Assembly (NCBI RefSeq): GCF_000711225.1
Contig: NZ_JOMG01000004.1
Span: 496,001 to 560,000, forward strand
Direction of reading: 5' to 3'
DNA length: 64,000 nucleotides
From: Pelobacter seleniigenes DSM 18267
GTDB lineage: Bacteria; Desulfobacterota; Desulfuromonadia; Desulfuromonadales; Geopsychrobacteraceae
A program made the position numbers and the translations under genes. Position 1 is the first letter of the stretch. The number at the start of each line of letters is the position of its first letter. Shown piece by piece: positions 1 through 64,000 of the stretch. The notes beneath the pieces were generated by a model. That model was not told where the DNA came from. It worked only from the letters and a program-made list of their open reading frames with translations, and did not search any database.

Positions 1-1464
1 GCGCGGTCTGCGGAGGCGTTGCCCGACTTTCATGCCCTGGAAAAATCGCGCGTGGCCCTGGCCAAAATATTTTCCGATTTGGAAGAGGCCCGCGATCGTT
101 ATCGCAATCGCAAAGCGGAAGCGGCCCAGGCGGCTGCAGGGCATGAGGACCTGTTGAGTCGGCTGGGCGAGGCAGGGGTTTCTCCCCAGGCAGTGGACGC
201 TGAACTGAAGCAGCTGGGTCGACAACTGCAGGGATATCCCGCCGCTGAGCTCGCCAGCGGGAAAGCGTTGGCCGCGGAACAACTGGCCACGCGCCTGGCG
301 AGTCGTAAGGAAGAGTTGGCCGGTTTGCTCCGCGAGCAGGAGCTGCTCTGCCAGGACCTGCCGGAAGCGCAGCGTGAGCCGGCCGGACTTGCGGCTGAAA
401 TCAGTGCCCTGAGGACCACGGTCGGGCAACTTGAACGGGAACTGTTCGAACTGAATGCCGCTTTTACCTCGGCGCAGGGGGAACTGGAAGCGGCCCAGGC
501 CGCCAACCGTGAGATTGAACAGCAACAGCAGGCCTTGCGCCAGGAGTTGACCCGGGCTGAGCTGGCCTGTCGCAAAGAACTGGCGGACAGTCCTTTTGCC
601 AGCGAGAAAGAGTTCCGGGCGGCTTTGCTGGCTGATGCGGAATTAACGGCGCTGCAGGAGGGGATTGCCGAATTTGATGGCAGCAGTCAGGCCTTGACCG
701 GCGCCCTGAATCAACTGCAGAAAAAATGTGCCGGACAGCAGCAACCGCAGCTCAGCGGTTATGAAGAGAGGCTGGAACTGGCCCGGCAGGAAAAAGCGGC
801 TGCGGAACAGCACTGGCAGGCTCTTGATGGCAGGTTACAGGTGCTGCTGGCAAGCAAGAAGAAGCTGACCGCCAACCTGGCCCGGCTTGCTGAACTCGAT
901 GCCCGCTATGCCACGGTCGGAACCTTGAGTGATGTTGCCAACGGCCAGACCGGTTTGAAAATCAGCTTGCAGCGTTTTGTCCTCAGTGTCCTGCTGGACG
1001 ATGTGCTGCTGGATGCCAGCCGCCGCCTTGAGGTGATGAGCAGGGGCCGCTACCGGTTGCTGCGCAAGGAGGATCGGGCCAAGGGGAACAAGGCCTCCGG
1101 CCTCGATCTGCTGGTGGATGACGCCTATACCGGCAAAACACGACCGGTCGCAACCTTGTCCGGGGGGGAAAGTTTTATGGCCGCTCTGGCCCTGGCCCTG
1201 GGCCTGTCCGATATCGTTCAGACCTATGCCGGCGGGGTGCACCTGGATACGCTGTTCATCGATGAAGGGTTCGGCAGTCTCGACCCCGAATCCCTGGAGC
1301 TGGCTATCCGCACCCTGGTCGATTTGCAGACCGGCGGGCGGATGATTGGCATTATTTCCCATGTCGCGGAGTTGAAAGAACAGATTCCCCTGCGGATCGA
1401 TGTGCGCCAGGAACGCAGCGGCAGTTCCATCCATCCGGTCGGTTGCGGCCGGGTTGTCCAGTGA
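1..1464 (+). CDS. sbcC: SbcC, ATPase subunit of the SbcCD nuclease (3' part)
   Basis: This is the C-terminal part of the SMC/Rad50-like ATPase that works with the SbcD nuclease to process DNA hairpins and protein-blocked ends. The frame is open to the left edge, so the start and Walker A lie outside the window. The TTG at 19 is only the first possible start inside the window. The first half is rich in Ala, Glu, Gln and Leu, as in the returning coiled-coil arm. The ATPase lobe follows, with the ABC signature LSGGES near 1158 and Walker B LFIDEGFG near 1252, then a D-loop-like SLDPESLE. The gene ends 34 bases before a nuclease/helicase pair, so the neighbourhood is a DNA break repair block. The family call is firm. 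Confidence 0.94.
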   Translation, partial: ARSAEALPDFHALEKSRVALAKIFSDLEEARDRYRNRKAEAAQAAAGHEDLLSRLGEAGVSPQAVDAELKQLGRQLQGYPAAELASGKALAAEQLATRLASRKEELAGLLREQELLCQDLPEAQREPAGLAAEISALRTTVGQLERELFELNAAFTSAQGELEAAQAANREIEQQQQALRQELTRAELACRKELADSPFASEKEFRAALLADAELTALQEGIAEFDGSSQALTGALNQLQKKCAGQQQPQLSGYEERLELARQEKAAAEQHWQALDGRLQVLLASKKKLTANLARLAELDARYATVGTLSDVANGQTGLKISLQRFVLSVLLDDVLLDASRRLEVMSRGRYRLLRKEDRAKGNKASGLDLLVDDAYTGKTRPVATLSGGESFMAALALALGLSDIVQTYAGGVHLDTLFIDEGFGSLDPESLELAIRTLVDLQTGGRMIGIISHVAELKEQIPLRIDVRQERSGSSIHPVGCGRVVQ

Positions 1465-1498
1465 AGGGGGCGGGGTGCCGTGCTGATGAGAGTTGCAG

Positions 1499-4168
1499 AT
1501 GACTGAGAGTTATAGCGAGATCATTACCGCTTTGGCCGATGGCGACTTGGTGCTGACCGCCAACAAACGCCTGTTCAGGTATTTGCGCGGCTGCTTTGAC
1601 CAGCAGATGCTGGCTGCCGGGAAGCTGGTCTGGGATACCCCTCAGTTGAACAGTTATCAGGGCTGGCTGCTCAACTGCCTGAACGAGCTGGGGGAATCCT
1701 GGCGGCTGCTGAACCCGCAGCAACAGCTCTATCTCTGGGAACAATTGGTCGAGAGCAGCTCGCGGACGGTGGAACTGGAACTACTCCAGGTCGCCAAGAC
1801 CGCGGAAAAAGCCCTCCAGGCGTACCAGCTGCTCAATGAGTATGAACTGTCCCTGGAGGGGCAGCCGCTGACTGAAGATCAGCTTATCTTCCAGGACTGG
1901 TGCCGCCGCTATCGGAGTCTGGCCGCTGAGCAGCAATGGCTGGATCAGAGCGATCTGCCGCGCCTGGTCGCCAGTGCGCTGGATAGCGGCCGGCTGGTTG
2001 TGCCGGAGCGGATTCTGCTCGTCGGCTTCGACCAGCTTTCGCCGGGGCTGGAGCGTTTGCAGGCGCAGTTTCGGGCCATGGGAAAACACTGTGAAGAAGT
2101 TTCCCTGGCCAATAAACCGGCCGTTTCTATGCTGCGTTTTGCCGCCAAGGACAGTGACCACGAAATTGAGTCCGCTGCCCGCTGGGCGCGGTTGCTGCTG
2201 GAGCAGGGGGCAACCTCAATCGGTGTCGTGGTGCCGGATTTGAGCAGGCGTCGCAGCCGGATCGAACGGTTTTTCGCCGCCCAGATCGATCCGGTCGGGG
2301 CGGTCCAGCTGGCGGAGGATGAGGCGATTTTCAGCCTTTCGCTGGGTGGTCCCCTGGCGGAACAGGGAGTGATCCATGCCGGCCTGGAACTGTTATCCCT
2401 GCCCCGGATCCTGACCATTCAACAGGCCTCAACCCTGCTCCGATCACCTTTTCTGGGCGGGGCGCACCGGGAAGCGGATGCCCGGACCCGCTTTGATGTG
2501 ACTCTGCGTGGTTTCGGGCAGCAGACCATTAGCGTAGCAAAGATGCGCGCCCTGGCCGAAAATCGTCCGGGCCTTGCCGAGCTGGTTGCCATTCTACAAC
2601 AGCTGGAAGCGTTCAGCGCGGAAAGCGGTCAGCGTCTTCCCGGAATTTGGGCCGAACTTTTCGCCGGTCAGTTGCATGCCTGCGGCTGGCCGGGAGAGCG
2701 AACTCTCTCCAGCCGGGAATATCAGGCGCTTAGCTCGTTCCAGGAGAATGTCCTGCTCATGCTGCCGCACCTCGATGCGCTGCACGCCCCGGTCGGGCGT
2801 GCCCAGGCCCTCGGTTTGGTGCGTCGCCTGGCCCGCGATTGCGAGTTCCAGGTGGAAAGTCCCACCGGGCCGGTTCAGGTGATCGGGTTGCTGGAGTCGA
2901 CCGGATTGCAGTTCGACCACCTGTGGGTCATGGGACTTGGGGAGACCGTACTGCCTGCGCCCCCGCAACCCAACCCGTTTATCCCTTATCAGCTGCAGGT
3001 TCAGGAGCGCATGCCCCATGCTAATGCTGAGCGTGAGCTGGCCTATGCCGAGCAGGTCATGGCGCGGCTGGCCGCCGCCGCGGAGCGGGTGGTGTTCAGC
3101 TATCCCTGTTCAGATGGGGATACCCAGCTTAGGGAAAGTCCGTTGATCCCGGCCGCCGCCGTGAGCGGTGAACCGGAACTGGCCGAGCCCCGCGATCCTG
3201 TTCATCTGGCCCAGCAGAACAGGCAGGCGCTGGAAACAGTGGCTGATCAGCGTGGTCCGGCTTTGGAGCAGCGGCGGGTGGAAGGCGGCACCGGTCTGTT
3301 GAAGGACCAGGCCCATTGTCCGTTCCGTGCTTTCGTTCATCATCGGTTGTGTGCCCGGGAATTTGATGAGGCCGTCGCCGGTATCTCACCCATGGTACGT
3401 GGCGACCTGATCCATATCGCTCTGGAACGCATCTGGACCCGGCTGCAGGATCATGACCAGCTGATTCGTTTATCCGCGCCGGAAGTGCAAACCTTGGCCG
3501 CGGAGCAGGTGGCCGAAGCTCTGGCGACCTTTTTTGCGCAAAGACCGGCGCCGGGAAATACCATGCTGGCTCTGGAGCAGGAGCGGGTGACGGCCCTGGT
3601 GGTGGAATGGCTGGAAGAGGTCGAAATGAAGAGGGATTCATTCCGCGTCGTGGAACTGGAACATCCGCATGTCGAGCAGTTGGGCCCGCTGGAAATCAGC
3701 ATGCAGATCGACCGGGTCGACGAACTGGCCGACGGCTATCGAATCGTCATTGATTACAAAACCGGCAGCCAGCTGCGCGCCGATGATTTTGTCAGTGCCC
3801 CGTTGGTGGAACCGCAGCTGCCCATATATGCGGTTGCCCAACAGGATGCGCCAGCCGACGGGATTGTCTTCGCCCAGGTGCGCAAAGGCCATTGTCGTTT
3901 GCTGGGGGTGGTCCGGGAGAAAGGCCTGCTCGGCAGGGTGCGGGAACTGAGTACCTTCAGCCAGTGCGAAGATCTCGGCATTGCCGATTGGAACCAATTA
4001 TTGGTGTTCTGGCAGCAGCAGATCCGGCAGCTGGCCACCGATTTTGTCGCCGGGGAAGCCGCGGTCAGACCGTTTGACCCGCAGAGCAGTTGTCTTTATT
4101 GCGATCTGCCCGGGCTGTGCCGGATTCGCGAAGCCTTAGCCGAGGCCGGAGTTGCTGATGATTGCTGA
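1499..4168 (+). CDS. AddB-like PD-(D/E)XK nuclease protein of a helicase-nuclease pair
   Basis: This is the probable partner of the downstream helicase in an AddAB/RecBCD-like complex that resects double-strand breaks. At 889 residues it is shorter than Bacillus AddB. The C-terminal third carries a RecB-type nuclease fold: GDLIHIALE, then IDRVDEL, then the catalytic VIDYKTG. Four cysteines fit the AddB iron-sulfur site: one in CPFRAF (about residue 607) and three in CLYCDLPGLC (about 865-874). No clear Walker A is seen in the N-terminal part, as expected for an inactivated helicase-like region. A TTG six bases upstream is possible, but ATG 1499 follows a GAGAG stretch and is preferred. The stop overlaps the next gene by 11 bases, which implies translational coupling. 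It resembles the 'probable DNA repair protein' family found beside UvrD-like partners. Confidence 0.85.
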   Translation: MTESYSEIITALADGDLVLTANKRLFRYLRGCFDQQMLAAGKLVWDTPQLNSYQGWLLNCLNELGESWRLLNPQQQLYLWEQLVESSSRTVELELLQVAKTAEKALQAYQLLNEYELSLEGQPLTEDQLIFQDWCRRYRSLAAEQQWLDQSDLPRLVASALDSGRLVVPERILLVGFDQLSPGLERLQAQFRAMGKHCEEVSLANKPAVSMLRFAAKDSDHEIESAARWARLLLEQGATSIGVVVPDLSRRRSRIERFFAAQIDPVGAVQLAEDEAIFSLSLGGPLAEQGVIHAGLELLSLPRILTIQQASTLLRSPFLGGAHREADARTRFDVTLRGFGQQTISVAKMRALAENRPGLAELVAILQQLEAFSAESGQRLPGIWAELFAGQLHACGWPGERTLSSREYQALSSFQENVLLMLPHLDALHAPVGRAQALGLVRRLARDCEFQVESPTGPVQVIGLLESTGLQFDHLWVMGLGETVLPAPPQPNPFIPYQLQVQERMPHANAERELAYAEQVMARLAAAAERVVFSYPCSDGDTQLRESPLIPAAAVSGEPELAEPRDPVHLAQQNRQALETVADQRGPALEQRRVEGGTGLLKDQAHCPFRAFVHHRLCAREFDEAVAGISPMVRGDLIHIALERIWTRLQDHDQLIRLSAPEVQTLAAEQVAEALATFFAQRPAPGNTMLALEQERVTALVVEWLEEVEMKRDSFRVVELEHPHVEQLGPLEISMQIDRVDELADGYRIVIDYKTGSQLRADDFVSAPLVEPQLPIYAVAQQDAPADGIVFAQVRKGHCRLLGVVREKGLLGRVRELSTFSQCEDLGIADWNQLLVFWQQQIRQLATDFVAGEAAVRPFDPQSSCLYCDLPGLCRIREALAEAGVADDC

Positions 4169-7100
4169 TGCCGAGAAGCGCGCCGCTGCCATTGATATAT
4201 CCCGTTCCTGTATTGTCCAGGCGCCGGCCGGATCCGGCAAAACCGAACTGCTGATCCAGCGGTTGCTGGCCTTGCTCGGCCAGGTTGACCGGCCCCAGCA
4301 GATTCTGGCCATTACCTTCACCAATAAGGCGGCCGCTGAAATGCGCCATCGCCTGTTGGGGGCCTTGAACAACGCGGCCCATGCCCCGGAACCGGAAACG
4401 GCCCATGAAGCTCTGACCTGGCGGTTGGCCCGGGGCGCTTTGGCCAAACAGGGAGATGCCCTGCTCAAAAACCCGGCCCAACTGGCCATTCAAACCATTG
4501 ACAGTTTTAATGCATCGCTGGTCCGGAAGATGCCCTGGATGTCCCGTTTCGGCAGTTTGCCGGAAATGGCCGATGACGCTGATTCCCTTTATCTGCAGAC
4601 GGTGGAAAAGGTGCTCAGCGGCCTCGAAAGTGGTGCCCCCGGCCACCAGCAGCTGACCGTTCTGTTGCGCCATCTGGACAACCAGGTGCCGCTGGTCCAG
4701 CGCCTGCTGGTCGATCTGTTGCGGCGCCGCGATCAATGGCTGCGTTATCTGCGGGCCGATGTGGAAACGTCCCATCGCCAGCTGCAGCAGGCCCTGGATG
4801 CTCTTTATGAACAGAAACTGGACCGGCTGCATCGGTTGCTGCCCAGCGCTCAGCAAGACGCGTTGCTCGACTGTCTGCGTTTTGCTGCGGGCAACCTGCC
4901 AGATACGCCGCTGGGCAGATTTAGCCAGGCCGGCGCGCTGCCCGGCTTTGCTGCCGCCAACCTTAAGGAGTGGATCGCCATCGGCAATTTTCTACTTACC
5001 GCCGCCGGTGAACTGAGAAAGACGGTGACCAAGAACAACGGTTTTCCGGCCGGGAAAGCGCACCAGGCCGCCAAAGAGCGGATGCTGGAATTGCTTCGCG
5101 AGCTCAGTGGCCAGGATCAATTTATCCATGCGCTGCAGCAGGTCCGGGGGCTGCCGGCCGGGGGTTACAGTGTTGAACAATGGCGAGTCCTGGAGGCGGT
5201 CATTCAACTGCTACCGGTGCTGCTGGTGGATTTGTGGCAGGTGTTCAAAAACAAAGGCCAGGCCGATTTTTCCGAAATCGCCTTGAAAGCGAATCAGGCG
5301 CTGGGGCTGGCGGATGACCCGAGCGATCTGCTGCTGCAGATCGATCAGGACCTGCAGCATATCCTGGTCGATGAATTTCAGGACACGTCCCGCCTGCAGT
5401 ATCAGCTGTTGAGTACCCTGACTTCGGGGTGGATGGCCGGGGACGGGCGAACCCTGTTCCTGGTCGGCGATCCGATGCAGTCCATTTACCTGTTTCGGGA
5501 AGCCGAAGTCGGGCTGTTTCTGGAGACCTTCAAAGGAAGCTTCGGGGATCTCATGATGCCTTTGCAGCCGTTACGGCTGAGCTGCAATTTCCGCTCTCAG
5601 CAAGGGATCGTGGACTGGAATAATACCAGCTTCAAAGCCATCTTTCCGACCCAGACCGAGGTGGTGACCGGCGCGGTGCCCATGGCCGAAGCCGTGGCCG
5701 TTAAACCGGCTCTGCCGGGCGCAGCCTGCACCATTCACCCGGCGATCGGCCGCAACGACCAGGCAGAGGCCGAAAAGGTCATCGAGCTGATTCAGCAGGC
5801 GCAGGCCGCTGACCCGGAACAGAGTATTGCCGTCCTGGTACGCAGCCGCAGCCATCTGCAGCAGATCCTGCCCCTGTTGCGACGCTTGAGAATGCCTTAT
5901 CAGGCCCGGGATATCGAGGTGCTGGGGGCGCGGCCGGCCGCCCTTGATCTGGTTCATCTGACCAAGGCGTTGCTGCATCGTGGTGACCGGCTCAGCTGGC
6001 TGGCCGTTCTGCGCGCGCCCTGGTGCGGGCTGACCCTGCATGACCTGCATGCGCTGGTTGCCGATTTGCGCAGCACCACTCTGCCGACTCTGCTGGCAGA
6101 CCCGGAGCGCCGGCAGCGACTCTCTGCGGATGGGCGGGCACGGCTGGCCCGGGTCTGGCCACTGCTTGAACAGGCTCATAATTCACGCGGTCGTCTGCCG
6201 CTGCGGCAACTGGTCGAAAAGTGCTGGCTGGGGGTGGGTGGAGCCGCCTGCTACGATGCGGACGGGATTGCCGATGCCCAGCTGGTTTTCGACCTCCTGG
6301 AAAAGTTGGATGAGGGGGGAGATGTCAGCGATTTCGCTTTGCTGGAGCAGGGGTTGAAGAGCATTTTTTCCGCTCCGGAGGTCACTGACTGCAAGTTGCA
6401 GATCATGACCATCCACAAGGCCAAAGGCCTGGAATTTGATACCGTGATCCTGCCGGGATTGGGCCGCTCACCGCAGCGTGGCAGTAAGCCTTTACTCCGC
6501 TGGCTGGAACATCCTGAACTGGGGCTGCTGCTGGCTCCGGTGGCCGCCTATGGGGAGCAGGATAATGACCCCCTTTACCAGCTGATTGCCGAGTTTGAAC
6601 TGGAACGGGAAAACCTGGAAACCGCGCGGCTGCTTTATGTTGCCACCACCCGGGCAATCCGCCACCTGCACCTGCTGGGGCACGTCAATGAAAACCGTTC
6701 AACGGGCACGCTGACCCCGGCCAAGGGGACTCTACTGGAAACCCTTTGGCCGGTTGCCGAAGCCGACTTCGTTGGTTGCGAAGCTCCGCCGGAAGCAGTG
6801 GCGGACAGTTTTTCACCGCCACTGTTGCAGCGTCTGTCCGGGAATTGGACATTGCCGGCCATGGAGACGGTCAGCCTGGCTTTGACGGCAACAGCAGGAA
6901 CCGCTTCGGAAGAGGCCAAGGAGTCCGGCGAGAGCGTGTTCAGTGGGTGGGAAAGTCCGACTCAGCGGCATGTCGGCACTCTGGTCCACATGTACCTGGA
7001 ACAGCTTGCCCGCCAGGGGAGTGTTCTCTGGGACGAGGCCGAGCCTGCTCAGCGGACCCGGCAGATTGCCCTGATGCTGCGCGGTCTTGGGGTTGCTGCC

Positions 7101-7481
7101 AGTGATCTTGACGATAGTGTCGCCAGAGTGTGCCGTGCCGTTGAGGCGGCCCTGGGAAGTGAGCGAGGGCGCTGGGTGCTGGCCAGCCACCGGGAGCACG
7201 CCTGTGAACAGCCGCTCAGCGGCCTGGTAGACGGCAAGCTGGTCCATGCCATCATTGATCGGACATTTATTGCTGATGGGCAACGCTGGATTATCGATTA
7301 TAAGACCAGTGTTCCCCGTTCCGGAGAGAGTCTTTCCGCCTTTATACGGCGTGAGGCCGAGCGCTATCGTGCGCAGCTGGAAATCTACGTCAAGTTATAT
7401 GCGGCCCGTCACGAACAATGTCCGATCCGGGCCGCGTTGTATTTTCCGCTGGCCGAAGCCTGGCACGAATTTTCAGAGTAA
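4158..7481 (+). CDS. AddA/RecB-like UvrD-family helicase-nuclease
   Basis: Superfamily 1A 3'-5' DNA helicase fused to a RecB-type nuclease, about 1107 residues, acting in double-strand break resection. Visible motifs in order are Walker A APAGSGKTE (residues 22-30), the ITFTNKAA motif, VDEFQDTS (Walker B, motif II), GDPMQSIY (motif III), the motif V region TIHKAKGLEFD, and YVATTRA (motif VI). A C-terminal PD-(D/E)XK nuclease has IDRTF followed by IIDYKTS and then AQLEIYVKLY. ATG 4158 is preferred over the in-frame TTG at 4152. The gene overlaps the AddB-like gene and nothing follows on the same strand, so it closes the sbcC-nuclease-helicase group. It could be named addA or a RecB homologue. 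I leave the symbol empty because these delta-proteobacterial pairs form their own subfamily. Confidence 0.9.
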   Translation: MIADAEKRAAAIDISRSCIVQAPAGSGKTELLIQRLLALLGQVDRPQQILAITFTNKAAAEMRHRLLGALNNAAHAPEPETAHEALTWRLARGALAKQGDALLKNPAQLAIQTIDSFNASLVRKMPWMSRFGSLPEMADDADSLYLQTVEKVLSGLESGAPGHQQLTVLLRHLDNQVPLVQRLLVDLLRRRDQWLRYLRADVETSHRQLQQALDALYEQKLDRLHRLLPSAQQDALLDCLRFAAGNLPDTPLGRFSQAGALPGFAAANLKEWIAIGNFLLTAAGELRKTVTKNNGFPAGKAHQAAKERMLELLRELSGQDQFIHALQQVRGLPAGGYSVEQWRVLEAVIQLLPVLLVDLWQVFKNKGQADFSEIALKANQALGLADDPSDLLLQIDQDLQHILVDEFQDTSRLQYQLLSTLTSGWMAGDGRTLFLVGDPMQSIYLFREAEVGLFLETFKGSFGDLMMPLQPLRLSCNFRSQQGIVDWNNTSFKAIFPTQTEVVTGAVPMAEAVAVKPALPGAACTIHPAIGRNDQAEAEKVIELIQQAQAADPEQSIAVLVRSRSHLQQILPLLRRLRMPYQARDIEVLGARPAALDLVHLTKALLHRGDRLSWLAVLRAPWCGLTLHDLHALVADLRSTTLPTLLADPERRQRLSADGRARLARVWPLLEQAHNSRGRLPLRQLVEKCWLGVGGAACYDADGIADAQLVFDLLEKLDEGGDVSDFALLEQGLKSIFSAPEVTDCKLQIMTIHKAKGLEFDTVILPGLGRSPQRGSKPLLRWLEHPELGLLLAPVAAYGEQDNDPLYQLIAEFELERENLETARLLYVATTRAIRHLHLLGHVNENRSTGTLTPAKGTLLETLWPVAEADFVGCEAPPEAVADSFSPPLLQRLSGNWTLPAMETVSLALTATAGTASEEAKESGESVFSGWESPTQRHVGTLVHMYLEQLARQGSVLWDEAEPAQRTRQIALMLRGLGVAASDLDDSVARVCRAVEAALGSERGRWVLASHREHACEQPLSGLVDGKLVHAIIDRTFIADGQRWIIDYKTSVPRSGESLSAFIRREAERYRAQLEIYVKLYAARHEQCPIRAALYFPLAEAWHEFSE

Positions 7482-7521
7482 ATTTTTTTCCGGAGTTTTC
7501 ATTTATTGGTGAGACGAACGG

Positions 7522-7995
7522 TTATGCCATGGACGGGGAAAAACCTTTCAGAATTTGACCGGTCAGGTAGCTTTTTTTCGGATTGACCCTGACCAGGCTT
7601 TTGATGGTCTGTGAGGCGAGATGCAACCGGAAGGTTGTGTCTTCACGATTGACCAGGGTCAGGTCGATATTTTTTTTCAATGAACCGATCCGCATTTCGG
7701 TTTCAATGACATAGCACCATTCTCTGCTCCCGTCTTCAAACGATACCAGCCGTCTGGTTTTCACCGGCATGACCGAGTAGATTTCAACATCGGTGTTGTT
7801 CTGAATCGGATGAACTCCAAAGCTGATAATCAGATCTTCGCCTTCCTTGAAGGTTGAAAAATCGAAGATATTCAGGATCGACTGTTTGGAATCCATAACA
7901 ACCTGGGCTTCTATCGCCGGAATCTTCAAGGCCGGGAACGAAACCCATTCACACCAACCGATGTCAAGCAGGAGCGAGTTTGTGTTTTTCCGCAT
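7522..7995 (-). CDS. RimB/ATP-dependent zinc protease-like protein lacking the DTG motif
   Basis: A 157-residue protein that matches the RimB-type 'ATP-dependent zinc protease' family (retropepsin-like, often found with RimK ligases) along its whole length. Family landmarks are IGWCEWVS at the N-terminus, the segment IPAIEAQV, VHPIQNN, TRRLVSFEDG, YVIET, DLTLVNRED, TTFRL and a final KSYLTG. In the family the segment after I-x-A-x-V reads D-T-G-A-(R/K)-T-S. Here residues 33-39 read V-M-D-S-K-Q-S, so the catalytic Asp-Thr-Gly is missing. The later G-R-Q motif is also changed to ASQ. The frame is intact and AGGAG precedes the ATG, so this looks like a maintained non-catalytic relative rather than a decayed gene. 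No RimK-like ligase is visible nearby. The substrate is unknown. The alignment is from memory of the family. Confidence 0.7.
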   Translation of the reverse strand: MRKNTNSLLLDIGWCEWVSFPALKIPAIEAQVVMDSKQSILNIFDFSTFKEGEDLIISFGVHPIQNNTDVEIYSVMPVKTRRLVSFEDGSREWCYVIETEMRIGSLKKNIDLTLVNREDTTFRLHLASQTIKSLVRVNPKKSYLTGQILKGFSPSMA

Positions 7996-8292
7996 AATTG
8001 CTACTCCTATGATTGGATATTGTTAATATTTGGCATAATAACGGCTCTTCTTTAAAATGTAAATTATTCTAATATTAAAAAAATCATTCTTTTAGGGATT
8101 CAAAAATTTAATAATTTCAAAATGTTGAAGATATAACCGTCTCGCGTACCAGATCATGTATTCTGTTGGAAAATGGTTAATATTTGTGATTAGGCATTTC
8201 AATTCTCAATAAAATTTTTATATACTTAGCTCCTGTATTCAGTGAAATTGTGATGCTAAGCCCGTTTTTAGGCTTGAGCTTGTGGAGGCAGC
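7996..8292. other. AT-rich divergent intergenic region
   Basis: About 300 bases between two divergent genes. It is markedly richer in A and T than its surroundings, mainly 8030-8250, and no gene is visible. It should hold the promoters of the RimB-like gene (minus) and the AsmA gene (plus). Several TATA-like hexamers occur, but I could not single out a well-spaced pair on either strand. GGAGG at 8283-8287 serves the plus-strand gene. Confidence 0.5.
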
Positions 8293-10638
8293 ATGTCCCT
8301 TGCGGCAAAAATCGGCTTGTTTCTGGGGATCCTCATTCTGGGGCTTGCCGGTGTGTTGATCTATGCCCAGACCCAGGTCACGCCGGACAAGGTCCGGAGC
8401 TTGCTGGTGCCGCTGGTTGAAGACACCCTGGACCGGCAGGTTGCTTTCGGGGATATTCAGATCGGCTTTTTCTCGGGCATATCGGTCGCGGACCTGAGGG
8501 TCAAAAAGCAGAACAGCAAAGAAGATTTCATCACCATCAAAAATGCCAAATTAAGTTACCGTTTCTTCCCGCTACTTAGAGGTCGTATCGTGGTCGACCA
8601 GGTGATGCTCGATGAGCCGGTGATCGATGTCAGCAGGTTTACCGACGGGAGCTACAATTTTTCCGACCTGCTTAAAAAGAACCGGAGTGATCGCGGGCAA
8701 TACCCGCAAGCGGCGCGGGCTCTGGTGAGTGATATCTTCAGCTTGTTTGTGCATGAGGTCAGTGTTAAAAACGGTTCCTTAACTTATACCGATAAATTCA
8801 AAAGCCCCAACGTTCCCTATCGCTTTGCTTTACAGCAACTGAATATTCATGCTCGGGAGATTGCTCCCGACCAGGCCTTTCCCCTCGACCTGTCGGTGGT
8901 CCTCAACGGCGCCCGGCTCGATCTGTCCGGGCACTACGATATAACGCACACCAGCGGTGATTTTCTGGTTCACTTGGCGGATCTGGACATGGTCCCGTTT
9001 TCTCCCTATTACCGGGACCTGCTGCCAGCTAAAGTCGGTTCGGGGAGAGTGTCCCTGAATCTTGAAGTCGATCTTCAGCCCGAACTGCTCAGCTCCAAAG
9101 GCAAACTGACCCTTGCTGATCTTGATCTGACCCTTCCCAGCGGCACGTCCCTGCAAAAAGTTCATTTAACCAGCGACTATTCCCTGATCTATGATTTCAT
9201 GAGGCAACAGCTCGATCTTTCCACGCTGCTGGTCAATTTCAATGATATGGGGGTGGGCATGGAAGGGCGGTTGGATTTTGCGGCGCAGGAAACGAAGATG
9301 GATCTGGCGGTCATTTTTGATCAGCTTGATCTGCGCCAGGCCATGCAAAGCCTTCCTGACAAGCTGATCAGAAACTATCGCAAGTACAGCTTCGCCGGCA
9401 GTATCAGCGGTCGGGCACAGCTGGTTGGAACGCTGGGGCAGGGGAGCGGACTGCTTAAGTCGGCTCAGTTGACTTTGAACGGGGTTCAGGCCAGTGTCAA
9501 GGACATGCGCGGCGGGGTCAGTGGTGCTCTGTCCTATGCCGATGCTGCGGTCACGGCCCAGAATCTGATGTTGTCTTATGGCAATCAGCAGGCACTGTTA
9601 AACCTGCAGGCAACCCGCCAACCCGACGGAGTGCTGCAGGGAACCTTTTCGCTGTCTGCCGAAGAGTTGAACCTGAATGAACTGGTTGCAACCGATTCAA
9701 CAGCTTCTCCCCTATCCGCAGGGGAGGAGAGCTCTTCCGGTTCTGCCGAGGGGCTCGGGCCTTTTGCCCTCCCTCTGGATCTGCACGGTAATTTAACGGT
9801 TCGTAAAGCCCGCTTCAAACAGTTGATCATTGAACAGGTCACGGCGGATGTGAATCTCAGTGACAATAGGCTGCGGCTGGACCGATTGCGCGGAGTGATG
9901 GAGCAAGGGAGAGTGCTGGCGGATGCCGAGGTGGATCTTGGGGTGCGCGGCTTTGTTTACCAGGGACAGCTGGATCTCACGGATGTGGACGCTGCTGTTT
10001 TGGCGGCGGGATTGTTACCGGATCCGGGCGCAACCCTGGCGGGCCGCTTGCAGTGGCGCAGCAGTTTTCGGGGAAGTGGTGCTTCAGCACAACCCTGGCT
10101 GGATCGTTTTCAGTCCAAAGGAGAGTTTTCTTTACAGCAGGGGCTGATCAAGGGGTTTCCCGTGATCGATTCATTGGCCGTGTTTCTTGGTGTTGATGAA
10201 CTCCATAACTTGAATTTTGAGGATTTTTCCGCCGCTTATGATGTGCGCGATGGTCTGGTTCGGGTGAATGGACTCCTCACCGGTTCCCAGGCCAGACTGG
10301 CGCCGATAGGCAGTGTCGGCAGCGACGGGCGTCTGAATATGAACCTGGAGGTTCGGCTGGCGCCGGAGCTGGCCGGCCGGATGGGAGCTTCCGGCCCGTT
10401 TATGAAAGTTTTCAGCGATGAGCGGGGTTGGGGGATCATTCCGGTCAGGCTGCTGGGTTCTTTGACGCAACCGGAGATCGGACCGGATACCGCTGCCATT
10501 GAAAAGCTGATGATGAACCGGGTCAGCCAGGATGCTGCAGGCAAAGCGGAGGCAGATAATCCTTCGTCAGCGCCGTCGGATCAGGAATCCGTTAAAAAGA
10601 TGCTCGACAAAACTCTGAACAAGCTGTTTGGCAAATAG
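8293..10638 (+). CDS. AsmA-family inner-membrane/periplasmic protein
   Basis: A 781-residue protein with one N-terminal transmembrane helix (residues 6-25), followed by a long periplasmic part rich in short beta segments. It begins with the AsmA hallmark: a VTPDKVRSLLVPLVE-type helix, then a stretch ending FGDIQIGFFSG. AsmA/TamB-like proteins are thought to form lipid-carrying bridges or to control outer-membrane assembly. The C-terminal region has the usual AsmA-like repeat unit (PVRLLGSLTQPEIGPD). A Ser/Gly-rich linker lies near residues 475-495. The start ATG follows GGAGG by six bases. It is transcribed alone, converging on gor. The specific paralogue and its cargo cannot be told from sequence. 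Confidence 0.82.
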   Translation: MSLAAKIGLFLGILILGLAGVLIYAQTQVTPDKVRSLLVPLVEDTLDRQVAFGDIQIGFFSGISVADLRVKKQNSKEDFITIKNAKLSYRFFPLLRGRIVVDQVMLDEPVIDVSRFTDGSYNFSDLLKKNRSDRGQYPQAARALVSDIFSLFVHEVSVKNGSLTYTDKFKSPNVPYRFALQQLNIHAREIAPDQAFPLDLSVVLNGARLDLSGHYDITHTSGDFLVHLADLDMVPFSPYYRDLLPAKVGSGRVSLNLEVDLQPELLSSKGKLTLADLDLTLPSGTSLQKVHLTSDYSLIYDFMRQQLDLSTLLVNFNDMGVGMEGRLDFAAQETKMDLAVIFDQLDLRQAMQSLPDKLIRNYRKYSFAGSISGRAQLVGTLGQGSGLLKSAQLTLNGVQASVKDMRGGVSGALSYADAAVTAQNLMLSYGNQQALLNLQATRQPDGVLQGTFSLSAEELNLNELVATDSTASPLSAGEESSSGSAEGLGPFALPLDLHGNLTVRKARFKQLIIEQVTADVNLSDNRLRLDRLRGVMEQGRVLADAEVDLGVRGFVYQGQLDLTDVDAAVLAAGLLPDPGATLAGRLQWRSSFRGSGASAQPWLDRFQSKGEFSLQQGLIKGFPVIDSLAVFLGVDELHNLNFEDFSAAYDVRDGLVRVNGLLTGSQARLAPIGSVGSDGRLNMNLEVRLAPELAGRMGASGPFMKVFSDERGWGIIPVRLLGSLTQPEIGPDTAAIEKLMMNRVSQDAAGKAEADNPSSAPSDQESVKKMLDKTLNKLFGK

Positions 10639-10662
10639 CCGGTAGCGTCTGAGACTACCGGC
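10638..10662. terminator. Hairpin between convergent genes
   Basis: A perfect 8-bp stem, GCCGGTAG (10638-10645) with CTACCGGC (10655-10662), sits between the ends of the convergent AsmA and gor genes. It has no clean T-run on either side, so a bidirectional terminator is likely from its position rather than proven by form. Confidence 0.5.
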
Positions 10663-10673
10663 ATGCGTGTCGC

Positions 10674-12041
10674 TCAGCGGTTATGACTGCGGGTCATGGT
10701 CCGTAAGGTGACAAATTCTTCCGCACTGGTCGGATGGATGCCGACGGTTTGATCGAAGATCGCCTTGGTGGCTCCCGCTTTCAGTGCAACCGCCACCCCT
10801 TGAATGATTTCCGCTGCACCTTCACCCGCCATATGCGCACCGATGACCCGGTCACTGTTGCGCTCAACAATAAGTTTGATCAGGATGCGATCACCGCTGC
10901 CGCTTAAGGCATGTTTCAGGGCGCGAAACTCGGTTGTGTAGATATCCACCTGCGGGTAGCGCTGGCATGCCTCTTCCTCACTCAAACCGACACTGCTGAA
11001 GGGCGGGTTGCTGAAGACCGCGGTGGGGATCAGTTGATACGACAGCGGGGTCGCGCCCCCCTGGTAGAGGTGCTTGACCAGGGTCATGGCTTCGGCCAAG
11101 GCAACCGGGGTCAATTGCATCCGGTCGATCACGTCGCCGAGGGCAAAGATGGAAGGGATCGAAGTTTGATAAAAATCGTCGACCTTGACGGCGCCGGCAG
11201 CAGTCAACTCCACCCCGACCTGCTCCAACCCCAGCTCACTGGTGTTGGGGCGGCGGCCGGTTGCGGCCAGGACCAGATCAGTGGTCAGCAAAGAGCCGTC
11301 ATTGAGGGTGGCGGTATAGCTTCCGTCCGGTTCTTTTTCAACTTTCTCAACATCACAGTTAAAGCGTAGATCAATCCCTTTTCTGCGCATATGCCCGGCC
11401 ACGAACTCCCTGATCTCGGTATCAAATCCGCGCAGGAACAGGTCACCCCGGTAGAGCTGGCAGACCTTGACTCCCAAGCCGTTGAAAATGCCGGCAAATT
11501 CACTGGCAATATAGCCGCCGCCGATAATCAGGATGCGCTCCGGGAGCCGTTCGAGATCGAAGATCTGGTCGGACGAGAGCAGATGCTCGCGCCCCGGAAT
11601 GGCGGGGAAAACGGGATGACTGCCGGTAGCGATGAGGATCCGTGCAGCGCTGCAACTGGTCCCGGCGATCTCAACGCTATGCGCTGTTTGCACCCGCGCC
11701 CGACCACGAATCAGCTCTGCTCCCGACTTGGCGAGCATGTTTTCCATGGCCTGATTGGAGGTGCTGAGCAGGGCAGATTTGTTGTCACGCAGGGTTGCCC
11801 AATCGAACGCCGGAGTTGTCGCTTGCCAGCCAAACCCGGTCGCTGCCGAAAAAGCGGCGCCGTATTCGGTTGCATGGACATACAGTTTTTTTGGAACGCA
11901 GCCGAGATTGACACAGGTGCCGCCCGTCCTGGCCTGTTCGGCGACGGTGACTTTGATGCCGGTGGCGGCGGCCATCCGTGCGGCTCTGATACCGCCGGAC
12001 CCCGCGCCGATGACAAAGAGGTCATAATCATATCTGGACAT
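10674..12041 (-). CDS. gor: Glutathione-disulfide reductase
   Basis: FAD-dependent disulfide reductase of 455 residues that reduces oxidised glutathione with NADPH in the cytoplasm. The N-terminal FAD site is IGAGSGG, the redox-active disulfide motif is GGTCVNLGCVPKK, and the C-terminal active-site motif is VGIHPTSAEEF. The second dinucleotide-binding fold, GGGYIASEFAG, is followed by arginines in YRGDLFLRGFD. This matches the NADPH-binding arginines of true glutathione reductases rather than NADH-using lipoamide dehydrogenases. AAGGAGG precedes the ATG. It lies 163 bases from the end of the TatD gene and is probably transcribed separately. A glutathione reductase implies glutathione or a similar thiol, and oxidative stress defence, in what is probably an anaerobe. 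Confidence 0.9.
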   Translation of the reverse strand: MSRYDYDLFVIGAGSGGIRAARMAAATGIKVTVAEQARTGGTCVNLGCVPKKLYVHATEYGAAFSAATGFGWQATTPAFDWATLRDNKSALLSTSNQAMENMLAKSGAELIRGRARVQTAHSVEIAGTSCSAARILIATGSHPVFPAIPGREHLLSSDQIFDLERLPERILIIGGGYIASEFAGIFNGLGVKVCQLYRGDLFLRGFDTEIREFVAGHMRRKGIDLRFNCDVEKVEKEPDGSYTATLNDGSLLTTDLVLAATGRRPNTSELGLEQVGVELTAAGAVKVDDFYQTSIPSIFALGDVIDRMQLTPVALAEAMTLVKHLYQGGATPLSYQLIPTAVFSNPPFSSVGLSEEEACQRYPQVDIYTTEFRALKHALSGSGDRILIKLIVERNSDRVIGAHMAGEGAAEIIQGVAVALKAGATKAIFDQTVGIHPTSAEEFVTLRTMTRSHNR

Positions 12042-12204
12042 GCGGTTCCTCCTTGGCCGGCGGTTTGGAACGCGCCGGTAAAGCCCATCATCGGGCCGGT
12101 AAAAGTAATGACAAATTGTTCAGTTGTTAACGCCATCAGGTCCGAAAACAAGCCTGCTCTCAGCGAATATGCACCTGCTCTGGGTTGTCCTTTGTGCCAG
12201 CCTC

Positions 12205-13593
12205 TTAACCGACTTCATTATACTCGCGAGCCCGGAAATCCACACCCAGCTCTTGCGCCACCCGGCTACAGGCCTCCATGTCGACCCCAGGATAGCTGAC
12301 GGCGCTGGCCGTGACTTCAGGGATGACCTGCGCGGCCTGGCGCAAAAAATCCTTGACGGCGGCATAGCTTTTGCTGCCATAGCTGGATTGGCACAGGCTC
12401 TGGTAGGTGGCTTCGTCCGGGGCATTCAAGGAAACGGAAACGGAATCGATCAGCCCTGCCAGCTCCGGTAAAATATTGCGCCCGTAAACAAGGTTGGCCT
12501 GGCCGTCAGTGTTAATTCTTACCTTAATCCCCTGCTTTTTCAACCAGGCAGCAATGGTTTTGATCAGCTCCAGGCGTAACAGCGGTTCCCCGTAACCGCA
12601 GAAAACAACCTCGGAATAGTGTTTTGGGTCGCCGATGGCGGCGATGACCTCCTCGGCGGAGGGTTCATGGTCGAGCTTGAGTTCATGACCTTTAACGATG
12701 AAGTCCCGGAACTTGGTACAGAAGATACAGCTGTTGGTGCAGCGGTTGGTGATATTAAGGTAGAGAGAATCGCGGATTTTATAGGCGATTTTGTGGCTCT
12801 GATCGATCACGCCGATGCCGAACAGGTCGTAACAATTGCGACTGGTGATGCGGGCCACGTCTTCCAGAGTTAAGCCCTTGATCGCCGCAATTTTCTCTGC
12901 GGTCAACCGGACATACGCCGGTTCGTTGCGGCGGCCGCGAAATTGCTGGGGGCTCAGGTAGGGGCAATCGGTTTCGACCAACATACGATCGATGCTGATA
13001 CCGCTGACGACCTGACGAATCTCTTCGTTCTTCGGGTAAGTGATGGTTCCGGTAAAGGACAAATAAAAGCCCAGTTCGATACAGCGTCTGGCCATTGCCA
13101 AATCGCCGCTGAAGCAATGCAACACCCCGCCGACACTGGCCGCCTGCTCTTCTTCAAGGATCTGCAGCACCTCATCATGGGCGTCCCGGTCATGGACAAT
13201 GATCGGTTTCCCGGCTTCCTTCGCCAGTCGGATCTGCTGCCGAAACGCTTCACGTTGAATATCCTGGGGGCAGTGATCACGGAAATAGTCCAGACCGATT
13301 TCGCCGAGGGCGACGACTTTGGGATGCTGGAGCAGTTCCCGCAGGCGCTCCAGGGCTGCGGCATCAAGTCCGGCGGCATCATGGGGGTGAATGCCGACGG
13401 CTGCATAAATGTGGTCATATTGTTCGGCCAGGGCGACATTTTTTTCCGAGCTTGCCAGGTCGCAGCCGATACTCAAAATGTGGCTGATACCGTCGGCTGT
13501 GGCTCTGCTGATGACCTCGTCGCAGTCAGTCGCGAACTGACTGTGGTCAAGGTGAGCGTGGCTGTCGACCAGCAAAGGATGTTGTTCGGTCAT
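12205..13593 (-). CDS. TatD-family metallohydrolase fused to a radical SAM domain
   Basis: A 462-residue two-domain protein. Residues 1 to about 255 are a TatD nuclease-type domain: VDSHAHLD, VGIHPHD, GEIGLDYF, PIIVHDRDAH, VLHCFSGD and VETDCPYL give the expected metal ligands. Residues from about 270 on form a radical SAM domain with CTNSCIFC (CxxxCxxC) and a glycine-rich FCGYGEPL. This matches the 'TatD-associated radical SAM' family, here joined in one chain. I chose ATG 13593 because it gives the standard TatD start and has GGAG upstream. The longer frame to 13647 runs through a terminator-like hairpin. The reaction of the radical SAM half is not known to me. It is last in the holB-ricT-metG direction. 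Confidence 0.88.
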   Translation of the reverse strand: MTEQHPLLVDSHAHLDHSQFATDCDEVISRATADGISHILSIGCDLASSEKNVALAEQYDHIYAAVGIHPHDAAGLDAAALERLRELLQHPKVVALGEIGLDYFRDHCPQDIQREAFRQQIRLAKEAGKPIIVHDRDAHDEVLQILEEEQAASVGGVLHCFSGDLAMARRCIELGFYLSFTGTITYPKNEEIRQVVSGISIDRMLVETDCPYLSPQQFRGRRNEPAYVRLTAEKIAAIKGLTLEDVARITSRNCYDLFGIGVIDQSHKIAYKIRDSLYLNITNRCTNSCIFCTKFRDFIVKGHELKLDHEPSAEEVIAAIGDPKHYSEVVFCGYGEPLLRLELIKTIAAWLKKQGIKVRINTDGQANLVYGRNILPELAGLIDSVSVSLNAPDEATYQSLCQSSYGSKSYAAVKDFLRQAAQVIPEVTASAVSYPGVDMEACSRVAQELGVDFRAREYNEVG

Positions 13594-13604
13594 TTTTTTG
13601 CTCC

Positions 13605-13633
13605 AAAAAATCGGGGCGCTGTAGTGCGCCCCG
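13605..13633 (-). terminator. Rho-independent terminator directly upstream of the TatD-radical SAM start
   Basis: On the minus strand an 8-bp stem, CGGGGCGC with GCGCCCCG (13633-13626 and 13619-13612), has a six-base loop and is followed by six Ts at 13610-13605. The GGAG and start codon of the TatD fusion come immediately after. It therefore ends the metG transcript or limits read-through into the fusion gene. Confidence 0.75.
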
Positions 13634-13662
13634 CAAGAACCATGCAAGTGATAGCTCTAATA

Positions 13663-15192
13663 TTACTCGGTTTCTATCCGCGGGAAAAGAGGCGCGGCTT
13701 TTTCAATGGTGGTGCCGGGTTTCAGTCCACCCCACTGATCCTGTCCGTCCAGGGCCAGGTTGGTTCCGTCAGCACCAAGCAGGGAGCTGATCTTGGCGCC
13801 GGTTTCGGGCATGAAGGGTGCCACGATCAGGGCGATCAGGCGCAAGGATTCCAACAGGTTGTACATCACCGTTGCCAGGCGCTCACGCTGCTGAGGGTCT
13901 TTGGCCAGGGTCCAGGGGGCGGTTTCATCAATGTATTTATTGCCGGCTGAAATCAGCTCCCAGATGCTCATCAACGCCTTGTTGAAGGCCATATCTTCAA
14001 GCTGTTCATCAATTTTAGTCAGGTTGGCGGCAAATAGCTCGATCAGTTTTTCATCGATTTCGAGGCGTGCCCCCGGTTCCGGCAATTCCCCGGCAAAATA
14101 TTTGCCAAGCATGGCCGTTGAGCGGCTGACCAGGTTGCCCAGGTCGTTCGCCAGGTCGGAGTTGATGCGATGGATCAGAGCGCTGTGGGAAAAATCGCCG
14201 TCCAGTCCGAAGGGAACCTCGCGGAGCAGGAAGTACCTGATGGCGTCGACGCCGTATTTGTCGACCAGCATATTTGGCTCGACCACATTGCGCAGGCTCT
14301 TGCTCATTTTCTGCCCCTCCACGGTCCACCAGCCGTGAGCGAAAACTTTCTTTGGCAACGGCAGGCCCGCGGCCATCAGGAAGGTCGGCCAGTAAACGGC
14401 ATGAAAGCGCAGAATGTCTTTGCCGATCACATGAACCGCCGGCCAGAATGTTTCGAAATTGCCGTCTTTGTCCTCCGGGTAACCGAGGGCGGAAATATAG
14501 TTGGTCAGGGCGTCAAACCAGACATAGATGACGTGTTTATCATTACCTGGAGCCGGGATTCCCCAGGAAAAGGAGGTCCGGGAAATGGACAGATCACGCA
14601 GGCCTTCCCGGACAAAGCTGAGGATTTCGTTGCGGCGTGATTTCGGCTGAATAAAGTCCGGGTTGTTCCCGATATATTCGAGGAGCTGATCCTGGTATTT
14701 GCTCATGCGAAAGAAGTAGGACTCTTCCTTGAGCTTGGTGGTCGGCCGACCACAGTCCGGGCAGTTGCCGTCGAGCAGCTGGGTTTCGGTCCAGAAGGTT
14801 TCACAGGGAGTGCAGTACCAGTCCTCATATTCCCCAAGGTAGATGTCTCCCTTGGCTTCAATAGCTTTGAACTGCTCCTGGACCGTATGCTTGTGGCGTT
14901 CCTGGGTGGTACGGATAAAATCGGTATGGGAGATGTTGAGTTTTTTCCACAGGGCCTGGAAGCGTTTAACCACCCGGTCGGCAAGTTCAAGGGGGGTCTC
15001 CCCGTTGGCTTTGGCGGCGGTTTCAACTTTTTGCCCATGCTCATCGGTACCGGTCAGAAATGCAACCTGATAACCGCGCGCCCGTTTGTAGCGGGCCAGC
15101 ACGTCGCAGGCCAAAGTCGTGTAGGCGTGGCCGATATGCGGAACATCATTGACATAATAAATAGGTGTCGTGACGTAAAAGGTTTTTTCCAT
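13663..15192 (-). CDS. metG: Methionyl-tRNA synthetase
   Basis: Class I synthetase of 509 residues that charges tRNA-Met. It has the HIGH motif as PHIGHAY, the KMSKS motif as GQKMSKSLRN, and a zinc knuckle with CTPC followed by CPDC. The protein ends after the anticodon-binding helical domain and lacks the C-terminal EMAP/Trbp111-like tRNA-binding extension of many longer MetG proteins. It starts with ATG after GGGAG. The gene follows ricT after 42 bases and is probably co-transcribed with holB and ricT. Confidence 0.96.
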   Translation of the reverse strand: MEKTFYVTTPIYYVNDVPHIGHAYTTLACDVLARYKRARGYQVAFLTGTDEHGQKVETAAKANGETPLELADRVVKRFQALWKKLNISHTDFIRTTQERHKHTVQEQFKAIEAKGDIYLGEYEDWYCTPCETFWTETQLLDGNCPDCGRPTTKLKEESYFFRMSKYQDQLLEYIGNNPDFIQPKSRRNEILSFVREGLRDLSISRTSFSWGIPAPGNDKHVIYVWFDALTNYISALGYPEDKDGNFETFWPAVHVIGKDILRFHAVYWPTFLMAAGLPLPKKVFAHGWWTVEGQKMSKSLRNVVEPNMLVDKYGVDAIRYFLLREVPFGLDGDFSHSALIHRINSDLANDLGNLVSRSTAMLGKYFAGELPEPGARLEIDEKLIELFAANLTKIDEQLEDMAFNKALMSIWELISAGNKYIDETAPWTLAKDPQQRERLATVMYNLLESLRLIALIVAPFMPETGAKISSLLGADGTNLALDGQDQWGGLKPGTTIEKAAPLFPRIETE

Positions 15193-15234
15193 TATTTACT
15201 CCCATCGCGAAGACGAAAAAAATTACATGTCATT

Positions 15235-16359
15235 TCATGACTTGGTTTCAGGATTTTTGGGGCGGTTCGAACGCCGTCGGGGTCTTCTGCGCCGTCGTTG
15301 GGGCTTGCCTTGAGCATCCTGTTCAGCCGGAGTGCTGTTATTGCTACTGCTACTGCTCGGAGGTTGAACCGGGGCGCTGTCACGGCTTTCCGTGGTTTTC
15401 TTCTGCACCGGGGCCGGGCGGCCTTGCGGTTTGGCGCGTCGCTGGCTGCGTCCCGGTTTTTTACCCGGGGGGGATTCCGGGGCCGTTTTGCCGCTCTCTT
15501 CTTTGGGGGCCTTGGGCTCGGTTTCCTGTGCCGGCGGTGCTGCAGCCTGATTGTCGATTTCCTGTTGCAGCTCTTTGATATGCTTCTGGCAACGCTCCCC
15601 GTCATGGCAGACCAGAGTAACCTTCTGGGCCAAAATATCGAGGGCGATAACCTCAGCCTTACCGTCTTTAAGCTGCAGCTTCTTGCCGCACTTCGGCAGA
15701 TTTTTCTTCAGTTCGTTGTAGGTTTCGTATTCATAGGCCAGACAGCACAGCAACCGGCCGCACTGACCGGAGATCTTGGTGGGGTTGAGGGCCAGCCCCT
15801 GAGCTTTGGCCATTTTGACCGACACCGGGGCAAATTCACGCAGATGACTGCAACAGCACAGTTCCCGGCCACAGATACCGAGTCCCCCGACCAGCTTGGC
15901 TTCATCGCGAACGCCGATCTGGCGCATTTCGATTCTGGTTCGGAAATGTTGGGCCAGGTCGCGAACCAATTCACGAAAATCGATGCGGCCGTCAGCCGTA
16001 AAGTAGAAAATGATTTTCGACCCGTCGTAGAGGTATTCGGCGCGGACCAGCTTCATGTCCAGTTTGCGCTGCTGGACCTTGTCCTGACAAAACAGCAGGG
16101 CTTCCTTCTCGCGCTGGGCGTTGCTGTCGGCCATCTGCTGATCGCTTTCTGTGGCGATGCGGATGACCGCTTTCAGTTTGGGTGGTGCTTCCGCGGGGGA
16201 GATTTGCCGTGGTTTGGTAATGACCGTTCCCAAAGCACGTCCCCGCTCGGTTTCAACGATGACTTTGTCTCCAGGGACCAGTTCCAGCTCCTTAACTTCA
16301 AAGTCGAAGATTTTTCCTGCCGTATGAAAAGCGATACTGACTATTGTAAGAGGTTCCAT
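15235..16359 (-). CDS. ricT: PSP1-domain protein of the RicT/YaaT family
   Basis: A 374-residue protein of the PSP1 family. In Bacillus, RicT (YaaT) works in an iron-sulfur-containing complex with RicA and RicF that affects RNase Y and mRNA maturation. The conserved core spans residues 1 to about 270 and includes the cysteine-rich segments CGRELCCC and CGRLLCCL. The last 100 residues are a low-complexity tail rich in Pro, Lys, Arg and Ser that ends in a run of arginines, which suggests nucleic-acid contact. Bacillus yaaT also sits beside holB, and the order holB-ricT-metG here is the same type of arrangement. RicA and RicF partners are not seen in the window. Confidence 0.85.
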   Translation of the reverse strand: MEPLTIVSIAFHTAGKIFDFEVKELELVPGDKVIVETERGRALGTVITKPRQISPAEAPPKLKAVIRIATESDQQMADSNAQREKEALLFCQDKVQQRKLDMKLVRAEYLYDGSKIIFYFTADGRIDFRELVRDLAQHFRTRIEMRQIGVRDEAKLVGGLGICGRELCCCSHLREFAPVSVKMAKAQGLALNPTKISGQCGRLLCCLAYEYETYNELKKNLPKCGKKLQLKDGKAEVIALDILAQKVTLVCHDGERCQKHIKELQQEIDNQAAAPPAQETEPKAPKEESGKTAPESPPGKKPGRSQRRAKPQGRPAPVQKKTTESRDSAPVQPPSSSSSNNSTPAEQDAQGKPQRRRRRPRRRSNRPKNPETKS

Positions 16360-16560
16360 AAAACCCAGATCCTTTGGTATATATCGAAAAAATCCGCTGG
16401 GGACTTTTTCATGTATGGGCGGAGAAAAGATTCTTTTTCCGCCTTATGAAATCAACAACAGGCAGCTGCGCGGCTGATGTTACGGCCCTGTAAAAAAGGG
16501 CAATCAAGGTTGTTACTGCCTGATGTGACAGAGCGTTGCTGCCGCCAATATCCCTTGCCT

Positions 16561-17532
16561 TCAGGCGGCGGCGATTCCCAGCAGCATCACCTCCATGGTC
16601 AGCTGCCGATTGACATTTCTCTGCAGATGAAAGCGTGCCTGGTCAATGGTTTTCAGCTTGGCCAGCACGCTTTCGACGGAAGCTCGCTGAACTTCCCGAT
16701 TGAGCAATTCCAGAAGATCCTGATTCACCAGATCTTCTTCCGGGCGGCCGTATTTCAGCAGCAACAGGTCGCGGAAAAAAGCCTGGAAAATATCCAGGAA
16801 GTCCTGCAGGCTCTCTTTTTCCTCGGCCAGTTCCTCAGCCAGGGATAACGTCGGAATATTACTTCCTGGGGACAGTGCTGACAAGGCTTGAATCAGTTCG
16901 CGGCGTTTTTCCAGAAACAGCTGCTGTTTTGGCCCCAGGGCTTTTTTGAAGCTACCGTCCGACAGGGCAGCCAGGACTGCAATCTCGGTCTCATTGAAAT
17001 CGAGCCGCTGACTCAGGAGCGTGGACAGTTGGCGGAGCGGCAGCCTGCGGAACGGGAGCCGTTGGCAGCGTGACCGGATGGTCGGCAGCAACTGCTCCGG
17101 CCGTCCGGATAGAAGAATCATGACGGTATTGGGCTGCGGTTCTTCCAGTGTCTTCAGGAGTGCATTGGCTGCCCCGGCAGTCAGATATTCGGCGCCGTCA
17201 ATCAGGCAGACCTTGTATATCCCTTCCAGCGGACGCAGTGACAGTTGCTGCTGCAGTTCGCGGATCTGATCGATCTTGATCGCCGCCTCTGCGCTGTCGA
17301 TCAGATGGACATCCGGGTGATTGTTGTGGTCGATCTTGCGGCAGGCGGCGCAATCACCGCAGCCGGTTCCGTGCAGACAGAGCAATGCCCGGGCAAAGGC
17401 CAGGGCCATCAGTTTTTTACCGATCCCTTCGGCCCCTTCGAAAAGATAGGCATGGGCGATCCGCTTATTGGCCAGGGCCCGGCGGAGAATATTTTTCTGC
17501 TGCTCGTGCCCAGCTATGGATGCAAAGGTCAT
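16561..17532 (-). CDS. holB: DNA polymerase III delta' subunit
   Basis: Clamp-loader subunit of 323 residues. It has an AAA+ fold with a P-loop-like GAEGIGKK, a four-cysteine zinc module (CLHGTGCGDCAAC), and a sensor-like TLEEPQPNT segment in the conserved place. The segment LIDGAEYLTAGAANALLKTL is typical of delta' and gamma/tau. The start ATG follows GGAGG. The gene is first in a minus-strand group with ricT, metG and TatD. Between its promoter and its start lies a terminator-like hairpin that could regulate it. Confidence 0.92.
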   Translation of the reverse strand: MTFASIAGHEQQKNILRRALANKRIAHAYLFEGAEGIGKKLMALAFARALLCLHGTGCGDCAACRKIDHNNHPDVHLIDSAEAAIKIDQIRELQQQLSLRPLEGIYKVCLIDGAEYLTAGAANALLKTLEEPQPNTVMILLSGRPEQLLPTIRSRCQRLPFRRLPLRQLSTLLSQRLDFNETEIAVLAALSDGSFKKALGPKQQLFLEKRRELIQALSALSPGSNIPTLSLAEELAEEKESLQDFLDIFQAFFRDLLLLKYGRPEEDLVNQDLLELLNREVQRASVESVLAKLKTIDQARFHLQRNVNRQLTMEVMLLGIAAA

Positions 17533-17558
17533 GGAGGTTCCGAAGCAAAGTGTAAACG

Positions 17559-17703
17559 AAAAAAAACAGACGGTTCAGAGTGTCAAGTGGCCAGGTGTTA
17601 ACCGAAGGTTGAACCGTCTGCCATCTTCTGTCTGCGGTTGATACCCGGCAGAGCTCGCGACTGTTTTCTCTGGACTGGCTAAGCCATGTTTTTTATTTCA
17701 ACC
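17559..17703 (-). ncRNA. Candidate small RNA or attenuating leader upstream of holB
   Basis: A transcript from the promoter at 17708-17737 would run about 145 bases to an intrinsic terminator: a 10-bp perfect stem, CAGACGGTTC (17620-17611) with GAACCGTCTG (17576-17567), then eight Ts (17566-17559). The terminator ends 27 bases before the holB ATG. The 5' end, GGTTGAA (17703-17697), can pair fully with TTCAACC (17613-17607), which touches the 5' arm of the terminator stem. Alternative structures are therefore possible. Inside are smaller hairpins: TGGC/GCCA and CAGAG/CTCTG. I recognise no known RNA family. It may be a stand-alone sRNA or a leader controlling holB-ricT-metG. Confidence 0.5.
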
Positions 17704-17707
17704 TGTC

Positions 17708-17737
17708 ATTATAGGTAGACAATTCTGCTTGAATCAA
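17708..17737 (-). promoter_or_regulatory. Sigma70-type promoter for the holB leader/sRNA
   Basis: On the minus strand TTGATT (17737-17732) and a perfect TATAAT (17713-17708) are separated by 18 bases. Transcription would start near 17702, at the 5' end of the structured leader. Confidence 0.7.
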
Positions 17738-17767
17738 GGAGAAAGGGATAAAAGTACTGTAAAGAAA

Positions 17768-17796
17768 TTGAACTGCCGGGTGCTTTTGGCTATACT
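17768..17796 (+). promoter_or_regulatory. Sigma70-type promoter of rnc
   Basis: TTGAAC (17768-17773) and TATACT (17791-17796) are separated by 17 bases. The expected start near 17803 gives a leader of about 29 bases before the GTG start of rnc. It is divergent from the holB leader promoter about 30 bases away. Confidence 0.75.
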
Positions 17797-17831
17797 CCGC
17801 GACAAATAAGAGAATGGGAAATGGAGGAGCA

Positions 17832-18536
17832 GTGCCGAAGTTTTTGGATCATCTTGAAAATGCTTTGAATTACACTTTTTGCGACCGCTCTTTGCCGCTT
17901 CAGGCGTTGACTCATAAATCCTTCAGTAATGAACAGTCCGAATTTGTTCTGCATAACGAACGTCTTGAATTCCTGGGCGACGCAGTTCTTGAACTGGTTA
18001 TCAGTCAATGGGTTTTTCGGCAATATCCGGATATCCCGGAAGGCGGCCTGACCCGGATCCGTGCCGAGGTCGTCAGTGAAAAGGGGCTCGCCGAAATCGC
18101 CCGCGAACTGGACCTGGGGCGTGGGTTGAAGCTTGGTCGAGGCGAGGAACGAAGCGGGGGACGGGAAAAGCCGAGCCTGCTTGCCGATGCGCTGGAGGCC
18201 CTGTTGGGGGCGATCTTTCTGGACGGAGGTTTTGCCGCCGCCTGCCAGGTGGTGGAGCGGCGGTTTGCCGCTGCGATAAAAAAATCAGCACTGCTGCGTT
18301 ACGGCAGTGATTATAAAACCTGTCTTCAGGAAAGGTTGCAGGCCTGTTATAATCAGTTACCCGAGTATATCATGACCCAGGTCTCCGGACCTGACCATGA
18401 CCGGATGTTTTCCATGGAAGTTCGCTTTAGCGGAAAGCTGCTCGGCAAAGGGAGTGGCAGCAGCAAGAAAAGTGCTGAACAAAAAGCCGCGGCTGCAGCC
18501 CTGGATCATCCTTTATTAAGATCGTTGGAGAAATAA
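17832..18536 (+). CDS. rnc: Ribonuclease III
   Basis: Double-strand-specific endoribonuclease of 234 residues that processes rRNA and structured mRNA. The catalytic signature ERLEFLGDAVLEL is followed by a second acidic cluster in LLADALEALLGAIFLDGG. The C-terminal dsRNA-binding domain begins near DYKTCLQERLQ and ends KKSAEQKAAAAAL. A longer frame begins at ATG 17814, but that codon lies about 11 bases from the predicted transcript start with no ribosome site. GTG 17832 follows GGAGGAG and gives the usual RNase III N-terminus. The stop overlaps the era start in TAATG. Confidence 0.94.
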   Translation: MPKFLDHLENALNYTFCDRSLPLQALTHKSFSNEQSEFVLHNERLEFLGDAVLELVISQWVFRQYPDIPEGGLTRIRAEVVSEKGLAEIARELDLGRGLKLGRGEERSGGREKPSLLADALEALLGAIFLDGGFAAACQVVERRFAAAIKKSALLRYGSDYKTCLQERLQACYNQLPEYIMTQVSGPDHDRMFSMEVRFSGKLLGKGSGSSKKSAEQKAAAAALDHPLLRSLEK

Positions 18537-19438
18537 TGACCCAAAAGCAGTTCAGATCCGGGTTCGTCGCCATGGTTGGCCGACCCAATGTCGGCAAATC
18601 AACCCTGCTGAACCGGATTCTCGGCCAGAAAATCGCCATTACCTCGAATAAACCGCAAACGACCCGCAACCGGATTCTGGGGATTCACAATTTCCCCGGT
18701 GGACAGGCGCTGTTCGTGGATACCCCGGGTATCCATAAGGCCAAAAGCAAGCTGAATCGTTTTATGGTCGATCAGGCGATCGGGGCCTGTGCCGATGTTG
18801 ACCTGATCCTGTTTCTGGTTGAGGCGCAGACCGCGTTGGGTCCGGGAGATGAATATATCCTCAACCTGTTCGAGAAAATGTCGGTGCCGGTTTTCCTGGT
18901 GATCAATAAGATTGACCTGGTTGAACCACCCAAGCTGCTTGGGCTGATCAGCTCTTATGTGGAGCGTTTCGAGTTTGCCGAAGTGGTCCCGATTTCGGCA
19001 CGCTCCGGAGACGGGGTCGAAAAAATCCTCGCTTTGGTAGAAGCGCGCCTGGAAGAAGGCCCACAATATTATGCCGGCGATGAATTGACCGATCTGCCGG
19101 AACGTTTTATTGCCGCTGAACTGATCAGGGAAAAGATCATGCGGCGGACCAACGAAGAAATTCCCTATGGTGTCGGCGTCAAAGTCGAGTCTTTTGAAGA
19201 ACAGCCGGAAAAAAACCTGGTTGTCATTCAGGCGACGATCCATGTTGAAAGAGACAGCCATAAAAAAATCATTGTCGGAAAAGGCGGGCAGATGATCAAG
19301 AAGATTGGCCAGGAGGCGCGCCAGGATATTGAGCGTATGCTGGCCACCCGGGTTTTCCTTGAGCTGTTTGTCCGGGTTGACAAGGACTGGAGTCAGAGTG
19401 AACGCATGCTGCGTGAACTTGGCTATAGCCAGAACTAG
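18536..19438 (+). CDS. era: GTPase Era
   Basis: GTPase of 300 residues for 30S ribosome maturation, binding the 3' end of 16S rRNA. G1 is [10 protein letters not shown]3 is DTPGIHK, G4 is NKID and G5 is SARSGDG. A C-terminal KH domain contains the VGKGGQMIKKIG loop. The start overlaps the rnc stop by one base, the classical rnc-era pair, which implies translational coupling. Confidence 0.97.
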   Translation: MTQKQFRSGFVAMVGRPNVGKSTLLNRILGQKIAITSNKPQTTRNRILGIHNFPGGQALFVDTPGIHKAKSKLNRFMVDQAIGACADVDLILFLVEAQTALGPGDEYILNLFEKMSVPVFLVINKIDLVEPPKLLGLISSYVERFEFAEVVPISARSGDGVEKILALVEARLEEGPQYYAGDELTDLPERFIAAELIREKIMRRTNEEIPYGVGVKVESFEEQPEKNLVVIQATIHVERDSHKKIIVGKGGQMIKKIGQEARQDIERMLATRVFLELFVRVDKDWSQSERMLRELGYSQN

Positions 19439-19504
19439 CTGAACATCCCGGCTTTGGGGTGGTTTGTCAGCCTAATTGATCTTTAGAAAGTAAATGAAGA
19501 ATTT

Positions 19505-20812
19505 ATGTTGAAGACAGTCGCTATTGTCGGTCGCCCTAATGTGGGCAAGTCAACCCTGTTCAATCGCCTGCTGGGAAAACGCAAGGCGATTGTCGAGGAT
19601 TTTCCAGGGGTGACCCGGGATCGGCACTACGCCGAAATCACCCGTTTTGCCAAACCGTTTCTGCTCATTGATACCGGTGGGTTTGAGCCGGCCAGCGAGG
19701 ACCGGCTGCTTGCGCAGATGCGTGAACAGTCACAGCTGGCGGTGGAAGAGGCTGACATCATCCTTTATCTGATGGATGTCAAATCCGGCCTGACGCCATC
19801 CGATATCGAAATTGCGGAAATGCTGCGGCGGGTCGATAAGCCGGTCTTTTATCTGGTGAACAAAGTCGATGGTGACAAGCAGGAAATCGCCGCGGCTGAA
19901 TTCTATGCCCTGGGAATCGAAAAGCTGTATACGCTTTCCGCTGAGCATGGCCGGGGAATTAACGATCTCATCGATGACCTCGAAGAGCTGCTGCCGGCCG
20001 GTCCCGCGACAAGCGAGCCGACCGAAGAAGTGCGCATGGCTCTGGTCGGCCGGCCCAATGTCGGCAAATCTTCCCTGGTCAACCGGTTGCTTGGGGTTGA
20101 GCGGGTGGTGGCGAATCCGGTTGCCGGAACGACCAGGGACAGCATCGATTCGCCGTTTCAGTACAATAACAAACGCTATGTATTGATCGATACCGCCGGG
20201 ATTCGGCGCAAGGGGAAAGTCAGCCAGGCGCTGGAAAAGTACAGTGCAATTACTGCGTTGAAAGCCATGGATCGGTCCCATGTTGTGCTGATGGTGCTGG
20301 ATGCCAGTGAAGGCGTGACCGACCAGGATCTGGCCGTGGCGGGCTATGCCTACGAAAAAGGACGTGCGGTGATCTTGTTGGTCAATAAATGGGACTTGCC
20401 GGAAAAAGACGATCAGACCATGGGAAAATTCGTCGAAGAAGTGCGTCGGCGGTTTAAGTTTTTGCCGTTTGCCCCGCTACTGTTTGTTTCCGCCCTGACT
20501 GGTCAGCGGGTGAACAAAGTGATGGCCCTGGTTGAAAGTGTTGCTGCCGAGTTCAATCGGCGGATTCCGACTCCGGCGCTTAATCAGGGGCTGGAGGAGA
20601 TCGTCTCCAAGCATCCGCCGGCTATGGTTCACGGGCGCAGAATAAAATTCTATTATGCGGCCCAAAGTGCCGTTCGTCCGCCGACTTTTGTTCTGTTTAC
20701 CAACAACCCGGATGACATCCATTTTTCCTATCAACGTTATCTGACCAACGGCTTCCGGGAAAAGTTCAAGTTTAACCAGGTGCCGTTGCGGCTGGAGTTT
20801 AAGGGCCGCTGA
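19505..20812 (+). CDS. der: Double GTPase Der (EngA)
   Basis: Ribosome-assembly GTPase of 435 residues (50S maturation) with two tandem G domains and a C-terminal KH-like domain. The first domain has [16 protein letters not shown] and NKVD. The second has [19 protein letters not shown] and NKWDLPEKD. Length and motifs are normal. It lies 66 bases after era in the same direction. Confidence 0.97.
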
Positions 20813-20848
20813 ACCGGACCGGGATGAGAAGGAAACAAAGCGCGAGAA

Positions 20849-21913
20849 ATGACCGATCGACTTGATGGATATTTAGAAGATCTGGGTATCCGCGATATTC
20901 TGCAGATCCTCAGCCTCAGTAAAAAGTCGGGAACTTTGCGCCTCGAATCTCAGGGCCATGCCGGGCAGGTGATTTTTCATGCCGGGCAGATCATTCGGGC
21001 CTCCTCCAGTCAGACCCCGCTTGAGCTGGGGCAGATGCTGATCGCCGCGGGACTGATTTCCGACAAACAGCTCGAAGATGCCTTGCAGTATCAGCAGGGA
21101 CCGGGCTGTCATCGACCGCTGGGGGATCTGCTGAGCGAGCTGTATCAGGTTCCTGCCGCGACTATTGAAGAGATCGTCGCTCAGCAGATCGAAAAAATCG
21201 TCATCAGCTTCTTCTCCTGGCGTAAGGGGCGCTTTCATTTCAAGCTGGAAGAGCCGCAATCCTTCGGCTCGGCACAGTTGAACCCCCTCGACATCATCCT
21301 TGAAACCGGACTCAGCCCACAGCGGCTTGCTTTAAAAGGGCAGCGCTTTATGGAGCATAGTCCGGTCGATGAGGATAGCCTTGAGTTGGAACTGGCTGAA
21401 ATCAACAAACGCCAGGCGCAGCAGGGGCATCATCTGCTGCGTGGCATGTTGGCGGAATTGCGGCATCCGGAAATGGGCGGGGGGATCATCCTGCTCATTC
21501 TCCGCTATGCCAGCGAAATCATGCAGCGGGCGGTTGTTTTTGATGTTCGCGGCACCAATCTGGTCGGACTGGGACAGTTCGGTGTTGACGAGTACAATAA
21601 TCGGGCTGACGAGATCGTTCGGAAGATGCGCCTGCAGGTTGAGCCAGGTTCCTTGTTTGCTCGAGTCATGATAGAGAAAAAGGCGATTCGGGGGGCACTG
21701 GGGCAGAGCCGGGCAGAGTCGATGCTAACCAATTTCCTGGGGCACCCGAAGGAGCAGGTTCTCCTGGCACCTCTGCTTAGCGACGATAAGGTCGTTGCCC
21801 TTTTGTACGGCGAGTTAAACGCTGAGGATGGTGATTCCCAGCGCCTGCAGGCCTTTGAAGTTTTTCTTTCCCAGGCTGGTCTGGCCATGGAGCAGGCCTT
21901 GTCGGGAAGCTGA
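20849..21913 (+). CDS. DUF4388-domain protein, probable signalling or gliding-type regulator
   Basis: A 354-residue soluble protein. Residues 1 to about 150 are a DUF4388 (PatA-like) domain: the start has LEDLGIRDILQILSLSKKSG, then GTLRL, then a GQIIRASS stretch, followed by a helical part ending WRKGRFHF. The second half (about 200-350) looks like a GAF-type ligand-binding fold, with ILRYASEIMQRAVVF at its start and a final helix with QAGLAMEQAL. No catalytic motif is visible. DUF4388 proteins are common in delta-proteobacteria beside receiver proteins, and two such receivers follow here. A role in signal output is inferred and the partner is unknown. Confidence 0.75.
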   Translation: MTDRLDGYLEDLGIRDILQILSLSKKSGTLRLESQGHAGQVIFHAGQIIRASSSQTPLELGQMLIAAGLISDKQLEDALQYQQGPGCHRPLGDLLSELYQVPAATIEEIVAQQIEKIVISFFSWRKGRFHFKLEEPQSFGSAQLNPLDIILETGLSPQRLALKGQRFMEHSPVDEDSLELELAEINKRQAQQGHHLLRGMLAELRHPEMGGGIILLILRYASEIMQRAVVFDVRGTNLVGLGQFGVDEYNNRADEIVRKMRLQVEPGSLFARVMIEKKAIRGALGQSRAESMLTNFLGHPKEQVLLAPLLSDDKVVALLYGELNAEDGDSQRLQAFEVFLSQAGLAMEQALSGS

Positions 21914-22021
21914 GGTTCTTTCGCCTCGGTTGCCATGCCTGTTTGTTTCGTCACCGCGACATGTATAGATCTTCTGTTATACTTGATGCAAAAAAGAATC
22001 TGATCTCAGGAGGTCAAGCCC

Positions 22022-22393
22022 ATGCAGAAAAAAATACTCATTGTCGAGGATGAAGAAAGTCTGTTGAAGCTGGAGAGCATCCTGTTGACCACGAAAGGCT
22101 ATCTGGTGAGGGGTGCGACCACCGGTCCTGCAGCCCTTGAAGCGATTGCCGAAGAACGACCCGATCTCGTTCTTTTGGATATCATGCTGCCGGGATTGGA
22201 TGGGTTTGAGGTCTGTGAACGCATCAAGGGCAACAAGGAGACCCGGAATATCCCGGTCATCCTGTTGACAGCGAAAAAAACTCCGGAAGATGTGGCCCGG
22301 GGTGTTGAGGTCGGCGCTGAGCAGTATATTACCAAACCTTTCAAATCCGCCAAAGTGATGGAAACGATCGAAACCCTCCTGAGCCGGAATTAA
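22022..22393 (+). CDS. Stand-alone response regulator receiver domain (CheY-like)
   Basis: A 123-residue protein consisting only of a receiver domain. It has the acidic pair in VEDEE, the phospho-acceptor Asp in LLDIMLPG (about residue 54), the conserved Thr in LLTAKK, and Lys in YITKPF (about 105). AGGAGG sits nine bases before the ATG. No DNA-binding or enzymatic output domain and no histidine kinase lie nearby, so it must act through protein contacts. It forms a small signalling group with the DUF4388 protein and the second receiver. Confidence 0.9.
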   Translation: MQKKILIVEDEESLLKLESILLTTKGYLVRGATTGPAALEAIAEERPDLVLLDIMLPGLDGFEVCERIKGNKETRNIPVILLTAKKTPEDVARGVEVGAEQYITKPFKSAKVMETIETLLSRN

Positions 22394-22510
22394 GATTCGA
22401 CAATTCAAAACCTTGCCCGGTTGCTTAACCTGGCCGGCTGCTGAGTTCCGCGACTGGGCATGACTCTCGGTTAAGTATCGTCCCGCTGTTGTTGAACTGA
22501 ACCTGGAGGA

Positions 22511-22557
22511 CCCGGCAACGGGCCGACCAACGGGCAGTGACGGTTCGCTGCCCGGTT
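22511..22557 (+). other. Tandem GC-rich hairpins between two receiver genes
   Basis: Within the 254-base gap between the receiver genes lie CCCG-GCAA-CGGG (22511-22522, a GNRA-type loop) and then CGGGCAG (22531-22537) with CTGCCCG (22548-22554), followed by a short T-rich stretch. This could be a weak terminator of the first receiver gene or part of a structured leader of the second. I matched it to no known riboswitch class. Confidence 0.35.
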
Positions 22558-22647
22558 ACTTCTTTAACTGGTAATTGTCTGCACTTATTGATAAAATGAG
22601 CAGGTTTGCATATCTTAACCCAGTATTGAACGGAGTCCGGACAGATT

Positions 22648-23037
22648 ATGTATGCCGCACGGGTTTTGGTTGTAGATGACTCCCCGACCATGAGACAGTT
22701 TGTCATTTTCGCCCTGCAGCGGCTTCCCGGTCTGCAAATTGACGAAGCTGAAGATGGTGTCAGTGCCCTGAAAAAACTGGCAGAAGAAAAATATGATCTG
22801 TTATTGACCGATCTGCACATGCCGTTGCTGGATGGACTCCGCCTGATCGGCCTGCTGAGAAACGATCATAGTTATAAAAGTCTGCCGATAGTTGTTATTA
22901 CCACCGAAAACTCCCAGCTGACCAGGCAAAAGGCCCTGGCTGCAGGCGCCGACGAATACCTGACCAAGCCTCTGCAGACGGCGGGTTTGATCAATGTGGT
23001 CAGGAAACTGTTGGATCCGGAAAAGCGCAGGCCTTAG
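22648..23037 (+). CDS. Stand-alone response regulator receiver domain (CheY-like)
   Basis: A 129-residue single receiver domain. It shows [10 protein letters not shown] (acidic pair and the CheY-style SPTMR sequence), LLTDLHMP with the phospho-acceptor Asp, VITTEN with Thr, and YLTKPL with Lys. It is closer in style to chemotaxis CheY than the preceding receiver. It lacks an output domain and has no kinase neighbour. The ATG is preceded by a weak GGAG about 10 bases upstream. A function in chemotaxis, motility or type IV pili is possible but cannot be read from the sequence. Confidence 0.9.
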
Positions 23038-23125
23038 CTGTGGAAGCGCTTCGGGTCGGGACTGGCCTGAGGAGCTATGCGAGAGGGGTTTTTTCGACCG
23101 GGTGATGGTTGGCGGTCCGCCAGAC

Positions 23126-23153
23126 TTGACAGCTTGCAGTGAACATGTAATAA
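23126..23153 (+). promoter_or_regulatory. Probable promoter of infA
   Basis: A consensus TTGACA (23126-23131) is followed after 16 bases by TAATAA (23148-23153), 45 bases before the infA start. Spacing is slightly short, so confidence is moderate. Confidence 0.5.
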
Positions 23154-23197
23154 GTCGCCAGTATAAAATTATCAGTAACTATTTTCAGGAGGCACAG

Positions 23198-23416
23198 TTG
23201 GCAAAAGAAGAAGCAATAGAAGTCGAAGGGACAGTTGTCGAGCCGCTCCCGAACGCCATGTTTCGGGTTAAACTCGACAATGATCACGTTGTTCTTGCTC
23301 ATATCTCCGGCAAAATGCGGAAGTATTATATTCGGATTCTTCCTGGTGACCGGGTGACGGTTGAACTGTCTCCTTATGATTTGACGCGCGGGCGTATCAC
23401 TTACCGGTCCAAATAA
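23198..23416 (+). CDS. infA: Translation initiation factor IF-1, TTG start
   Basis: A 72-residue S1-fold protein that binds the ribosomal A site during initiation. From the TTG the sequence reads as a standard IF-1: (M)[10 protein letters not shown], then [24 protein letters not shown] and [13 protein letters not shown]. The usual IF-1 length is 72. The TTG at 23198 follows AGGAGG by five bases. A longer frame from 22994 would overlap the receiver gene and add residues foreign to the family. It is a single gene, not in the usual ribosomal protein operon, ended by a short hairpin. Confidence 0.93.
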
Positions 23417-23505
23417 ACGACCCAGGCTGCGAATCCGGGCGGTAAATACGTAACGCCGGGAAACGGGAGCTGTTTTGCCCCTGAAAATTTTGATTGGATA
23501 CGATG

Positions 23506-23523
23506 CCGGCCTGCGCCGGTTTT
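23506..23523 (+). terminator. Probable intrinsic terminator after infA
   Basis: A 5-bp GC stem, CCGGC-CTGC-GCCGG (23506-23519), is followed by TTTT. It lies between infA and leuS. Confidence 0.55.
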
Positions 23524-23558
23524 CGTGTATCTGCTGCAGAGATATTTTTTGAATTTAA

Positions 23559-23581
23559 GTGGCGAAAGCGAGGCTCGCCAC
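23559..23581 (+). promoter_or_regulatory. Hairpin touching the leuS ribosome binding site
   Basis: GTGGCGA (23559-23565) pairs perfectly with TCGCCAC (23575-23581) around a nine-base loop. The ribosome site GGAGG starts at 23582, the next base, nine bases upstream of the ATG. It could modulate ribosome access or mRNA stability. Confidence 0.45.
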
Positions 23582-23590
23582 GGAGGATTT

Positions 23591-26146
23591 ATGGAAAATC
23601 ACTACAACCCCAAAGACGTCGAGGCCAAATGGCAATCATTTTGGCAGGAACAGCAAACTTTTCGTGCCGGCGAAGATCCAGGCAAGAAAAAATACTATCT
23701 GCTGGAAATGTTTCCGTATCCGTCAGGCCGTATCCATATGGGGCATGTCAGAAACTATGCCATCGGTGATGTGGCCGCCCGTTTCAAACGGATGCAGGGG
23801 TTCAATGTGCTCCATCCCATGGGCTGGGATGCTTTCGGGATGCCCGCTGAGAACGCGGCCATCGAACACGGCATTCATCCGGCCAAATGGACCTATGAAA
23901 ATATCGACAGCATGCGGCGGCAGCTGAAAAAAATTGGCCTTTCCTATGATTGGAAACGTGAATTTGCGACCTGTGATGCGGACTATTATCGCTGGGAGCA
24001 GCTGGTCTTTTTGAAAATGTTCGAGAGGGGGCTGGCGTATAAAAAAGGCTCCTCGGTGAACTGGTGTGATGACTGTCAGACGGTCTTGGCCAATGAGCAG
24101 GTTGAGGATGGCTGCTGCTGGCGCTGCCACAACCCGGTGGAGCAGAAAGAGCTCGAACAGTGGTTTTTCAAGATCACCGACTATGCCGACGAACTCCTCG
24201 AATGTGCAGACAATCTGCCCGGCTGGCCGGAGCGGGTGCTGGCCATGCAACGCAATTGGATCGGCAGGAGTTACGGGTGTGAGATCGTTTTTACGGTCGT
24301 CGACAGCAGCTGTCAGATCAAGGTCTTTACCACCCGGCCGGACACTCTTTTCGGAGCCACCTTCATGAGTCTGGCGCCGGAGCATCCGTTGGCGGAAACT
24401 CTGGTGACCGAAGAACAACGCGCAGCGGTCAGCCAGTTCATGGAAGAAGTCGCCGGCCAGGACAAGACTGCCCGGATCAGCGGAGATCTGGAAAAGAAAG
24501 GTGTCTTTACCGGCTCGTACTGTTTGAATCCCCTGACCGGCCAGAAGATCCCGGTCTTTTTGGCTAACTTTGTGCTTATGGATTATGGGACCGGTGCGGT
24601 TATGGCGGTTCCGGCCCATGATCAGCGGGACTTCGAATTTGCCCGGAAATATGGTCTGCCCCTGCAGGTTGTCATTCAGCCGGAAGGCGAAGACTTAGCT
24701 GCCGAGCAGTTGCCGGAAGCCTATGTCGGCTCCGGTGTGCTGGTCAATTCCGGCCAATTCGATGGCCTCGACAATGAGGCGGCCAAGGAGAAGATCGCTG
24801 AATATCTCGATTCCCGCGGGGAAGGACGTAAAACCGTCAATTATCGGTTACGCGATTGGGGGGTCTCCCGGCAGCGCTATTGGGGTACACCGATCCCGAT
24901 CATTTATTGTGACAGCTGTGGTGCCGTGCCGGTCCCGGAAAAGGATCTGCCGGTCACGTTGCCGATGGATGTTGAATTAACCGGAGAGGGTGGATCCCCC
25001 CTGGCCAAGCATCAGGAATTCATGCAGGTAGCCTGCCCGAAATGCGGCCAGCCGGCCCGCCGGGAGAGCGATACCTTCGATACCTTCGTGGAGAGTTCCT
25101 GGTATTTCGCCCGCTATGCCTGCCCGGACTATCAGGATGGACCGCTGGATAAAGCGGCTGCAAATTATTGGTTGCCCGTCGACCAGTACATCGGCGGGAT
25201 TGAGCATGCGGTCATGCATTTGCTCTATGCCCGGTTCTATACCAAAATTCTTCGTGACCTCGGGATGATCGATGTCGACGAGCCCTTCACCAATCTGTTA
25301 ACCCAGGGGATGGTGTGCAAGGAAACCCAACGCTGCAACGAGCACGGCTGGCTGTACCCGGAACAGGTCGTGGATGGGAAGTGTGTGCTTTGCGAACGTC
25401 CGGTGAGCTTCGGCCGCACCGAAAAGATGAGCAAGTCCAAAAAGAACGTCATCGATCCCAACCAATTGATCGAGCAATACGGGGCAGACACTGCGCGGCT
25501 GTTTTCACTTTTTGCGGCTCCCCCGGAGAAGGATCTCGAATGGAATGAGCAGGGGGTGGAAGGGTGCTCCCGTTTCCTCAGCCGGGTCTGGCGTGCCGTC
25601 GGCGACAACCTCGAAGCGATTGCCGCGGCCGATATGCCCGCCGAGGTGTCCGGTGAAGCGGCCGAACTAAAGCGCAAAATCCATCAGACAATTAAAAAGG
25701 TCAGTGAGGACATCGACGGTCGGTTCCATTTCAATACCGCTATTGCGGCAGTGATGGAGCTGGTCAATGCCATCTATGCATTCAAGTCGACGGCTAATAA
25801 TCCCGGGATCATGCGGGAAGCTCTGGAAACGGTGGTGCGGTTGCTGAACCCCTTTGTTCCGCATATCTGTGAGGAGCTTTGGCAGCAGTTGGGGCATACC
25901 GATGGTATCGAAGCCGCCGGCTGGCCGAGCTGGGATGACCAGGCGCTGGTCGCCGATGAAGTGACCATGGTGGTTCAGGTCAACGGCAAGGTGCGTGGCA
26001 AGCTGGCTGTGGCAATTGATGCCGAGCAGGCCGCTATTGAACAGGCCGCGCTAAGTGAAGCCAATGTCCAGCGGTTTATCGAAGGCAAACAGGTGCGGAA
26101 AATAATTGTTGTCCCCGGCCGCCTGATCAACGTCGTGGTCGCTTGA
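23591..26146 (+). CDS. leuS: Leucyl-tRNA synthetase
   Basis: Class I synthetase of 851 residues. The HIGH motif appears as [15 protein letters not shown] and the KMSKS motif as [10 protein letters not shown]. The CP1 editing domain in the middle holds [11 protein letters not shown] and the editing-site segment [10 protein letters not shown]. Cysteine pairs CDSC, CPKCG and CVLC are present. I chose ATG 23591 (MENHYNPK) because it follows GGAGG and is the family start. The frame extends upstream to 23525 through the hairpin. It heads leuS-lptE-holA. No T-box element was seen. Confidence 0.96.
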
Positions 26147-26652
26147 TGAGACCCTTCGCGCTTGTTTTTGTTACCCTGTTGTTGCTCAGCGGCTGCGGTT
26201 ATCATTTTGCCGGGCAAGGAGGACACTTGCCCGGCGGGCTCAGTAAGATTTATGTCGCACCGATCAATAACCTGACCAGCGAACCTTATCTGGAAACGAG
26301 ACTGATCAGTCGTGTGACCGATGAATTTGCCCGGAGCAGGCAGATTGCCGAGGTTTTTAATTCTGCCGCTGCCGAAGCGATTTTGACTCTGACCATCCGC
26401 ACATATTCCAGGCAGGCCATCTCCTATGACAGCCATGACGACATCGCCGAATATGATTCTGCCATGACGGTGGATGCCCGGTTAACTCGTGTCAAGTCCA
26501 ATCAGGAACTTTGGCAACAGCGCATCAGCTGGAAAAGCTCCTATTCCGTTTCCAGTGATAAGGCGGCTCAGGACAGTGCCGAGGCCAAGGCGATTGCAGA
26601 AATCTGTCAACGACTGGCGGAAGAGTTGCGTTTTCGTTTGCTGAGTAACTAG
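26146..26652 (+). CDS. lptE: LPS-assembly lipoprotein LptE
   Basis: Outer-membrane lipoprotein of 168 residues that plugs the LptD lipopolysaccharide translocon. It has a short signal peptide with lipobox LLSGCGYHF, so the mature Cys is near residue 17. The family segment IYVAPINNLTSEPYLE and the alternating beta pattern TLTIRTYSRQAISYDS follow. ATG 26146 overlaps the leuS stop in TGATG. holA starts three bases after its stop. It shows that the organism makes LPS. Confidence 0.88.
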   Translation: MRPFALVFVTLLLLSGCGYHFAGQGGHLPGGLSKIYVAPINNLTSEPYLETRLISRVTDEFARSRQIAEVFNSAAAEAILTLTIRTYSRQAISYDSHDDIAEYDSAMTVDARLTRVKSNQELWQQRISWKSSYSVSSDKAAQDSAEAKAIAEICQRLAEELRFRLLSN

Positions 26653-26655
26653 CCT

Positions 26656-27657
26656 ATGACAGTTGAGGAATTCAATCGCCTGTTGCGTGAAAAACGAGTT
26701 CCAGAACTGCTCTGTCTGTATGGCGAGGAAAGCTTTTTAGTGAACCAGGCCGCCAAGCGGGTGCGCCAGGTTCTTTTTCCGACCGGGGTTGATGATTTTA
26801 ACGATCATCGCTTCGAAGGGAAAAGCTGTCGGGCCGAGCAGGTTCTTGATGCCGCCGAAACCCTCCCTGTTTTTGCGGCCCGAAGACTGGTCACCATCAG
26901 TGATGCTCATTTGCTGCCTGCTGCTGAACAGGATCGGCTGATGGACTACCTGGGTAATCCCGTGCCCGAAACCTGCCTGCTGCTGGTTGCCGAAAAAATC
27001 GATGGTCGGCGGAAATTTTTCCAGCAATTCAAAAAAGTCGGTGTTCTGGTTGAATTCAAAGGGCTCTCTGAAAGGGACCTGCCCCGGCATGTGAAAAATT
27101 ATCTTGATGAGAAGGATATCGAAATCTCGGCCGATGCGCTCAGCCTGTTCTGTGCGACCGTTGGTGAGCGATTGCAGGAAGTCCATTCTGAGCTGGATAA
27201 ATTGATCACTTACATTGGGCGGGCGCGCTTGATTGACAGTAAGGATGTCCAGGCTGTGGTCTCCAGGGGGCGCGCTGAGAATATCTTCAATCTTGGCAAT
27301 GCGGTTGGCCGTGGAGATACTGCGGGGGCCCTGGAGCTGGCTAAACGGCTGGGTGGGGCGGGGGAGGCTCCGCTACGAATCCTGGCGCTGCTGGTCAGGC
27401 ATTTTCGCCAGCTCTGGAAGGTCAGGGAGCTTAGTGCTCAGGATTGTCCCCAGAAAGAGATCGCGAGTATTGCCCGGATTCCCTTTTTTGTGGTCGATGG
27501 ACTTATTCAGCAAGCCAAACGGTTTTCCCGTCAGGATTTCATGACCGCTTTTGAACTGTTTCTGGAAACCGATCTGGCCATGAAATCGAGCGGCGCGGAT
27601 GCGGATGCTTTACTGGATAGTTTGATCCTGCGGCTGACCAAACGAAAGACGAACTAA
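26656..27657 (+). CDS. holA: DNA polymerase III delta subunit
   Basis: Clamp-loader subunit of 333 residues that opens the beta sliding clamp. Family landmarks are LLCLYGEESFLVNQAAKRVR at the N-terminus, FNDHRFEG, ETLPVFAARRLVTI, and the C-terminal collar region with RILALLVRHFRQLWKV. The delta subunit has no working P-loop, as here. It is tightly packed after lptE. A strong bidirectional terminator follows its stop. Confidence 0.93.
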   Translation: MTVEEFNRLLREKRVPELLCLYGEESFLVNQAAKRVRQVLFPTGVDDFNDHRFEGKSCRAEQVLDAAETLPVFAARRLVTISDAHLLPAAEQDRLMDYLGNPVPETCLLLVAEKIDGRRKFFQQFKKVGVLVEFKGLSERDLPRHVKNYLDEKDIEISADALSLFCATVGERLQEVHSELDKLITYIGRARLIDSKDVQAVVSRGRAENIFNLGNAVGRGDTAGALELAKRLGGAGEAPLRILALLVRHFRQLWKVRELSAQDCPQKEIASIARIPFFVVDGLIQQAKRFSRQDFMTAFELFLETDLAMKSSGADADALLDSLILRLTKRKTN

Positions 27658-27689
27658 AAAAACAAGGAGATTGAGATCTCCTTGTTTTT
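27658..27689. terminator. Strong bidirectional terminator between holA and rpsT
   Basis: AACAAGGAGAT (27661-27671) pairs perfectly with ATCTCCTTGTT (27676-27686). The flanking A-run and T-run extend the stem to 14 bp (27658-27689). It serves both holA (plus) and rpsT (minus). Confidence 0.92.
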
Positions 27690-27751
27690 CAATCGTTCAT
27701 TGCGGGACAGCGGCCTGGTGACAGCGCCGAATGTCCCTATGTCATCCCGGT

Positions 27752-28015
27752 TCAGGCCAGGCTGTTGACCAATTTGCTCAGGCGGGAAATTTTGCGGCTT
27801 GCGGTCGCTTTATGGATAACGCCTTTTGCTGCGGTTTTGTCGATATAGGGAATTGCTTTGGCCAAAGCGGCCTGGGCAGCGTCTTTGTCCTCAGCCGCAG
27901 CAGCTTCCCGGATATTTTTGACCAGGGTCCGCATGGTTGAGCGAATATGGGTATTGCGGGCGTTACGGATCTGGTTCTGCTTATTGCGTTTAATTGCCGA
28001 TTTATGGTTTGCCAC
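27752..28015 (-). CDS. rpsT: 30S ribosomal protein S20, GTG start
   Basis: An 87-residue basic helical ribosomal protein. It begins [14 protein letters not shown], with the family features [14 protein letters not shown] and a C-terminal KSRIS-like stretch ([15 protein letters not shown]). The start is GTG at 28015-28013, preceded by AAGGAG. It has a consensus promoter and its own terminator, so it is a single-gene transcript. Confidence 0.96.
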
Positions 28016-28066
28016 GAAAAAAATCTCCTTACGCGTTGAAATGGGATATTGTCACAAGTGGCGGCG

Positions 28067-28095
28067 ATATTATGCGTCTTATCTCTTCCTGTCAA
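28067..28095 (-). promoter_or_regulatory. Sigma70-type promoter of rpsT
   Basis: TTGACA (28095-28090) and TAATAT (28072-28067) are spaced by exactly 17 bases. A GC-rich stretch (CGCCGCC) follows the -10 box, as in stringently controlled ribosomal promoters. Confidence 0.85.
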
Positions 28096-28176
28096 GTTAG
28101 AAAATTTTTAATTTAAATAAAAAGTAACGCTTCTCCAGGAACTTATCTTCTGTATAAAAAGGATTAAAATAGAATA

Positions 28177-29745
28177 ATGACAAGTCGAAGAACCATAGGC
28201 TGGTCGACCGTCACCATGGCGATGGCGACCCTGCTCAGCCGCATCGGCGGTTTGGTGCGGGATGTCCTGGTGGCACGCCTGTTCGGTGCCGGCCTGGCAA
28301 CGGATGCTTTTTTTGTTGCCTTTACCATCCCCAACCTGTTACGGCGCTTTTTTGCCGAAGGCTCTTTGAGTGCGGCTTTTGTCCCGACCTTTTCCGAAGT
28401 TCTGCACCAGCGAGGCGAGGAGGAGGCCCAGCGGCTCGCCAATCGCTGCATGACCCTGCTGTTGCTGGTCATGGTTGCCATTGTTGCCCTGGGGATTATC
28501 GGCTCTCCCTGGATCACCAAAGTGATCGGTTACGGTTTTTCCGAAATTCCCGGCAAGCTGGAATTAACGGACCGGCTTAATCGCATCATGTTTCCTTATA
28601 TCGGGCTGGTTTCCCTTTTGGCTCTGATTACTGGCATTCTTAATGTCCGGGGGCATTTTTTTCTGCCCTCCTTGTCGCCACTGTTTTTGAATCTGATGAT
28701 GATTATGGCGGCATTGAGCCTGCGCCAGCTGTTCAGCGTGCCGATTTATGCTCTTGCCATCGGCGTTTTGCTGGGCGGGGTCCTGCAGTTGCTGCTGCAA
28801 TATCCGTTGTTGCTGCGCTATAAGATCGTCCTCAAGCCGGATTTCAGATTCAGGAATGATCCGCAATTGAAAAAAGTCATGACCCTGATGATTCCGGGGA
28901 TCCTCGGGGTCGCCATTTATCAGATCAATATCATCGTCAGTCGCTTGCTGGCCTCTTTTCTGCCCGACGGCAGTGTCAGCTATCTTTATTACGGACAGCG
29001 GCTGTTTGAGTTCCCGCAAGGGATATTTATCGTTTCCCTGGCCCAGGCAGCGCTGCCCATGATGAGCCGGCAAATTGCCGAAAAGGATGTTGCCGGGATG
29101 AGGGACTCCCTGGCTTTTTCTTTGAGTCTGGTCACGCTATTTACTCTGCCGGCGATTACCGGGCTGATTCTCTGTGCTAAACCGATCTATGCACTGTTTT
29201 TTTTCGGCGGTGAATTCGCAATGACCGATGTCGCCAATACTGCGACGGCATTGGTCTGCTACGCCCCGGGCTTGCTCTTCGTCGGTTTCAGCCGTATTGC
29301 CGCACAGACATTTTACGCTCTCCAGGACACCCGAACCCCAGTGATCGTGTCCTTTTGGACGCTTTTGGTCAATGCGGTAGCGGGGTACTTGCTGATGCTG
29401 TGGTACGGCTACAGCGGCCTGGCCATTGCCCTGACTATTTCCTCTATATTCAATGCTCTGTTGCTGGTCTGGCTGTTGCAGCGGCGGGTCGGTGGATTTT
29501 TACACAAAACTTTCTGGCTGCCGGTGGTCAAGGTGGTTCCGGCCTGTCTGCTGATGGCAATCGCTGTTGATCAGGCGCTTGGCTTTGCGGATTGGCAGGC
29601 GGCAGGGAACCATCTTCAGAAGGGGCTGGTGCTTGCTGCCGCGGTCGCTAGCGGCTCATTGGTATATTTCGGTTGTTGCTACCTGTTCAGGATTGAAGAA
29701 GTCAGAAGCGGCTTGCAGGCTCTGCGCAGAAAGCGACGCGCCTAA
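28177..29745 (+). CDS. murJ: Lipid II flippase MurJ
   Basis: Polytopic inner-membrane protein of 522 residues (about 14 helices) of the MOP superfamily that flips the peptidoglycan precursor lipid II. Family landmarks are MATLLSRIGGLVRDVLVARLF with FGAG, DAFFVAFTIPNLLRRFFAEG, the AFVPTFSE segment, and YYGQRLFEFPQGIF. The start lies in an AT-rich region with a weak AGGA site (28159-28162). The rpsT gene diverges from it. Confidence 0.95.
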   Translation: MTSRRTIGWSTVTMAMATLLSRIGGLVRDVLVARLFGAGLATDAFFVAFTIPNLLRRFFAEGSLSAAFVPTFSEVLHQRGEEEAQRLANRCMTLLLLVMVAIVALGIIGSPWITKVIGYGFSEIPGKLELTDRLNRIMFPYIGLVSLLALITGILNVRGHFFLPSLSPLFLNLMMIMAALSLRQLFSVPIYALAIGVLLGGVLQLLLQYPLLLRYKIVLKPDFRFRNDPQLKKVMTLMIPGILGVAIYQINIIVSRLLASFLPDGSVSYLYYGQRLFEFPQGIFIVSLAQAALPMMSRQIAEKDVAGMRDSLAFSLSLVTLFTLPAITGLILCAKPIYALFFFGGEFAMTDVANTATALVCYAPGLLFVGFSRIAAQTFYALQDTRTPVIVSFWTLLVNAVAGYLLMLWYGYSGLAIALTISSIFNALLLVWLLQRRVGGFLHKTFWLPVVKVVPACLLMAIAVDQALGFADWQAAGNHLQKGLVLAAAVASGSLVYFGCCYLFRIEEVRSGLQALRRKRRA

Positions 29746-29992
29746 TGACCTTTCATAAGTCCCATGGCAGATTGCCCGTCGGGGCGGCACTTAAGTCAAC
29801 AACTCCTTCCCGGTCGTCAGGGCCTCCTCTTCCCGCGAGGAGACCTCTGTCGGCTGTTAAGGGGAGGCTGTCCGCAAGGTGACGATCAGTTAAGGCGACA
29901 GTCTTTCTGCGGCTGGCGGATTCTGAGTTGCCTTGCAAATGCTTTTCCCCGGCCATCAACCGTACCCACGGATGAATCATGTCATGAGCCGG

Positions 29993-30385
29993 TCAAAGCC
30001 GGTTGATACGGATCTCGCCCCGCTGGATTTTCTTGGTAAACCAGTCCATCAGCCATCTTTTAATAAACTTTCGAGTAAAAGGCGCCAATAGGCAAAAACC
30101 GAACAGGTCGGTGCAAAAACCGGGAGTGAGCAGTAATAATCCGCCGGCCAGGATAATTGCACCATCGGTGAGTTCATCGGTAGGCAGCCTCCCCTGATTC
30201 AGCTCGGTTTGTATCTTTTGTAACAGAGAGAAACCCTGTGACCTGGCCAGGTAAGCGCCTGCAATTCCGGTTAAAAAAATCATGGCGATGGTTGCACCGG
30301 CCCCGATCTGCCGACTGGCTTCAATGAGGACGTAAAGTTCGATGGCCGGTATCAGAATGAAGACGCCAAGCAGCTTTATAAACAT
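29993..30385 (-). CDS. fxsA: FxsA-family membrane protein
   Basis: A 130-residue protein with about three or four membrane helices. It matches FxsA: an N-terminal hydrophobic helix, then IPAIELYVLIEASRQIGA, SQGFSLLQKIQ, and LLLTPGFCTDLFGF. A basic cytoplasmic tail follows (RKFIKRWLMDWFTKK). E. coli FxsA relieves phage T7 exclusion by the F plasmid when overproduced, and its normal role is unclear. ATG 30385 follows AAAGGTG, so it is preferred over ATG 30400, which is inside that site. It converges on murJ. The 247 bases between hold no gene I can support. Confidence 0.85.
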   Translation of the reverse strand: MFIKLLGVFILIPAIELYVLIEASRQIGAGATIAMIFLTGIAGAYLARSQGFSLLQKIQTELNQGRLPTDELTDGAIILAGGLLLLTPGFCTDLFGFCLLAPFTRKFIKRWLMDWFTKKIQRGEIRINRL

Positions 30386-30628
30386 GTATACACCTTTCAT
30401 AAAAAATCATAAATTAAGAAATGTACAAATTTTAGGTCATTGTTTTCAGAAAAAGACGACTCCTGTAACTGCCTGGAATTACGCTAAAATAAAATTGAAC
30501 AAAAAATAGGCAACGTGGTGCCTCATGCAGTTTTTACTAACTCTCGGATAATTTCAACAGGTTTTTATACAGGTTTTCCACAGCCGGTGTGGACGGTGCT
30601 CAAAACCGATTGTTTTTCACGAACTTTG

Positions 30629-31345
30629 CTATTGATGACCTTCTTGGGTTTGTTTTTTGTGGTCAGCGGCAGCGATCAGGGTATTGTTTTTCTGGCGCAG
30701 GGCATCCTCTGCGTCGACGCCCAATGTTGTTGCGAGCTGAACCGTTTGATACAAAATATGACCAATGATTGCGGCCGGTGATTCTCCACCGTCCCGAGGT
30801 TCGTCTTGCTCCATTTGACCGGATAAGCTGACCCAGCTGTTCTGAATCTGCTCATGCAGCAAGATTGCCGTCGGCAGGGGACTCTTTTTGCTGATTTTCT
30901 GGGCCGTTTTCAGGGCCGGCAGTGTCTTGGGAAGCCGCTCGGCCAGGCTGTGCCCCTGACCGCGGGTTTCCCTTTCCTGATGTTTGATGGCTTCCCAGCG
31001 TTCGGCATGGTGTGCCTGATCGGCCTCGCCGAAGACATGGGGATGGCGGCGAATCAATTTGTCGGCTATGGATTTTGCCACGTCGGCAAAGTTGAACAGG
31101 CCTTGCTCCTGATAGATTTGGGCAAGAAAGACGACCTGGAGCAGCAGGTCGCCAAGTTCGTCGCAAACCTCGGTTGGGTTGTGGTGGTCGATGGCGTCGA
31201 GGACCTCGTAGGCCTCTTCGAGCAGGTATCCTTTTAAGCTCTGCGGAGTTTGCTGGCGGTCCCACGGACAGCCTGTTTCAGAGCGCAACGTGGACATGAT
31301 GTTGATGAGACGGTTTATTTCCATATCGTTTGCGGGGTTGGACAT
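30629..31345 (-). CDS. mazG: Nucleoside triphosphate pyrophosphohydrolase MazG
   Basis: House-cleaning enzyme of 238 residues that hydrolyses NTPs or dNTPs to monophosphates. The first MazG domain has CPWDRQQTPQSLKGYLLEEAYEVLDAI-type features, with metal ligands in EEAYE and ELGDLL. The RRHPHVFGE segment follows, then a shorter second half. The gene is divergent from yceD-rpmF. The last 24 residues are charged and poorly conserved. About 240 bases follow before fxsA, without a gene. Confidence 0.9.
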   Translation of the reverse strand: MSNPANDMEINRLINIMSTLRSETGCPWDRQQTPQSLKGYLLEEAYEVLDAIDHHNPTEVCDELGDLLLQVVFLAQIYQEQGLFNFADVAKSIADKLIRRHPHVFGEADQAHHAERWEAIKHQERETRGQGHSLAERLPKTLPALKTAQKISKKSPLPTAILLHEQIQNSWVSLSGQMEQDEPRDGGESPAAIIGHILYQTVQLATTLGVDAEDALRQKNNTLIAAADHKKQTQEGHQ

Positions 31346-31520
31346 TGATTCGTCAAATCCTTTAAGAGAGTTGATGGCATTTTTGCTGTGATGTTTCGTA
31401 CTTGGTATAAATTACCAGTCTTCGGCAGTTCCTGGGGGAAAATAAAAAAAACCTTGCAAAACAAAAATGAATGGGCTAGAAAGTGCGCCATTCTGAACAG
31501 TTGGGAGCATCCCTTTTAGC

Positions 31521-31548
31521 TTGACATGATTTGATCGCTCTTTATACT
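31521..31548 (+). promoter_or_regulatory. Promoter of the yceD-rpmF-plsX-fab operon
   Basis: TTGACA (31521-31526) and TATACT (31543-31548) are separated by 16 bases. The predicted transcript start is about 20 bases before the GTG start of yceD. Confidence 0.75.
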
Positions 31549-31576
31549 GTTTCTTTCGCCCTGGTGAGGATGGATT

Positions 31577-32119
31577 GTGCGTCTGGAGTTGAAAGATATC
31601 AAGGGCGGAGTCCTTGAACAAGATTATGTTTGCTCGGCAGAGGATTTCCCCGATTTGGTTGCGGTTGCAGAAGAGGGCGGCCCGGTCTATGACGGGCCGA
31701 TCCGGTTTTTTCTGAGATTGCAACGCAGTGGGCAGATCGTTGAGGTCGATGGGCGGTTTGAAGCTTCGCTCCTTATGCAATGCGGACATTGTCTGCAGCC
31801 TTTTCAGCGCGCTCTGGCCGAATCCTTCTCGCTGACCTTTACCCCTTGTGAGGGGCGTGAGCAAGAGTTGGAGGAGGAGGTCGAACTGGAGGCTTTGGAA
31901 CTGGACATGATTCCGTACCATGATGAGGTGCTTGAGCTGCGTCACCCTCTGCAGGATCAATTAGTCATGACGATACCGATCAGTCCGCTTTGCTCGGAAA
32001 CCTGCAAAGGACTCTGTCCGGAATGCGGCGCTGATCTTAATCAGAAGCAGTGCGGCTGTACCAAAAAACCGTTTAACAGCAAATTTTCAGTGTTGGCGGG
32101 GATTAAACTGAAGGAGTAA
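31577..32119 (+). CDS. yceD: YceD/DUF177 family protein
   Basis: A 180-residue protein of the DUF177 family, almost always encoded directly upstream of rpmF and implicated in 23S rRNA metabolism. It has the family's paired cysteines: CGHC in the middle, and CSETCKGLCPECG followed by CGC at the end, which probably bind zinc. An acidic run (EQELEEEVELEALELD) precedes the cysteine-rich tail. The start is GTG with GAGG seven bases before it. It is the first gene of the fatty acid operon. Confidence 0.88.
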   Translation: MRLELKDIKGGVLEQDYVCSAEDFPDLVAVAEEGGPVYDGPIRFFLRLQRSGQIVEVDGRFEASLLMQCGHCLQPFQRALAESFSLTFTPCEGREQELEEEVELEALELDMIPYHDEVLELRHPLQDQLVMTIPISPLCSETCKGLCPECGADLNQKQCGCTKKPFNSKFSVLAGIKLKE

Positions 32120-32234
32120 CAGGGATACAACTTTCGGCAGCGAGGCCGTCAGAAGATCTTTGTTGAATCTACTAGGCATATAACCGCCGGACAGGATGTC
32201 AATCCGCTGGATGTCCGGCTGAAGGAGAAAGATC

Positions 32235-32417
32235 ATGGCAGTACCAAAGAAGAAAACTTCTAAAGCGAAAAAAAATATGCGTCGCGCTCATGATGCAGTG
32301 ACCGCTCCAGGGATCTCCACTTGCCCGCAATGCCAGGAGCCGAAACGTCCTCATCGGGTCTGTTCTAATTGTGGAACTTATAAGGGCAAAGAAATCGTTA
32401 GCAGCGACGAAATCTAA
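32235..32417 (+). CDS. rpmF: 50S ribosomal protein L32
   Basis: A 60-residue protein starting [19 protein letters not shown]. Two CxxC pairs (CPQC and CSNC) show the zinc-binding form of L32. The rpmF-plsX-fab arrangement links ribosome and membrane lipid synthesis, as in many bacteria. plsX starts 15 bases later. Confidence 0.97.
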
Positions 32418-32431
32418 GCCGGCCGCCGTCA

Positions 32432-33418
32432 ATGACCGTCAAAATTGCTGTTGATGCCATGGGTGGGGATAACTCACCTGTTGCTGAAGTAACCGGCGCT
32501 GTTGCTGCTTGTAAAGAATGGGGATGTCAGGTTGTCCTCGTCGGCGATACGGAAAAGATTCAGGCTGAGCTGGCAAAGCATGACACTGCCGGTTTGAGCT
32601 TGGAAATTCAGCATGCCAGTGAAGTTGTCGGCATGCACGATTCACCTTCCGATGCTGTACGAAAAAAAAAGGACTCTTCTATTCGAGTCGCTTTTGATCT
32701 GGCCAAGCAGGGAGCGGCATCCGCCGTTGTCAGTGCGGGGAACTCAGGTGCGACAATGGCCGCCGGAATGGTGGTTTTTGGACGGGTCAAAGGCATTGAG
32801 AGACCTGCCATCGGCACCTGTCTCCCCAACCTGAATGATCAGACCATGGTCCTTGATATGGGGGCCAACGTCGATTGTAAGGCCTCGCATCTTTATCAGT
32901 TCGGACTGATGGGCAGCGTTTATGTCGAACATCTGTTCGGTAAACCGCGACCTCGGGTCGGGCTCCTGTCGAATGGTGCTGAAGAGAAAAAAGGGAATGA
33001 GCTGACACGCGAAGCTCATTGTCTGCTCCGGGACTCACAGCTGAATTACCTTGGCTATGTCGAGGGTGGTGATGTCTATAACGGTGCAGTCGATGTTGTC
33101 GTCTGTGACGGGTTTGTTGGGAATGTTCTGCTGAAAGTTTCCGAGGGGCTTGCGGTCGCTGTGGGCACAATGCTCAAACAGGAAATTGAAAGACGCTTCC
33201 TGGCCAAGGTTGGTTATCTCCTCAGCCGCTCTGCGTTTTCAGCTTTTAAGAAAAGAATTAATCCTGCCGAGTATGGTGGTGCGCCCCTGCTGGGTATCGC
33301 CGGAACGGGAATCGTCTGTCATGGCAGTTCCGACCCTGTTGCAATCAGTATTGCAATTCGGCAGGCAGGTGAGTACGCTCAGGTTCGCTTTGAAGAGAGA
33401 CTGGCAGCGTTGCTGTAA
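32432..33418 (+). CDS. plsX: Phosphate acyltransferase PlsX
   Basis: A 328-residue enzyme that converts acyl-ACP to acyl-phosphate for phospholipid synthesis by PlsY. Landmarks are [12 protein letters not shown] at the N-terminus, [13 protein letters not shown], and [10 protein letters not shown]. Its place between rpmF and fabH is the standard one. Confidence 0.96.
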
Positions 33419-33457
33419 GTTTTACTTTCAGGAACCGAAAACGGAGACTCTAATAAA

Positions 33458-34435
33458 ATGAAAGCTCGAATCATTGGAACCGGTTCTTATCTGCCGGAAA
33501 GGATCATGACTAATTTCGACTTGGAGCAAATGGTCGATACCAGTCATGACTGGATTGTCGCCAGAACCGGCATCAAGGAGCGTCGGATTGCCGCTGAAGG
33601 TGAGTGTACTTCGGATATGGCGACCATCGCTGCTCAGCGCGCCCTCGATATGGCCGGAATCAAAGCCGAAGATATCGATCTGATTGTCATGGGAACGATT
33701 ACCGGAGACTATCCCTGGCCGGCCACGGCATGCATCATCCAGGCTAAGCTTGGGGCGCAAAATGCTTTCGCTTACGACCTGTCCGCTGCCTGCAGTGGCT
33801 TCCTTTATGCTCTGTCTGCTGCCAATGATTACCTGGCCAATGGCCGCGGTAAGCGGGCGCTGGTTATTGGTGCGGAAACCCTCAGCCGAATTGTCGACTG
33901 GACCGACCGGAACACCTGCGTCCTGTTCGGGGATGGGGCTGGTGCGGTTGTGCTGGAAGCTCAGGACGGCGAGTCCGGTATTCTGTCTACCCACCTTCAT
34001 TCTGACGGCAATTACCTTGAACTGCTTTATCAGCCTGGATTCGGCTCGCGAAATCCTTCCTCTCCTGAAGGAGTTGATGCGCGCTTGCCTTACCTGAAAA
34101 TGCAGGGGAACGAAGTGTTCAAAGTGGCTGTGCGCTCATTGACTGATGTCTCCAAAGAAGCCCTTGATGCCAACGGCTTTTCCAGCGCGGATGTCGGGCT
34201 GTTCATTCCCCATCAGGCCAATCTCCGCATCCTCGAGGCCACGGCCAAACGGCTGGAACTGACTGAAGAGCAGAATTTTATCAATGTTGATAAATACGGC
34301 AACACCTCTGGAGCGACCATTCCGATTGCCATGGATGAAGCCTTCCGGCAGGGACTGCTCAAAGAGGGGGATCTGCTGTTGTCTGCAGCTTTTGGTGGCG
34401 GTTTTACCTGGGCTTCAGCTCTGATTCGCTGGTAA
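33458..34435 (+). CDS. fabH: 3-oxoacyl-ACP synthase III (KAS III)
   Basis: A 325-residue condensing enzyme that starts fatty acid chains from acetyl-CoA and malonyl-ACP. The active-site Cys is in DLSAACSGFLYAL (about residue 113), the His in IPHQAN, and the Asn in KYGNTSGAT. FGDGAGAVVL is also typical. It lies 39 bases after plsX. Confidence 0.96.
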   Translation: MKARIIGTGSYLPERIMTNFDLEQMVDTSHDWIVARTGIKERRIAAEGECTSDMATIAAQRALDMAGIKAEDIDLIVMGTITGDYPWPATACIIQAKLGAQNAFAYDLSAACSGFLYALSAANDYLANGRGKRALVIGAETLSRIVDWTDRNTCVLFGDGAGAVVLEAQDGESGILSTHLHSDGNYLELLYQPGFGSRNPSSPEGVDARLPYLKMQGNEVFKVAVRSLTDVSKEALDANGFSSADVGLFIPHQANLRILEATAKRLELTEEQNFINVDKYGNTSGATIPIAMDEAFRQGLLKEGDLLLSAAFGGGFTWASALIRW

Positions 34436-34460
34436 TCTGACTATTTATTTAGGTGTTGAA

Positions 34461-35375
34461 ATGATTGCATTTGTTTTTCCGGGCCAGGGGTCACAGTTTT
34501 CCGGAATGGGAAAAGACCTGGCCGATAATTTTGCTGTTGCTAAAGATATTTTTGCCGAAGCCAATGATGCCCTCGGCTTCGATATCGCTGGAATGTGTTT
34601 TTCCGGTCCCGATGAGGCTCTGAAGCTGACCGCCAATACCCAGCCGGCCATCTTGACGACCAGTGTCGCGGCATTGCGCGTGCTGCAGCAGGAAAAGGGA
34701 CTTAAACCAGCCTATGTGGCCGGCCATTCCCTTGGCGAATATTCAGCCCTGGTTGCAACCGGTGCGTTGGCTTTTGCCGACGCGGTTAAAACTGTTCATC
34801 AGCGTGGTACTTTTATGCAGGAAGCTGTGCCGGTTGGTACCGGGGCTATGGCCGCGGTCATCGGCATTGATGCTGCCGAACTGGATCAACTCTGCCGAGA
34901 GGCCGCACAGGGCGACGCCGTTGCTCCCGCCAACTTTAACAGCCCGGGGCAGATCGTTATTGCCGGCCATGCCGCTGCGGTGGAGCGGGCCCTTGAACTT
35001 GCCAAGGAACGCGGGGCCAAAAGAGCCATGCTGCTCCCGGTGAGTGCACCGTTTCATTCCAGCCTGATGGCTCCGGCAGCGCTTCGCCTGCAAGAGGTTC
35101 TGGCACCGTTATCCGTCAATCCTCTCAGCGTTCCCTTAGTCAGTAATGTCGAAGCAGCCCCCTACCAGGATCACTCGCGAGTCAAGGAACTGCTGGTCGA
35201 ACAGGTCTGCGCTCCGGTGCGTTGGGATGAATCAGTACAGTGCATGCAGCGCCTGGGGGTGACCCGCTATGTTGAAATAGGCCCCGGTAAAGTGCTGACA
35301 GGTCTTATCAAGCGGATTGATCGCCAGGCTGAACTGGTTAATATCTGCGACCTCGACAGTTTAGCCAAGGCCTAG
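34461..35375 (+). CDS. fabD: Malonyl-CoA:ACP transacylase
   Basis: A 304-residue enzyme that loads malonyl groups onto ACP. FPGQGSQ is at the N-terminus, the nucleophile Ser is in AGHSLGEYSAL (about residue 93), and the catalytic His is in VSAPFHSSLM. It lies between fabH and fabG in the fatty acid operon. Confidence 0.97.
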   Translation: MIAFVFPGQGSQFSGMGKDLADNFAVAKDIFAEANDALGFDIAGMCFSGPDEALKLTANTQPAILTTSVAALRVLQQEKGLKPAYVAGHSLGEYSALVATGALAFADAVKTVHQRGTFMQEAVPVGTGAMAAVIGIDAAELDQLCREAAQGDAVAPANFNSPGQIVIAGHAAAVERALELAKERGAKRAMLLPVSAPFHSSLMAPAALRLQEVLAPLSVNPLSVPLVSNVEAAPYQDHSRVKELLVEQVCAPVRWDESVQCMQRLGVTRYVEIGPGKVLTGLIKRIDRQAELVNICDLDSLAKA

Positions 35376-35421
35376 AAAGAGTGCTATATTTATTCAATAT
35401 CTTGATTTAGGAGAGTCGATT

Positions 35422-36159
35422 ATGGTTAAAGAAAGAGTTGCTCTGGTGACTGGTGCTTCCCGCGGTATCGGGCGGAGTATTTCCCTGGCCCTTGCTGCTC
35501 AGGGTGCAAAGATTGTTGCCGTGGATATCGATCTTGCAGCGACTGAAGCCTTTGTTGCCGAGTTGAAAGCCGCTGGGACCGAGGCGATTGCCGTACAGGG
35601 CAACGTTACCGTTGCCGACGATGTCGAGCGGATGGTGAATGCCGCTAAAGAAGCTTTTGACCGTATCGATATCCTGGTCAATAATGCCGGGATTACCCGT
35701 GACGCACTGTTGCTGCGCATGAAGGATGAAGATTGGGACGCTGTTCTCAATGTCAATCTCAAAGGGGCCTTCCTTTGTACCCGTGCGGTCGCCAAGGTCA
35801 TGACCAAGCAGCGCAGCGGGCGGATTATCAATATTGCGTCGGTGGTTGGCCAGATGGGCAACGCCGGACAAGCGAATTATTGCGCCAGTAAGGCCGGCTT
35901 GATGGGGCTGACCCGATCGAATGCGCGTGAACTGGCAAAACGCAATATCACTGTCAATGCCGTAGCACCCGGATTTATTGCCACGGATATGACCGATGCC
36001 CTGCCGGAGCAGAAGCGCCAGGAATTGGCTGCGCAGATTCCTCTGGAGAGGCTCGGTTCCGCCGATGATATTGCCTATACTGTTCTTTTCCTGGCGTCGG
36101 ACCAGGCCGGGTACATTACCGGTCAGGTGGTCGGCGTTAACGGCGGAATGTACATGTAA
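35422..36159 (+). CDS. fabG: 3-oxoacyl-ACP reductase
   Basis: A 245-residue short-chain dehydrogenase that reduces 3-oxoacyl-ACP with NADPH. The cofactor loop is TGASRGIG, NNAG follows, and the catalytic Ser-Tyr-Lys set appears around INIASVVG and NYCASKAG. The end, GQVVGVNGGMYM, is typical of FabG. GGAG precedes the ATG. Confidence 0.96.
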   Translation: MVKERVALVTGASRGIGRSISLALAAQGAKIVAVDIDLAATEAFVAELKAAGTEAIAVQGNVTVADDVERMVNAAKEAFDRIDILVNNAGITRDALLLRMKDEDWDAVLNVNLKGAFLCTRAVAKVMTKQRSGRIINIASVVGQMGNAGQANYCASKAGLMGLTRSNARELAKRNITVNAVAPGFIATDMTDALPEQKRQELAAQIPLERLGSADDIAYTVLFLASDQAGYITGQVVGVNGGMYM

Positions 36160-36210
36160 ACAAGTTGGCTTACAAAGTTGGGCCGAAATAACACACGAGG
36201 AGGAAAGCAA

Positions 36211-36444
36211 ATGGCTTCTATTGATGAAAGAGTTAAGCAGATTGTAGCAGAGCAACTGGGTGTTGATGAAGATCAGGTCACGACCGATGCATCGTTTATG
36301 GACGACCTCGGTGCTGATTCCCTGGATACCGTTGAGCTGGTTATGGCTCTGGAAGAAGAGTTTGATGTCGAGATCTCTGACGAGGATGCTGAAAAAATCC
36401 AGACCGTCAAAGACGCTATCGAATACATCAGCAAAGCTTCCTGA
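36211..36444 (+). CDS. acpP: Acyl carrier protein
   Basis: A 77-residue acidic protein that carries acyl chains on a phosphopantetheine attached to the Ser of [12 protein letters not shown] chose ATG 36211 ([10 protein letters not shown]), which follows AGGAGG. The longer frame from 36178 adds foreign residues. A long stem-loop follows the gene before fabF. Confidence 0.97.
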
Positions 36445-36494
36445 TCTTTTTGATTTGATGGCGCCGGATTGCGGTTCGGCGCCATCTGAAGCTT
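36434..36494 (+). other. Long stem-loop between acpP and fabF
   Basis: GATGGCGCCG (36457-36466) pairs perfectly with CGGCGCCATC (36477-36486) around a 10-base loop. An outer pair, AAGCTTC (36434-36440) with GAAGCTT (36488-36494), flanks it. There is no T-run, so it is not a standard terminator. It may protect the acpP mRNA 3' end or act as a processing site. Confidence 0.6.
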
Positions 36495-36561
36495 CCTGCC
36501 GTTAAAAACATGTATATTCCATCCAAGCAAACGTCAATGAATTATCAAGGTGAGATGACTT

Positions 36562-37794
36562 ATGCGTAGAGTTGTAGTCACCGGCCTGGGAGTTGTCTCC
36601 CCCTTGGGCACCGGTGTTGAGAAGAACTGGGCCGCACTGACCAATGGCCAATCAGGGATCGCTACCGTGACCCGGTTCGATGCCTCTGATCTGGCCACAC
36701 AGATCGCCGGCGAGGTCAAGGATTTCGTCGCCGAGGATTTTATTGAGAAAAAAGAGATCAAGAAAATGGATCTCTTCATCCAATATGGTCTTGCCGCGGC
36801 TGATATGGCGCTGAAAGATTCCGGCCTGGAGATCACCGAAGAGAATGCCGAACGAGTCGGGGTTTTGGTTGGCTCTGGTTTGGGCGGGCTGCCAGCCATC
36901 GAGCAATATCATAAAGTCTTGCTTGAGCGGGGCTACAAGCGGATCAGCCCGTTTTTCATTCCGATGCTGATTATCAATCTTGCGCCTGGTCACATTTCTA
37001 TCAAGTTTGGCGCCAAGGGACCCAATCTTTCCTCGGTTTCAGCTTGCGCGACCGGAACCCACTCCATCGGCGACGCCTACCATATGATTGCTCGCGGTGA
37101 TGCCGATGCCATGTTTGCCGGTGGCACGGAATCGACGATCACGCCGCTGGGCATCGGTGGCTTCAATGTCATGAAAGCCCTGTCGACCCGGAATGACGAT
37201 CCGCAGACCGCCAGTCGTCCGTTCGAGAAAAACCGCGATGGATTTGTTATGGCTGAGGGTGCTGGTATTCTTATCCTCGAAGAGTACGAAAGTGCTAAAA
37301 AACGCGGTGCAGACATTTACTGCGAGGTGGTCGGTTACGGCCTGAGCAGCGATGCGTTCCATCTGACCCAGCCTGCTGCAGGCGGGGAGGGGGCTGCGCG
37401 TTGTATTGCCATGGCTCTGAGAACCGCTGGTTTAAACCCCGAAGATATAGACTATATCAACGCCCATGGGACCTCGACCTATTTTAATGATCTTTACGAA
37501 ACCATGGCGATCAAATCGGTTTTGGGTGATCATGCCAGAAAAACCCTGATCAGTTCCACCAAGAGTATGACCGGGCATGGGCTTGGTGCCGCCGGTGGTA
37601 TCGAGGCGGTGTATTCGGCTCTGACCTTGAAAACCGGGGTGGTGCCGCCGACCATCAACTATTTTGAGCCCGATCCCGAATGCGACCTCGATTATGTCCC
37701 GAATGAAGCGCGTGAAGCCGATTGCCAGGTCGCGCTGTCGAACTCATTTGGCTTCGGAGGCACTAACGCCACTTTGGCTTTTAAAAAGATCTGA
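36562..37794 (+). CDS. fabF: 3-oxoacyl-ACP synthase II (KAS II)
   Basis: A 410-residue elongating condensing enzyme. The N-terminus is [13 protein letters not shown], the nucleophile Cys is in [10 protein letters not shown] (about residue 163), the two His are in [11 protein letters not shown] and [11 protein letters not shown], and the end is [11 protein letters not shown]. It follows the acpP stem-loop. Confidence 0.97.
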
Positions 37795-37802
37795 GGCTCT
37801 CA

Positions 37803-38240
37803 ATGATTGCAATTGCCAGCGACCATGGTGGGTTGGAACTGAAGACAGCTATTGTTGAACTTCTTCAACAGCGCAACATGGCCTATGTTGATCATGGTAC
37901 TCATGGTCAGGATTCGGTCGATTATCCGGACTATGCCGCTTTAGTTGCCAAAGCTGTGACCAGCGGAACTGCCGAGGCGGGGATCCTGATTTGCGGCACC
38001 GGAATCGGGATGTCCATTGCGGCGAATAAATTTCCGGGGATCCGTGCCGCCCTGGTCCACGATGAGTTCACGGCGCAGATGGCTCATGAGCATAACAATG
38101 CCAATATCCTGGTGCTGGGGGGGCGTTTGCTGAGCCCTGAGCAAGGGCGGAAATTGGTTGAAGTCTGGCTTGATGCGGACTATGAAGGAGGACGGCACCA
38201 AAACCGTCTGGATAAAATCGCGGCTCTTGAACAGCCGTAA
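37803..38240 (+). CDS. rpiB: Ribose-5-phosphate isomerase B
   Basis: A 145-residue sugar isomerase of the pentose phosphate pathway (RpiB/LacAB family). It shows IASDHGGLELK, DYPDYA, the active-site loop GILICGTGIGMSIAANK with Cys, and a His-rich HEHNNANILVLGG. It lies eight bases after fabF and is the last gene of the operon before a strong terminator. rpiB before glyA is a common order in bacteria. Confidence 0.95.
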   Translation: MIAIASDHGGLELKTAIVELLQQRNMAYVDHGTHGQDSVDYPDYAALVAKAVTSGTAEAGILICGTGIGMSIAANKFPGIRAALVHDEFTAQMAHEHNNANILVLGGRLLSPEQGRKLVEVWLDADYEGGRHQNRLDKIAALEQP

Positions 38241-38260
38241 AGGGAAATGGTTCATCACGA

Positions 38261-38290
38261 CGGGGCAGGCTGCAGCGCCCCGTTTTTTTT
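38261..38290 (+). terminator. Intrinsic terminator after rpiB
   Basis: CGGGGC (38261-38266) pairs with GCCCCG (38277-38282) and is followed by eight Ts. It ends the yceD-to-rpiB operon. Confidence 0.85.
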
Positions 38291-38388
38291 ATCTTTGCCG
38301 GCGAGGAGATTTATTTTCCTGGAAGAGTTTTTTCTGCTGGCTTATAAAAGAGCGTACTATTAAAGCATAGTTTTTATGGAGGAAGCAT

Positions 38389-39642
38389 ATGACCGGTCCG
38401 AATTTAGCATCTTTTGATCCCGAAATTGCCCAGGTTGTGGCGGATGAAACCCGTCGCCAGGAATATAATCTTGAATTTATCGCCTCGGAAAACTTCGTCA
38501 GTGAAGCGGTTCTGGAAGCACAGGGTTCTGTCCTGACCAATAAATATGCTGAAGGCTATCCGGCGAAAAGATATTACGGCGGTTGCGAATGTGTTGATGT
38601 TGCAGAACAACTGGCGATTGATCGGGCCAAAGAGCTATTCGGTGCTGAACATGCCAATGTTCAACCTCATTCTGGTTCTCAGGCGAATATGGCTGTTTAC
38701 ATGACGGTTTGCCAGCCTGGCGATACGGTTTTAGGGATGAACCTTGCCCACGGCGGACACTTGACTCATGGTTCGCCGGTCAACTTTTCCGGCAAGCTCT
38801 ACAATATTGTTCCCTATGGACTCAAGGCCGAAACCGGGACCATCGACTATGACGAAGTCGAAAAACTCGCCAAGGAACACCAGCCCAAACTGATCGTGGT
38901 CGGAGCCAGCGCCTACCCTCGGAAAATCGATTTTCCGGCCTTTCGCAAAATTGCCGATGCGGTTGGTGCCGTCATCATGGTCGATATGGCACATATTGCT
39001 GGCTTGGTTGCCGCCGGGGTCCATCCGAATCCCGTTCCTTATGCAGAATTCGTCACCACCACGACCCATAAGACCCTGCGTGGTCCCCGCGGTGGAATGA
39101 TCCTTTGCACTGAAGAGTGGGGCAAAAAACTCAACAGCAATATTTTTCCGGGTATTCAGGGGGGGCCGCTGATGCATGTTATTGCAGCCAAGGCCGTGGC
39201 TCTGAAAGAAGCCCTCTCTCCGGAGTTCAAAAGCTATGCCGAGCAGGTGGTGAAAAATGCCCAGGCCCTGGCCGGCGGACTGGTGGAGCGCGGCTATAAA
39301 CTGGTGTCCGGCGGGACGGATAATCACCTGATGCTGGTTGATTTCACCGGTACCGAGATTACCGGAAAGGTCGCCGAGCATACTTTGGAGGAAGCCGGTA
39401 TCACGGTAAATAAAAACGCGGTTCCCTTTGACACCCGGTCGCCGTTTGTGACCAGTGGAATTCGTATCGGCACCCCGGCGACCACGACCCGCGGGCTGAA
39501 AGAGGGGGAAATGGTCAAAGTTGCCGAGTGGATCGATCGCGCCTTGAAAAATATTGATAACCAAGCGGAGCTTGAAAAAATCAGAGGCGAAGTCAAGGAC
39601 CTGTGCCTGCAGTTTCCACTTTACGCTCATCGCTTGAAGTAA
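38389..39642 (+). CDS. glyA: Serine hydroxymethyltransferase
   Basis: A 417-residue PLP enzyme that converts serine and tetrahydrofolate to glycine and methylene-THF. The PLP Lys is in [13 protein letters not shown], preceded by [11 protein letters not shown]. The N-terminus has [14 protein letters not shown]. It has GGAGG before the ATG. It supplies one-carbon units near the dCMP deaminase and riboflavin genes. Confidence 0.97.
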
Positions 39643-39653
39643 CGAGGACCATG

Positions 39654-40112
39654 ATGCACCGACCTGGCTGGGACGAGTATTTTATGGATATCACGCATTT
39701 GGTGGCGACTCGCTCCACCTGTATGCGTAGGCAGGTCGGTGCTGTTCTGGTTAAGGAAAGAAATATTCTGGCGACGGGCTATAATGGCGTACCGAGCGGC
39801 ATTACCCACTGTGACGTAAGCGGCTGTCTGCGGGAGAAGTTGAAGGTCCCTTCCGGGGAACGCCACGAGCTTTGTCGTGGACTGCATGCGGAACAGAACG
39901 CCATCATCCAGGCCGCGCGTCATGGCGTCAATATTGCCGGCGCAACAGTGTACTGTACTGATTCGCCATGTATTATCTGTAGTAAAATGCTGATTAATGC
40001 TGGGGTCGCCGAGGTTGTTTATGCACGCGGTTATCCTGATGAGTTATCTTTGGAAATGCTTGGAGAAGCGGGAATAAAATTCCGCCTTCATGGGAAGAGT
40101 AGCGACGGATGA
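39654..40112 (+). CDS. Deoxycytidylate (dCMP) deaminase
   Basis: A zinc deaminase of about 152 residues that makes dUMP from dCMP for dTMP synthesis. The zinc site is HAEQN and PCIIC. N-terminal [28 protein letters not shown] is the ComEB/dCMP deaminase pattern. A GAGG site at 39644-39647 favours ATG 39654 over the adjacent ATG 39651. The longer frame from 39603 overlaps glyA and is unlikely. The stop overlaps nrdR in ATGA. Neighbouring glyA (methylene-THF) and nrdR (dNTP control) fit a nucleotide theme. Confidence 0.9.
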
Positions 40113-40567
40113 ATTGTCCATTCTGCGGTTATGACGATACCAGGGTTGTTGATTCCCGGCTCGGCAAAGAAGGGAATAACGTGCGCAGGAGACGGGAATG
40201 CCCATCTTGTGAACGGCGCTTTACGACTTACGAACGGGTCGAAGAAATTTTGCCATGGGTGATCAAAAAAGATGGTCGTCGGGAGGCTTTCGACCGCTCC
40301 AAAATCATTGCCGGAATGCAGCGCGCTTGTGAAAAAAGGCCGATTTCCATTGAAGAGATTGAAGCCATGGTTGACCAGCTTGAGCGTCAATTTCAGGAGT
40401 GCGGAGACAAGGAAATCGCCGCCAGCCAGATCGGTAAGGCAGTCATGGATATTCTGCATGATGCCGACGAAGTTGCTTATGTTCGGTTTGCATCGGTCTA
40501 CCGGCAATTTAAAGATATTAATGAATTTATGGCTGAACTGAACGATCTACTCAAAAACTCCAAATGA
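40109..40567 (+). CDS. nrdR: Transcriptional repressor NrdR
   Basis: A 152-residue repressor of ribonucleotide reductase genes. The N-terminal zinc ribbon has CPFCG and CPSC, and an ATP-cone follows ([16 protein letters not shown]). It senses ATP and dATP. The start overlaps the dCMP deaminase stop by four bases. Its targets (nrd genes) are not in the window. Confidence 0.96.
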
Positions 40568-40571
40568 ATCA

Positions 40572-40659
40572 CCCTGTCCTGTTGCAACAACCGGGATCCC
40601 AATTCCTGTACGGTCATTAGGCAGACAGGACTTCAGGGTATTCCGGTTTGTTTTTTTTT
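40572..40659 (+). promoter_or_regulatory. Structured region with possible pseudoknot and T-run upstream of ribD
   Basis: CCCT (40572-40575) with AGGG, and GTCCTG (40576-40581) with CAGGAC (40626-40631), form a 10-bp stem interrupted by a small bulge. Loop bases AACCGG (40589-40594) are complementary to CCGGTT (40643-40648) just after the stem. Nine Ts (40651-40659) follow. It can act as the nrdR terminator or as a leader of ribD. It does not match the conserved FMN riboswitch sequence as I remember it. Confidence 0.5.
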
Positions 40660-40674
40660 GAGTGACGGATAACA

Positions 40675-41793
40675 ATGATGGTTAGCGACCAGCAGTTATA
40701 TTATATGCAATGCGCCTTGGACCTCGCTTGCCAGGGCGTGGGCAGAACGGCACCTAATCCGGCGGTTGGTGCAGTCATCGTTAAGGATGGCGAAATCGTC
40801 GGTCGCGGTTTCCATCCCCGGGCCGGTGAGCCGCACGCTGAGGTTTTTGCGCTCAGGGATGCTGGCGCGCGTGCTCGGGATGCCGATGTCTATGTGACCC
40901 TGGAACCCTGTTCCCATTTTGGAAAAACCCCGCCTTGCGCGGAAGCCTTGGTTGCTGCCGGGGTTAAAAGAGTGTTTGTCGGCGTAACCGATCCGAACCC
41001 GCGGGTTGCCGGTGCCGGGGTCGCCAGGCTGGAACAGGCGGGTATCGAAGTTCGGGTTGGGGTGCAGGAAGAGCAATGTCGGAGACTGATTGCGCCATTT
41101 AAAAAACATATCCTGAGCGGTCTGCCGTTTACCATCTATAAAACCGCCATGACTCTTGATGGCGCGACCGCAACCTGGAGTGGAGATTCGCAATGGGTCT
41201 CCTCCGCTGCGAGCCGGCGGCATGTTCACCATTTGCGGGATCGGGTGGAGGCAATCATGGTCGGCATTGAAACGGTCCTCCACGATGATCCGTTGTTGAA
41301 TACCCGCTTGGATGACGGGGCAGGACGGGACCCGCTCAGGGTTGTTGTCGACAGCCGCTTGCGGATGCCACCCAGCAGCCGGATGTTGAAGCAGTCCTCG
41401 GCCGCGGCCACCCTGATCGCCACTGGAGCTGAAGACGCAGCCAAAATCAGGCGACTGGAGGAGGCCGGTGCCGAGGTTTTAGTGCTGCCGTTGAACGGTG
41501 CCAAAGTGTCGTTACCGGCGTTGTGGCGGGAACTCGGGCGGCGTCAGGTTCAGCGGTTGCTGCTGGAAGGCGGGGCGACCCTTGCCACGGCGGCATTGAA
41601 AGAGCGGCTGATTGATCAACTGATGCTGTTTGCGGCTCCAAAAATACTTGGCGGTTTACCGACCCGGGGCATTTTTGCCGGCCCAGGTTGTGATAAAATG
41701 GCAACTGCCGAGGTTCTTACGGATATCCGTTTTGAACAGATCGAAAACGATTTATTGATAACAGGAGACTTGAATCCATGTTTACCGGACTGA
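40675..41793 (+). CDS. ribD: Bifunctional riboflavin deaminase/reductase
   Basis: A 372-residue enzyme for the second and third steps of riboflavin synthesis. The N-terminal deaminase has HAEVFAL and EPCSHFGKTPPC (zinc ligands). The C-terminal reductase has YKTAMTLDGATATWSGDSQWVSS and LLLEGGATLA. Two adjacent ATG codons (40675, 40678) are possible. The end overlaps ribE by 16 bases. Confidence 0.96.
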   Translation: MMVSDQQLYYMQCALDLACQGVGRTAPNPAVGAVIVKDGEIVGRGFHPRAGEPHAEVFALRDAGARARDADVYVTLEPCSHFGKTPPCAEALVAAGVKRVFVGVTDPNPRVAGAGVARLEQAGIEVRVGVQEEQCRRLIAPFKKHILSGLPFTIYKTAMTLDGATATWSGDSQWVSSAASRRHVHHLRDRVEAIMVGIETVLHDDPLLNTRLDDGAGRDPLRVVVDSRLRMPPSSRMLKQSSAAATLIATGAEDAAKIRRLEEAGAEVLVLPLNGAKVSLPALWRELGRRQVQRLLLEGGATLATAALKERLIDQLMLFAAPKILGGLPTRGIFAGPGCDKMATAEVLTDIRFEQIENDLLITGDLNPCLPD

Positions 41794-42428
41794 TTCAAGC
41801 GGTTGGAACCGTGAGCAAGCTTGACCGTCGCGGTCATTCAGCCCAACTGCATATTTGCAGCAGTATGGCGGCTGACAACCTGGAATTGGGAGAAAGTATC
41901 GCTGTTAACGGCGCCTGTCTGACCGTGGTCAGTTGGAACGCTGAGTGCTTTTGTGTTGATGTCTCGCCCGAAACCCTGGACCGTACGACCCTTGGTCAGC
42001 TGCGCCCCGGCAGTGAGGTCAACCTGGAGCGTGCATTGCGCCTGGCCGATCGCCTTGGCGGCCATCTGGTCAGCGGTCACATCGATTGCACTGCTACGGT
42101 GCGCCGCCGCTACCAGGATCAGAACTCCATCCGCTTCGAATTTAACGTTCCGCAGTCGGCCCTGCCTTATCTGGTTGAAAAGGGGTCGGTCGCCATTGAC
42201 GGGATCAGCCTGACCGTCAATAAAGTTGATGGCAATGGCTTTGCGGTTGCGATTATTCCACATTCTCTTGCCCACACCACGTTACGCTCATGTCGGGAAG
42301 GGACTTCGGTGAATATCGAAACCGATATCCTTGGGCGCTATGTTGAACGGTTGCTGCGGTTTCAATCTGGTAAGGACGAGCCGCAAGGCGTTAGCCTTGA
42401 CTTCCTTGCCAAAAACGGATTTCTGTGA
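41778..42428 (+). CDS. ribE: Riboflavin synthase, alpha chain
   Basis: A 216-residue enzyme that dismutates two lumazines into riboflavin. It has two tandem lumazine-binding barrels: the N-terminus is MFTGLIQAVGTV, and the repeats show ESIAVNGACLTV and GSVAIDGISLTV. AGGAGA precedes the ATG. It overlaps ribD, consistent with coupled expression. Confidence 0.96.
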   Translation: MFTGLIQAVGTVSKLDRRGHSAQLHICSSMAADNLELGESIAVNGACLTVVSWNAECFCVDVSPETLDRTTLGQLRPGSEVNLERALRLADRLGGHLVSGHIDCTATVRRRYQDQNSIRFEFNVPQSALPYLVEKGSVAIDGISLTVNKVDGNGFAVAIIPHSLAHTTLRSCREGTSVNIETDILGRYVERLLRFQSGKDEPQGVSLDFLAKNGFL

Positions 42429-42526
42429 GATAACAGCCGACTACGACCGCGGGTCATTCTGCTGATTGAATTCTGCTGCAAAGATGATGGGTGTCGGCGC
42501 GCCGGCACAAAAAAAAGGATAACGTC

Positions 42527-43732
42527 ATGCCGATTTCAAAGATAGAAGCTGCTCTGGAAGATATCCGTCAGGGCAAAATGGTGATCCTGGTTGACGATGA
42601 AGATCGCGAAAATGAAGGCGATCTGGTCGTCGCTGCCGAGTTGATCACCGCGGAAAAAATCAACTTCATGGCCAAAGAAGGGCGTGGGCTGATCTGCTTG
42701 TCCTTGACTGAAGAACGTGCGGACGAACTTGATCTGCCGTTGATGGTCTCGGACAACAATTCGTCTTTTGGGACCGCTTTCACCATTTCCATCGAGGCCC
42801 GGCGCGGCGTCACGACCGGTATCTCGGCTGCAGACCGAGCCCATACCATTCAGGTTGCCGTTGCCGATGAGACCACTGCGCGCGATTTGGCCAGGCCGGG
42901 ACATGTCTTCCCGTTGCGGGCTAAAAAGGGCGGTGTCATGGTGCGGGCCGGGCAAACCGAAGGGTCAGTGGATCTGGCTCGCTTGGCCGGTTTGAAACCC
43001 GCCGGGGTGATCTGCGAAATAATGAATGAGGACGGGACCATGGCCAGGATGCCGCAATTGGAAGTTTTTGCGGCCCGGCATGATCTGAAAATCATCTCCA
43101 TCGCTGAACTGGTGGCTTACCGGATGCGCAAGGAACTACTGGTGCGGCGCGCGGCGGAAACCACCCTGCCAACCCCCTTCGGCGGTGATTTCAAGGCCAT
43201 TGTCTATGAAAACGATGTTGATCATGCTCAGCATATGGCTCTTGTTAAAGGTGAAATCAATCCCGAGGAACCGGTTCTGGTCCGGGTGCACTCCGAATGT
43301 CTGACCGGTGACGTGTTTGGTTCGCAGCGTTGTGACTGTGGCGAGCAGCTGCATGCCTCCATGGCTCAGATCCAGAAAGAGGGCAAGGGGGTGGTCCTCT
43401 ATATGCGCCAGGAAGGCCGTGGCATCGGCCTGGTGAACAAGCTGAAAGCTTATGCGTTGCAGGATCAGGGGCATGATACGGTTGAAGCCAATCATGTGCT
43501 GGGGTTTGACGACGACCTGCGTGATTATGGGCTGGGTGCGCAAATCCTGTCTGAACTGGGCATCCGAAAATTACGTCTGATGACTAATAACCCCAAAAAG
43601 ATTGTCGGGCTGGAAGGCTACGGCCTGGAAATCGTGGAGCGGGTCGCCATCGAAATGCCGCCCCACAGCAGCAATTTGAAATATTTGAAGACCAAACGTG
43701 AAAAAATGGGCCACCTGCTGGAAAATCTCTAG
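42527..43732 (+). CDS. ribBA: Bifunctional DHBP synthase/GTP cyclohydrolase II
   Basis: A 401-residue fusion. The N-terminal half makes dihydroxybutanone phosphate from ribulose-5-phosphate ([11 protein letters not shown] motif). The C-terminal half opens GTP ([21 protein letters not shown] zinc site and RQEGRGIGL). ATG 42527 ([10 protein letters not shown]) is chosen over the frame start at 42491, which runs through a hairpin. The hairpin GTGTCGGC/GCCGGCAC lies between ribE and this gene. Confidence 0.96.
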
Positions 43733-43757
43733 CAGAAGGCAAAGTCTGGAGGAATAT

Positions 43758-44222
43758 ATGCCTGAGATTATTGAAGGAAAACTTGATGCCAAGGGCTTTC
43801 GGTTCGGCCTGATTGTCAGTCGTTTCAACAGTTTTATCTGTGATCGGCTGGTGGAAGGAGCGCTTGATACCCTGGTTCGCCATGGCGCAGAAGAGACCAG
43901 CTTGACGGTCGTTAAAGTGCCCGGTGCTTTTGAACTGCCCTTGGTGGCAAAAAAAATGGCCGGTTCCGGGAAATACGATGCGTTGATCTGCCTGGGGGCA
44001 GTGATCCGTGGCGGAACTCCTCATTTTGAATACGTCAGTTCTGAAATGACCAAAGGGATTGCCTTGGCTTCTCTGGAGTCGGGGCTGCCGGTCGCCTTCG
44101 GGGTGCTGACCACGGATTCAGTTGAGCAGGCCATTGAACGGGCCGGGACAAAGGCCGGGAACAAGGGCGTTGAAGCTGCTATGAGCGCCATTGAAATGGT
44201 TAACCTTCTGGGAGCGGTCTGA
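43758..44222 (+). CDS. ribH: 6,7-dimethyl-8-ribityllumazine synthase
   Basis: A 154-residue capsid-forming enzyme that joins the two riboflavin precursors. It shows [33 protein letters not shown] (catalytic His) and FGVLTTD. ATG 43758 follows GGAGG. The frame extends back into ribBA, but those residues are foreign to the family. Confidence 0.96.
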
Positions 44223-44226
44223 GACG

Positions 44227-44700
44227 ATGTCCTATAATCGGCGCGTAGGGCGCGAGTGCGCGTTAAAAATGCTCTATGCACTGAAGTTAGAGCGTGAGCA
44301 GGTAGATCCGGGGCGTTTGCTGGATTCTTTTTGGGATCATTTCCGTTTTGCCGATGACGCCCTTGGCGAGCCTCTGGACAGCATAGAGGAGCCCCTGGCC
44401 ACGTCGACACGGATTTTTGCGGAGACCCTGGTCAAGGGGGTTGTCGAGTATCGGCCGGTTCTGGATCGCAAGATTTCCGAAGTTGCCAAAAACTGGTCCT
44501 TGGAGCGAATGACTCCGGTCGACCTGTCGATCCTGCGGATGTCTGCTTACGAGTTGCTCTATCTCCCGGAAATTCCGGTCAGTGTCTCGATCAATGAAGC
44601 GATTGAAATAGCCAAGCGCTATGGAACGGAAGAATCGGCAGCCTTTATCAACGGGTTGCTGGACAAGATTGCCAGGAATGTTGAAAAGGGAAGCCTTTAA
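44227..44700 (+). CDS. nusB: Transcription antitermination factor NusB
   Basis: A 157-residue all-helical protein that, with S10, supports antitermination on rRNA operons. It starts MSYNRRVGRECALKMLYAL, with the end typical of the family: PVSVSINEAIEIAKRYG and FINGLLDKI. ATG 44227 is four bases after the ribH stop. ribH-nusB is a widespread gene pair. Confidence 0.95.
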   Translation: MSYNRRVGRECALKMLYALKLEREQVDPGRLLDSFWDHFRFADDALGEPLDSIEEPLATSTRIFAETLVKGVVEYRPVLDRKISEVAKNWSLERMTPVDLSILRMSAYELLYLPEIPVSVSINEAIEIAKRYGTEESAAFINGLLDKIARNVEKGSL

Positions 44701-44742
44701 CACGTCCTTTAGACGAGAGAAATTTTCAGAATTGAGGTTGTC

Positions 44743-46053
44743 ATGAAATCCATCAAGGTGGGATTGCTTGGCTTCGGAACGATTGGAACCGGGGTCGTCA
44801 GGGTTTTTCAGAACAATGCGGATGTTATTGAAAGTCGACTCGGGCACAGGCTTGAGCTGATCAAAATAGCGGATCTGGATATCACCACCGATCGTGGCGT
44901 TCAACTTGATGCTGGTATCCTGACCACGGATGTTGAACAGGTCATCAGTAACCCGGAGGTTGATATCGTTATCGAATTGATCGGCGGTTACGAGCCGGCA
45001 AAAAGCTTTATTCTGAAAGCGATCAGCCAGGGCAAGCATATTGTCACTGCCAATAAGGCGCTGATGGCTCTGCATGGTCAGGAAATTGTTGCGGCGGCCA
45101 ATGAAAACGGGGTCTCGGTCATGTTTGAAGCCGCTGTCGGGGGTGGCATTCCGATTATCTCGGCGATCAAGGAAAACCTCTGTGCCAATCGGTTCAGTTC
45201 GGTGCTTGGGATTCTCAACGGTACCTGTAATTTCATTCTTTCCAAGATGACCGATGAGGGGGGCGACTTTGCGCCGGTCCTCAAAGAAGCCCAACAGTTG
45301 GGCTATGCTGAAGCCGACCCGACCTTTGACATCGAAGGAGTGGATACGGCCCATAAAATAGCCCTGCTGTCGGCCTTATGTTTCGGCACCACTGTCGATT
45401 TCAATCAGGTCTATAGGGAAGGAATCAGCAATATCGACGGGATCGATATTCGCTTCGCCAGCCAGATGGGGTACAAGATCAAGCTGCTGGCCATCGGTAA
45501 GAATTATGGCGACCAGATTGAGGTTCGGGTCCATCCCACCATGATTCCCGACACCTACCAGCTGGCGGAAGTCGACGGGGTTTTCAATGCGGTGCGGCTG
45601 ACTGGAGATTTTGTCGGTCCGACCTTGTTGTACGGCAGCGGAGCCGGAATGGATGCCACCGCCAGCGCGGTGATGGGCGATGTCATGGCGATCAGCCGTG
45701 ACCAGATTGCCGGGGCGCGTCCCCGAATTCCCATCATGGGCTATTGTGCAGAGCAGATCCGGACATTGCCGGTCAAAGCCATGAGCGAAATTGAAAGCCA
45801 CTATTACCTGCGCTTTACTACCGTCGATCGTCCCGGTGTGCTGGCCAAGATCGCCGGTTGCCTCGGTCGGCATAATATCAGCATCCAGTCGATGCTGCAG
45901 CCGGAAAGCCATGAAGCCGATTCCGTGCCGATTGTGTTGATGACTCATGCTGCATTGGAAGCGGATATCTCTCAGTCCCTTGCTGAGATCGAGGAGCTTG
46001 ACATTATCGTTCAACCGACCCGCCTGATCAGGGTTGAAAACGACCTCGGGTAA
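44743..46053 (+). CDS. hom: Homoserine dehydrogenase
   Basis: A 436-residue NAD(P)-dependent enzyme of threonine and methionine synthesis. The cofactor fold is GFGTIGTGVV, then VTANKALMA, EAAVGGGIPI and GILNGTCNFIL. The C-terminal ACT domain (about 355-430; DRPGVLAKIAGCLG) suggests feedback control by threonine. A strong terminator follows. Confidence 0.96.
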   Translation: MKSIKVGLLGFGTIGTGVVRVFQNNADVIESRLGHRLELIKIADLDITTDRGVQLDAGILTTDVEQVISNPEVDIVIELIGGYEPAKSFILKAISQGKHIVTANKALMALHGQEIVAAANENGVSVMFEAAVGGGIPIISAIKENLCANRFSSVLGILNGTCNFILSKMTDEGGDFAPVLKEAQQLGYAEADPTFDIEGVDTAHKIALLSALCFGTTVDFNQVYREGISNIDGIDIRFASQMGYKIKLLAIGKNYGDQIEVRVHPTMIPDTYQLAEVDGVFNAVRLTGDFVGPTLLYGSGAGMDATASAVMGDVMAISRDQIAGARPRIPIMGYCAEQIRTLPVKAMSEIESHYYLRFTTVDRPGVLAKIAGCLGRHNISIQSMLQPESHEADSVPIVLMTHAALEADISQSLAEIEELDIIVQPTRLIRVENDLG

Positions 46054-46177
46054 ATTGTGGCCGGACAGGCCTGCGGGAATGCGCGGCTTGTCGGCTTCAA
46101 TCCATGGTTTTGCACACCAAGAGCGCGCTGCACTTCTGTAAATCCAGACCAGCTGAAATCACGTTGCTGTCAAATAA

Positions 46178-46206
46178 AAAGCCCCGCTTGGAATGAGCGG
46201 GGCTTT
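46178..46206. terminator. Bidirectional terminator between hom and the acyl-CoA ligase gene
   Basis: AAAGCCCCGCT (46178-46188) pairs perfectly with AGCGGGGCTTT (46196-46206) around a seven-base loop. It lies between convergent genes. Confidence 0.9.
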
Positions 46207-46237
46207 GGCGTATTTTGGCGACCGGTTACGGTGACGG

Positions 46238-48100
46238 TCAGGTGGTGGAAATTTCCGGCTCCACAATGTAGCGCTTGATTTTGCGCGTTGTTGTTTTCGG
46301 GAACTCATCTTCCCGAAGGGTGAATTTTTTGACCCTTTTATAGTCGGCCAGGGCCTTGCCGTAAGTCAGGATTTCCTTGCGAATCAAATTCTCGATTTCG
46401 GCCGCTGACATCGGTTTGTCGTCGCGATCCTTGACCAGGGTGAACAGGGCCTCTTCATCCGGGTAAATGACGGCATAGACCTCTTCCGCGGTCCGCCCGA
46501 CTTTGTGCCCGTAGACCATGATCTCAGCGATATAAGGGCTTTTCAGAAGTTGGTTTTCCACTTCTTCCGGATAGACATTTTTACCGTTCGGGGTGACGAT
46601 GAGGTTTTTGACCCGCCCGCAGATGGAAAGCATGCGGTCCTCATCAAAGCGGCCGAGATCTCCGGTGTGATACCAGCCATCGCGCAGCACATCTTCCGTG
46701 GCCTCGTCGTTTTTGTAATAGCCGAGCATGACGTTGGGACCTTTGACCAGAATTTCGCCTTCGCCATCCTGGTTGGGATTCTCGATCCTGACTTCTACAT
46801 CGTCCAGCACTTCACCGACGGTACCCGGTTTCCCTTTAAATGGACTTTCCGCAGAGATGACCGGGGAGGTCTCGGTAATGCCGTAGCCTTGGAGCAGGTT
46901 GAGACCGAGTGCTTTGAACCCCTCCGCAATATCAGGATCAAGGGCGGCCCCGCCGCTCACAAAAGTGGTCTCCTCACCAACCGCTTTCTGAACTTTTCCG
47001 GCTACGATTTTTCTGGTCAGACTGAATTTGTAGAGCAGCCGTGACGTCGGGTTGGCGTTGATGTTTTTGATGATACGGTCATAGAGCAGGCGAAAAACGG
47101 CCGGTACGCCGAGCAGAAAAGTGGGTTTGATTTCGTTGAGATTGTCACCCAGCTTTTTAATGGATTCGGCAAAGGTGACTTTACCGCCCAGGGACAGCGG
47201 AAGCAGAACCCCGCAGACCTGCTCGAAAACATGGTTGATAGGCAAAAAGGAGAGGGTTGCGATGTTGTTTTTGAGTTGAAACCGCTGGGTGACAGCTTCA
47301 ATGTTGCTGACAATATTGCGATGACTGAGCATGGCCCCTTTGGCTCTACCGGTCGTGCCTGAGGTATAGAGGATAATGGCGACATCGGTGGCTTTGACGG
47401 TGCTGGGGGGAAGCCTGTCCGGATTGAGGATATCCTTATAGGCAAACAGACGTTTTTCTTTCCGCAGGCGATTGCGCAAGCGTTCGGATTCGGAGAGGAA
47501 ATTGGGTTTCTTCTTTTCGGTGGCGGTGGTCTCGTCCCTGCGAGTCAGCAATGCGTGGGCGTGAATGACCGCCTCTTCGATTTTATTTCTTCGCGCGGCC
47601 GGGATGTCGAGATCAAGCACCAGATCGTGCCAGAGGGTGGACAGGTCTTCAAGGGCCTTGGCGATGTCCCCCTTCTCACTCAATTCGGACAATGGAGTGT
47701 CGAGGAGGATGATTTTTTTCAATTGAGGCAGATCGTCGATCACATCAAGCAAGGTCTCAAACTGTGGCTGGGCGACGAATACCGCCTCAGCGTCCGAATC
47801 GTTAAGAATATGGCGCAGCTCAGCCGCCTTGAGTTCCTTGTCGACCGGGACGGCGATGCAGCCCGCCCGCATGATTGCCAGGTAGGAGGTCACCCAGCGC
47901 GGGGAAGAAGGGCCGAGCAAGGCGATGTGTGAACGTTCCGCTATTTCCAGCTGGCGCAGCCCGGAAGCGATTTTTTCGACTGTGTCCCAGAGCTTTTGAT
48001 AGGTTAGCGGGGTCCAGCGGTTTTTATGTTTGTGTTGCAGGGCAACTCTATCTTGATGCTGGCGGCAGCTCAGCTGAATCAGTTGGTCGATTGTTTGCAC
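46238..48100 (-). CDS. AMP-dependent acyl-CoA synthetase/ligase with a charged insertion
   Basis: A 620-residue ANL-superfamily enzyme, closest in style to long-chain fatty acyl-CoA ligases. The ATP loop is YTSGTTGRAKGAMLSHRN, followed by FLPINHVFEQ, then LLQGYGITETSP and GWYHTGDLGRFD. The C-terminal subdomain has GRVKNLIVTPNGKNVYPEEVE. Between the N-terminal fold and the ATP loop lies an unusually long charged segment (about residues 140-235, with KIEEAVIHAHALL and RLRNRLRKEKR). It is transcribed alone, converging on hom. The substrate cannot be fixed from sequence. Confidence 0.88.
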   Translation of the reverse strand: MQTIDQLIQLSCRQHQDRVALQHKHKNRWTPLTYQKLWDTVEKIASGLRQLEIAERSHIALLGPSSPRWVTSYLAIMRAGCIAVPVDKELKAAELRHILNDSDAEAVFVAQPQFETLLDVIDDLPQLKKIILLDTPLSELSEKGDIAKALEDLSTLWHDLVLDLDIPAARRNKIEEAVIHAHALLTRRDETTATEKKKPNFLSESERLRNRLRKEKRLFAYKDILNPDRLPPSTVKATDVAIILYTSGTTGRAKGAMLSHRNIVSNIEAVTQRFQLKNNIATLSFLPINHVFEQVCGVLLPLSLGGKVTFAESIKKLGDNLNEIKPTFLLGVPAVFRLLYDRIIKNINANPTSRLLYKFSLTRKIVAGKVQKAVGEETTFVSGGAALDPDIAEGFKALGLNLLQGYGITETSPVISAESPFKGKPGTVGEVLDDVEVRIENPNQDGEGEILVKGPNVMLGYYKNDEATEDVLRDGWYHTGDLGRFDEDRMLSICGRVKNLIVTPNGKNVYPEEVENQLLKSPYIAEIMVYGHKVGRTAEEVYAVIYPDEEALFTLVKDRDDKPMSAAEIENLIRKEILTYGKALADYKRVKKFTLREDEFPKTTTRKIKRYIVEPEISTT

Positions 48101-48300
48101 CTTGGTGACTCCCTTGTCTTGTCTGCTTCCCCACAGGTAGAAAGATGAAAAACCGATATTGTTCTATTGCTATTCAGTCAAAACAGTGATTTACTTTATC
48201 TTTGTCCTCTAAATCAGGCAAGCGTGAAATGTTTTACTTCGTTAAAGGTTGCGATTCGTTTGGTATGTATAAAAAAACGAAGTGAAGTTAAGAAAACAGC

Positions 48301-48329
48301 TTGACAGTTTATCTGGCGATTTGATACAA
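48301..48329 (+). promoter_or_regulatory. Promoter of tRNA-Val(GAC)
   Basis: TTGACA (48301-48306) is followed after 16-17 bases by GATACA/ATACAA (48323-48329). The tRNA starts about 20 bases downstream. Confidence 0.65.
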
Positions 48330-48348
48330 GAACGCCGCAGCTGGTTGC

Positions 48349-48423
<75 letters not shown>

Positions 48424-48457
48424 GAACCTGGCAATCAGATAAAACTGTCCTGACACG

Positions 48458-48482
48458 AGGCATCGCTTAGATGCCTTTTTTC
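48458..48482 (+). terminator. Intrinsic terminator between tRNA-Val and thrS
   Basis: AGGCATC (48458-48464) pairs with GATGCCT (48470-48476) around a five-base loop, followed by six Ts. It ends 17 bases before the thrS ATG, so it either ends the tRNA transcript or attenuates thrS. Confidence 0.85.
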
Positions 48483-48499
48483 GTTTAGGGAGATTGATT

Positions 48500-50416
48500 A
48501 TGTCATTACTGGAGATAGAACTTCCAGACGGGACCAAGAAGGAAGTGGCGCCGGGAACCACTCCCTATGATGTGGCCGCCTCTATTGGTGAAGGCCTCGC
48601 CCGGCAATCGATTGCAGCAAGATTCAACGGCCGATTGGTTGATGTTGGCAGGCCGCTGGAGGAGTCCGGGAGTTTATCTCTTATCACTCAGAATTCCCCC
48701 GAAGCTCTTGAGATTATCCGTCATTCATGTGCTCACTTGATGGCTCAGGCGGTCAAAGAACTTTACGGAGATGAGGTTCAGGTCACCATCGGCCCCGCTA
48801 TCAAAGATGGTTTTTACTACGATTTTTACAGCGAAACCAAAAAGTTTGTTCCCGAGGATTTCCCGGTTATTGAAAAGAAAATGGCGGAACTCGCCAAGGC
48901 CGATCTCCCGGTCACCCGAGAAGTGATGACCCGGGATGATGCCATTGCCATGTTTCGTGGAATGGGTGAGTCCTACAAGGTCGAGCTGATTGAAGACCTG
49001 CAGGAACCGACTGTATCGCTGTATCGACAGGGTAACTTTGTCGACCTTTGCCGGGGACCGCACGTGCCGCGTACCGGTGTCCATAAGGCCTTTAAACTGA
49101 CCAGTCTGGCCGGAGCTTATTGGCGTGGTGACGAACATAACGCGATGTTGCAGCGGGTTTATGCAACCGCCTTTCTCAACAAGAAAGACCTGAACATCCA
49201 TCTGGAAAGATTGGAAGAGGCCCGTAAGAGGGATCACCGCAAACTCGGTCGTGAATTGGACCTGTTCTCCTTTAGTGAAGATGCCGGCGGCGGGCTGGTG
49301 CTCTGGCATCCGAAGGGGGCCATGCTCAGGACCATTATTGAAGATTTTGAGCGCAAAGAGCACTTGAAGCGTGGTTATGACATTGTCGTCGGTCCGCAGA
49401 TTCTAAAGACCGAGCTCTGGAAGATGTCCGGGCACTATGAGAACTACCGTGAAAATATGTATTTCACGGAAGTGGATGAGCAGGGTTACGGCATCAAGCC
49501 GATGAACTGCCTGGCTCATATGCTCATTTATAAGTCCAAGCCGCGCTCTTACCGGAATCTGCCGGTTCGCTATTTTGAGTTGGGCACGGTTCATCGCCAT
49601 GAGAAGTCAGGCGTTCTTCATGGGTTGTTGCGGGTTCGCGGATTTACCCAGGATGATGCCCATATCATCTGCCGACCAGACCAGATCGACGAAGAAGTCA
49701 AAGGCGTCATGCGTTTTGTCCAGGATGTGGCGGCGATTTTCGGCTTCCAGTACACCATGGAGCTGTCCACCCGTCCGGAAAAATCCATCGGCAGTGACAG
49801 CGACTGGGAGCAGGCGACCAGTGCTCTGCGCAGTGCCCTTGAGGACAGCGGTCAGCCGTATGATATCAATGAGGGGGATGGAGCGTTTTACGGGCCCAAG
49901 ATCGACGTCAAGCTGAAGGACGCGCTTGACAGAGAGTGGCAATGTGCTACAATCCAGTGCGATTTTACCCTGCCGGAACGTTTTGACCTGACCTATGTTG
50001 GAACTGACGGTGAGAAACATCGACCGGTTATGTTACATCGGGTCATTGTCGGCTCCATCGAACGTTTCATCGGGGTTCTGATTGAGCACTATGCCGGCAG
50101 TTTCCCTCTCTGGCTATCGCCGGTTCAGGCGATCGTCGTGAACGTGACCGATAATCAGGCCGATTATGCCCAGCATGTTTACGAACAACTGCGTGCGGCC
50201 GGGATCAGGGTTGAAGTCGATCTGCGTAATGAAAAGCTCGGATTTAAAATCCGTGAAGCGCAGGTGGCTAAAATCCCGTACATGCTCGTTATCGGTGATC
50301 GGGAAATGGCTGAAGAAACAGTCGCTCCGCGTTATCGTGACGGTAAAAATCTCGATTCGATGAAGGTTGATGAGTTCGTTGATTTTGTCAAAAGTGAAGC
50401 GGCAGCGTTCAAGTAA
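48500..50416 (+). CDS. thrS: Threonyl-tRNA synthetase
   Basis: Class II synthetase of 638 residues. An N-terminal TGS domain (LELPDGT-like start) is followed by the editing domain with [11 protein letters not shown] and the catalytic core with [23 protein letters not shown]-type motif 2. Zinc ligands are in MNCLAHM and later segments. The anticodon domain is at the C-terminus. ATG 48500 follows GGGAGA. The frame start TTG at 48494 is unlikely. It heads thrS-infC-rpmI-rplT-pheS-pheT-ihfA. Confidence 0.96.
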
Positions 50417-50422
50417 TATAAA

Positions 50423-50445
50423 AAAAGACCCGTTGTGGGTCTTTT
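50423..50445 (+). terminator. Terminator/attenuator between thrS and infC
   Basis: AAAAGACCC (50423-50431) pairs with GGGTCTTTT (50437-50445) around a five-base loop, with T-rich sequence after. It could separate thrS from the infC-rpmI-rplT transcript or attenuate read-through. Confidence 0.75.
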
Positions 50446-50505
50446 GTTGTTGATTTCCAGAACAGCTGTAATAATTCCAATCACGATACGCGAAGGAGTA
50501 GAGCC

Positions 50506-51018
50506 ATAGCTAAAGAAGCGAATATCAACGAAGCCATCAGTGCACGGCGGGTCCGGGTGATTGATGATGAGGGTGGCCAACTTGGAATCCTTTCCATTGA
50601 GCAGGCGCTGTCCCAGGCTGCAGAGTCTGGACTTGACCTGGTGGAAGTTTCGCCTCAGGCTGATCCCCCGGTCTGTCGGATTATGGACTATGGGAAGTAC
50701 AAATACCAGCAGGCCAAACGTGCTTCCGAGGCGAAGAAAAAGCAGGTCAAGGTCGAAATCAAAGAAGTCAAGATGAGGCCGAAGACTGAAGAGCATGATT
50801 TCTCTTTTAAAATCAAACATGCTCGTCGTTTTCTCGAAGAGGGGAACAAAGTCAAGCTGACCATCATGTTCCGCGGCCGTGAAAATGCCCATCCCGAGCA
50901 GGGAATGATGCAACTGGAAAAAGCTGTTGAAGCACTAAAGGATATCGGTCAGGTCGAAGCGCAGCCCAGTAAAATGGGCCGTTTCATGACAATGATGATC
51001 GGGCCGTTGAAAAAGTAG
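50506..51018 (+). CDS. infC: Translation initiation factor IF-3, apparent AUA start
   Basis: A 170-residue factor that keeps ribosomal subunits apart and checks the start codon. Reading from ATA at 50506 gives (M)[18 protein letters not shown], then [15 protein letters not shown] and [14 protein letters not shown]. That is a complete IF-3 of normal length. AAGGAG (50493-50498) lies seven bases before the ATA. No ATG, GTG or TTG occurs in frame between that site and the ATA, and the next in-frame start (GTG 50557) would remove 17 conserved residues. IF-3 is known to repress its own mRNA through a non-standard start (AUU in E. coli). AUA here would serve the same control. rpmI follows. Confidence 0.9.
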
Positions 51019-51062
51019 GATCATTTTTAACCGAGAAAGAAAATCGTCACAGGAGAGACCAA

Positions 51063-51260
51063 ATGCCTAAAATCAAAACCAACCGTGGTGCGGCTAAGCG
51101 TTTTCGCAAGACTGGCAGCGGTAAAATCCGTCGGAACAAGGCCTTTACCAGCCACATTCTGACCAAGAAGACCACCAAGCGTAAGCGTGAATTGCGTCAA
51201 GGGGCTCTCGTTGCCAAGGCTGATGCCCGCAACATGGCTCAATTGATTCCTTACCTGTAA
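51063..51260 (+). CDS. rpmI: 50S ribosomal protein L35
   Basis: A 65-residue basic protein beginning [18 protein letters not shown], with the family segment [21 protein letters not shown] precedes the ATG. It sits between infC and rplT, the standard order. About 108 bases separate it from rplT. Confidence 0.97.
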
Positions 51261-51368
51261 CACTCGCCTTTCGGGGCGGGTCTGGTTGTGAACTGTGGGG
51301 ACATCTCCCCCTGCAGATCCGACCGCGGCATAAGCCGAAACAACATTATTTGAGAAGGAGCAAGTGAG

Positions 51369-51725
51369 ATGCCAAGAGTAAAAAGAGGCTTTAAGGCCAG
51401 ACGTCGTCGTAATAAAATTTTAAAACTTGCTAAAGGTTACCGTGGCGCCCGCAGCAAACTGTTTCGGTCGGCGACCGAAGCGGTTGATCGCGCCTTAAAC
51501 TATGCTTATCGCGACCGTCGCGTTAAAAAGCGGGATTTCCGTGCTCTCTGGATTGCACGGATCAACGCTGCCGCGCGTGAGAATGGTCTCTCCTACAGTC
51601 GCTTGATACATGGTTTGAAGCAAGCTGATGTGGCTCTGGACCGCAAGATCATGGCTGATCTTGCCGTCAATGATCCGAGCGGGTTTGCCGCTGTTGTCGA
51701 TACAGCGAAAGCACGATTGCAGTAG
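51369..51725 (+). CDS. rplT: 50S ribosomal protein L20
   Basis: A 118-residue assembly protein of the 50S subunit. It starts [26 protein letters not shown], with [15 protein letters not shown] and [12 protein letters not shown]. It follows AGAAGGAG. In E. coli L20 represses infC-rpmI-rplT translation. I did not find a clear L20-binding mimic, but did not rule one out. A strong terminator follows. Confidence 0.97.
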
Positions 51726-51744
51726 CCGGGGGATAACCCTTCCT

Positions 51745-51781
51745 GGGAGATGGAGTTGCTACTTCATCTCCCTTTTTTTTT
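51745..51781 (+). terminator. Intrinsic terminator after rplT
   Basis: GGGAGATG (51745-51752) pairs with CATCTCCC (51765-51772), followed by nine Ts. Confidence 0.92.
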
Positions 51782-51808
51782 GGAAACACCTTGTTTTTGA
51801 TATTCAAA

Positions 51809-51854
51809 CTGTCAGCTGTGATGACAGGCAGGGCAACTCCTCTGCCGCTGTCAT
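51809..51854 (+). promoter_or_regulatory. Leader of pheS with mutually exclusive hairpins
   Basis: TGACAG (51822-51827) can pair with CTGTCA upstream (51809-51814) or with CTGTCA downstream (51848-51853). The downstream pairing extends to seven pairs with A51821-T51854 and ends next to the AGGA ribosome site. The two structures exclude each other, which is the topology of a switch or attenuator. I see no Phe-rich leader peptide in this short stretch. Confidence 0.45.
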
Positions 51855-51856
51855 AG

Positions 51857-52888
<1,032 letters not shown>

Positions 52889-52910
52889 CTTTCAGCAAGG
52901 ACTTGGATAA

Positions 52911-55331
52911 ATGTTAGTCACATATAACTGGTTAAAAGATTTCGTCGACTTCGATGATTCGCCGCAGGGCCTCTGTGATCGTTTGACCATGGTCGGCCTT
53001 GAGGTCGATTCCCTCGAGGCCATCGGTGCCGACCTTGATACGGTCATTGTTGCCAAGCTGGAAGATGTTGCAACCCACCCCGATGCGGACCGGCTTACGG
53101 TTTGCCAGGTCAATAACGGGCAGGAGACAGTGCAGGTGGTCTGCGGGGCAACCAACCATAAGACCGGCGATCTCGTGGCCCTTGCGCAACCCGGTTCGGT
53201 TCTGCCCGGTGAGTTCAAGATCAAAAAATCCAAAATCCGTGGCCAGGTTTCCGCCGGGATGCTCTGTTCAGAGAAAGAACTCGGTCTTTCCCATGAATCG
53301 GCAGGGATTATGATTCTGCCGGCCGGACTAACGCTGGGGCAACCCGTGTTCGAAGCTCTTGCGCTGAAAGATTATAAAATCGAAATCGGCCTGACTCCTA
53401 ATCGTCCGGATTGCCTCAGTGTCGTCGGCGTTGCCCGCGAGGTCGCGGCTATCTACGGCAAACCATTGCGACTGCCGAGCAGCGACCTGAAAGCGATCTG
53501 TGCCGAACCGATCACTGAGCAGGCTTCTATCTCTATTGAAGATGCGGGCGGCTGTCCGCGCTATGCGGCCCGAATGATTAAAGATGTTGTTATCGCTCCC
53601 TCGCCCGACTGGCTGGTGCGGCGCCTGGAAGCGGTCGGGATGCGCTCCATTAATAACGTCGTTGATGTGACCAACTATGTCATGATGGAATTAGGACATC
53701 CTCTGCACGCTTTTGACTTCCGTTATTTGGAAGAGGGTCGGATTGTCGTCAAAAAAGCTCAGGAAGGTGACCTCTTCACCACTCTGGACGGTCAGGACAG
53801 GACCCTGAGCGGTGAAGATCTGATGATCTGTGATGGTCGCCGACCGGTCGCTCTTGCCGGAGTGATGGGAGGATTGAATTCCGAAGTTCAGGATGATACC
53901 AGTACCATCCTGCTGGAGGCCGCTTATTTCAAACCGACCTCCATCCGCAGAACCGCTAAACGGCATGGTTTGCATACCGAATCATCCCACCGCTTCGAGC
54001 GGGGCGCTGATATCGATATGATCCCCATCGTTCTTGACCGGGCTGCGGCATTGATCGCCGAGCTGGGGCAAGGGGAGATCCTCTCCGGGATCATCGATAA
54101 TTATTCGCAGCCGCTGCCAACCCCGGTGCTGGATATCAGCGTCACCAAAACTTGCCAGCTGCTGGATGTCGTCGTGGATCGCGAGACCATCGCCCAGCTG
54201 TTGGGATCGATCGGTCTCAGGGTCGAAGTTGGGGCCGATGCGGATGACCTCCGGGTCACCGTGCCCAGCTTCCGTCCGGATATCGAACGTGAAATAGACT
54301 TGATCGAGGAAGTTGCCCGGCTTTATGGCTACCATCGGATTCCGGTGACGATGCCGAAAGGGATCGTTGATGCCAAACAGCCGCCCAAGCGGCAACAGAT
54401 CAAAGATTTGTTGACTCGGTTCATGGTCGGCGCCGGTTTTGCCGAAGCAATCAACTATTCGTTCGTTTCGGCCGATTCCATCAACCGTCTCGGCCTTGCT
54501 GCCGATGATGACCGGTTACGGCTGATTCCGCTCAGAAATCCTTTGTCCGAAGATCAGGCGGTGATGAGAACAAGCCTGGTTCCCAGTCTGCTGGAGACGG
54601 TGGCGCGCAATCTCAATTACAAATCAACCGATTTGCGGTTGTTTGAATTGCGCCCGGTGTTTCTCGATCTGCTCAACCTGCCTGAGGATGGCTGCGCTGA
54701 AAAATTGTCGTTAACTGCAGTGCTGACTGGCCGCCGCGAGCCGGAAGGTTGGTCGCAGTCTCAGGCCAATATCGATTTTTATGATGTTAAGGGGATTGTC
54801 GAGGAGTTGTTGACCGGTCTCTCCATAGACCAGGTCAGTTTTGATCCGACGGCTGCTCAACCTTATCTGCATCCTGGCAAATCCTGTGGGTTGATGGTGC
54901 GAGACGGTCTCTCGCTGGGAGTCATGGGCGAGTTGCATCCTCAGGTGCTGGGACGGTTTGATATCGACCAGCCGGTCTATCTTATTGAACTGGACGTTGA
55001 AGGCCTGATCGCTTGCTGTGAAGATTCCCGGAAATTCGTGCCCCTTTCCAGGTATCCCAATGTCATCAGGGACAGCGCCTTGCTGGTGGCGGAATCTGTC
55101 AGTGCCGCTCAGGTCCTTGATATTGCCCGGAGCATCAAACAGAAGACCATCGAGGATGTTACCCTGTTTGACGTCTATACCGGCAAGGGCATCCCGGAAG
55201 GGAAGAAGAGTATGGCCATCAGGGTGCGTTATCGGGATTTGGAAAAAACTCTGACCGAAGAAGAAGTGAATAGATCCCATGACAAGCTGATTCGGACCAT
55301 TTGTCAGCAATTGGGTGCGGAAATTCGCTGA
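52911..55331 (+). CDS. pheT: Phenylalanyl-tRNA synthetase beta subunit
   Basis: An 806-residue large subunit with an N-terminal tRNA-binding (EMAP-like) domain (VIVAKLEDVATHPDADRL), the B3/B4 editing domain with GLTPNRPDCLSVVGVARE, the B5 region and a C-terminal anticodon-binding FDX-ACB domain. Length and order are normal. It is followed 92 bases later by ihfA, as in E. coli (pheST-ihfA). Confidence 0.96.
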   Translation: MLVTYNWLKDFVDFDDSPQGLCDRLTMVGLEVDSLEAIGADLDTVIVAKLEDVATHPDADRLTVCQVNNGQETVQVVCGATNHKTGDLVALAQPGSVLPGEFKIKKSKIRGQVSAGMLCSEKELGLSHESAGIMILPAGLTLGQPVFEALALKDYKIEIGLTPNRPDCLSVVGVAREVAAIYGKPLRLPSSDLKAICAEPITEQASISIEDAGGCPRYAARMIKDVVIAPSPDWLVRRLEAVGMRSINNVVDVTNYVMMELGHPLHAFDFRYLEEGRIVVKKAQEGDLFTTLDGQDRTLSGEDLMICDGRRPVALAGVMGGLNSEVQDDTSTILLEAAYFKPTSIRRTAKRHGLHTESSHRFERGADIDMIPIVLDRAAALIAELGQGEILSGIIDNYSQPLPTPVLDISVTKTCQLLDVVVDRETIAQLLGSIGLRVEVGADADDLRVTVPSFRPDIEREIDLIEEVARLYGYHRIPVTMPKGIVDAKQPPKRQQIKDLLTRFMVGAGFAEAINYSFVSADSINRLGLAADDDRLRLIPLRNPLSEDQAVMRTSLVPSLLETVARNLNYKSTDLRLFELRPVFLDLLNLPEDGCAEKLSLTAVLTGRREPEGWSQSQANIDFYDVKGIVEELLTGLSIDQVSFDPTAAQPYLHPGKSCGLMVRDGLSLGVMGELHPQVLGRFDIDQPVYLIELDVEGLIACCEDSRKFVPLSRYPNVIRDSALLVAESVSAAQVLDIARSIKQKTIEDVTLFDVYTGKGIPEGKKSMAIRVRYRDLEKTLTEEEVNRSHDKLIRTICQQLGAEIR

Positions 55332-55423
55332 TAGGCCTTGCAGTGTATTTTTCTGTATGGTATGAATCTAGAAAAATCAGATAGATAGTAGAACTTTTAA
55401 CACCTGCTTAAGCGGGAGGGAAT

Positions 55424-55705
55424 ATGACCAAAGCAGATCTTATTGAGAGCGTTTACCTGACAACAGGTTTTTCGAAGAAGGAATCGGCAGCGATTGTCGA
55501 AATGGTTTTTGATTTGATGAAAAATACCCTGGAGAGTGGCGAAAAAATCAAGATTGCCGGTTTCGGCAATTTTGTTGTCAAAGAGAAAGCTTCCCGGCGC
55601 GGACGTAATCCGCAAACCGGAAGCGAAATTGAGATCTCTGCACGGAAGATCTTAACTTTCAAACCCAGCCAGGTTCTTAAGGCCGCCATCAACGAAACCC
55701 CATAA
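55424..55705 (+). CDS. ihfA: Integration host factor alpha subunit
   Basis: A 93-residue HU/IHF-family DNA-bending protein. It shows [33 protein letters not shown], the DNA-contacting arm [12 protein letters not shown] and [13 protein letters not shown]. The alpha identity is supported by its place after pheT and by SKKES. GGGAGGG precedes the ATG. The beta subunit is not in the window. Confidence 0.93.
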
Positions 55706-55712
55706 GTTCCAG

Positions 55713-56087
55713 TTGAGCCGAGCGGTGATTGAAATACCTGACAAGCTCTATTATAAAATAGGCGAAGTTGCAGCACTGTTGGAGCTGAAAACTCATGTGT
55801 TGCGTTACTGGGAAACCGAATTTTCCGAGTTGTGTCCGGTAAAAAGCCGCAGTAAGCAAAGGCTTTATCGGCGTAAAGACGTTGAAACGGCCCTGCTGAT
55901 AAAGGATCTGCTTTATCAGCAGGGCTTTACTATTGCCGGGGCAAAGAAGCAACTGCAGAGCGAGCTTCAGGCCTCCCTGCCGTTTGATGCTCCCGAGCAG
56001 ACAGCCGAGCATCTCCTCAAAGTTATCAAAGCGGATCTTTTGCGCATCCGTAAACGACTTGCAAATCCAGCCAGCAGTGAAGAGTGA
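55713..56087 (+). CDS. MerR-family transcriptional regulator
   Basis: A protein of about 124 residues with an N-terminal MerR-type winged helix: [22 protein letters not shown], then [10 protein letters not shown] helical segment ([13 protein letters not shown]) and a short acidic tail follow. It lacks the metal-binding cysteines of MerR itself. A MerR-like gene in this place next to ihfA is common in delta-proteobacteria. The start is uncertain: TTG 55713 gives the longest form, GTG 55725 is also possible, and neither has a strong ribosome site. The regulated genes and ligand are unknown. Confidence 0.85.
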
Positions 56088-56090
56088 TTT

Positions 56091-56846
56091 GTGCTGATTC
56101 TTGTGACCAATGATGACGGTATCAGGTCTCCCGGCCTGAAAGCCTTGGCGCAGGCCCTGCAGGATCTGGCCCGGGTAGTGGTGGTGGCTCCTGATCGCAA
56201 TCGCAGCGCCGTGGGCCATTCGGTGACTCTTGAACGGCCGTTGCGGGCTGACGAACTGAAGGCGGATGTGTTCGCCGTTGACGGTACCCCGACGGACTGC
56301 GTGCATCTCGGCATTCACGGGTTGATTCGGCAACGTCCTGACTTGGTTGTTTCCGGGATCAACCGCGGCAGCAATGTTGGCGATGACATTACCTACTCGG
56401 GGACGGTTAGCGCGGCCCTGGAAGCGGCTCTAATGGGGCTTCCGGCCTTCGCGGTGTCCCTCGATTCCGACCAGTTTCTGACTGAAAATCTGGACCGGGC
56501 GGCTGCTTTTGCCCGGAAGCTGGCCAAGCTTGTCCTGGCACAGGGGCTGCCGCAGGATACCTTCCTGAATGTCAATGTCCCGGCTGGAACCTGTCAGGGG
56601 GTTGAACTGACCCGGCAGGGGAAAAGACGTTACGGGGAGGCGGTGGTCTGCAATGAGGACCCCCGCGGACGGAAATATTACTGGATCGGCGGTTCACAGG
56701 CTGCTTTTCAGGATATTGCCGGAACCGATAGCTTTGCTTTGCAGCAGGGTCGTATCTCGGTGACCCCGTTACGCACCAACTTTACTCATGAACAATCCTA
56801 TCACCATCTGCAAGGGTGGTTGGACGCAACGCACAAGGACAACTAA
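56091..56846 (+). CDS. surE: 5'/3'-nucleotidase SurE, GTG start
   Basis: A 251-residue survival protein that dephosphorylates nucleotides. The metal-binding NDDG is at residues 7-10 ([12 protein letters not shown]), with [14 protein letters not shown] and [20 protein letters not shown] following. The start is GTG at 56091, three bases after the previous gene. The stop overlaps the pcm start in TAATG. It is the first of the stationary-phase group surE-pcm-nlpD-rpoS. Confidence 0.96.
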
Positions 56847-57499
56847 TGGACTATTCCGTTGCCCGCCGAAGGATGGTTGAGCAGCAGATTGTCGCCCGTG
56901 GCATTGATGATTCGCGGGTGATTCAGGCTTTGCTTGATGTGCCACGGCACCTTTTTGTCGAACCGGGCCTGCAGAGTCATGCTTACAGTGACGGGTCCTT
57001 ACCGATCGGGGAAAAGCAGACGATCTCACAGCCTTATATCGTTGCAGTGATGACCGCGGCCCTTGGTTTGAGCGGCTCGGAGCGGGTTCTGGAGGTGGGG
57101 ACCGGTTCCGGTTATCAGACTGCGGTGTTGGCTAAACTGGTCAAACGTGTGTACTCCATTGAACGCATCCCTTCGCTTGCAGCCAAAGCCCGCAGAATCC
57201 TTGATCAGCTCAGGTTGTACAATATTAATATCAAAATTGCCGACGGAACCATCGGCTGGCAGGATCAGGCCCCCTTTGACGCTATCCTGGTTGCTGCCGG
57301 ATCCCCCGAAATCCCCCAGAAGTATTTGGATCAGTTGGAAATCAATGGCAAGCTGATCATGCCGGTCGGAAACCGGGAGACCCAGGAGCTGGTGCTGGTG
57401 ATAAAGCGAGAAGATGGTCGCTTCGTCCAGCAAACCCTGATGGGATGCCGGTTTGTGCCGCTGATTGGGGAGAATGGCTGGCAATCTGATCCGGTGTGA
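56846..57499 (+). CDS. pcm: Protein-L-isoaspartate O-methyltransferase
   Basis: A 217-residue SAM-dependent enzyme that repairs damaged (isoaspartyl) proteins. The SAM site is [16 protein letters not shown], the N-terminus has [11 protein letters not shown] and VPRHLFV, and the acceptor region has GQTISQP-like [14 protein letters not shown] 56846 overlaps the surE stop, as in many bacteria. The longer frame from 56816 is unlikely. Confidence 0.96.
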
Positions 57500-57664
57500 G
57501 CTAGCTGGTTGTCATCCGGAAACACTGGATGATAATAATCAAGTTTTCAGATTGGAAACAAGCTGGATGCTTATGAACCGATTTAGCCAGCTCTGCGATT
57601 AGGCTTTGTCCTGATCTGGGACATTTATGAATGGCGTTAGTTTAAGAGTTGCTGGCAGCAAAGC

Positions 57665-57775
57665 CGGGACTGTCCCTGCACGGGGGCTGTCCCAGGTCTT
57701 TGCGGTGTTAACCGCGACAGTTTCATGGCTCGCAAACTCTTGGGACAGCCCCCGATGATCCTGGGGACAGTCCCG
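57665..57775. repeat. Nested inverted repeat, REPIN/MITE-like
   Basis: The outer arms are CGGGACTGTCCC (57665-57676) and GGGACAGTCCCG (57764-57775), 12 bp perfect. The inner arms are CGGGGGCTGTCCCA (57681-57694) and TGGGACAGCCCCCG (57741-57754), 14 bp perfect. The centre holds a GCGGT/ACCGC hairpin. Each half is itself nearly palindromic. Such GGGAC-TGTCCC elements occur with REP-associated transposases in related bacteria, as I recall. No transposase lies in the window. Confidence 0.7.
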
Positions 57776-57802
57776 AGTTTACTGCAACGTTACTTCACCT
57801 AG

Positions 57803-57958
57803 TGCCATTCTGGACGTTTAAGGTTTTTTCTGGTGGCTGCGCTGTTCTATTATTTTGGCGCCAGCGCCCGCGCATTGATAGAAAAGTACTTTAATCTTTT
57901 ATCCTTTTTGTTGCTTGTTGTCCTGATCGGAATCATACTGCTGATAAAAATTTTCTGA
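57803..57958 (+). pseudogene. C-terminal remnant of a YqaA/DedA-like membrane protein
   Basis: A frame open from 57803 to the stop at 57956-57958 encodes about 51 residues: RFFLVAALFYYFGASARAL, then IEKYFNLLSFLLL, then a hydrophobic helix ending IKIF. The pattern matches the last helix and tail of YqaA-type membrane proteins of the DedA/VTT group. No start codon with a ribosome site and no N-terminal part are found, because a stop at 57800 closes the frame. It abuts the inverted repeat. A short functional membrane peptide starting at GTG 57833 cannot be excluded. Confidence 0.55.
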
Positions 57959-58060
57959 TGACAACTTCCTGTGGCTTATCATGATGGACTATACAGTCAC
58001 GCTTTTTCGGATATCTGAGCCGGCGATCCTGGCCGGGCAGGTGAGGAACAGGAAAAAGTC

Positions 58061-58849
58061 ATGAAATTTTATATAATTATTGCCGGATTGCTGGGACTGC
58101 TGCTGGCTGGTTGCCAAACCGGTGTTTATCATACGGTGACCAAAGGGCAGACTCTCTACCGCATCAGCCGAACTTATCAGGTCAACGAAACCTACCTGGC
58201 CAGAGTCAACGGCATCTCCGATCCGAGCCAGCTTCGCATCGGGACTCGGCTGTTCATTCCCGGCGCAACTCGCCAAAGAAGTGTTCCGGTCGTCCGTCCT
58301 GACGTCCCTCCGGCCCTTGCGGTTGTCCCGCAGCCCGCCCCGAAGTCTCAAGTGGCCAAACCAGCGGCCCCTGTTGCGCCCGCTGCTCCTGCCAGGCAAC
58401 CGTCACCCCCCAGGGGAACGGCTCCCGACAATACTCCTGCTGTGTTGGCCAGCAAGGCTCCACCGGCGACCACCGTCAAAAAATTACAGTGGCCACTACG
58501 GGGGAAAATTGTCAGAACCTTTAGTGATCAGGGGAAAGCCGGCGGCGGCAAGGGGATTGAGATCGCCGTGCGAGCCGGTTCGGATGTCTCTGCGGCGGAG
58601 GCCGGAAAAGTCATTTATAGTGGGGATGGGGTCAAAGGTTACGGTTTCCTCGTCATATTACAACATGAAAATGATCTTTTCACCGTCTACGGCTTCAATC
58701 AGCGTAACCTGGTCCGCCAGGGAGACTATGTCAGCAAAGGGGAAAAAGTTGCGCTGTCCGGAATACCGCCAGGCGGCGGCAAGCCGCGACTGCACTTTGA
58801 GGTGCGGAAAGGAAAGACCGCGGTCAACCCGATTTTGTACTTGCCTTGA
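58061..58849 (+). CDS. nlpD: NlpD-like lipoprotein with LysM and degenerate M23 domain
   Basis: A 262-residue envelope protein. The signal peptide has lipobox LLAGC, then a LysM domain at about residues 27-70 (YHTVTKGQTLYRI). A Pro/Ala-rich linker follows, and a C-terminal LytM (M23) domain starts near WPLRGKIVRTF. The usual zinc ligands are missing: the first His-Asp set is replaced by GIEIAV and the later HLHFE by RLHFEV. It is therefore probably an amidase activator like E. coli NlpD, not a peptidase. It precedes rpoS, as in gamma-proteobacteria, where the rpoS promoter lies inside nlpD. Confidence 0.9.
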   Translation: MKFYIIIAGLLGLLLAGCQTGVYHTVTKGQTLYRISRTYQVNETYLARVNGISDPSQLRIGTRLFIPGATRQRSVPVVRPDVPPALAVVPQPAPKSQVAKPAAPVAPAAPARQPSPPRGTAPDNTPAVLASKAPPATTVKKLQWPLRGKIVRTFSDQGKAGGGKGIEIAVRAGSDVSAAEAGKVIYSGDGVKGYGFLVILQHENDLFTVYGFNQRNLVRQGDYVSKGEKVALSGIPPGGGKPRLHFEVRKGKTAVNPILYLP

Positions 58850-58939
58850 ATTATTGGCCTCTCTACACTTGGTTTAATGAGTGACCGTCTTTTCCTGCGA
58901 CGGATATGAAAGTTCCATTGGTTTACCGAGGAGGTTGTA

Positions 58940-59908
58940 ATGGATGATTTCAGTAAAGATGTAGATTCTGAAGACGATGTCGTCGAAGATCAGGAGGAAA
59001 TGGACGGTTTTTCAGAGGTTGAATTCGATGATGAAGAGGATGCGAAATCGTCCAAAGAGACCTCTGCTGATGATGAGCAGGCGACGGCTGATGCCATTAA
59101 GCTTTATCTGAAGGAAATTCAAAAGAGCAAGCTGCTGACCGCCGAAGACGAACGCTATCTGGCCGGCCTTATCGCCCAGGGGGATGATGCGGCCAGGGAG
59201 CGGATGATTGAGTCCAATTTGCGTCTGGTGGTCAAGATTGCCAAGCGCTATATGAACCGGGGACTGCCTTTTCTTGACCTGATTGAGGAAGGCAATATGG
59301 GGCTGATCAAGGCGGTTGAAAAATTCAAAGTCAGCAAAGGCTGCCGCTTTTCAACCTATGCGACCTGGTGGATTCGGCAATCCATTGAGCGTGCTCTGGT
59401 CAACCAGAGCCGCACTATCCGATTGCCGGTGCATGTTGCCGATGATATCAATAAGTTGGCAAAAGTCAGCCGTGAACTGGTCCATCGCCTGAAGCGCGAT
59501 CCGGAAATTGATGAGGTCGCCGAGGCCATGGGAACGGATGCCCGCTATGTTAGGCGGATGATGGTGCTGGTCAAAAAGACCTTCTCCATCGAGCATCCGA
59601 TGGGGGATAATGAGGATTACAGCCTGATCGATACCATTGAAGACAAGAATCTTGTTGATCCCGGCAGTATGATAGAAGATCTCGATCGCTATGCCCATGT
59701 GATGGAATGGATGGCAGAGTTGAACGATAATGAACGGGAAATTCTGGCCATGCGCTTCGGGCTGGACGATCGCGAGCCGCAGACCCTTGATACCATCGGC
59801 CGAAAATTCGGGGTCACCCGGGAACGCATCAGGCAGATCGAGGCCAAAAGTCTGGCCAAATTGAGAAGAACAGTTCAGGAACGTTTATCTGACGAAAATG
59901 AACATTAG
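58940..59908 (+). CDS. rpoS: RpoS-type RNA polymerase sigma factor
   Basis: A 322-residue group 2 sigma-70 factor. An acidic N-terminal tail (first 45 residues, rich in Asp and Glu) precedes region 1.2 ([12 protein letters not shown]). Region 2 includes [37 protein letters not shown] and [11 protein letters not shown]. Region 3 follows, and region 4 ends with [20 protein letters not shown]. With nlpD, surE and pcm it forms a stationary-phase and stress group. GAGGAGG lies nine bases before the ATG. The 90-base gap from nlpD has no clear promoter. Confidence 0.92.
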
Positions 59909-59936
59909 TCCGAAGAAAGATTCAGGAGTGAATTGA

Positions 59937-60452
59937 ATGGACGATTTAAAACAGATTATCAGGGATATCCCTGATTTCCCCAAAAAAGGGATTATCTTCA
60001 AGGATATTACGACCTTGTTGGCGGACGCGAAAAGCTTTCAGCGTATGGTCGATCTGCTGGCCCATCGCTATATCGGCGAAAAAATAGATCAGATTGTCGG
60101 GATTGAGGCGCGTGGATTTATTTTGGGCGCCGCGCTGGCCTATAAACTGGGAACCGGTATTACCTTGGTGCGCAAACCAGGTAAGCTGCCTTACAAGACC
60201 CGAAGTATCAGCTATGAGCTTGAGTACGGCAGTGATTCCCTGGAAATTCACGAAGATGCCTTCAAGCCGGGGGACAAGGTGATTGTTGCTGACGATCTGC
60301 TGGCCACCGGAGGAACCATGGCGGCTGTTGTCGACCTGGTGGAAAAATTCGGGGCCGAAATTCATGAATGCGCCTTCATGGCGGAACTTGAGTTTTTAAA
60401 CGGACGGAGTAAACTTCCAGACGGCAAAGTTTTCAGTCTGATGAAATTCTAA
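59937..60452 (+). CDS. apt: Adenine phosphoribosyltransferase
   Basis: A 171-residue purine salvage enzyme that makes AMP from adenine and PRPP. The PRPP motif is [16 protein letters not shown], the N-terminus is [21 protein letters not shown], and [17 protein letters not shown] is typical. It follows rpoS after 28 bases and is closed by a terminator. Confidence 0.96.
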
Positions 60453-60496
60453 ATGGGGCAAGGGCAAACTGTCGCTCGTCGGCAAGTCGCTGTAAG

Positions 60497-60526
60497 GCAA
60501 CGACTGCGACTGCAGTTGTTGCTTTT
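60497..60526 (+). terminator. Terminator after apt
   Basis: GCAACGACTG (60497-60506) pairs with CAGTTGTTGC (60513-60522) with one G-U, then TTTT. Confidence 0.75.
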
Positions 60527-60653
60527 ATCCAGTGAGAAAGCCCTTATTTATCAAGCTTCGATTGAATCATTTGCGAAGGGGGTTTTATAAAGGATTTGCC
60601 GGGAGATTTGTCGTCTTGGTTATTTAGCCGCGAGAAAAATTACCGGCTGGGGC

Positions 60654-60682
60654 TTGTCAAAAATCGATAGCTGGGTTATAAG
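60654..60682 (+). promoter_or_regulatory. Promoter of tRNA-Arg
   Basis: TTGTCA (60654-60659) and TATAAG (60677-60682) are separated by 17 bases, ten bases before the tRNA. Confidence 0.7.
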
Positions 60683-60691
60683 CGTGCCCAC

Positions 60692-60768
60692 GGCCCCGTA
60701 GCTCAGTTGGATAGAGCGGCACCCTCCTAAGGTGAAGGTCGGAGGTTCAAATCCTCCCGGGGTCGCCA
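60692..60768 (+). tRNA. tRNA-Arg (CCT)
   Basis: A 77-base cloverleaf. The acceptor GGCCCCG pairs with CGGGGTC (one G-U). The anticodon loop CTCCTAA gives anticodon CCT (arginine, AGG). The T-arm is GGAGG-TTCAAAT-CCTCC, and CCA is encoded. The outermost anticodon-stem pair (27-43) is a G-A mismatch. Confidence 0.96.
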
Positions 60769-60950
60769 TTTCATCGTCCGGAAACAGGCTGGATTCCTTA
60801 TTTAGATCCCCTTGGTGAGCTTTTTAGGTAGGTTTTATGACTGCAGCTGCTGGCTTGCTGTCGGTTGTTGATTAAAGTTCAATTTTTTGGGCTGCCGACT
60901 GGTTTGTCCCAGGAAATGACTATTATCGAATTATTAATACAGGAGAAAAT

Positions 60951-62294
60951 ATGAACCTGACAATTATCGGAACCGGGTATGTCGGCCTGGTCAGCGGTGC
61001 TTGTTTTGCTGAAATGGGCAATCGGGTGAACTGCGTTGATGTCGATCAGGAGAAAATCCGCGGTCTGCAAAAGGGCAAGCTGCCGATTTACGAACCGGGC
61101 CTGGAGGGGATTGTTTCCCGTAATTTTTCCGAAGGGCGTCTGCATTTCACCACCAGCCTGGCGGAAGCGGTCAAAACCTCCAATATCTATTTTATCGCGG
61201 TTGGTACACCCCCTGGAGAAGATGGCTCGGCTGACCTGCGCTATGTTCTCGCTGTAGCCCGCGAGATTGGCAGCCTGATCACCGATTATTCAGTGATTGT
61301 CGACAAGTCAACGGTTCCGGTCGGTACCGCCGACCTGGTCCGGGCCGCAGTTCAGGAAGAACTCGATAAACGCGGGATCAAGGTCGAGTTTGACGTGGTC
61401 AGTAATCCAGAGTTTCTGAAAGAAGGCGCGGCCATTGATGACTTCATGAAACCGGATCGGGTGATTGTCGGTACCGAAAGCGATCGGGCCAGGGAGCTTA
61501 TGCATCAGCTGTATGCTCCTTTCAACCGGAATCACGAGCGGACCATCTTCATGGGGGTGCGCGATGCCGAGATGACCAAATATGCCGCCAACTCCATGCT
61601 GGCCACCAAAATTTCCTTTATCAACGAAATTTCCAATTTATGTGAACTGATGGGGGTTGATGTCGAGAATGTGCGGCGCGGGATCGGTTCGGACAGCCGC
61701 ATCGGCTTCTCGTTTATCTATCCGGGCTGCGGTTACGGCGGATCCTGTTTCCCCAAGGACGTTCAGGCTCTTATCCGCATGGCCCAGGATTATTCCTATC
61801 AGCCGGAAGTCCTGCTCTCTGTGGAAAATCGTAATAAACAACAAAAGCAATGGTTTTCCCGGCAGCTTGAAAAACGCTTTGGCAAAGATCTGAGCGGGCT
61901 GCGCTTCGGCCTTTGGGGGCTGGCTTTCAAACCCGGGACGGATGATATGCGCGAGGCTCCGTCCAAGGTGCTGATTGCCGACCTGATTGCCGCGGGCGCC
62001 AAAGTGATTGCCTATGATCCGGTTGCCATGGAAACGGCGGTCAAGGAATTACCCGCCCAGTGGTTCGAATCCGGTTCCCTGACCCTTGCCAACAATCAAT
62101 ACGATGCCTTGGTCGATACAGACGCTTTACTGCTGGTGACGGAGTGGAAGCCGTTTCGGAATCCTGACCTGGCGGCGATGCGCAAGAGCATGCGCAAGCA
62201 GGTCATCTTTGACGGACGCAATCAGTATGAGCCTGAATACATTGTTCGGGAAGGGTTTGAATATTTTGGTGTCGGGCGTCTGACCCATGGCTGA
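60951..62294 (+). CDS. ugd: UDP-glucose 6-dehydrogenase
   Basis: A 447-residue NAD-dependent enzyme that oxidises UDP-glucose to UDP-glucuronate for cell-surface polysaccharides. The cofactor loop is GTGYVGLVSGACFA, VDKSTVPVGTAD follows, the catalytic Cys is in YGGSCFPKD (about residue 265), and LWGLAFKPGTDDMREAPS is typical. GGAG precedes the ATG. The stop overlaps the next gene by eight bases. Confidence 0.95.
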   Translation: MNLTIIGTGYVGLVSGACFAEMGNRVNCVDVDQEKIRGLQKGKLPIYEPGLEGIVSRNFSEGRLHFTTSLAEAVKTSNIYFIAVGTPPGEDGSADLRYVLAVAREIGSLITDYSVIVDKSTVPVGTADLVRAAVQEELDKRGIKVEFDVVSNPEFLKEGAAIDDFMKPDRVIVGTESDRARELMHQLYAPFNRNHERTIFMGVRDAEMTKYAANSMLATKISFINEISNLCELMGVDVENVRRGIGSDSRIGFSFIYPGCGYGGSCFPKDVQALIRMAQDYSYQPEVLLSVENRNKQQKQWFSRQLEKRFGKDLSGLRFGLWGLAFKPGTDDMREAPSKVLIADLIAAGAKVIAYDPVAMETAVKELPAQWFESGSLTLANNQYDALVDTDALLLVTEWKPFRNPDLAAMRKSMRKQVIFDGRNQYEPEYIVREGFEYFGVGRLTHG

Positions 62295-62706
62295 ATCCGG
62301 GGAGGTGCTCTACAAGGATGATTCTGCGTGTTTTGTCTGTGGCCGGAATAACCCCCTTGGCTTGCAAGTCGTTTTTCAGACCGATCCCGCGGGTAACACC
62401 AGTTATGCGCGCGTGACTCTGGCATCCGAATACCAGGGCTGGCAAGGGGTGGTGCATGGAGGAATTCTGGCCACCTTGCTGGATGAAGCCTGTGTCTACG
62501 CCTGCCGCAATCTGGCGGATCAATGTGTTACCGCCGAAATGCAGGTCCGTTATCGCAAACCGGTCCCGGTCGGGGTGGAGGTCGAACTGTTCGGTCAACT
62601 GTTGGAGCATAAGCGCAAGATCTGGAGTGCCTGTGCTCAGGTCAAAGTTGACGGGACTCTTTATGCTGAAGCCCAGGCCAAAGTATTTGTTTTGGATAAG
62701 CATTAA
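62287..62706 (+). CDS. PaaI-type hotdog thioesterase
   Basis: A 139-residue acyl-CoA thioesterase-like protein. The hotdog core has VVHGGILATLLDEA with the catalytic acid, then a beta sheet region (MQVRYRKPVPVGVEVELFG). A CFVCG pair near the N-terminus (residues 15-18) is seen in a subset of this family. It is translationally coupled to ugd. The substrate is unknown, and a link to ugd in function is not evident. Confidence 0.85.
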   Translation: MAESGEVLYKDDSACFVCGRNNPLGLQVVFQTDPAGNTSYARVTLASEYQGWQGVVHGGILATLLDEACVYACRNLADQCVTAEMQVRYRKPVPVGVEVELFGQLLEHKRKIWSACAQVKVDGTLYAEAQAKVFVLDKH

Positions 62707-62739
62707 ATCGTTGCGGATAAAAAAGAGCCAAATCTCGCA

Positions 62740-62768
62740 TTGACAGTCCGGTTGGTTATTGCTATATA
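62740..62768 (+). promoter_or_regulatory. Promoter of tRNA-Val(CAC)
   Basis: A consensus TTGACA (62740-62745) and TATATA (62763-62768) are separated by 17 bases, 11 bases before the tRNA. Confidence 0.85.
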
Positions 62769-62779
62769 AGAGCCCTCTT

Positions 62780-62854
62780 GGGCGTTTAGCTCAGCGGGAG
62801 AGCACTGCCTTCACACGGCAGGGGTCACTGGTTCAATCCCAGTAACGCCCACCA
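62780..62854 (+). tRNA. tRNA-Val (CAC)
   Basis: A 75-base cloverleaf. The acceptor GGGCGTT pairs with AACGCCC. The anticodon loop TTCACAC gives anticodon CAC (valine, GUG). The T-arm is ACTGG-TTCAATC-CCAGT, and CCA is encoded. It is a second valine tRNA in the window. Confidence 0.97.
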
Positions 62855-62900
62855 AGAAAAAACATGCAGCTATTCGGTCATGACCGGGTCGCGATAATAA

Positions 62901-62926
62901 AAAAGTCGGCAACTGTGCCGGCTTTT
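62901..62926 (+). terminator. Terminator after tRNA-Val(CAC)
   Basis: AAAAGTCGGCA (62901-62911) pairs with TGCCGGCTTTT (62916-62926) around a four-base loop, with one G-U. A T-run closes it. Confidence 0.85.
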
Positions 62927-63209
62927 TCTCTTTCCTGAGTTCCTCCCGACATTATTTTTTTCCTGCATCGCTGCTGTCCTTGACTGAATGAAACTGCAAC
63001 AATTTTGCAACACTGTGTCTTCCTGACCTCTTCCTTTCCGCGACGGTTTCTGCCATGCGAACCATTTCTGGTCAACTCTGGTCGATTTTCTCATTAAATC
63101 AGCTGTTTTTTCTTCTGGTCATGAAATGGTCGAATCTGTTATTTCAGGCACTTGTTTTGCACCCATTAAGTGGGAATATATTCCAGATCAAATGTGAGAG
63201 GTTTTTTAA
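62927..63209. other. Intergenic region upstream of opgG
   Basis: About 280 bases with no gene I can support. It should contain the opgG promoter, but no well-spaced sigma70 pair stands out. A small hairpin (CCCA-TTAAG-TGGG) lies near 63162, and a GAGAGG ribosome site at 63196-63201 is nine bases before opgG. Short minus-strand frames here lack starts and recognisable content. Confidence 0.4.
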
Positions 63210-64000
63210 ATGAAAAGAACGATCGTTGATGCAATGACAGCAGCTATTGTTTTGGTTCTGCTGGTGACATTGCTTGGTGTAGCAGGGCCGGTACAAGCCG
63301 ATGATTTTACTTTTCAGCAGGTGATTGACCAGGCCAGGCAATTGGCGGGGGAAAGTTATGTTCCGCCGCCGCCTTTACCCGAGTTGCTCCGGAACATGAC
63401 TTACGATGAATGGAGAACCATTCGACAGCGTCGGGATAAAGCTTACTGGCATGCTCAAAAATTTCCCTTTGAACTGCAGTTTTTTCATCCCGGTTTTGTT
63501 TATGATCGGACTGTCAAACTCAATGCCGTTACCCCAACGGGGGTTGTGCCCATTGTTGCCGAGCGCAGCTGGTTTGACTATGGCGGCTTGCCCCAGTCAC
63601 CACAGATTCCAGAACAGGTCGGTCTGGCCGGATTCCGGGTGCATTCTGCCATAAAAACGACTGACTACCTGGATGAGTTTCTGGTGTTCCTTGGCGGGAG
63701 CTATCTACGTGCGGTCGGCAAAGACGATGCGTATGGCCTTTCTGCCCGTGGTCTCGCCATCGATACTGCATCCTCCCATGGTGAAGAATTTCCCTGGTTC
63801 AGGGAATTCTGGATCGTTCAGCCCAAGCCGACAGATAGTGCCTTGACTATTTTTGCGCTGCTGGACAGTCAGCGTGTCACCGGGGCGTATCAATATACCG
63901 TGGTTCCAGGTCCGAATACGATTATCAATGTTTCTAGTCACCTGTTTTGCAGGGAAGCGGTTGACAAGCTCGGCATTGCCCCTCTGACCAGTATGTATTT
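63210..64000 (+). CDS. opgG: Periplasmic glucan biosynthesis protein OpgG/MdoG (5' part)
   Basis: The frame runs to the right edge (263 codons seen). The N-terminus has a signal peptide of about 31 residues ending VQA. A mature OpgG-like domain follows: FTFQQVIDQARQLA, then ERSWFDYG, FRVHSAIKT and GKDDAYGLSARGLAID. OpgG builds osmoregulated periplasmic glucans with the glycosyltransferase OpgH, which would be expected downstream, outside the window. ATG 63210 follows GAGAGG. ugd lies upstream but is separated by the tRNA. Confidence 0.9.
   Translation, partial: MKRTIVDAMTAAIVLVLLVTLLGVAGPVQADDFTFQQVIDQARQLAGESYVPPPPLPELLRNMTYDEWRTIRQRRDKAYWHAQKFPFELQFFHPGFVYDRTVKLNAVTPTGVVPIVAERSWFDYGGLPQSPQIPEQVGLAGFRVHSAIKTTDYLDEFLVFLGGSYLRAVGKDDAYGLSARGLAIDTASSHGEEFPWFREFWIVQPKPTDSALTIFALLDSQRVTGAYQYTVVPGPNTIINVSSHLFCREAVDKLGIAPLTSMY

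Follow-up and report, generated by a model that had tools for sequence, protein, structure and literature searches.

The window analysed here is a stretch of 64,000 nucleotides from Pelobacter seleniigenes DSM 18267. It carries holB, ricT and metG in this order on the minus strand, with a promoter, a leader and an intrinsic terminator upstream of holB, while rnc lies on the plus strand behind a promoter of its own (Table 1).

Table 1. Features of the holB leader and its neighbourhood, in window positions
Feature	Position	Strand	Basis or remark
Divergent rnc promoter, TTGAAC-17-TATACT	17768-17796	plus	CGGAGTATA (other-strand reading) invariant in 12 leaders
rnc, ribonuclease III	17814-18536	plus	TIGR02191
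Sigma-70 type promoter of the holB operon, TTGATT-18-TATAAT	17708-17737	minus	sequence; same element in relatives
5′ leader	17533-17703	minus	start predicted near 17701; reaches to the holB start codon
GGTTGAA, proposed antiterminator strand	17697-17703	minus	weak
Open frame MADGSTFG*, 8 codons	17598-17624	minus	overlaps the 5′ arm of the terminator
Intrinsic terminator	17559-17622	minus	arms, 32-nt loop and T8; this genome only
holB, DNA polymerase III subunit delta'	16561-17532	minus	TIGR00678, 219 bits (cut-off 180.6)
ricT, next gene of the operon	15235-16359	minus	NF041131, 303 bits
metG, methionyl-tRNA synthetase	13663-15192	minus	

Promoter and genes of the holB operon

The initial annotation, made from the sequence alone, had placed a near-consensus promoter upstream of holB in a unit divergent from rnc. 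Both statements hold: every element of the unit is on the minus strand, and the −35 hexamer 5′-TTGATT (17737-17732) and the −10 hexamer 5′-TATAAT (17713-17708), separated by an 18-nt spacer, match the consensus at 10 of 12 positions. Four promoter-like sites were present in a 2-kb stretch, compared with 0.8 ± 0.9 in shuffled sequences. The start site near 17701 was predicted from the position of the −10 hexamer.

The same element was found in relatives. A sequence of the form TTG[A/C]T[T/A]-N17-19-TATA[A/C]T occurs in the gap beside rnc in 33 of the 37 other genomes of the family that have rnc in the examined stretch. The four exceptions, three genomes of genus g6 and genome G010, have a longer separation between rnc and holB. 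Across an alignment of 12 sequences of leaders in which holB comes first, TTGATTCA was unchanged. HolB, or a weaker DnaX-type match, was detected in 43 of 44 family genomes, and rnc was divergent, reading upstream of holB, in every family stretch where it was found. The gene next to rnc varied: tmk stands between rnc and holB in some genera and holB comes first in others. Since the promoter is conserved in place and sequence before (tmk-)holB in these 33 genomes, it serves the operon; judged by its sequence, it is an old, ordinary, family-wide operon promoter that is used whichever of the two genes comes first. Because it is orthologous to the promoter of the holB/tmk operon, the RNA that begins there is the 5′ leader of the operon and not the product of an independent small-RNA gene.

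The gap between holB and ricT is 201 nt here and 13-104 nt in 27 relatives, and these short gaps support the assignment of the genes to one operon. The gap in the window (16360-16560), which contains a hairpin, 5′-GGCGGA...TCCGCC, occurs only once in the genome at E ≤ 0.1, and approximately 60 nt of it match at 77% elsewhere on the same contig. In addition, a TatD-type nuclease (TIGR00010, residues 26-277) and a TatD-associated radical SAM protein (TIGR04038, residues 286-477) are fused in one open frame at 12205-13647 (minus strand). The initial annotation had also remarked that RicT is an RNA-processing factor and that RNase III is encoded divergently; this stands as gene context only.

The terminator in the leader and in relatives

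The terminator had been described as a perfect 10-bp stem with eight Ts and proved slightly better than that. On the minus strand, the 5′ arm GGCAGACGGTTCA (17622-17610) and the 3′ arm TGAACCGTCTGTT (17577-17565) are separated by a 32-nt loop and form 11 perfect Watson-Crick pairs, or 13 when two G-U pairs are counted, with pair probabilities of 0.91-1.0 in the predicted fold. The T8 tract (17566-17559) ends 26 nt before the start of holB, so that the site does lie just before the gene although the distance given had been 27 bases. A simple terminator scanner with a loop limit of 8 missed this site with its 32-nt loop. The T tract is present in the holB direction only; as the opposite strand has none, the terminator does not serve rnc transcripts. 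It is located between the start site and the first gene and oriented with that gene, as in a leader attenuator, and the promoter ahead of it serves the downstream operon. No promoter-like site was found in the 26 nt between the terminator and holB.

A terminator with a stem of at least nine Watson-Crick pairs and at least seven Ts in eight positions was reproduced in none of 3000 dinucleotide shuffles of the 281-nt gap between rnc and holB. The same criteria picked out 21 strong terminator-like sites in 464 kb of the genome, five in the window and 16 in another 400 kb, with genes taken from a simple gene caller. Eighteen of them have a same-strand gene upstream, which is the expected place. 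Among the remaining three, one sits where an opposite gene ends, with the next start 542 nt away, and one is between opposite genes; the third, in the holB leader, is alone among the 21 in following a divergent gene and preceding a start codon by a few tens of bases. No other site in this set has so long a loop, which would fit incomplete termination.

No comparable terminator was present in the other rnc-holB or rnc-tmk leaders of the family that were examined. Weak candidates (6-8 pairs, 5 T) were seen in three of the stretches (L060, L114 and L120), and their sequences are unrelated. Beyond the promoter the leader could not be aligned with those of relatives; in the alignment, the terminator of the window shows as additional sequence that separates the old leader from the start of holB. 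Searched against 135 further genomes from the order, the leader had no credible match at the DNA level, and a single 19-nt match among them (E = 0.008) was treated as chance.

The origin of this extra DNA was also sought. A mobile element or repeat that carried the terminator was rejected, as the leader occurs just once in the genome and has no match in plasmids or phages. No further exact copy exists of the 3′ arm with its T tract, and matches with two or three mismatches exceeded a reversed-pattern control only moderately (77 versus 55). Neither could the leader be explained as a remnant of tmk, to which it gave no credible match. An open-literature search found no report on this leader.

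Loss of tmk and a T4-type dNMP kinase

A dTMP kinase gene exceeding the TIGR00041 cut-off lies beside holB in 22 of 44 family genomes; none was detected in the genomes of five other genera or in that of the window (G000), where PF02223 was not detected either. Of the 22 genomes without tmk, 17 have PF21448 (DNMK, T4-type dNMP kinase), and each of the six genera concerned is represented among them; the same model matched in seven of the 22 genomes with tmk, none of these seven in genera g5 or g2. The DNMK of the window's genome is a P-loop protein of 220 amino acids (L095:4660-5322, that is G000:C4:44660-45322). In Pseudomonas putida KT2440, thymidylate kinase activity has been taken over by a T4-type dNMP kinase (PMC10653934). 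By analogy, the T4-type enzyme has probably replaced tmk in the six genera, within the limits that incomplete genomes set to inference from gene content. That several genera have lost tmk and carry a phage-type nucleotide kinase is a more general observation than the terminator.

The gain of the terminator would have taken place in the same gap that lost tmk. The distance from the −10 hexamer to holB is 175 nt here, versus 54-110 nt in relatives without tmk at this place. A young regulatory leader might have arisen in this way, with a controllable terminator gained after the loss of tmk and now adjusting the output of delta', RicT and MetG to a cellular signal, or releasing a trans-acting leader RNA. 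We consider such a history unlikely.

Interpretation of the leader

We think it probable that the promoter and leader found here belong to the holB-ricT-metG operon and that a premature intrinsic terminator specific to this lineage, that is, an attenuator, lies within the leader. RNA polymerase would start near 17701, and a large share of the transcripts would stop at T8 (17566-17559) as a leader RNA of about 143 nt. The remaining transcripts would continue past it into holB and the downstream genes, and the net effect, in cis, would be a lower output of the operon. The holB gene is essential in well-studied bacteria. As this essential gene has no other visible promoter, some polymerases would have to read through the terminator, which is probably leaky for the same reason. 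Transcription of holB may also come from a promoter of a different type within the leader. A fixed, leaky terminator is probably present here and not a regulated switch, and a short leader RNA with reduced holB expression is likely from the sequence. The initial annotation had offered either a small RNA or an attenuator ahead of holB; we favour the second, because the promoter is the operon's own and the terminator lies between it and the start codon.

A regulated attenuator, in which 5′-GGUUGAA or translation of the 8-codon frame blocks the terminator under some condition and switches on holB-ricT-metG, appears improbable. The complementarity behind it, which had led to the suggestion of antitermination, does exist: 5′-GGTTGAA can pair with 5′-TTCAACC (17613-17607) at the edge of the terminator arm, with a probability of up to about 0.24 in a transcript that stops short of the 3′ arm. 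The pairing itself is weak. It reaches no further into the stem than TTCA, or 4 of the 13 pairs. Once the 3′ arm is made, in the full transcript, its probability falls to 0.0, the forced structure being 12.5 kcal/mol worse (−31.2 versus −43.7 kcal/mol). A nearer 5′-TCAACC (17641-17636) competes about equally for the same strand, and 8.8% of shuffles contain 7 nt complementary to the first 21 nt. The frame MADGSTFG* shares sequence with the 5′ arm, but no good ribosome-binding site precedes it and it is probably incidental. No conservation backs any of these elements.

A small RNA of about 143 nt that acts in trans, made from the shared promoter and with base-pairing targets of its own, we regard as similarly improbable. 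The anatomy from promoter to terminator, the typical size and the U-rich 3′ end would suit it, but the promoter belongs to the operon, and the RNA is single copy, without a relative in the 135 other genomes of the order and without an Rfam match. The unit was said to be a structured stretch; this is true of the terminator but not of the rest, as the whole unit folds no better than its shuffles (z = −0.84). The proposal of a new small RNA did not survive as far as a conserved RNA is meant: homologues with conserved or covarying stems were not found in those 135 genomes, and the stems are absent from the family leaders examined, the outcome that the initial annotation had itself named as speaking against it.

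The comparison with Rfam, including 6S RNA, that had been suggested gave no family at the thresholds used. No Rfam 15 model matched at its gathering score, and a search up to E = 10 returned nothing relevant, the two strongest hits below threshold (E = 4.3 and 5.8) being on the other strand. 6S RNA (RF00013) did not match here even at E = 10. Two 6S genes that pass the Rfam cut-off are located elsewhere in the genome (G000:C1:82592-82771 and G000:C4:402027-402207), and the window contains an L20-Deltaproteobacteria ribosomal protein leader (51284-51360, plus strand, 46 bits).

Functionless drift, by which the leader grew after the loss of tmk from the gap and acquired by chance a terminator that is efficiently read through, would agree with the enlargement of both gaps flanking holB and with the unconserved leader, but it is very unlikely given a 13-pair stem with T8 that no shuffle reproduced and that would be expected to cut the expression of an essential gene unless tolerated.

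Among known systems, 6S RNA resembles the unit in length only. Small RNAs derived from leaders by premature termination share a promoter with an operon and have a discrete 3′ end, both of which are expected here too; the holB leader differs in having no evidence of targets, conservation or a stable RNA. The closest likeness of the probable holB attenuator is to leader attenuators. Unlike them, it has no recognised conserved sensor, riboswitch, protein site or leader peptide, and it differs further in its restriction to one genome and in its 32-nt loop. Its own promoter, a leader RNA, a terminator tens of bases before the first gene and the lack of another visible promoter are the same as in those systems. 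If real in the cell, this would be a lineage that gained an intrinsic terminator in the leader of an operon with an essential replication gene; in other respects it is an ordinary leader-attenuator candidate.
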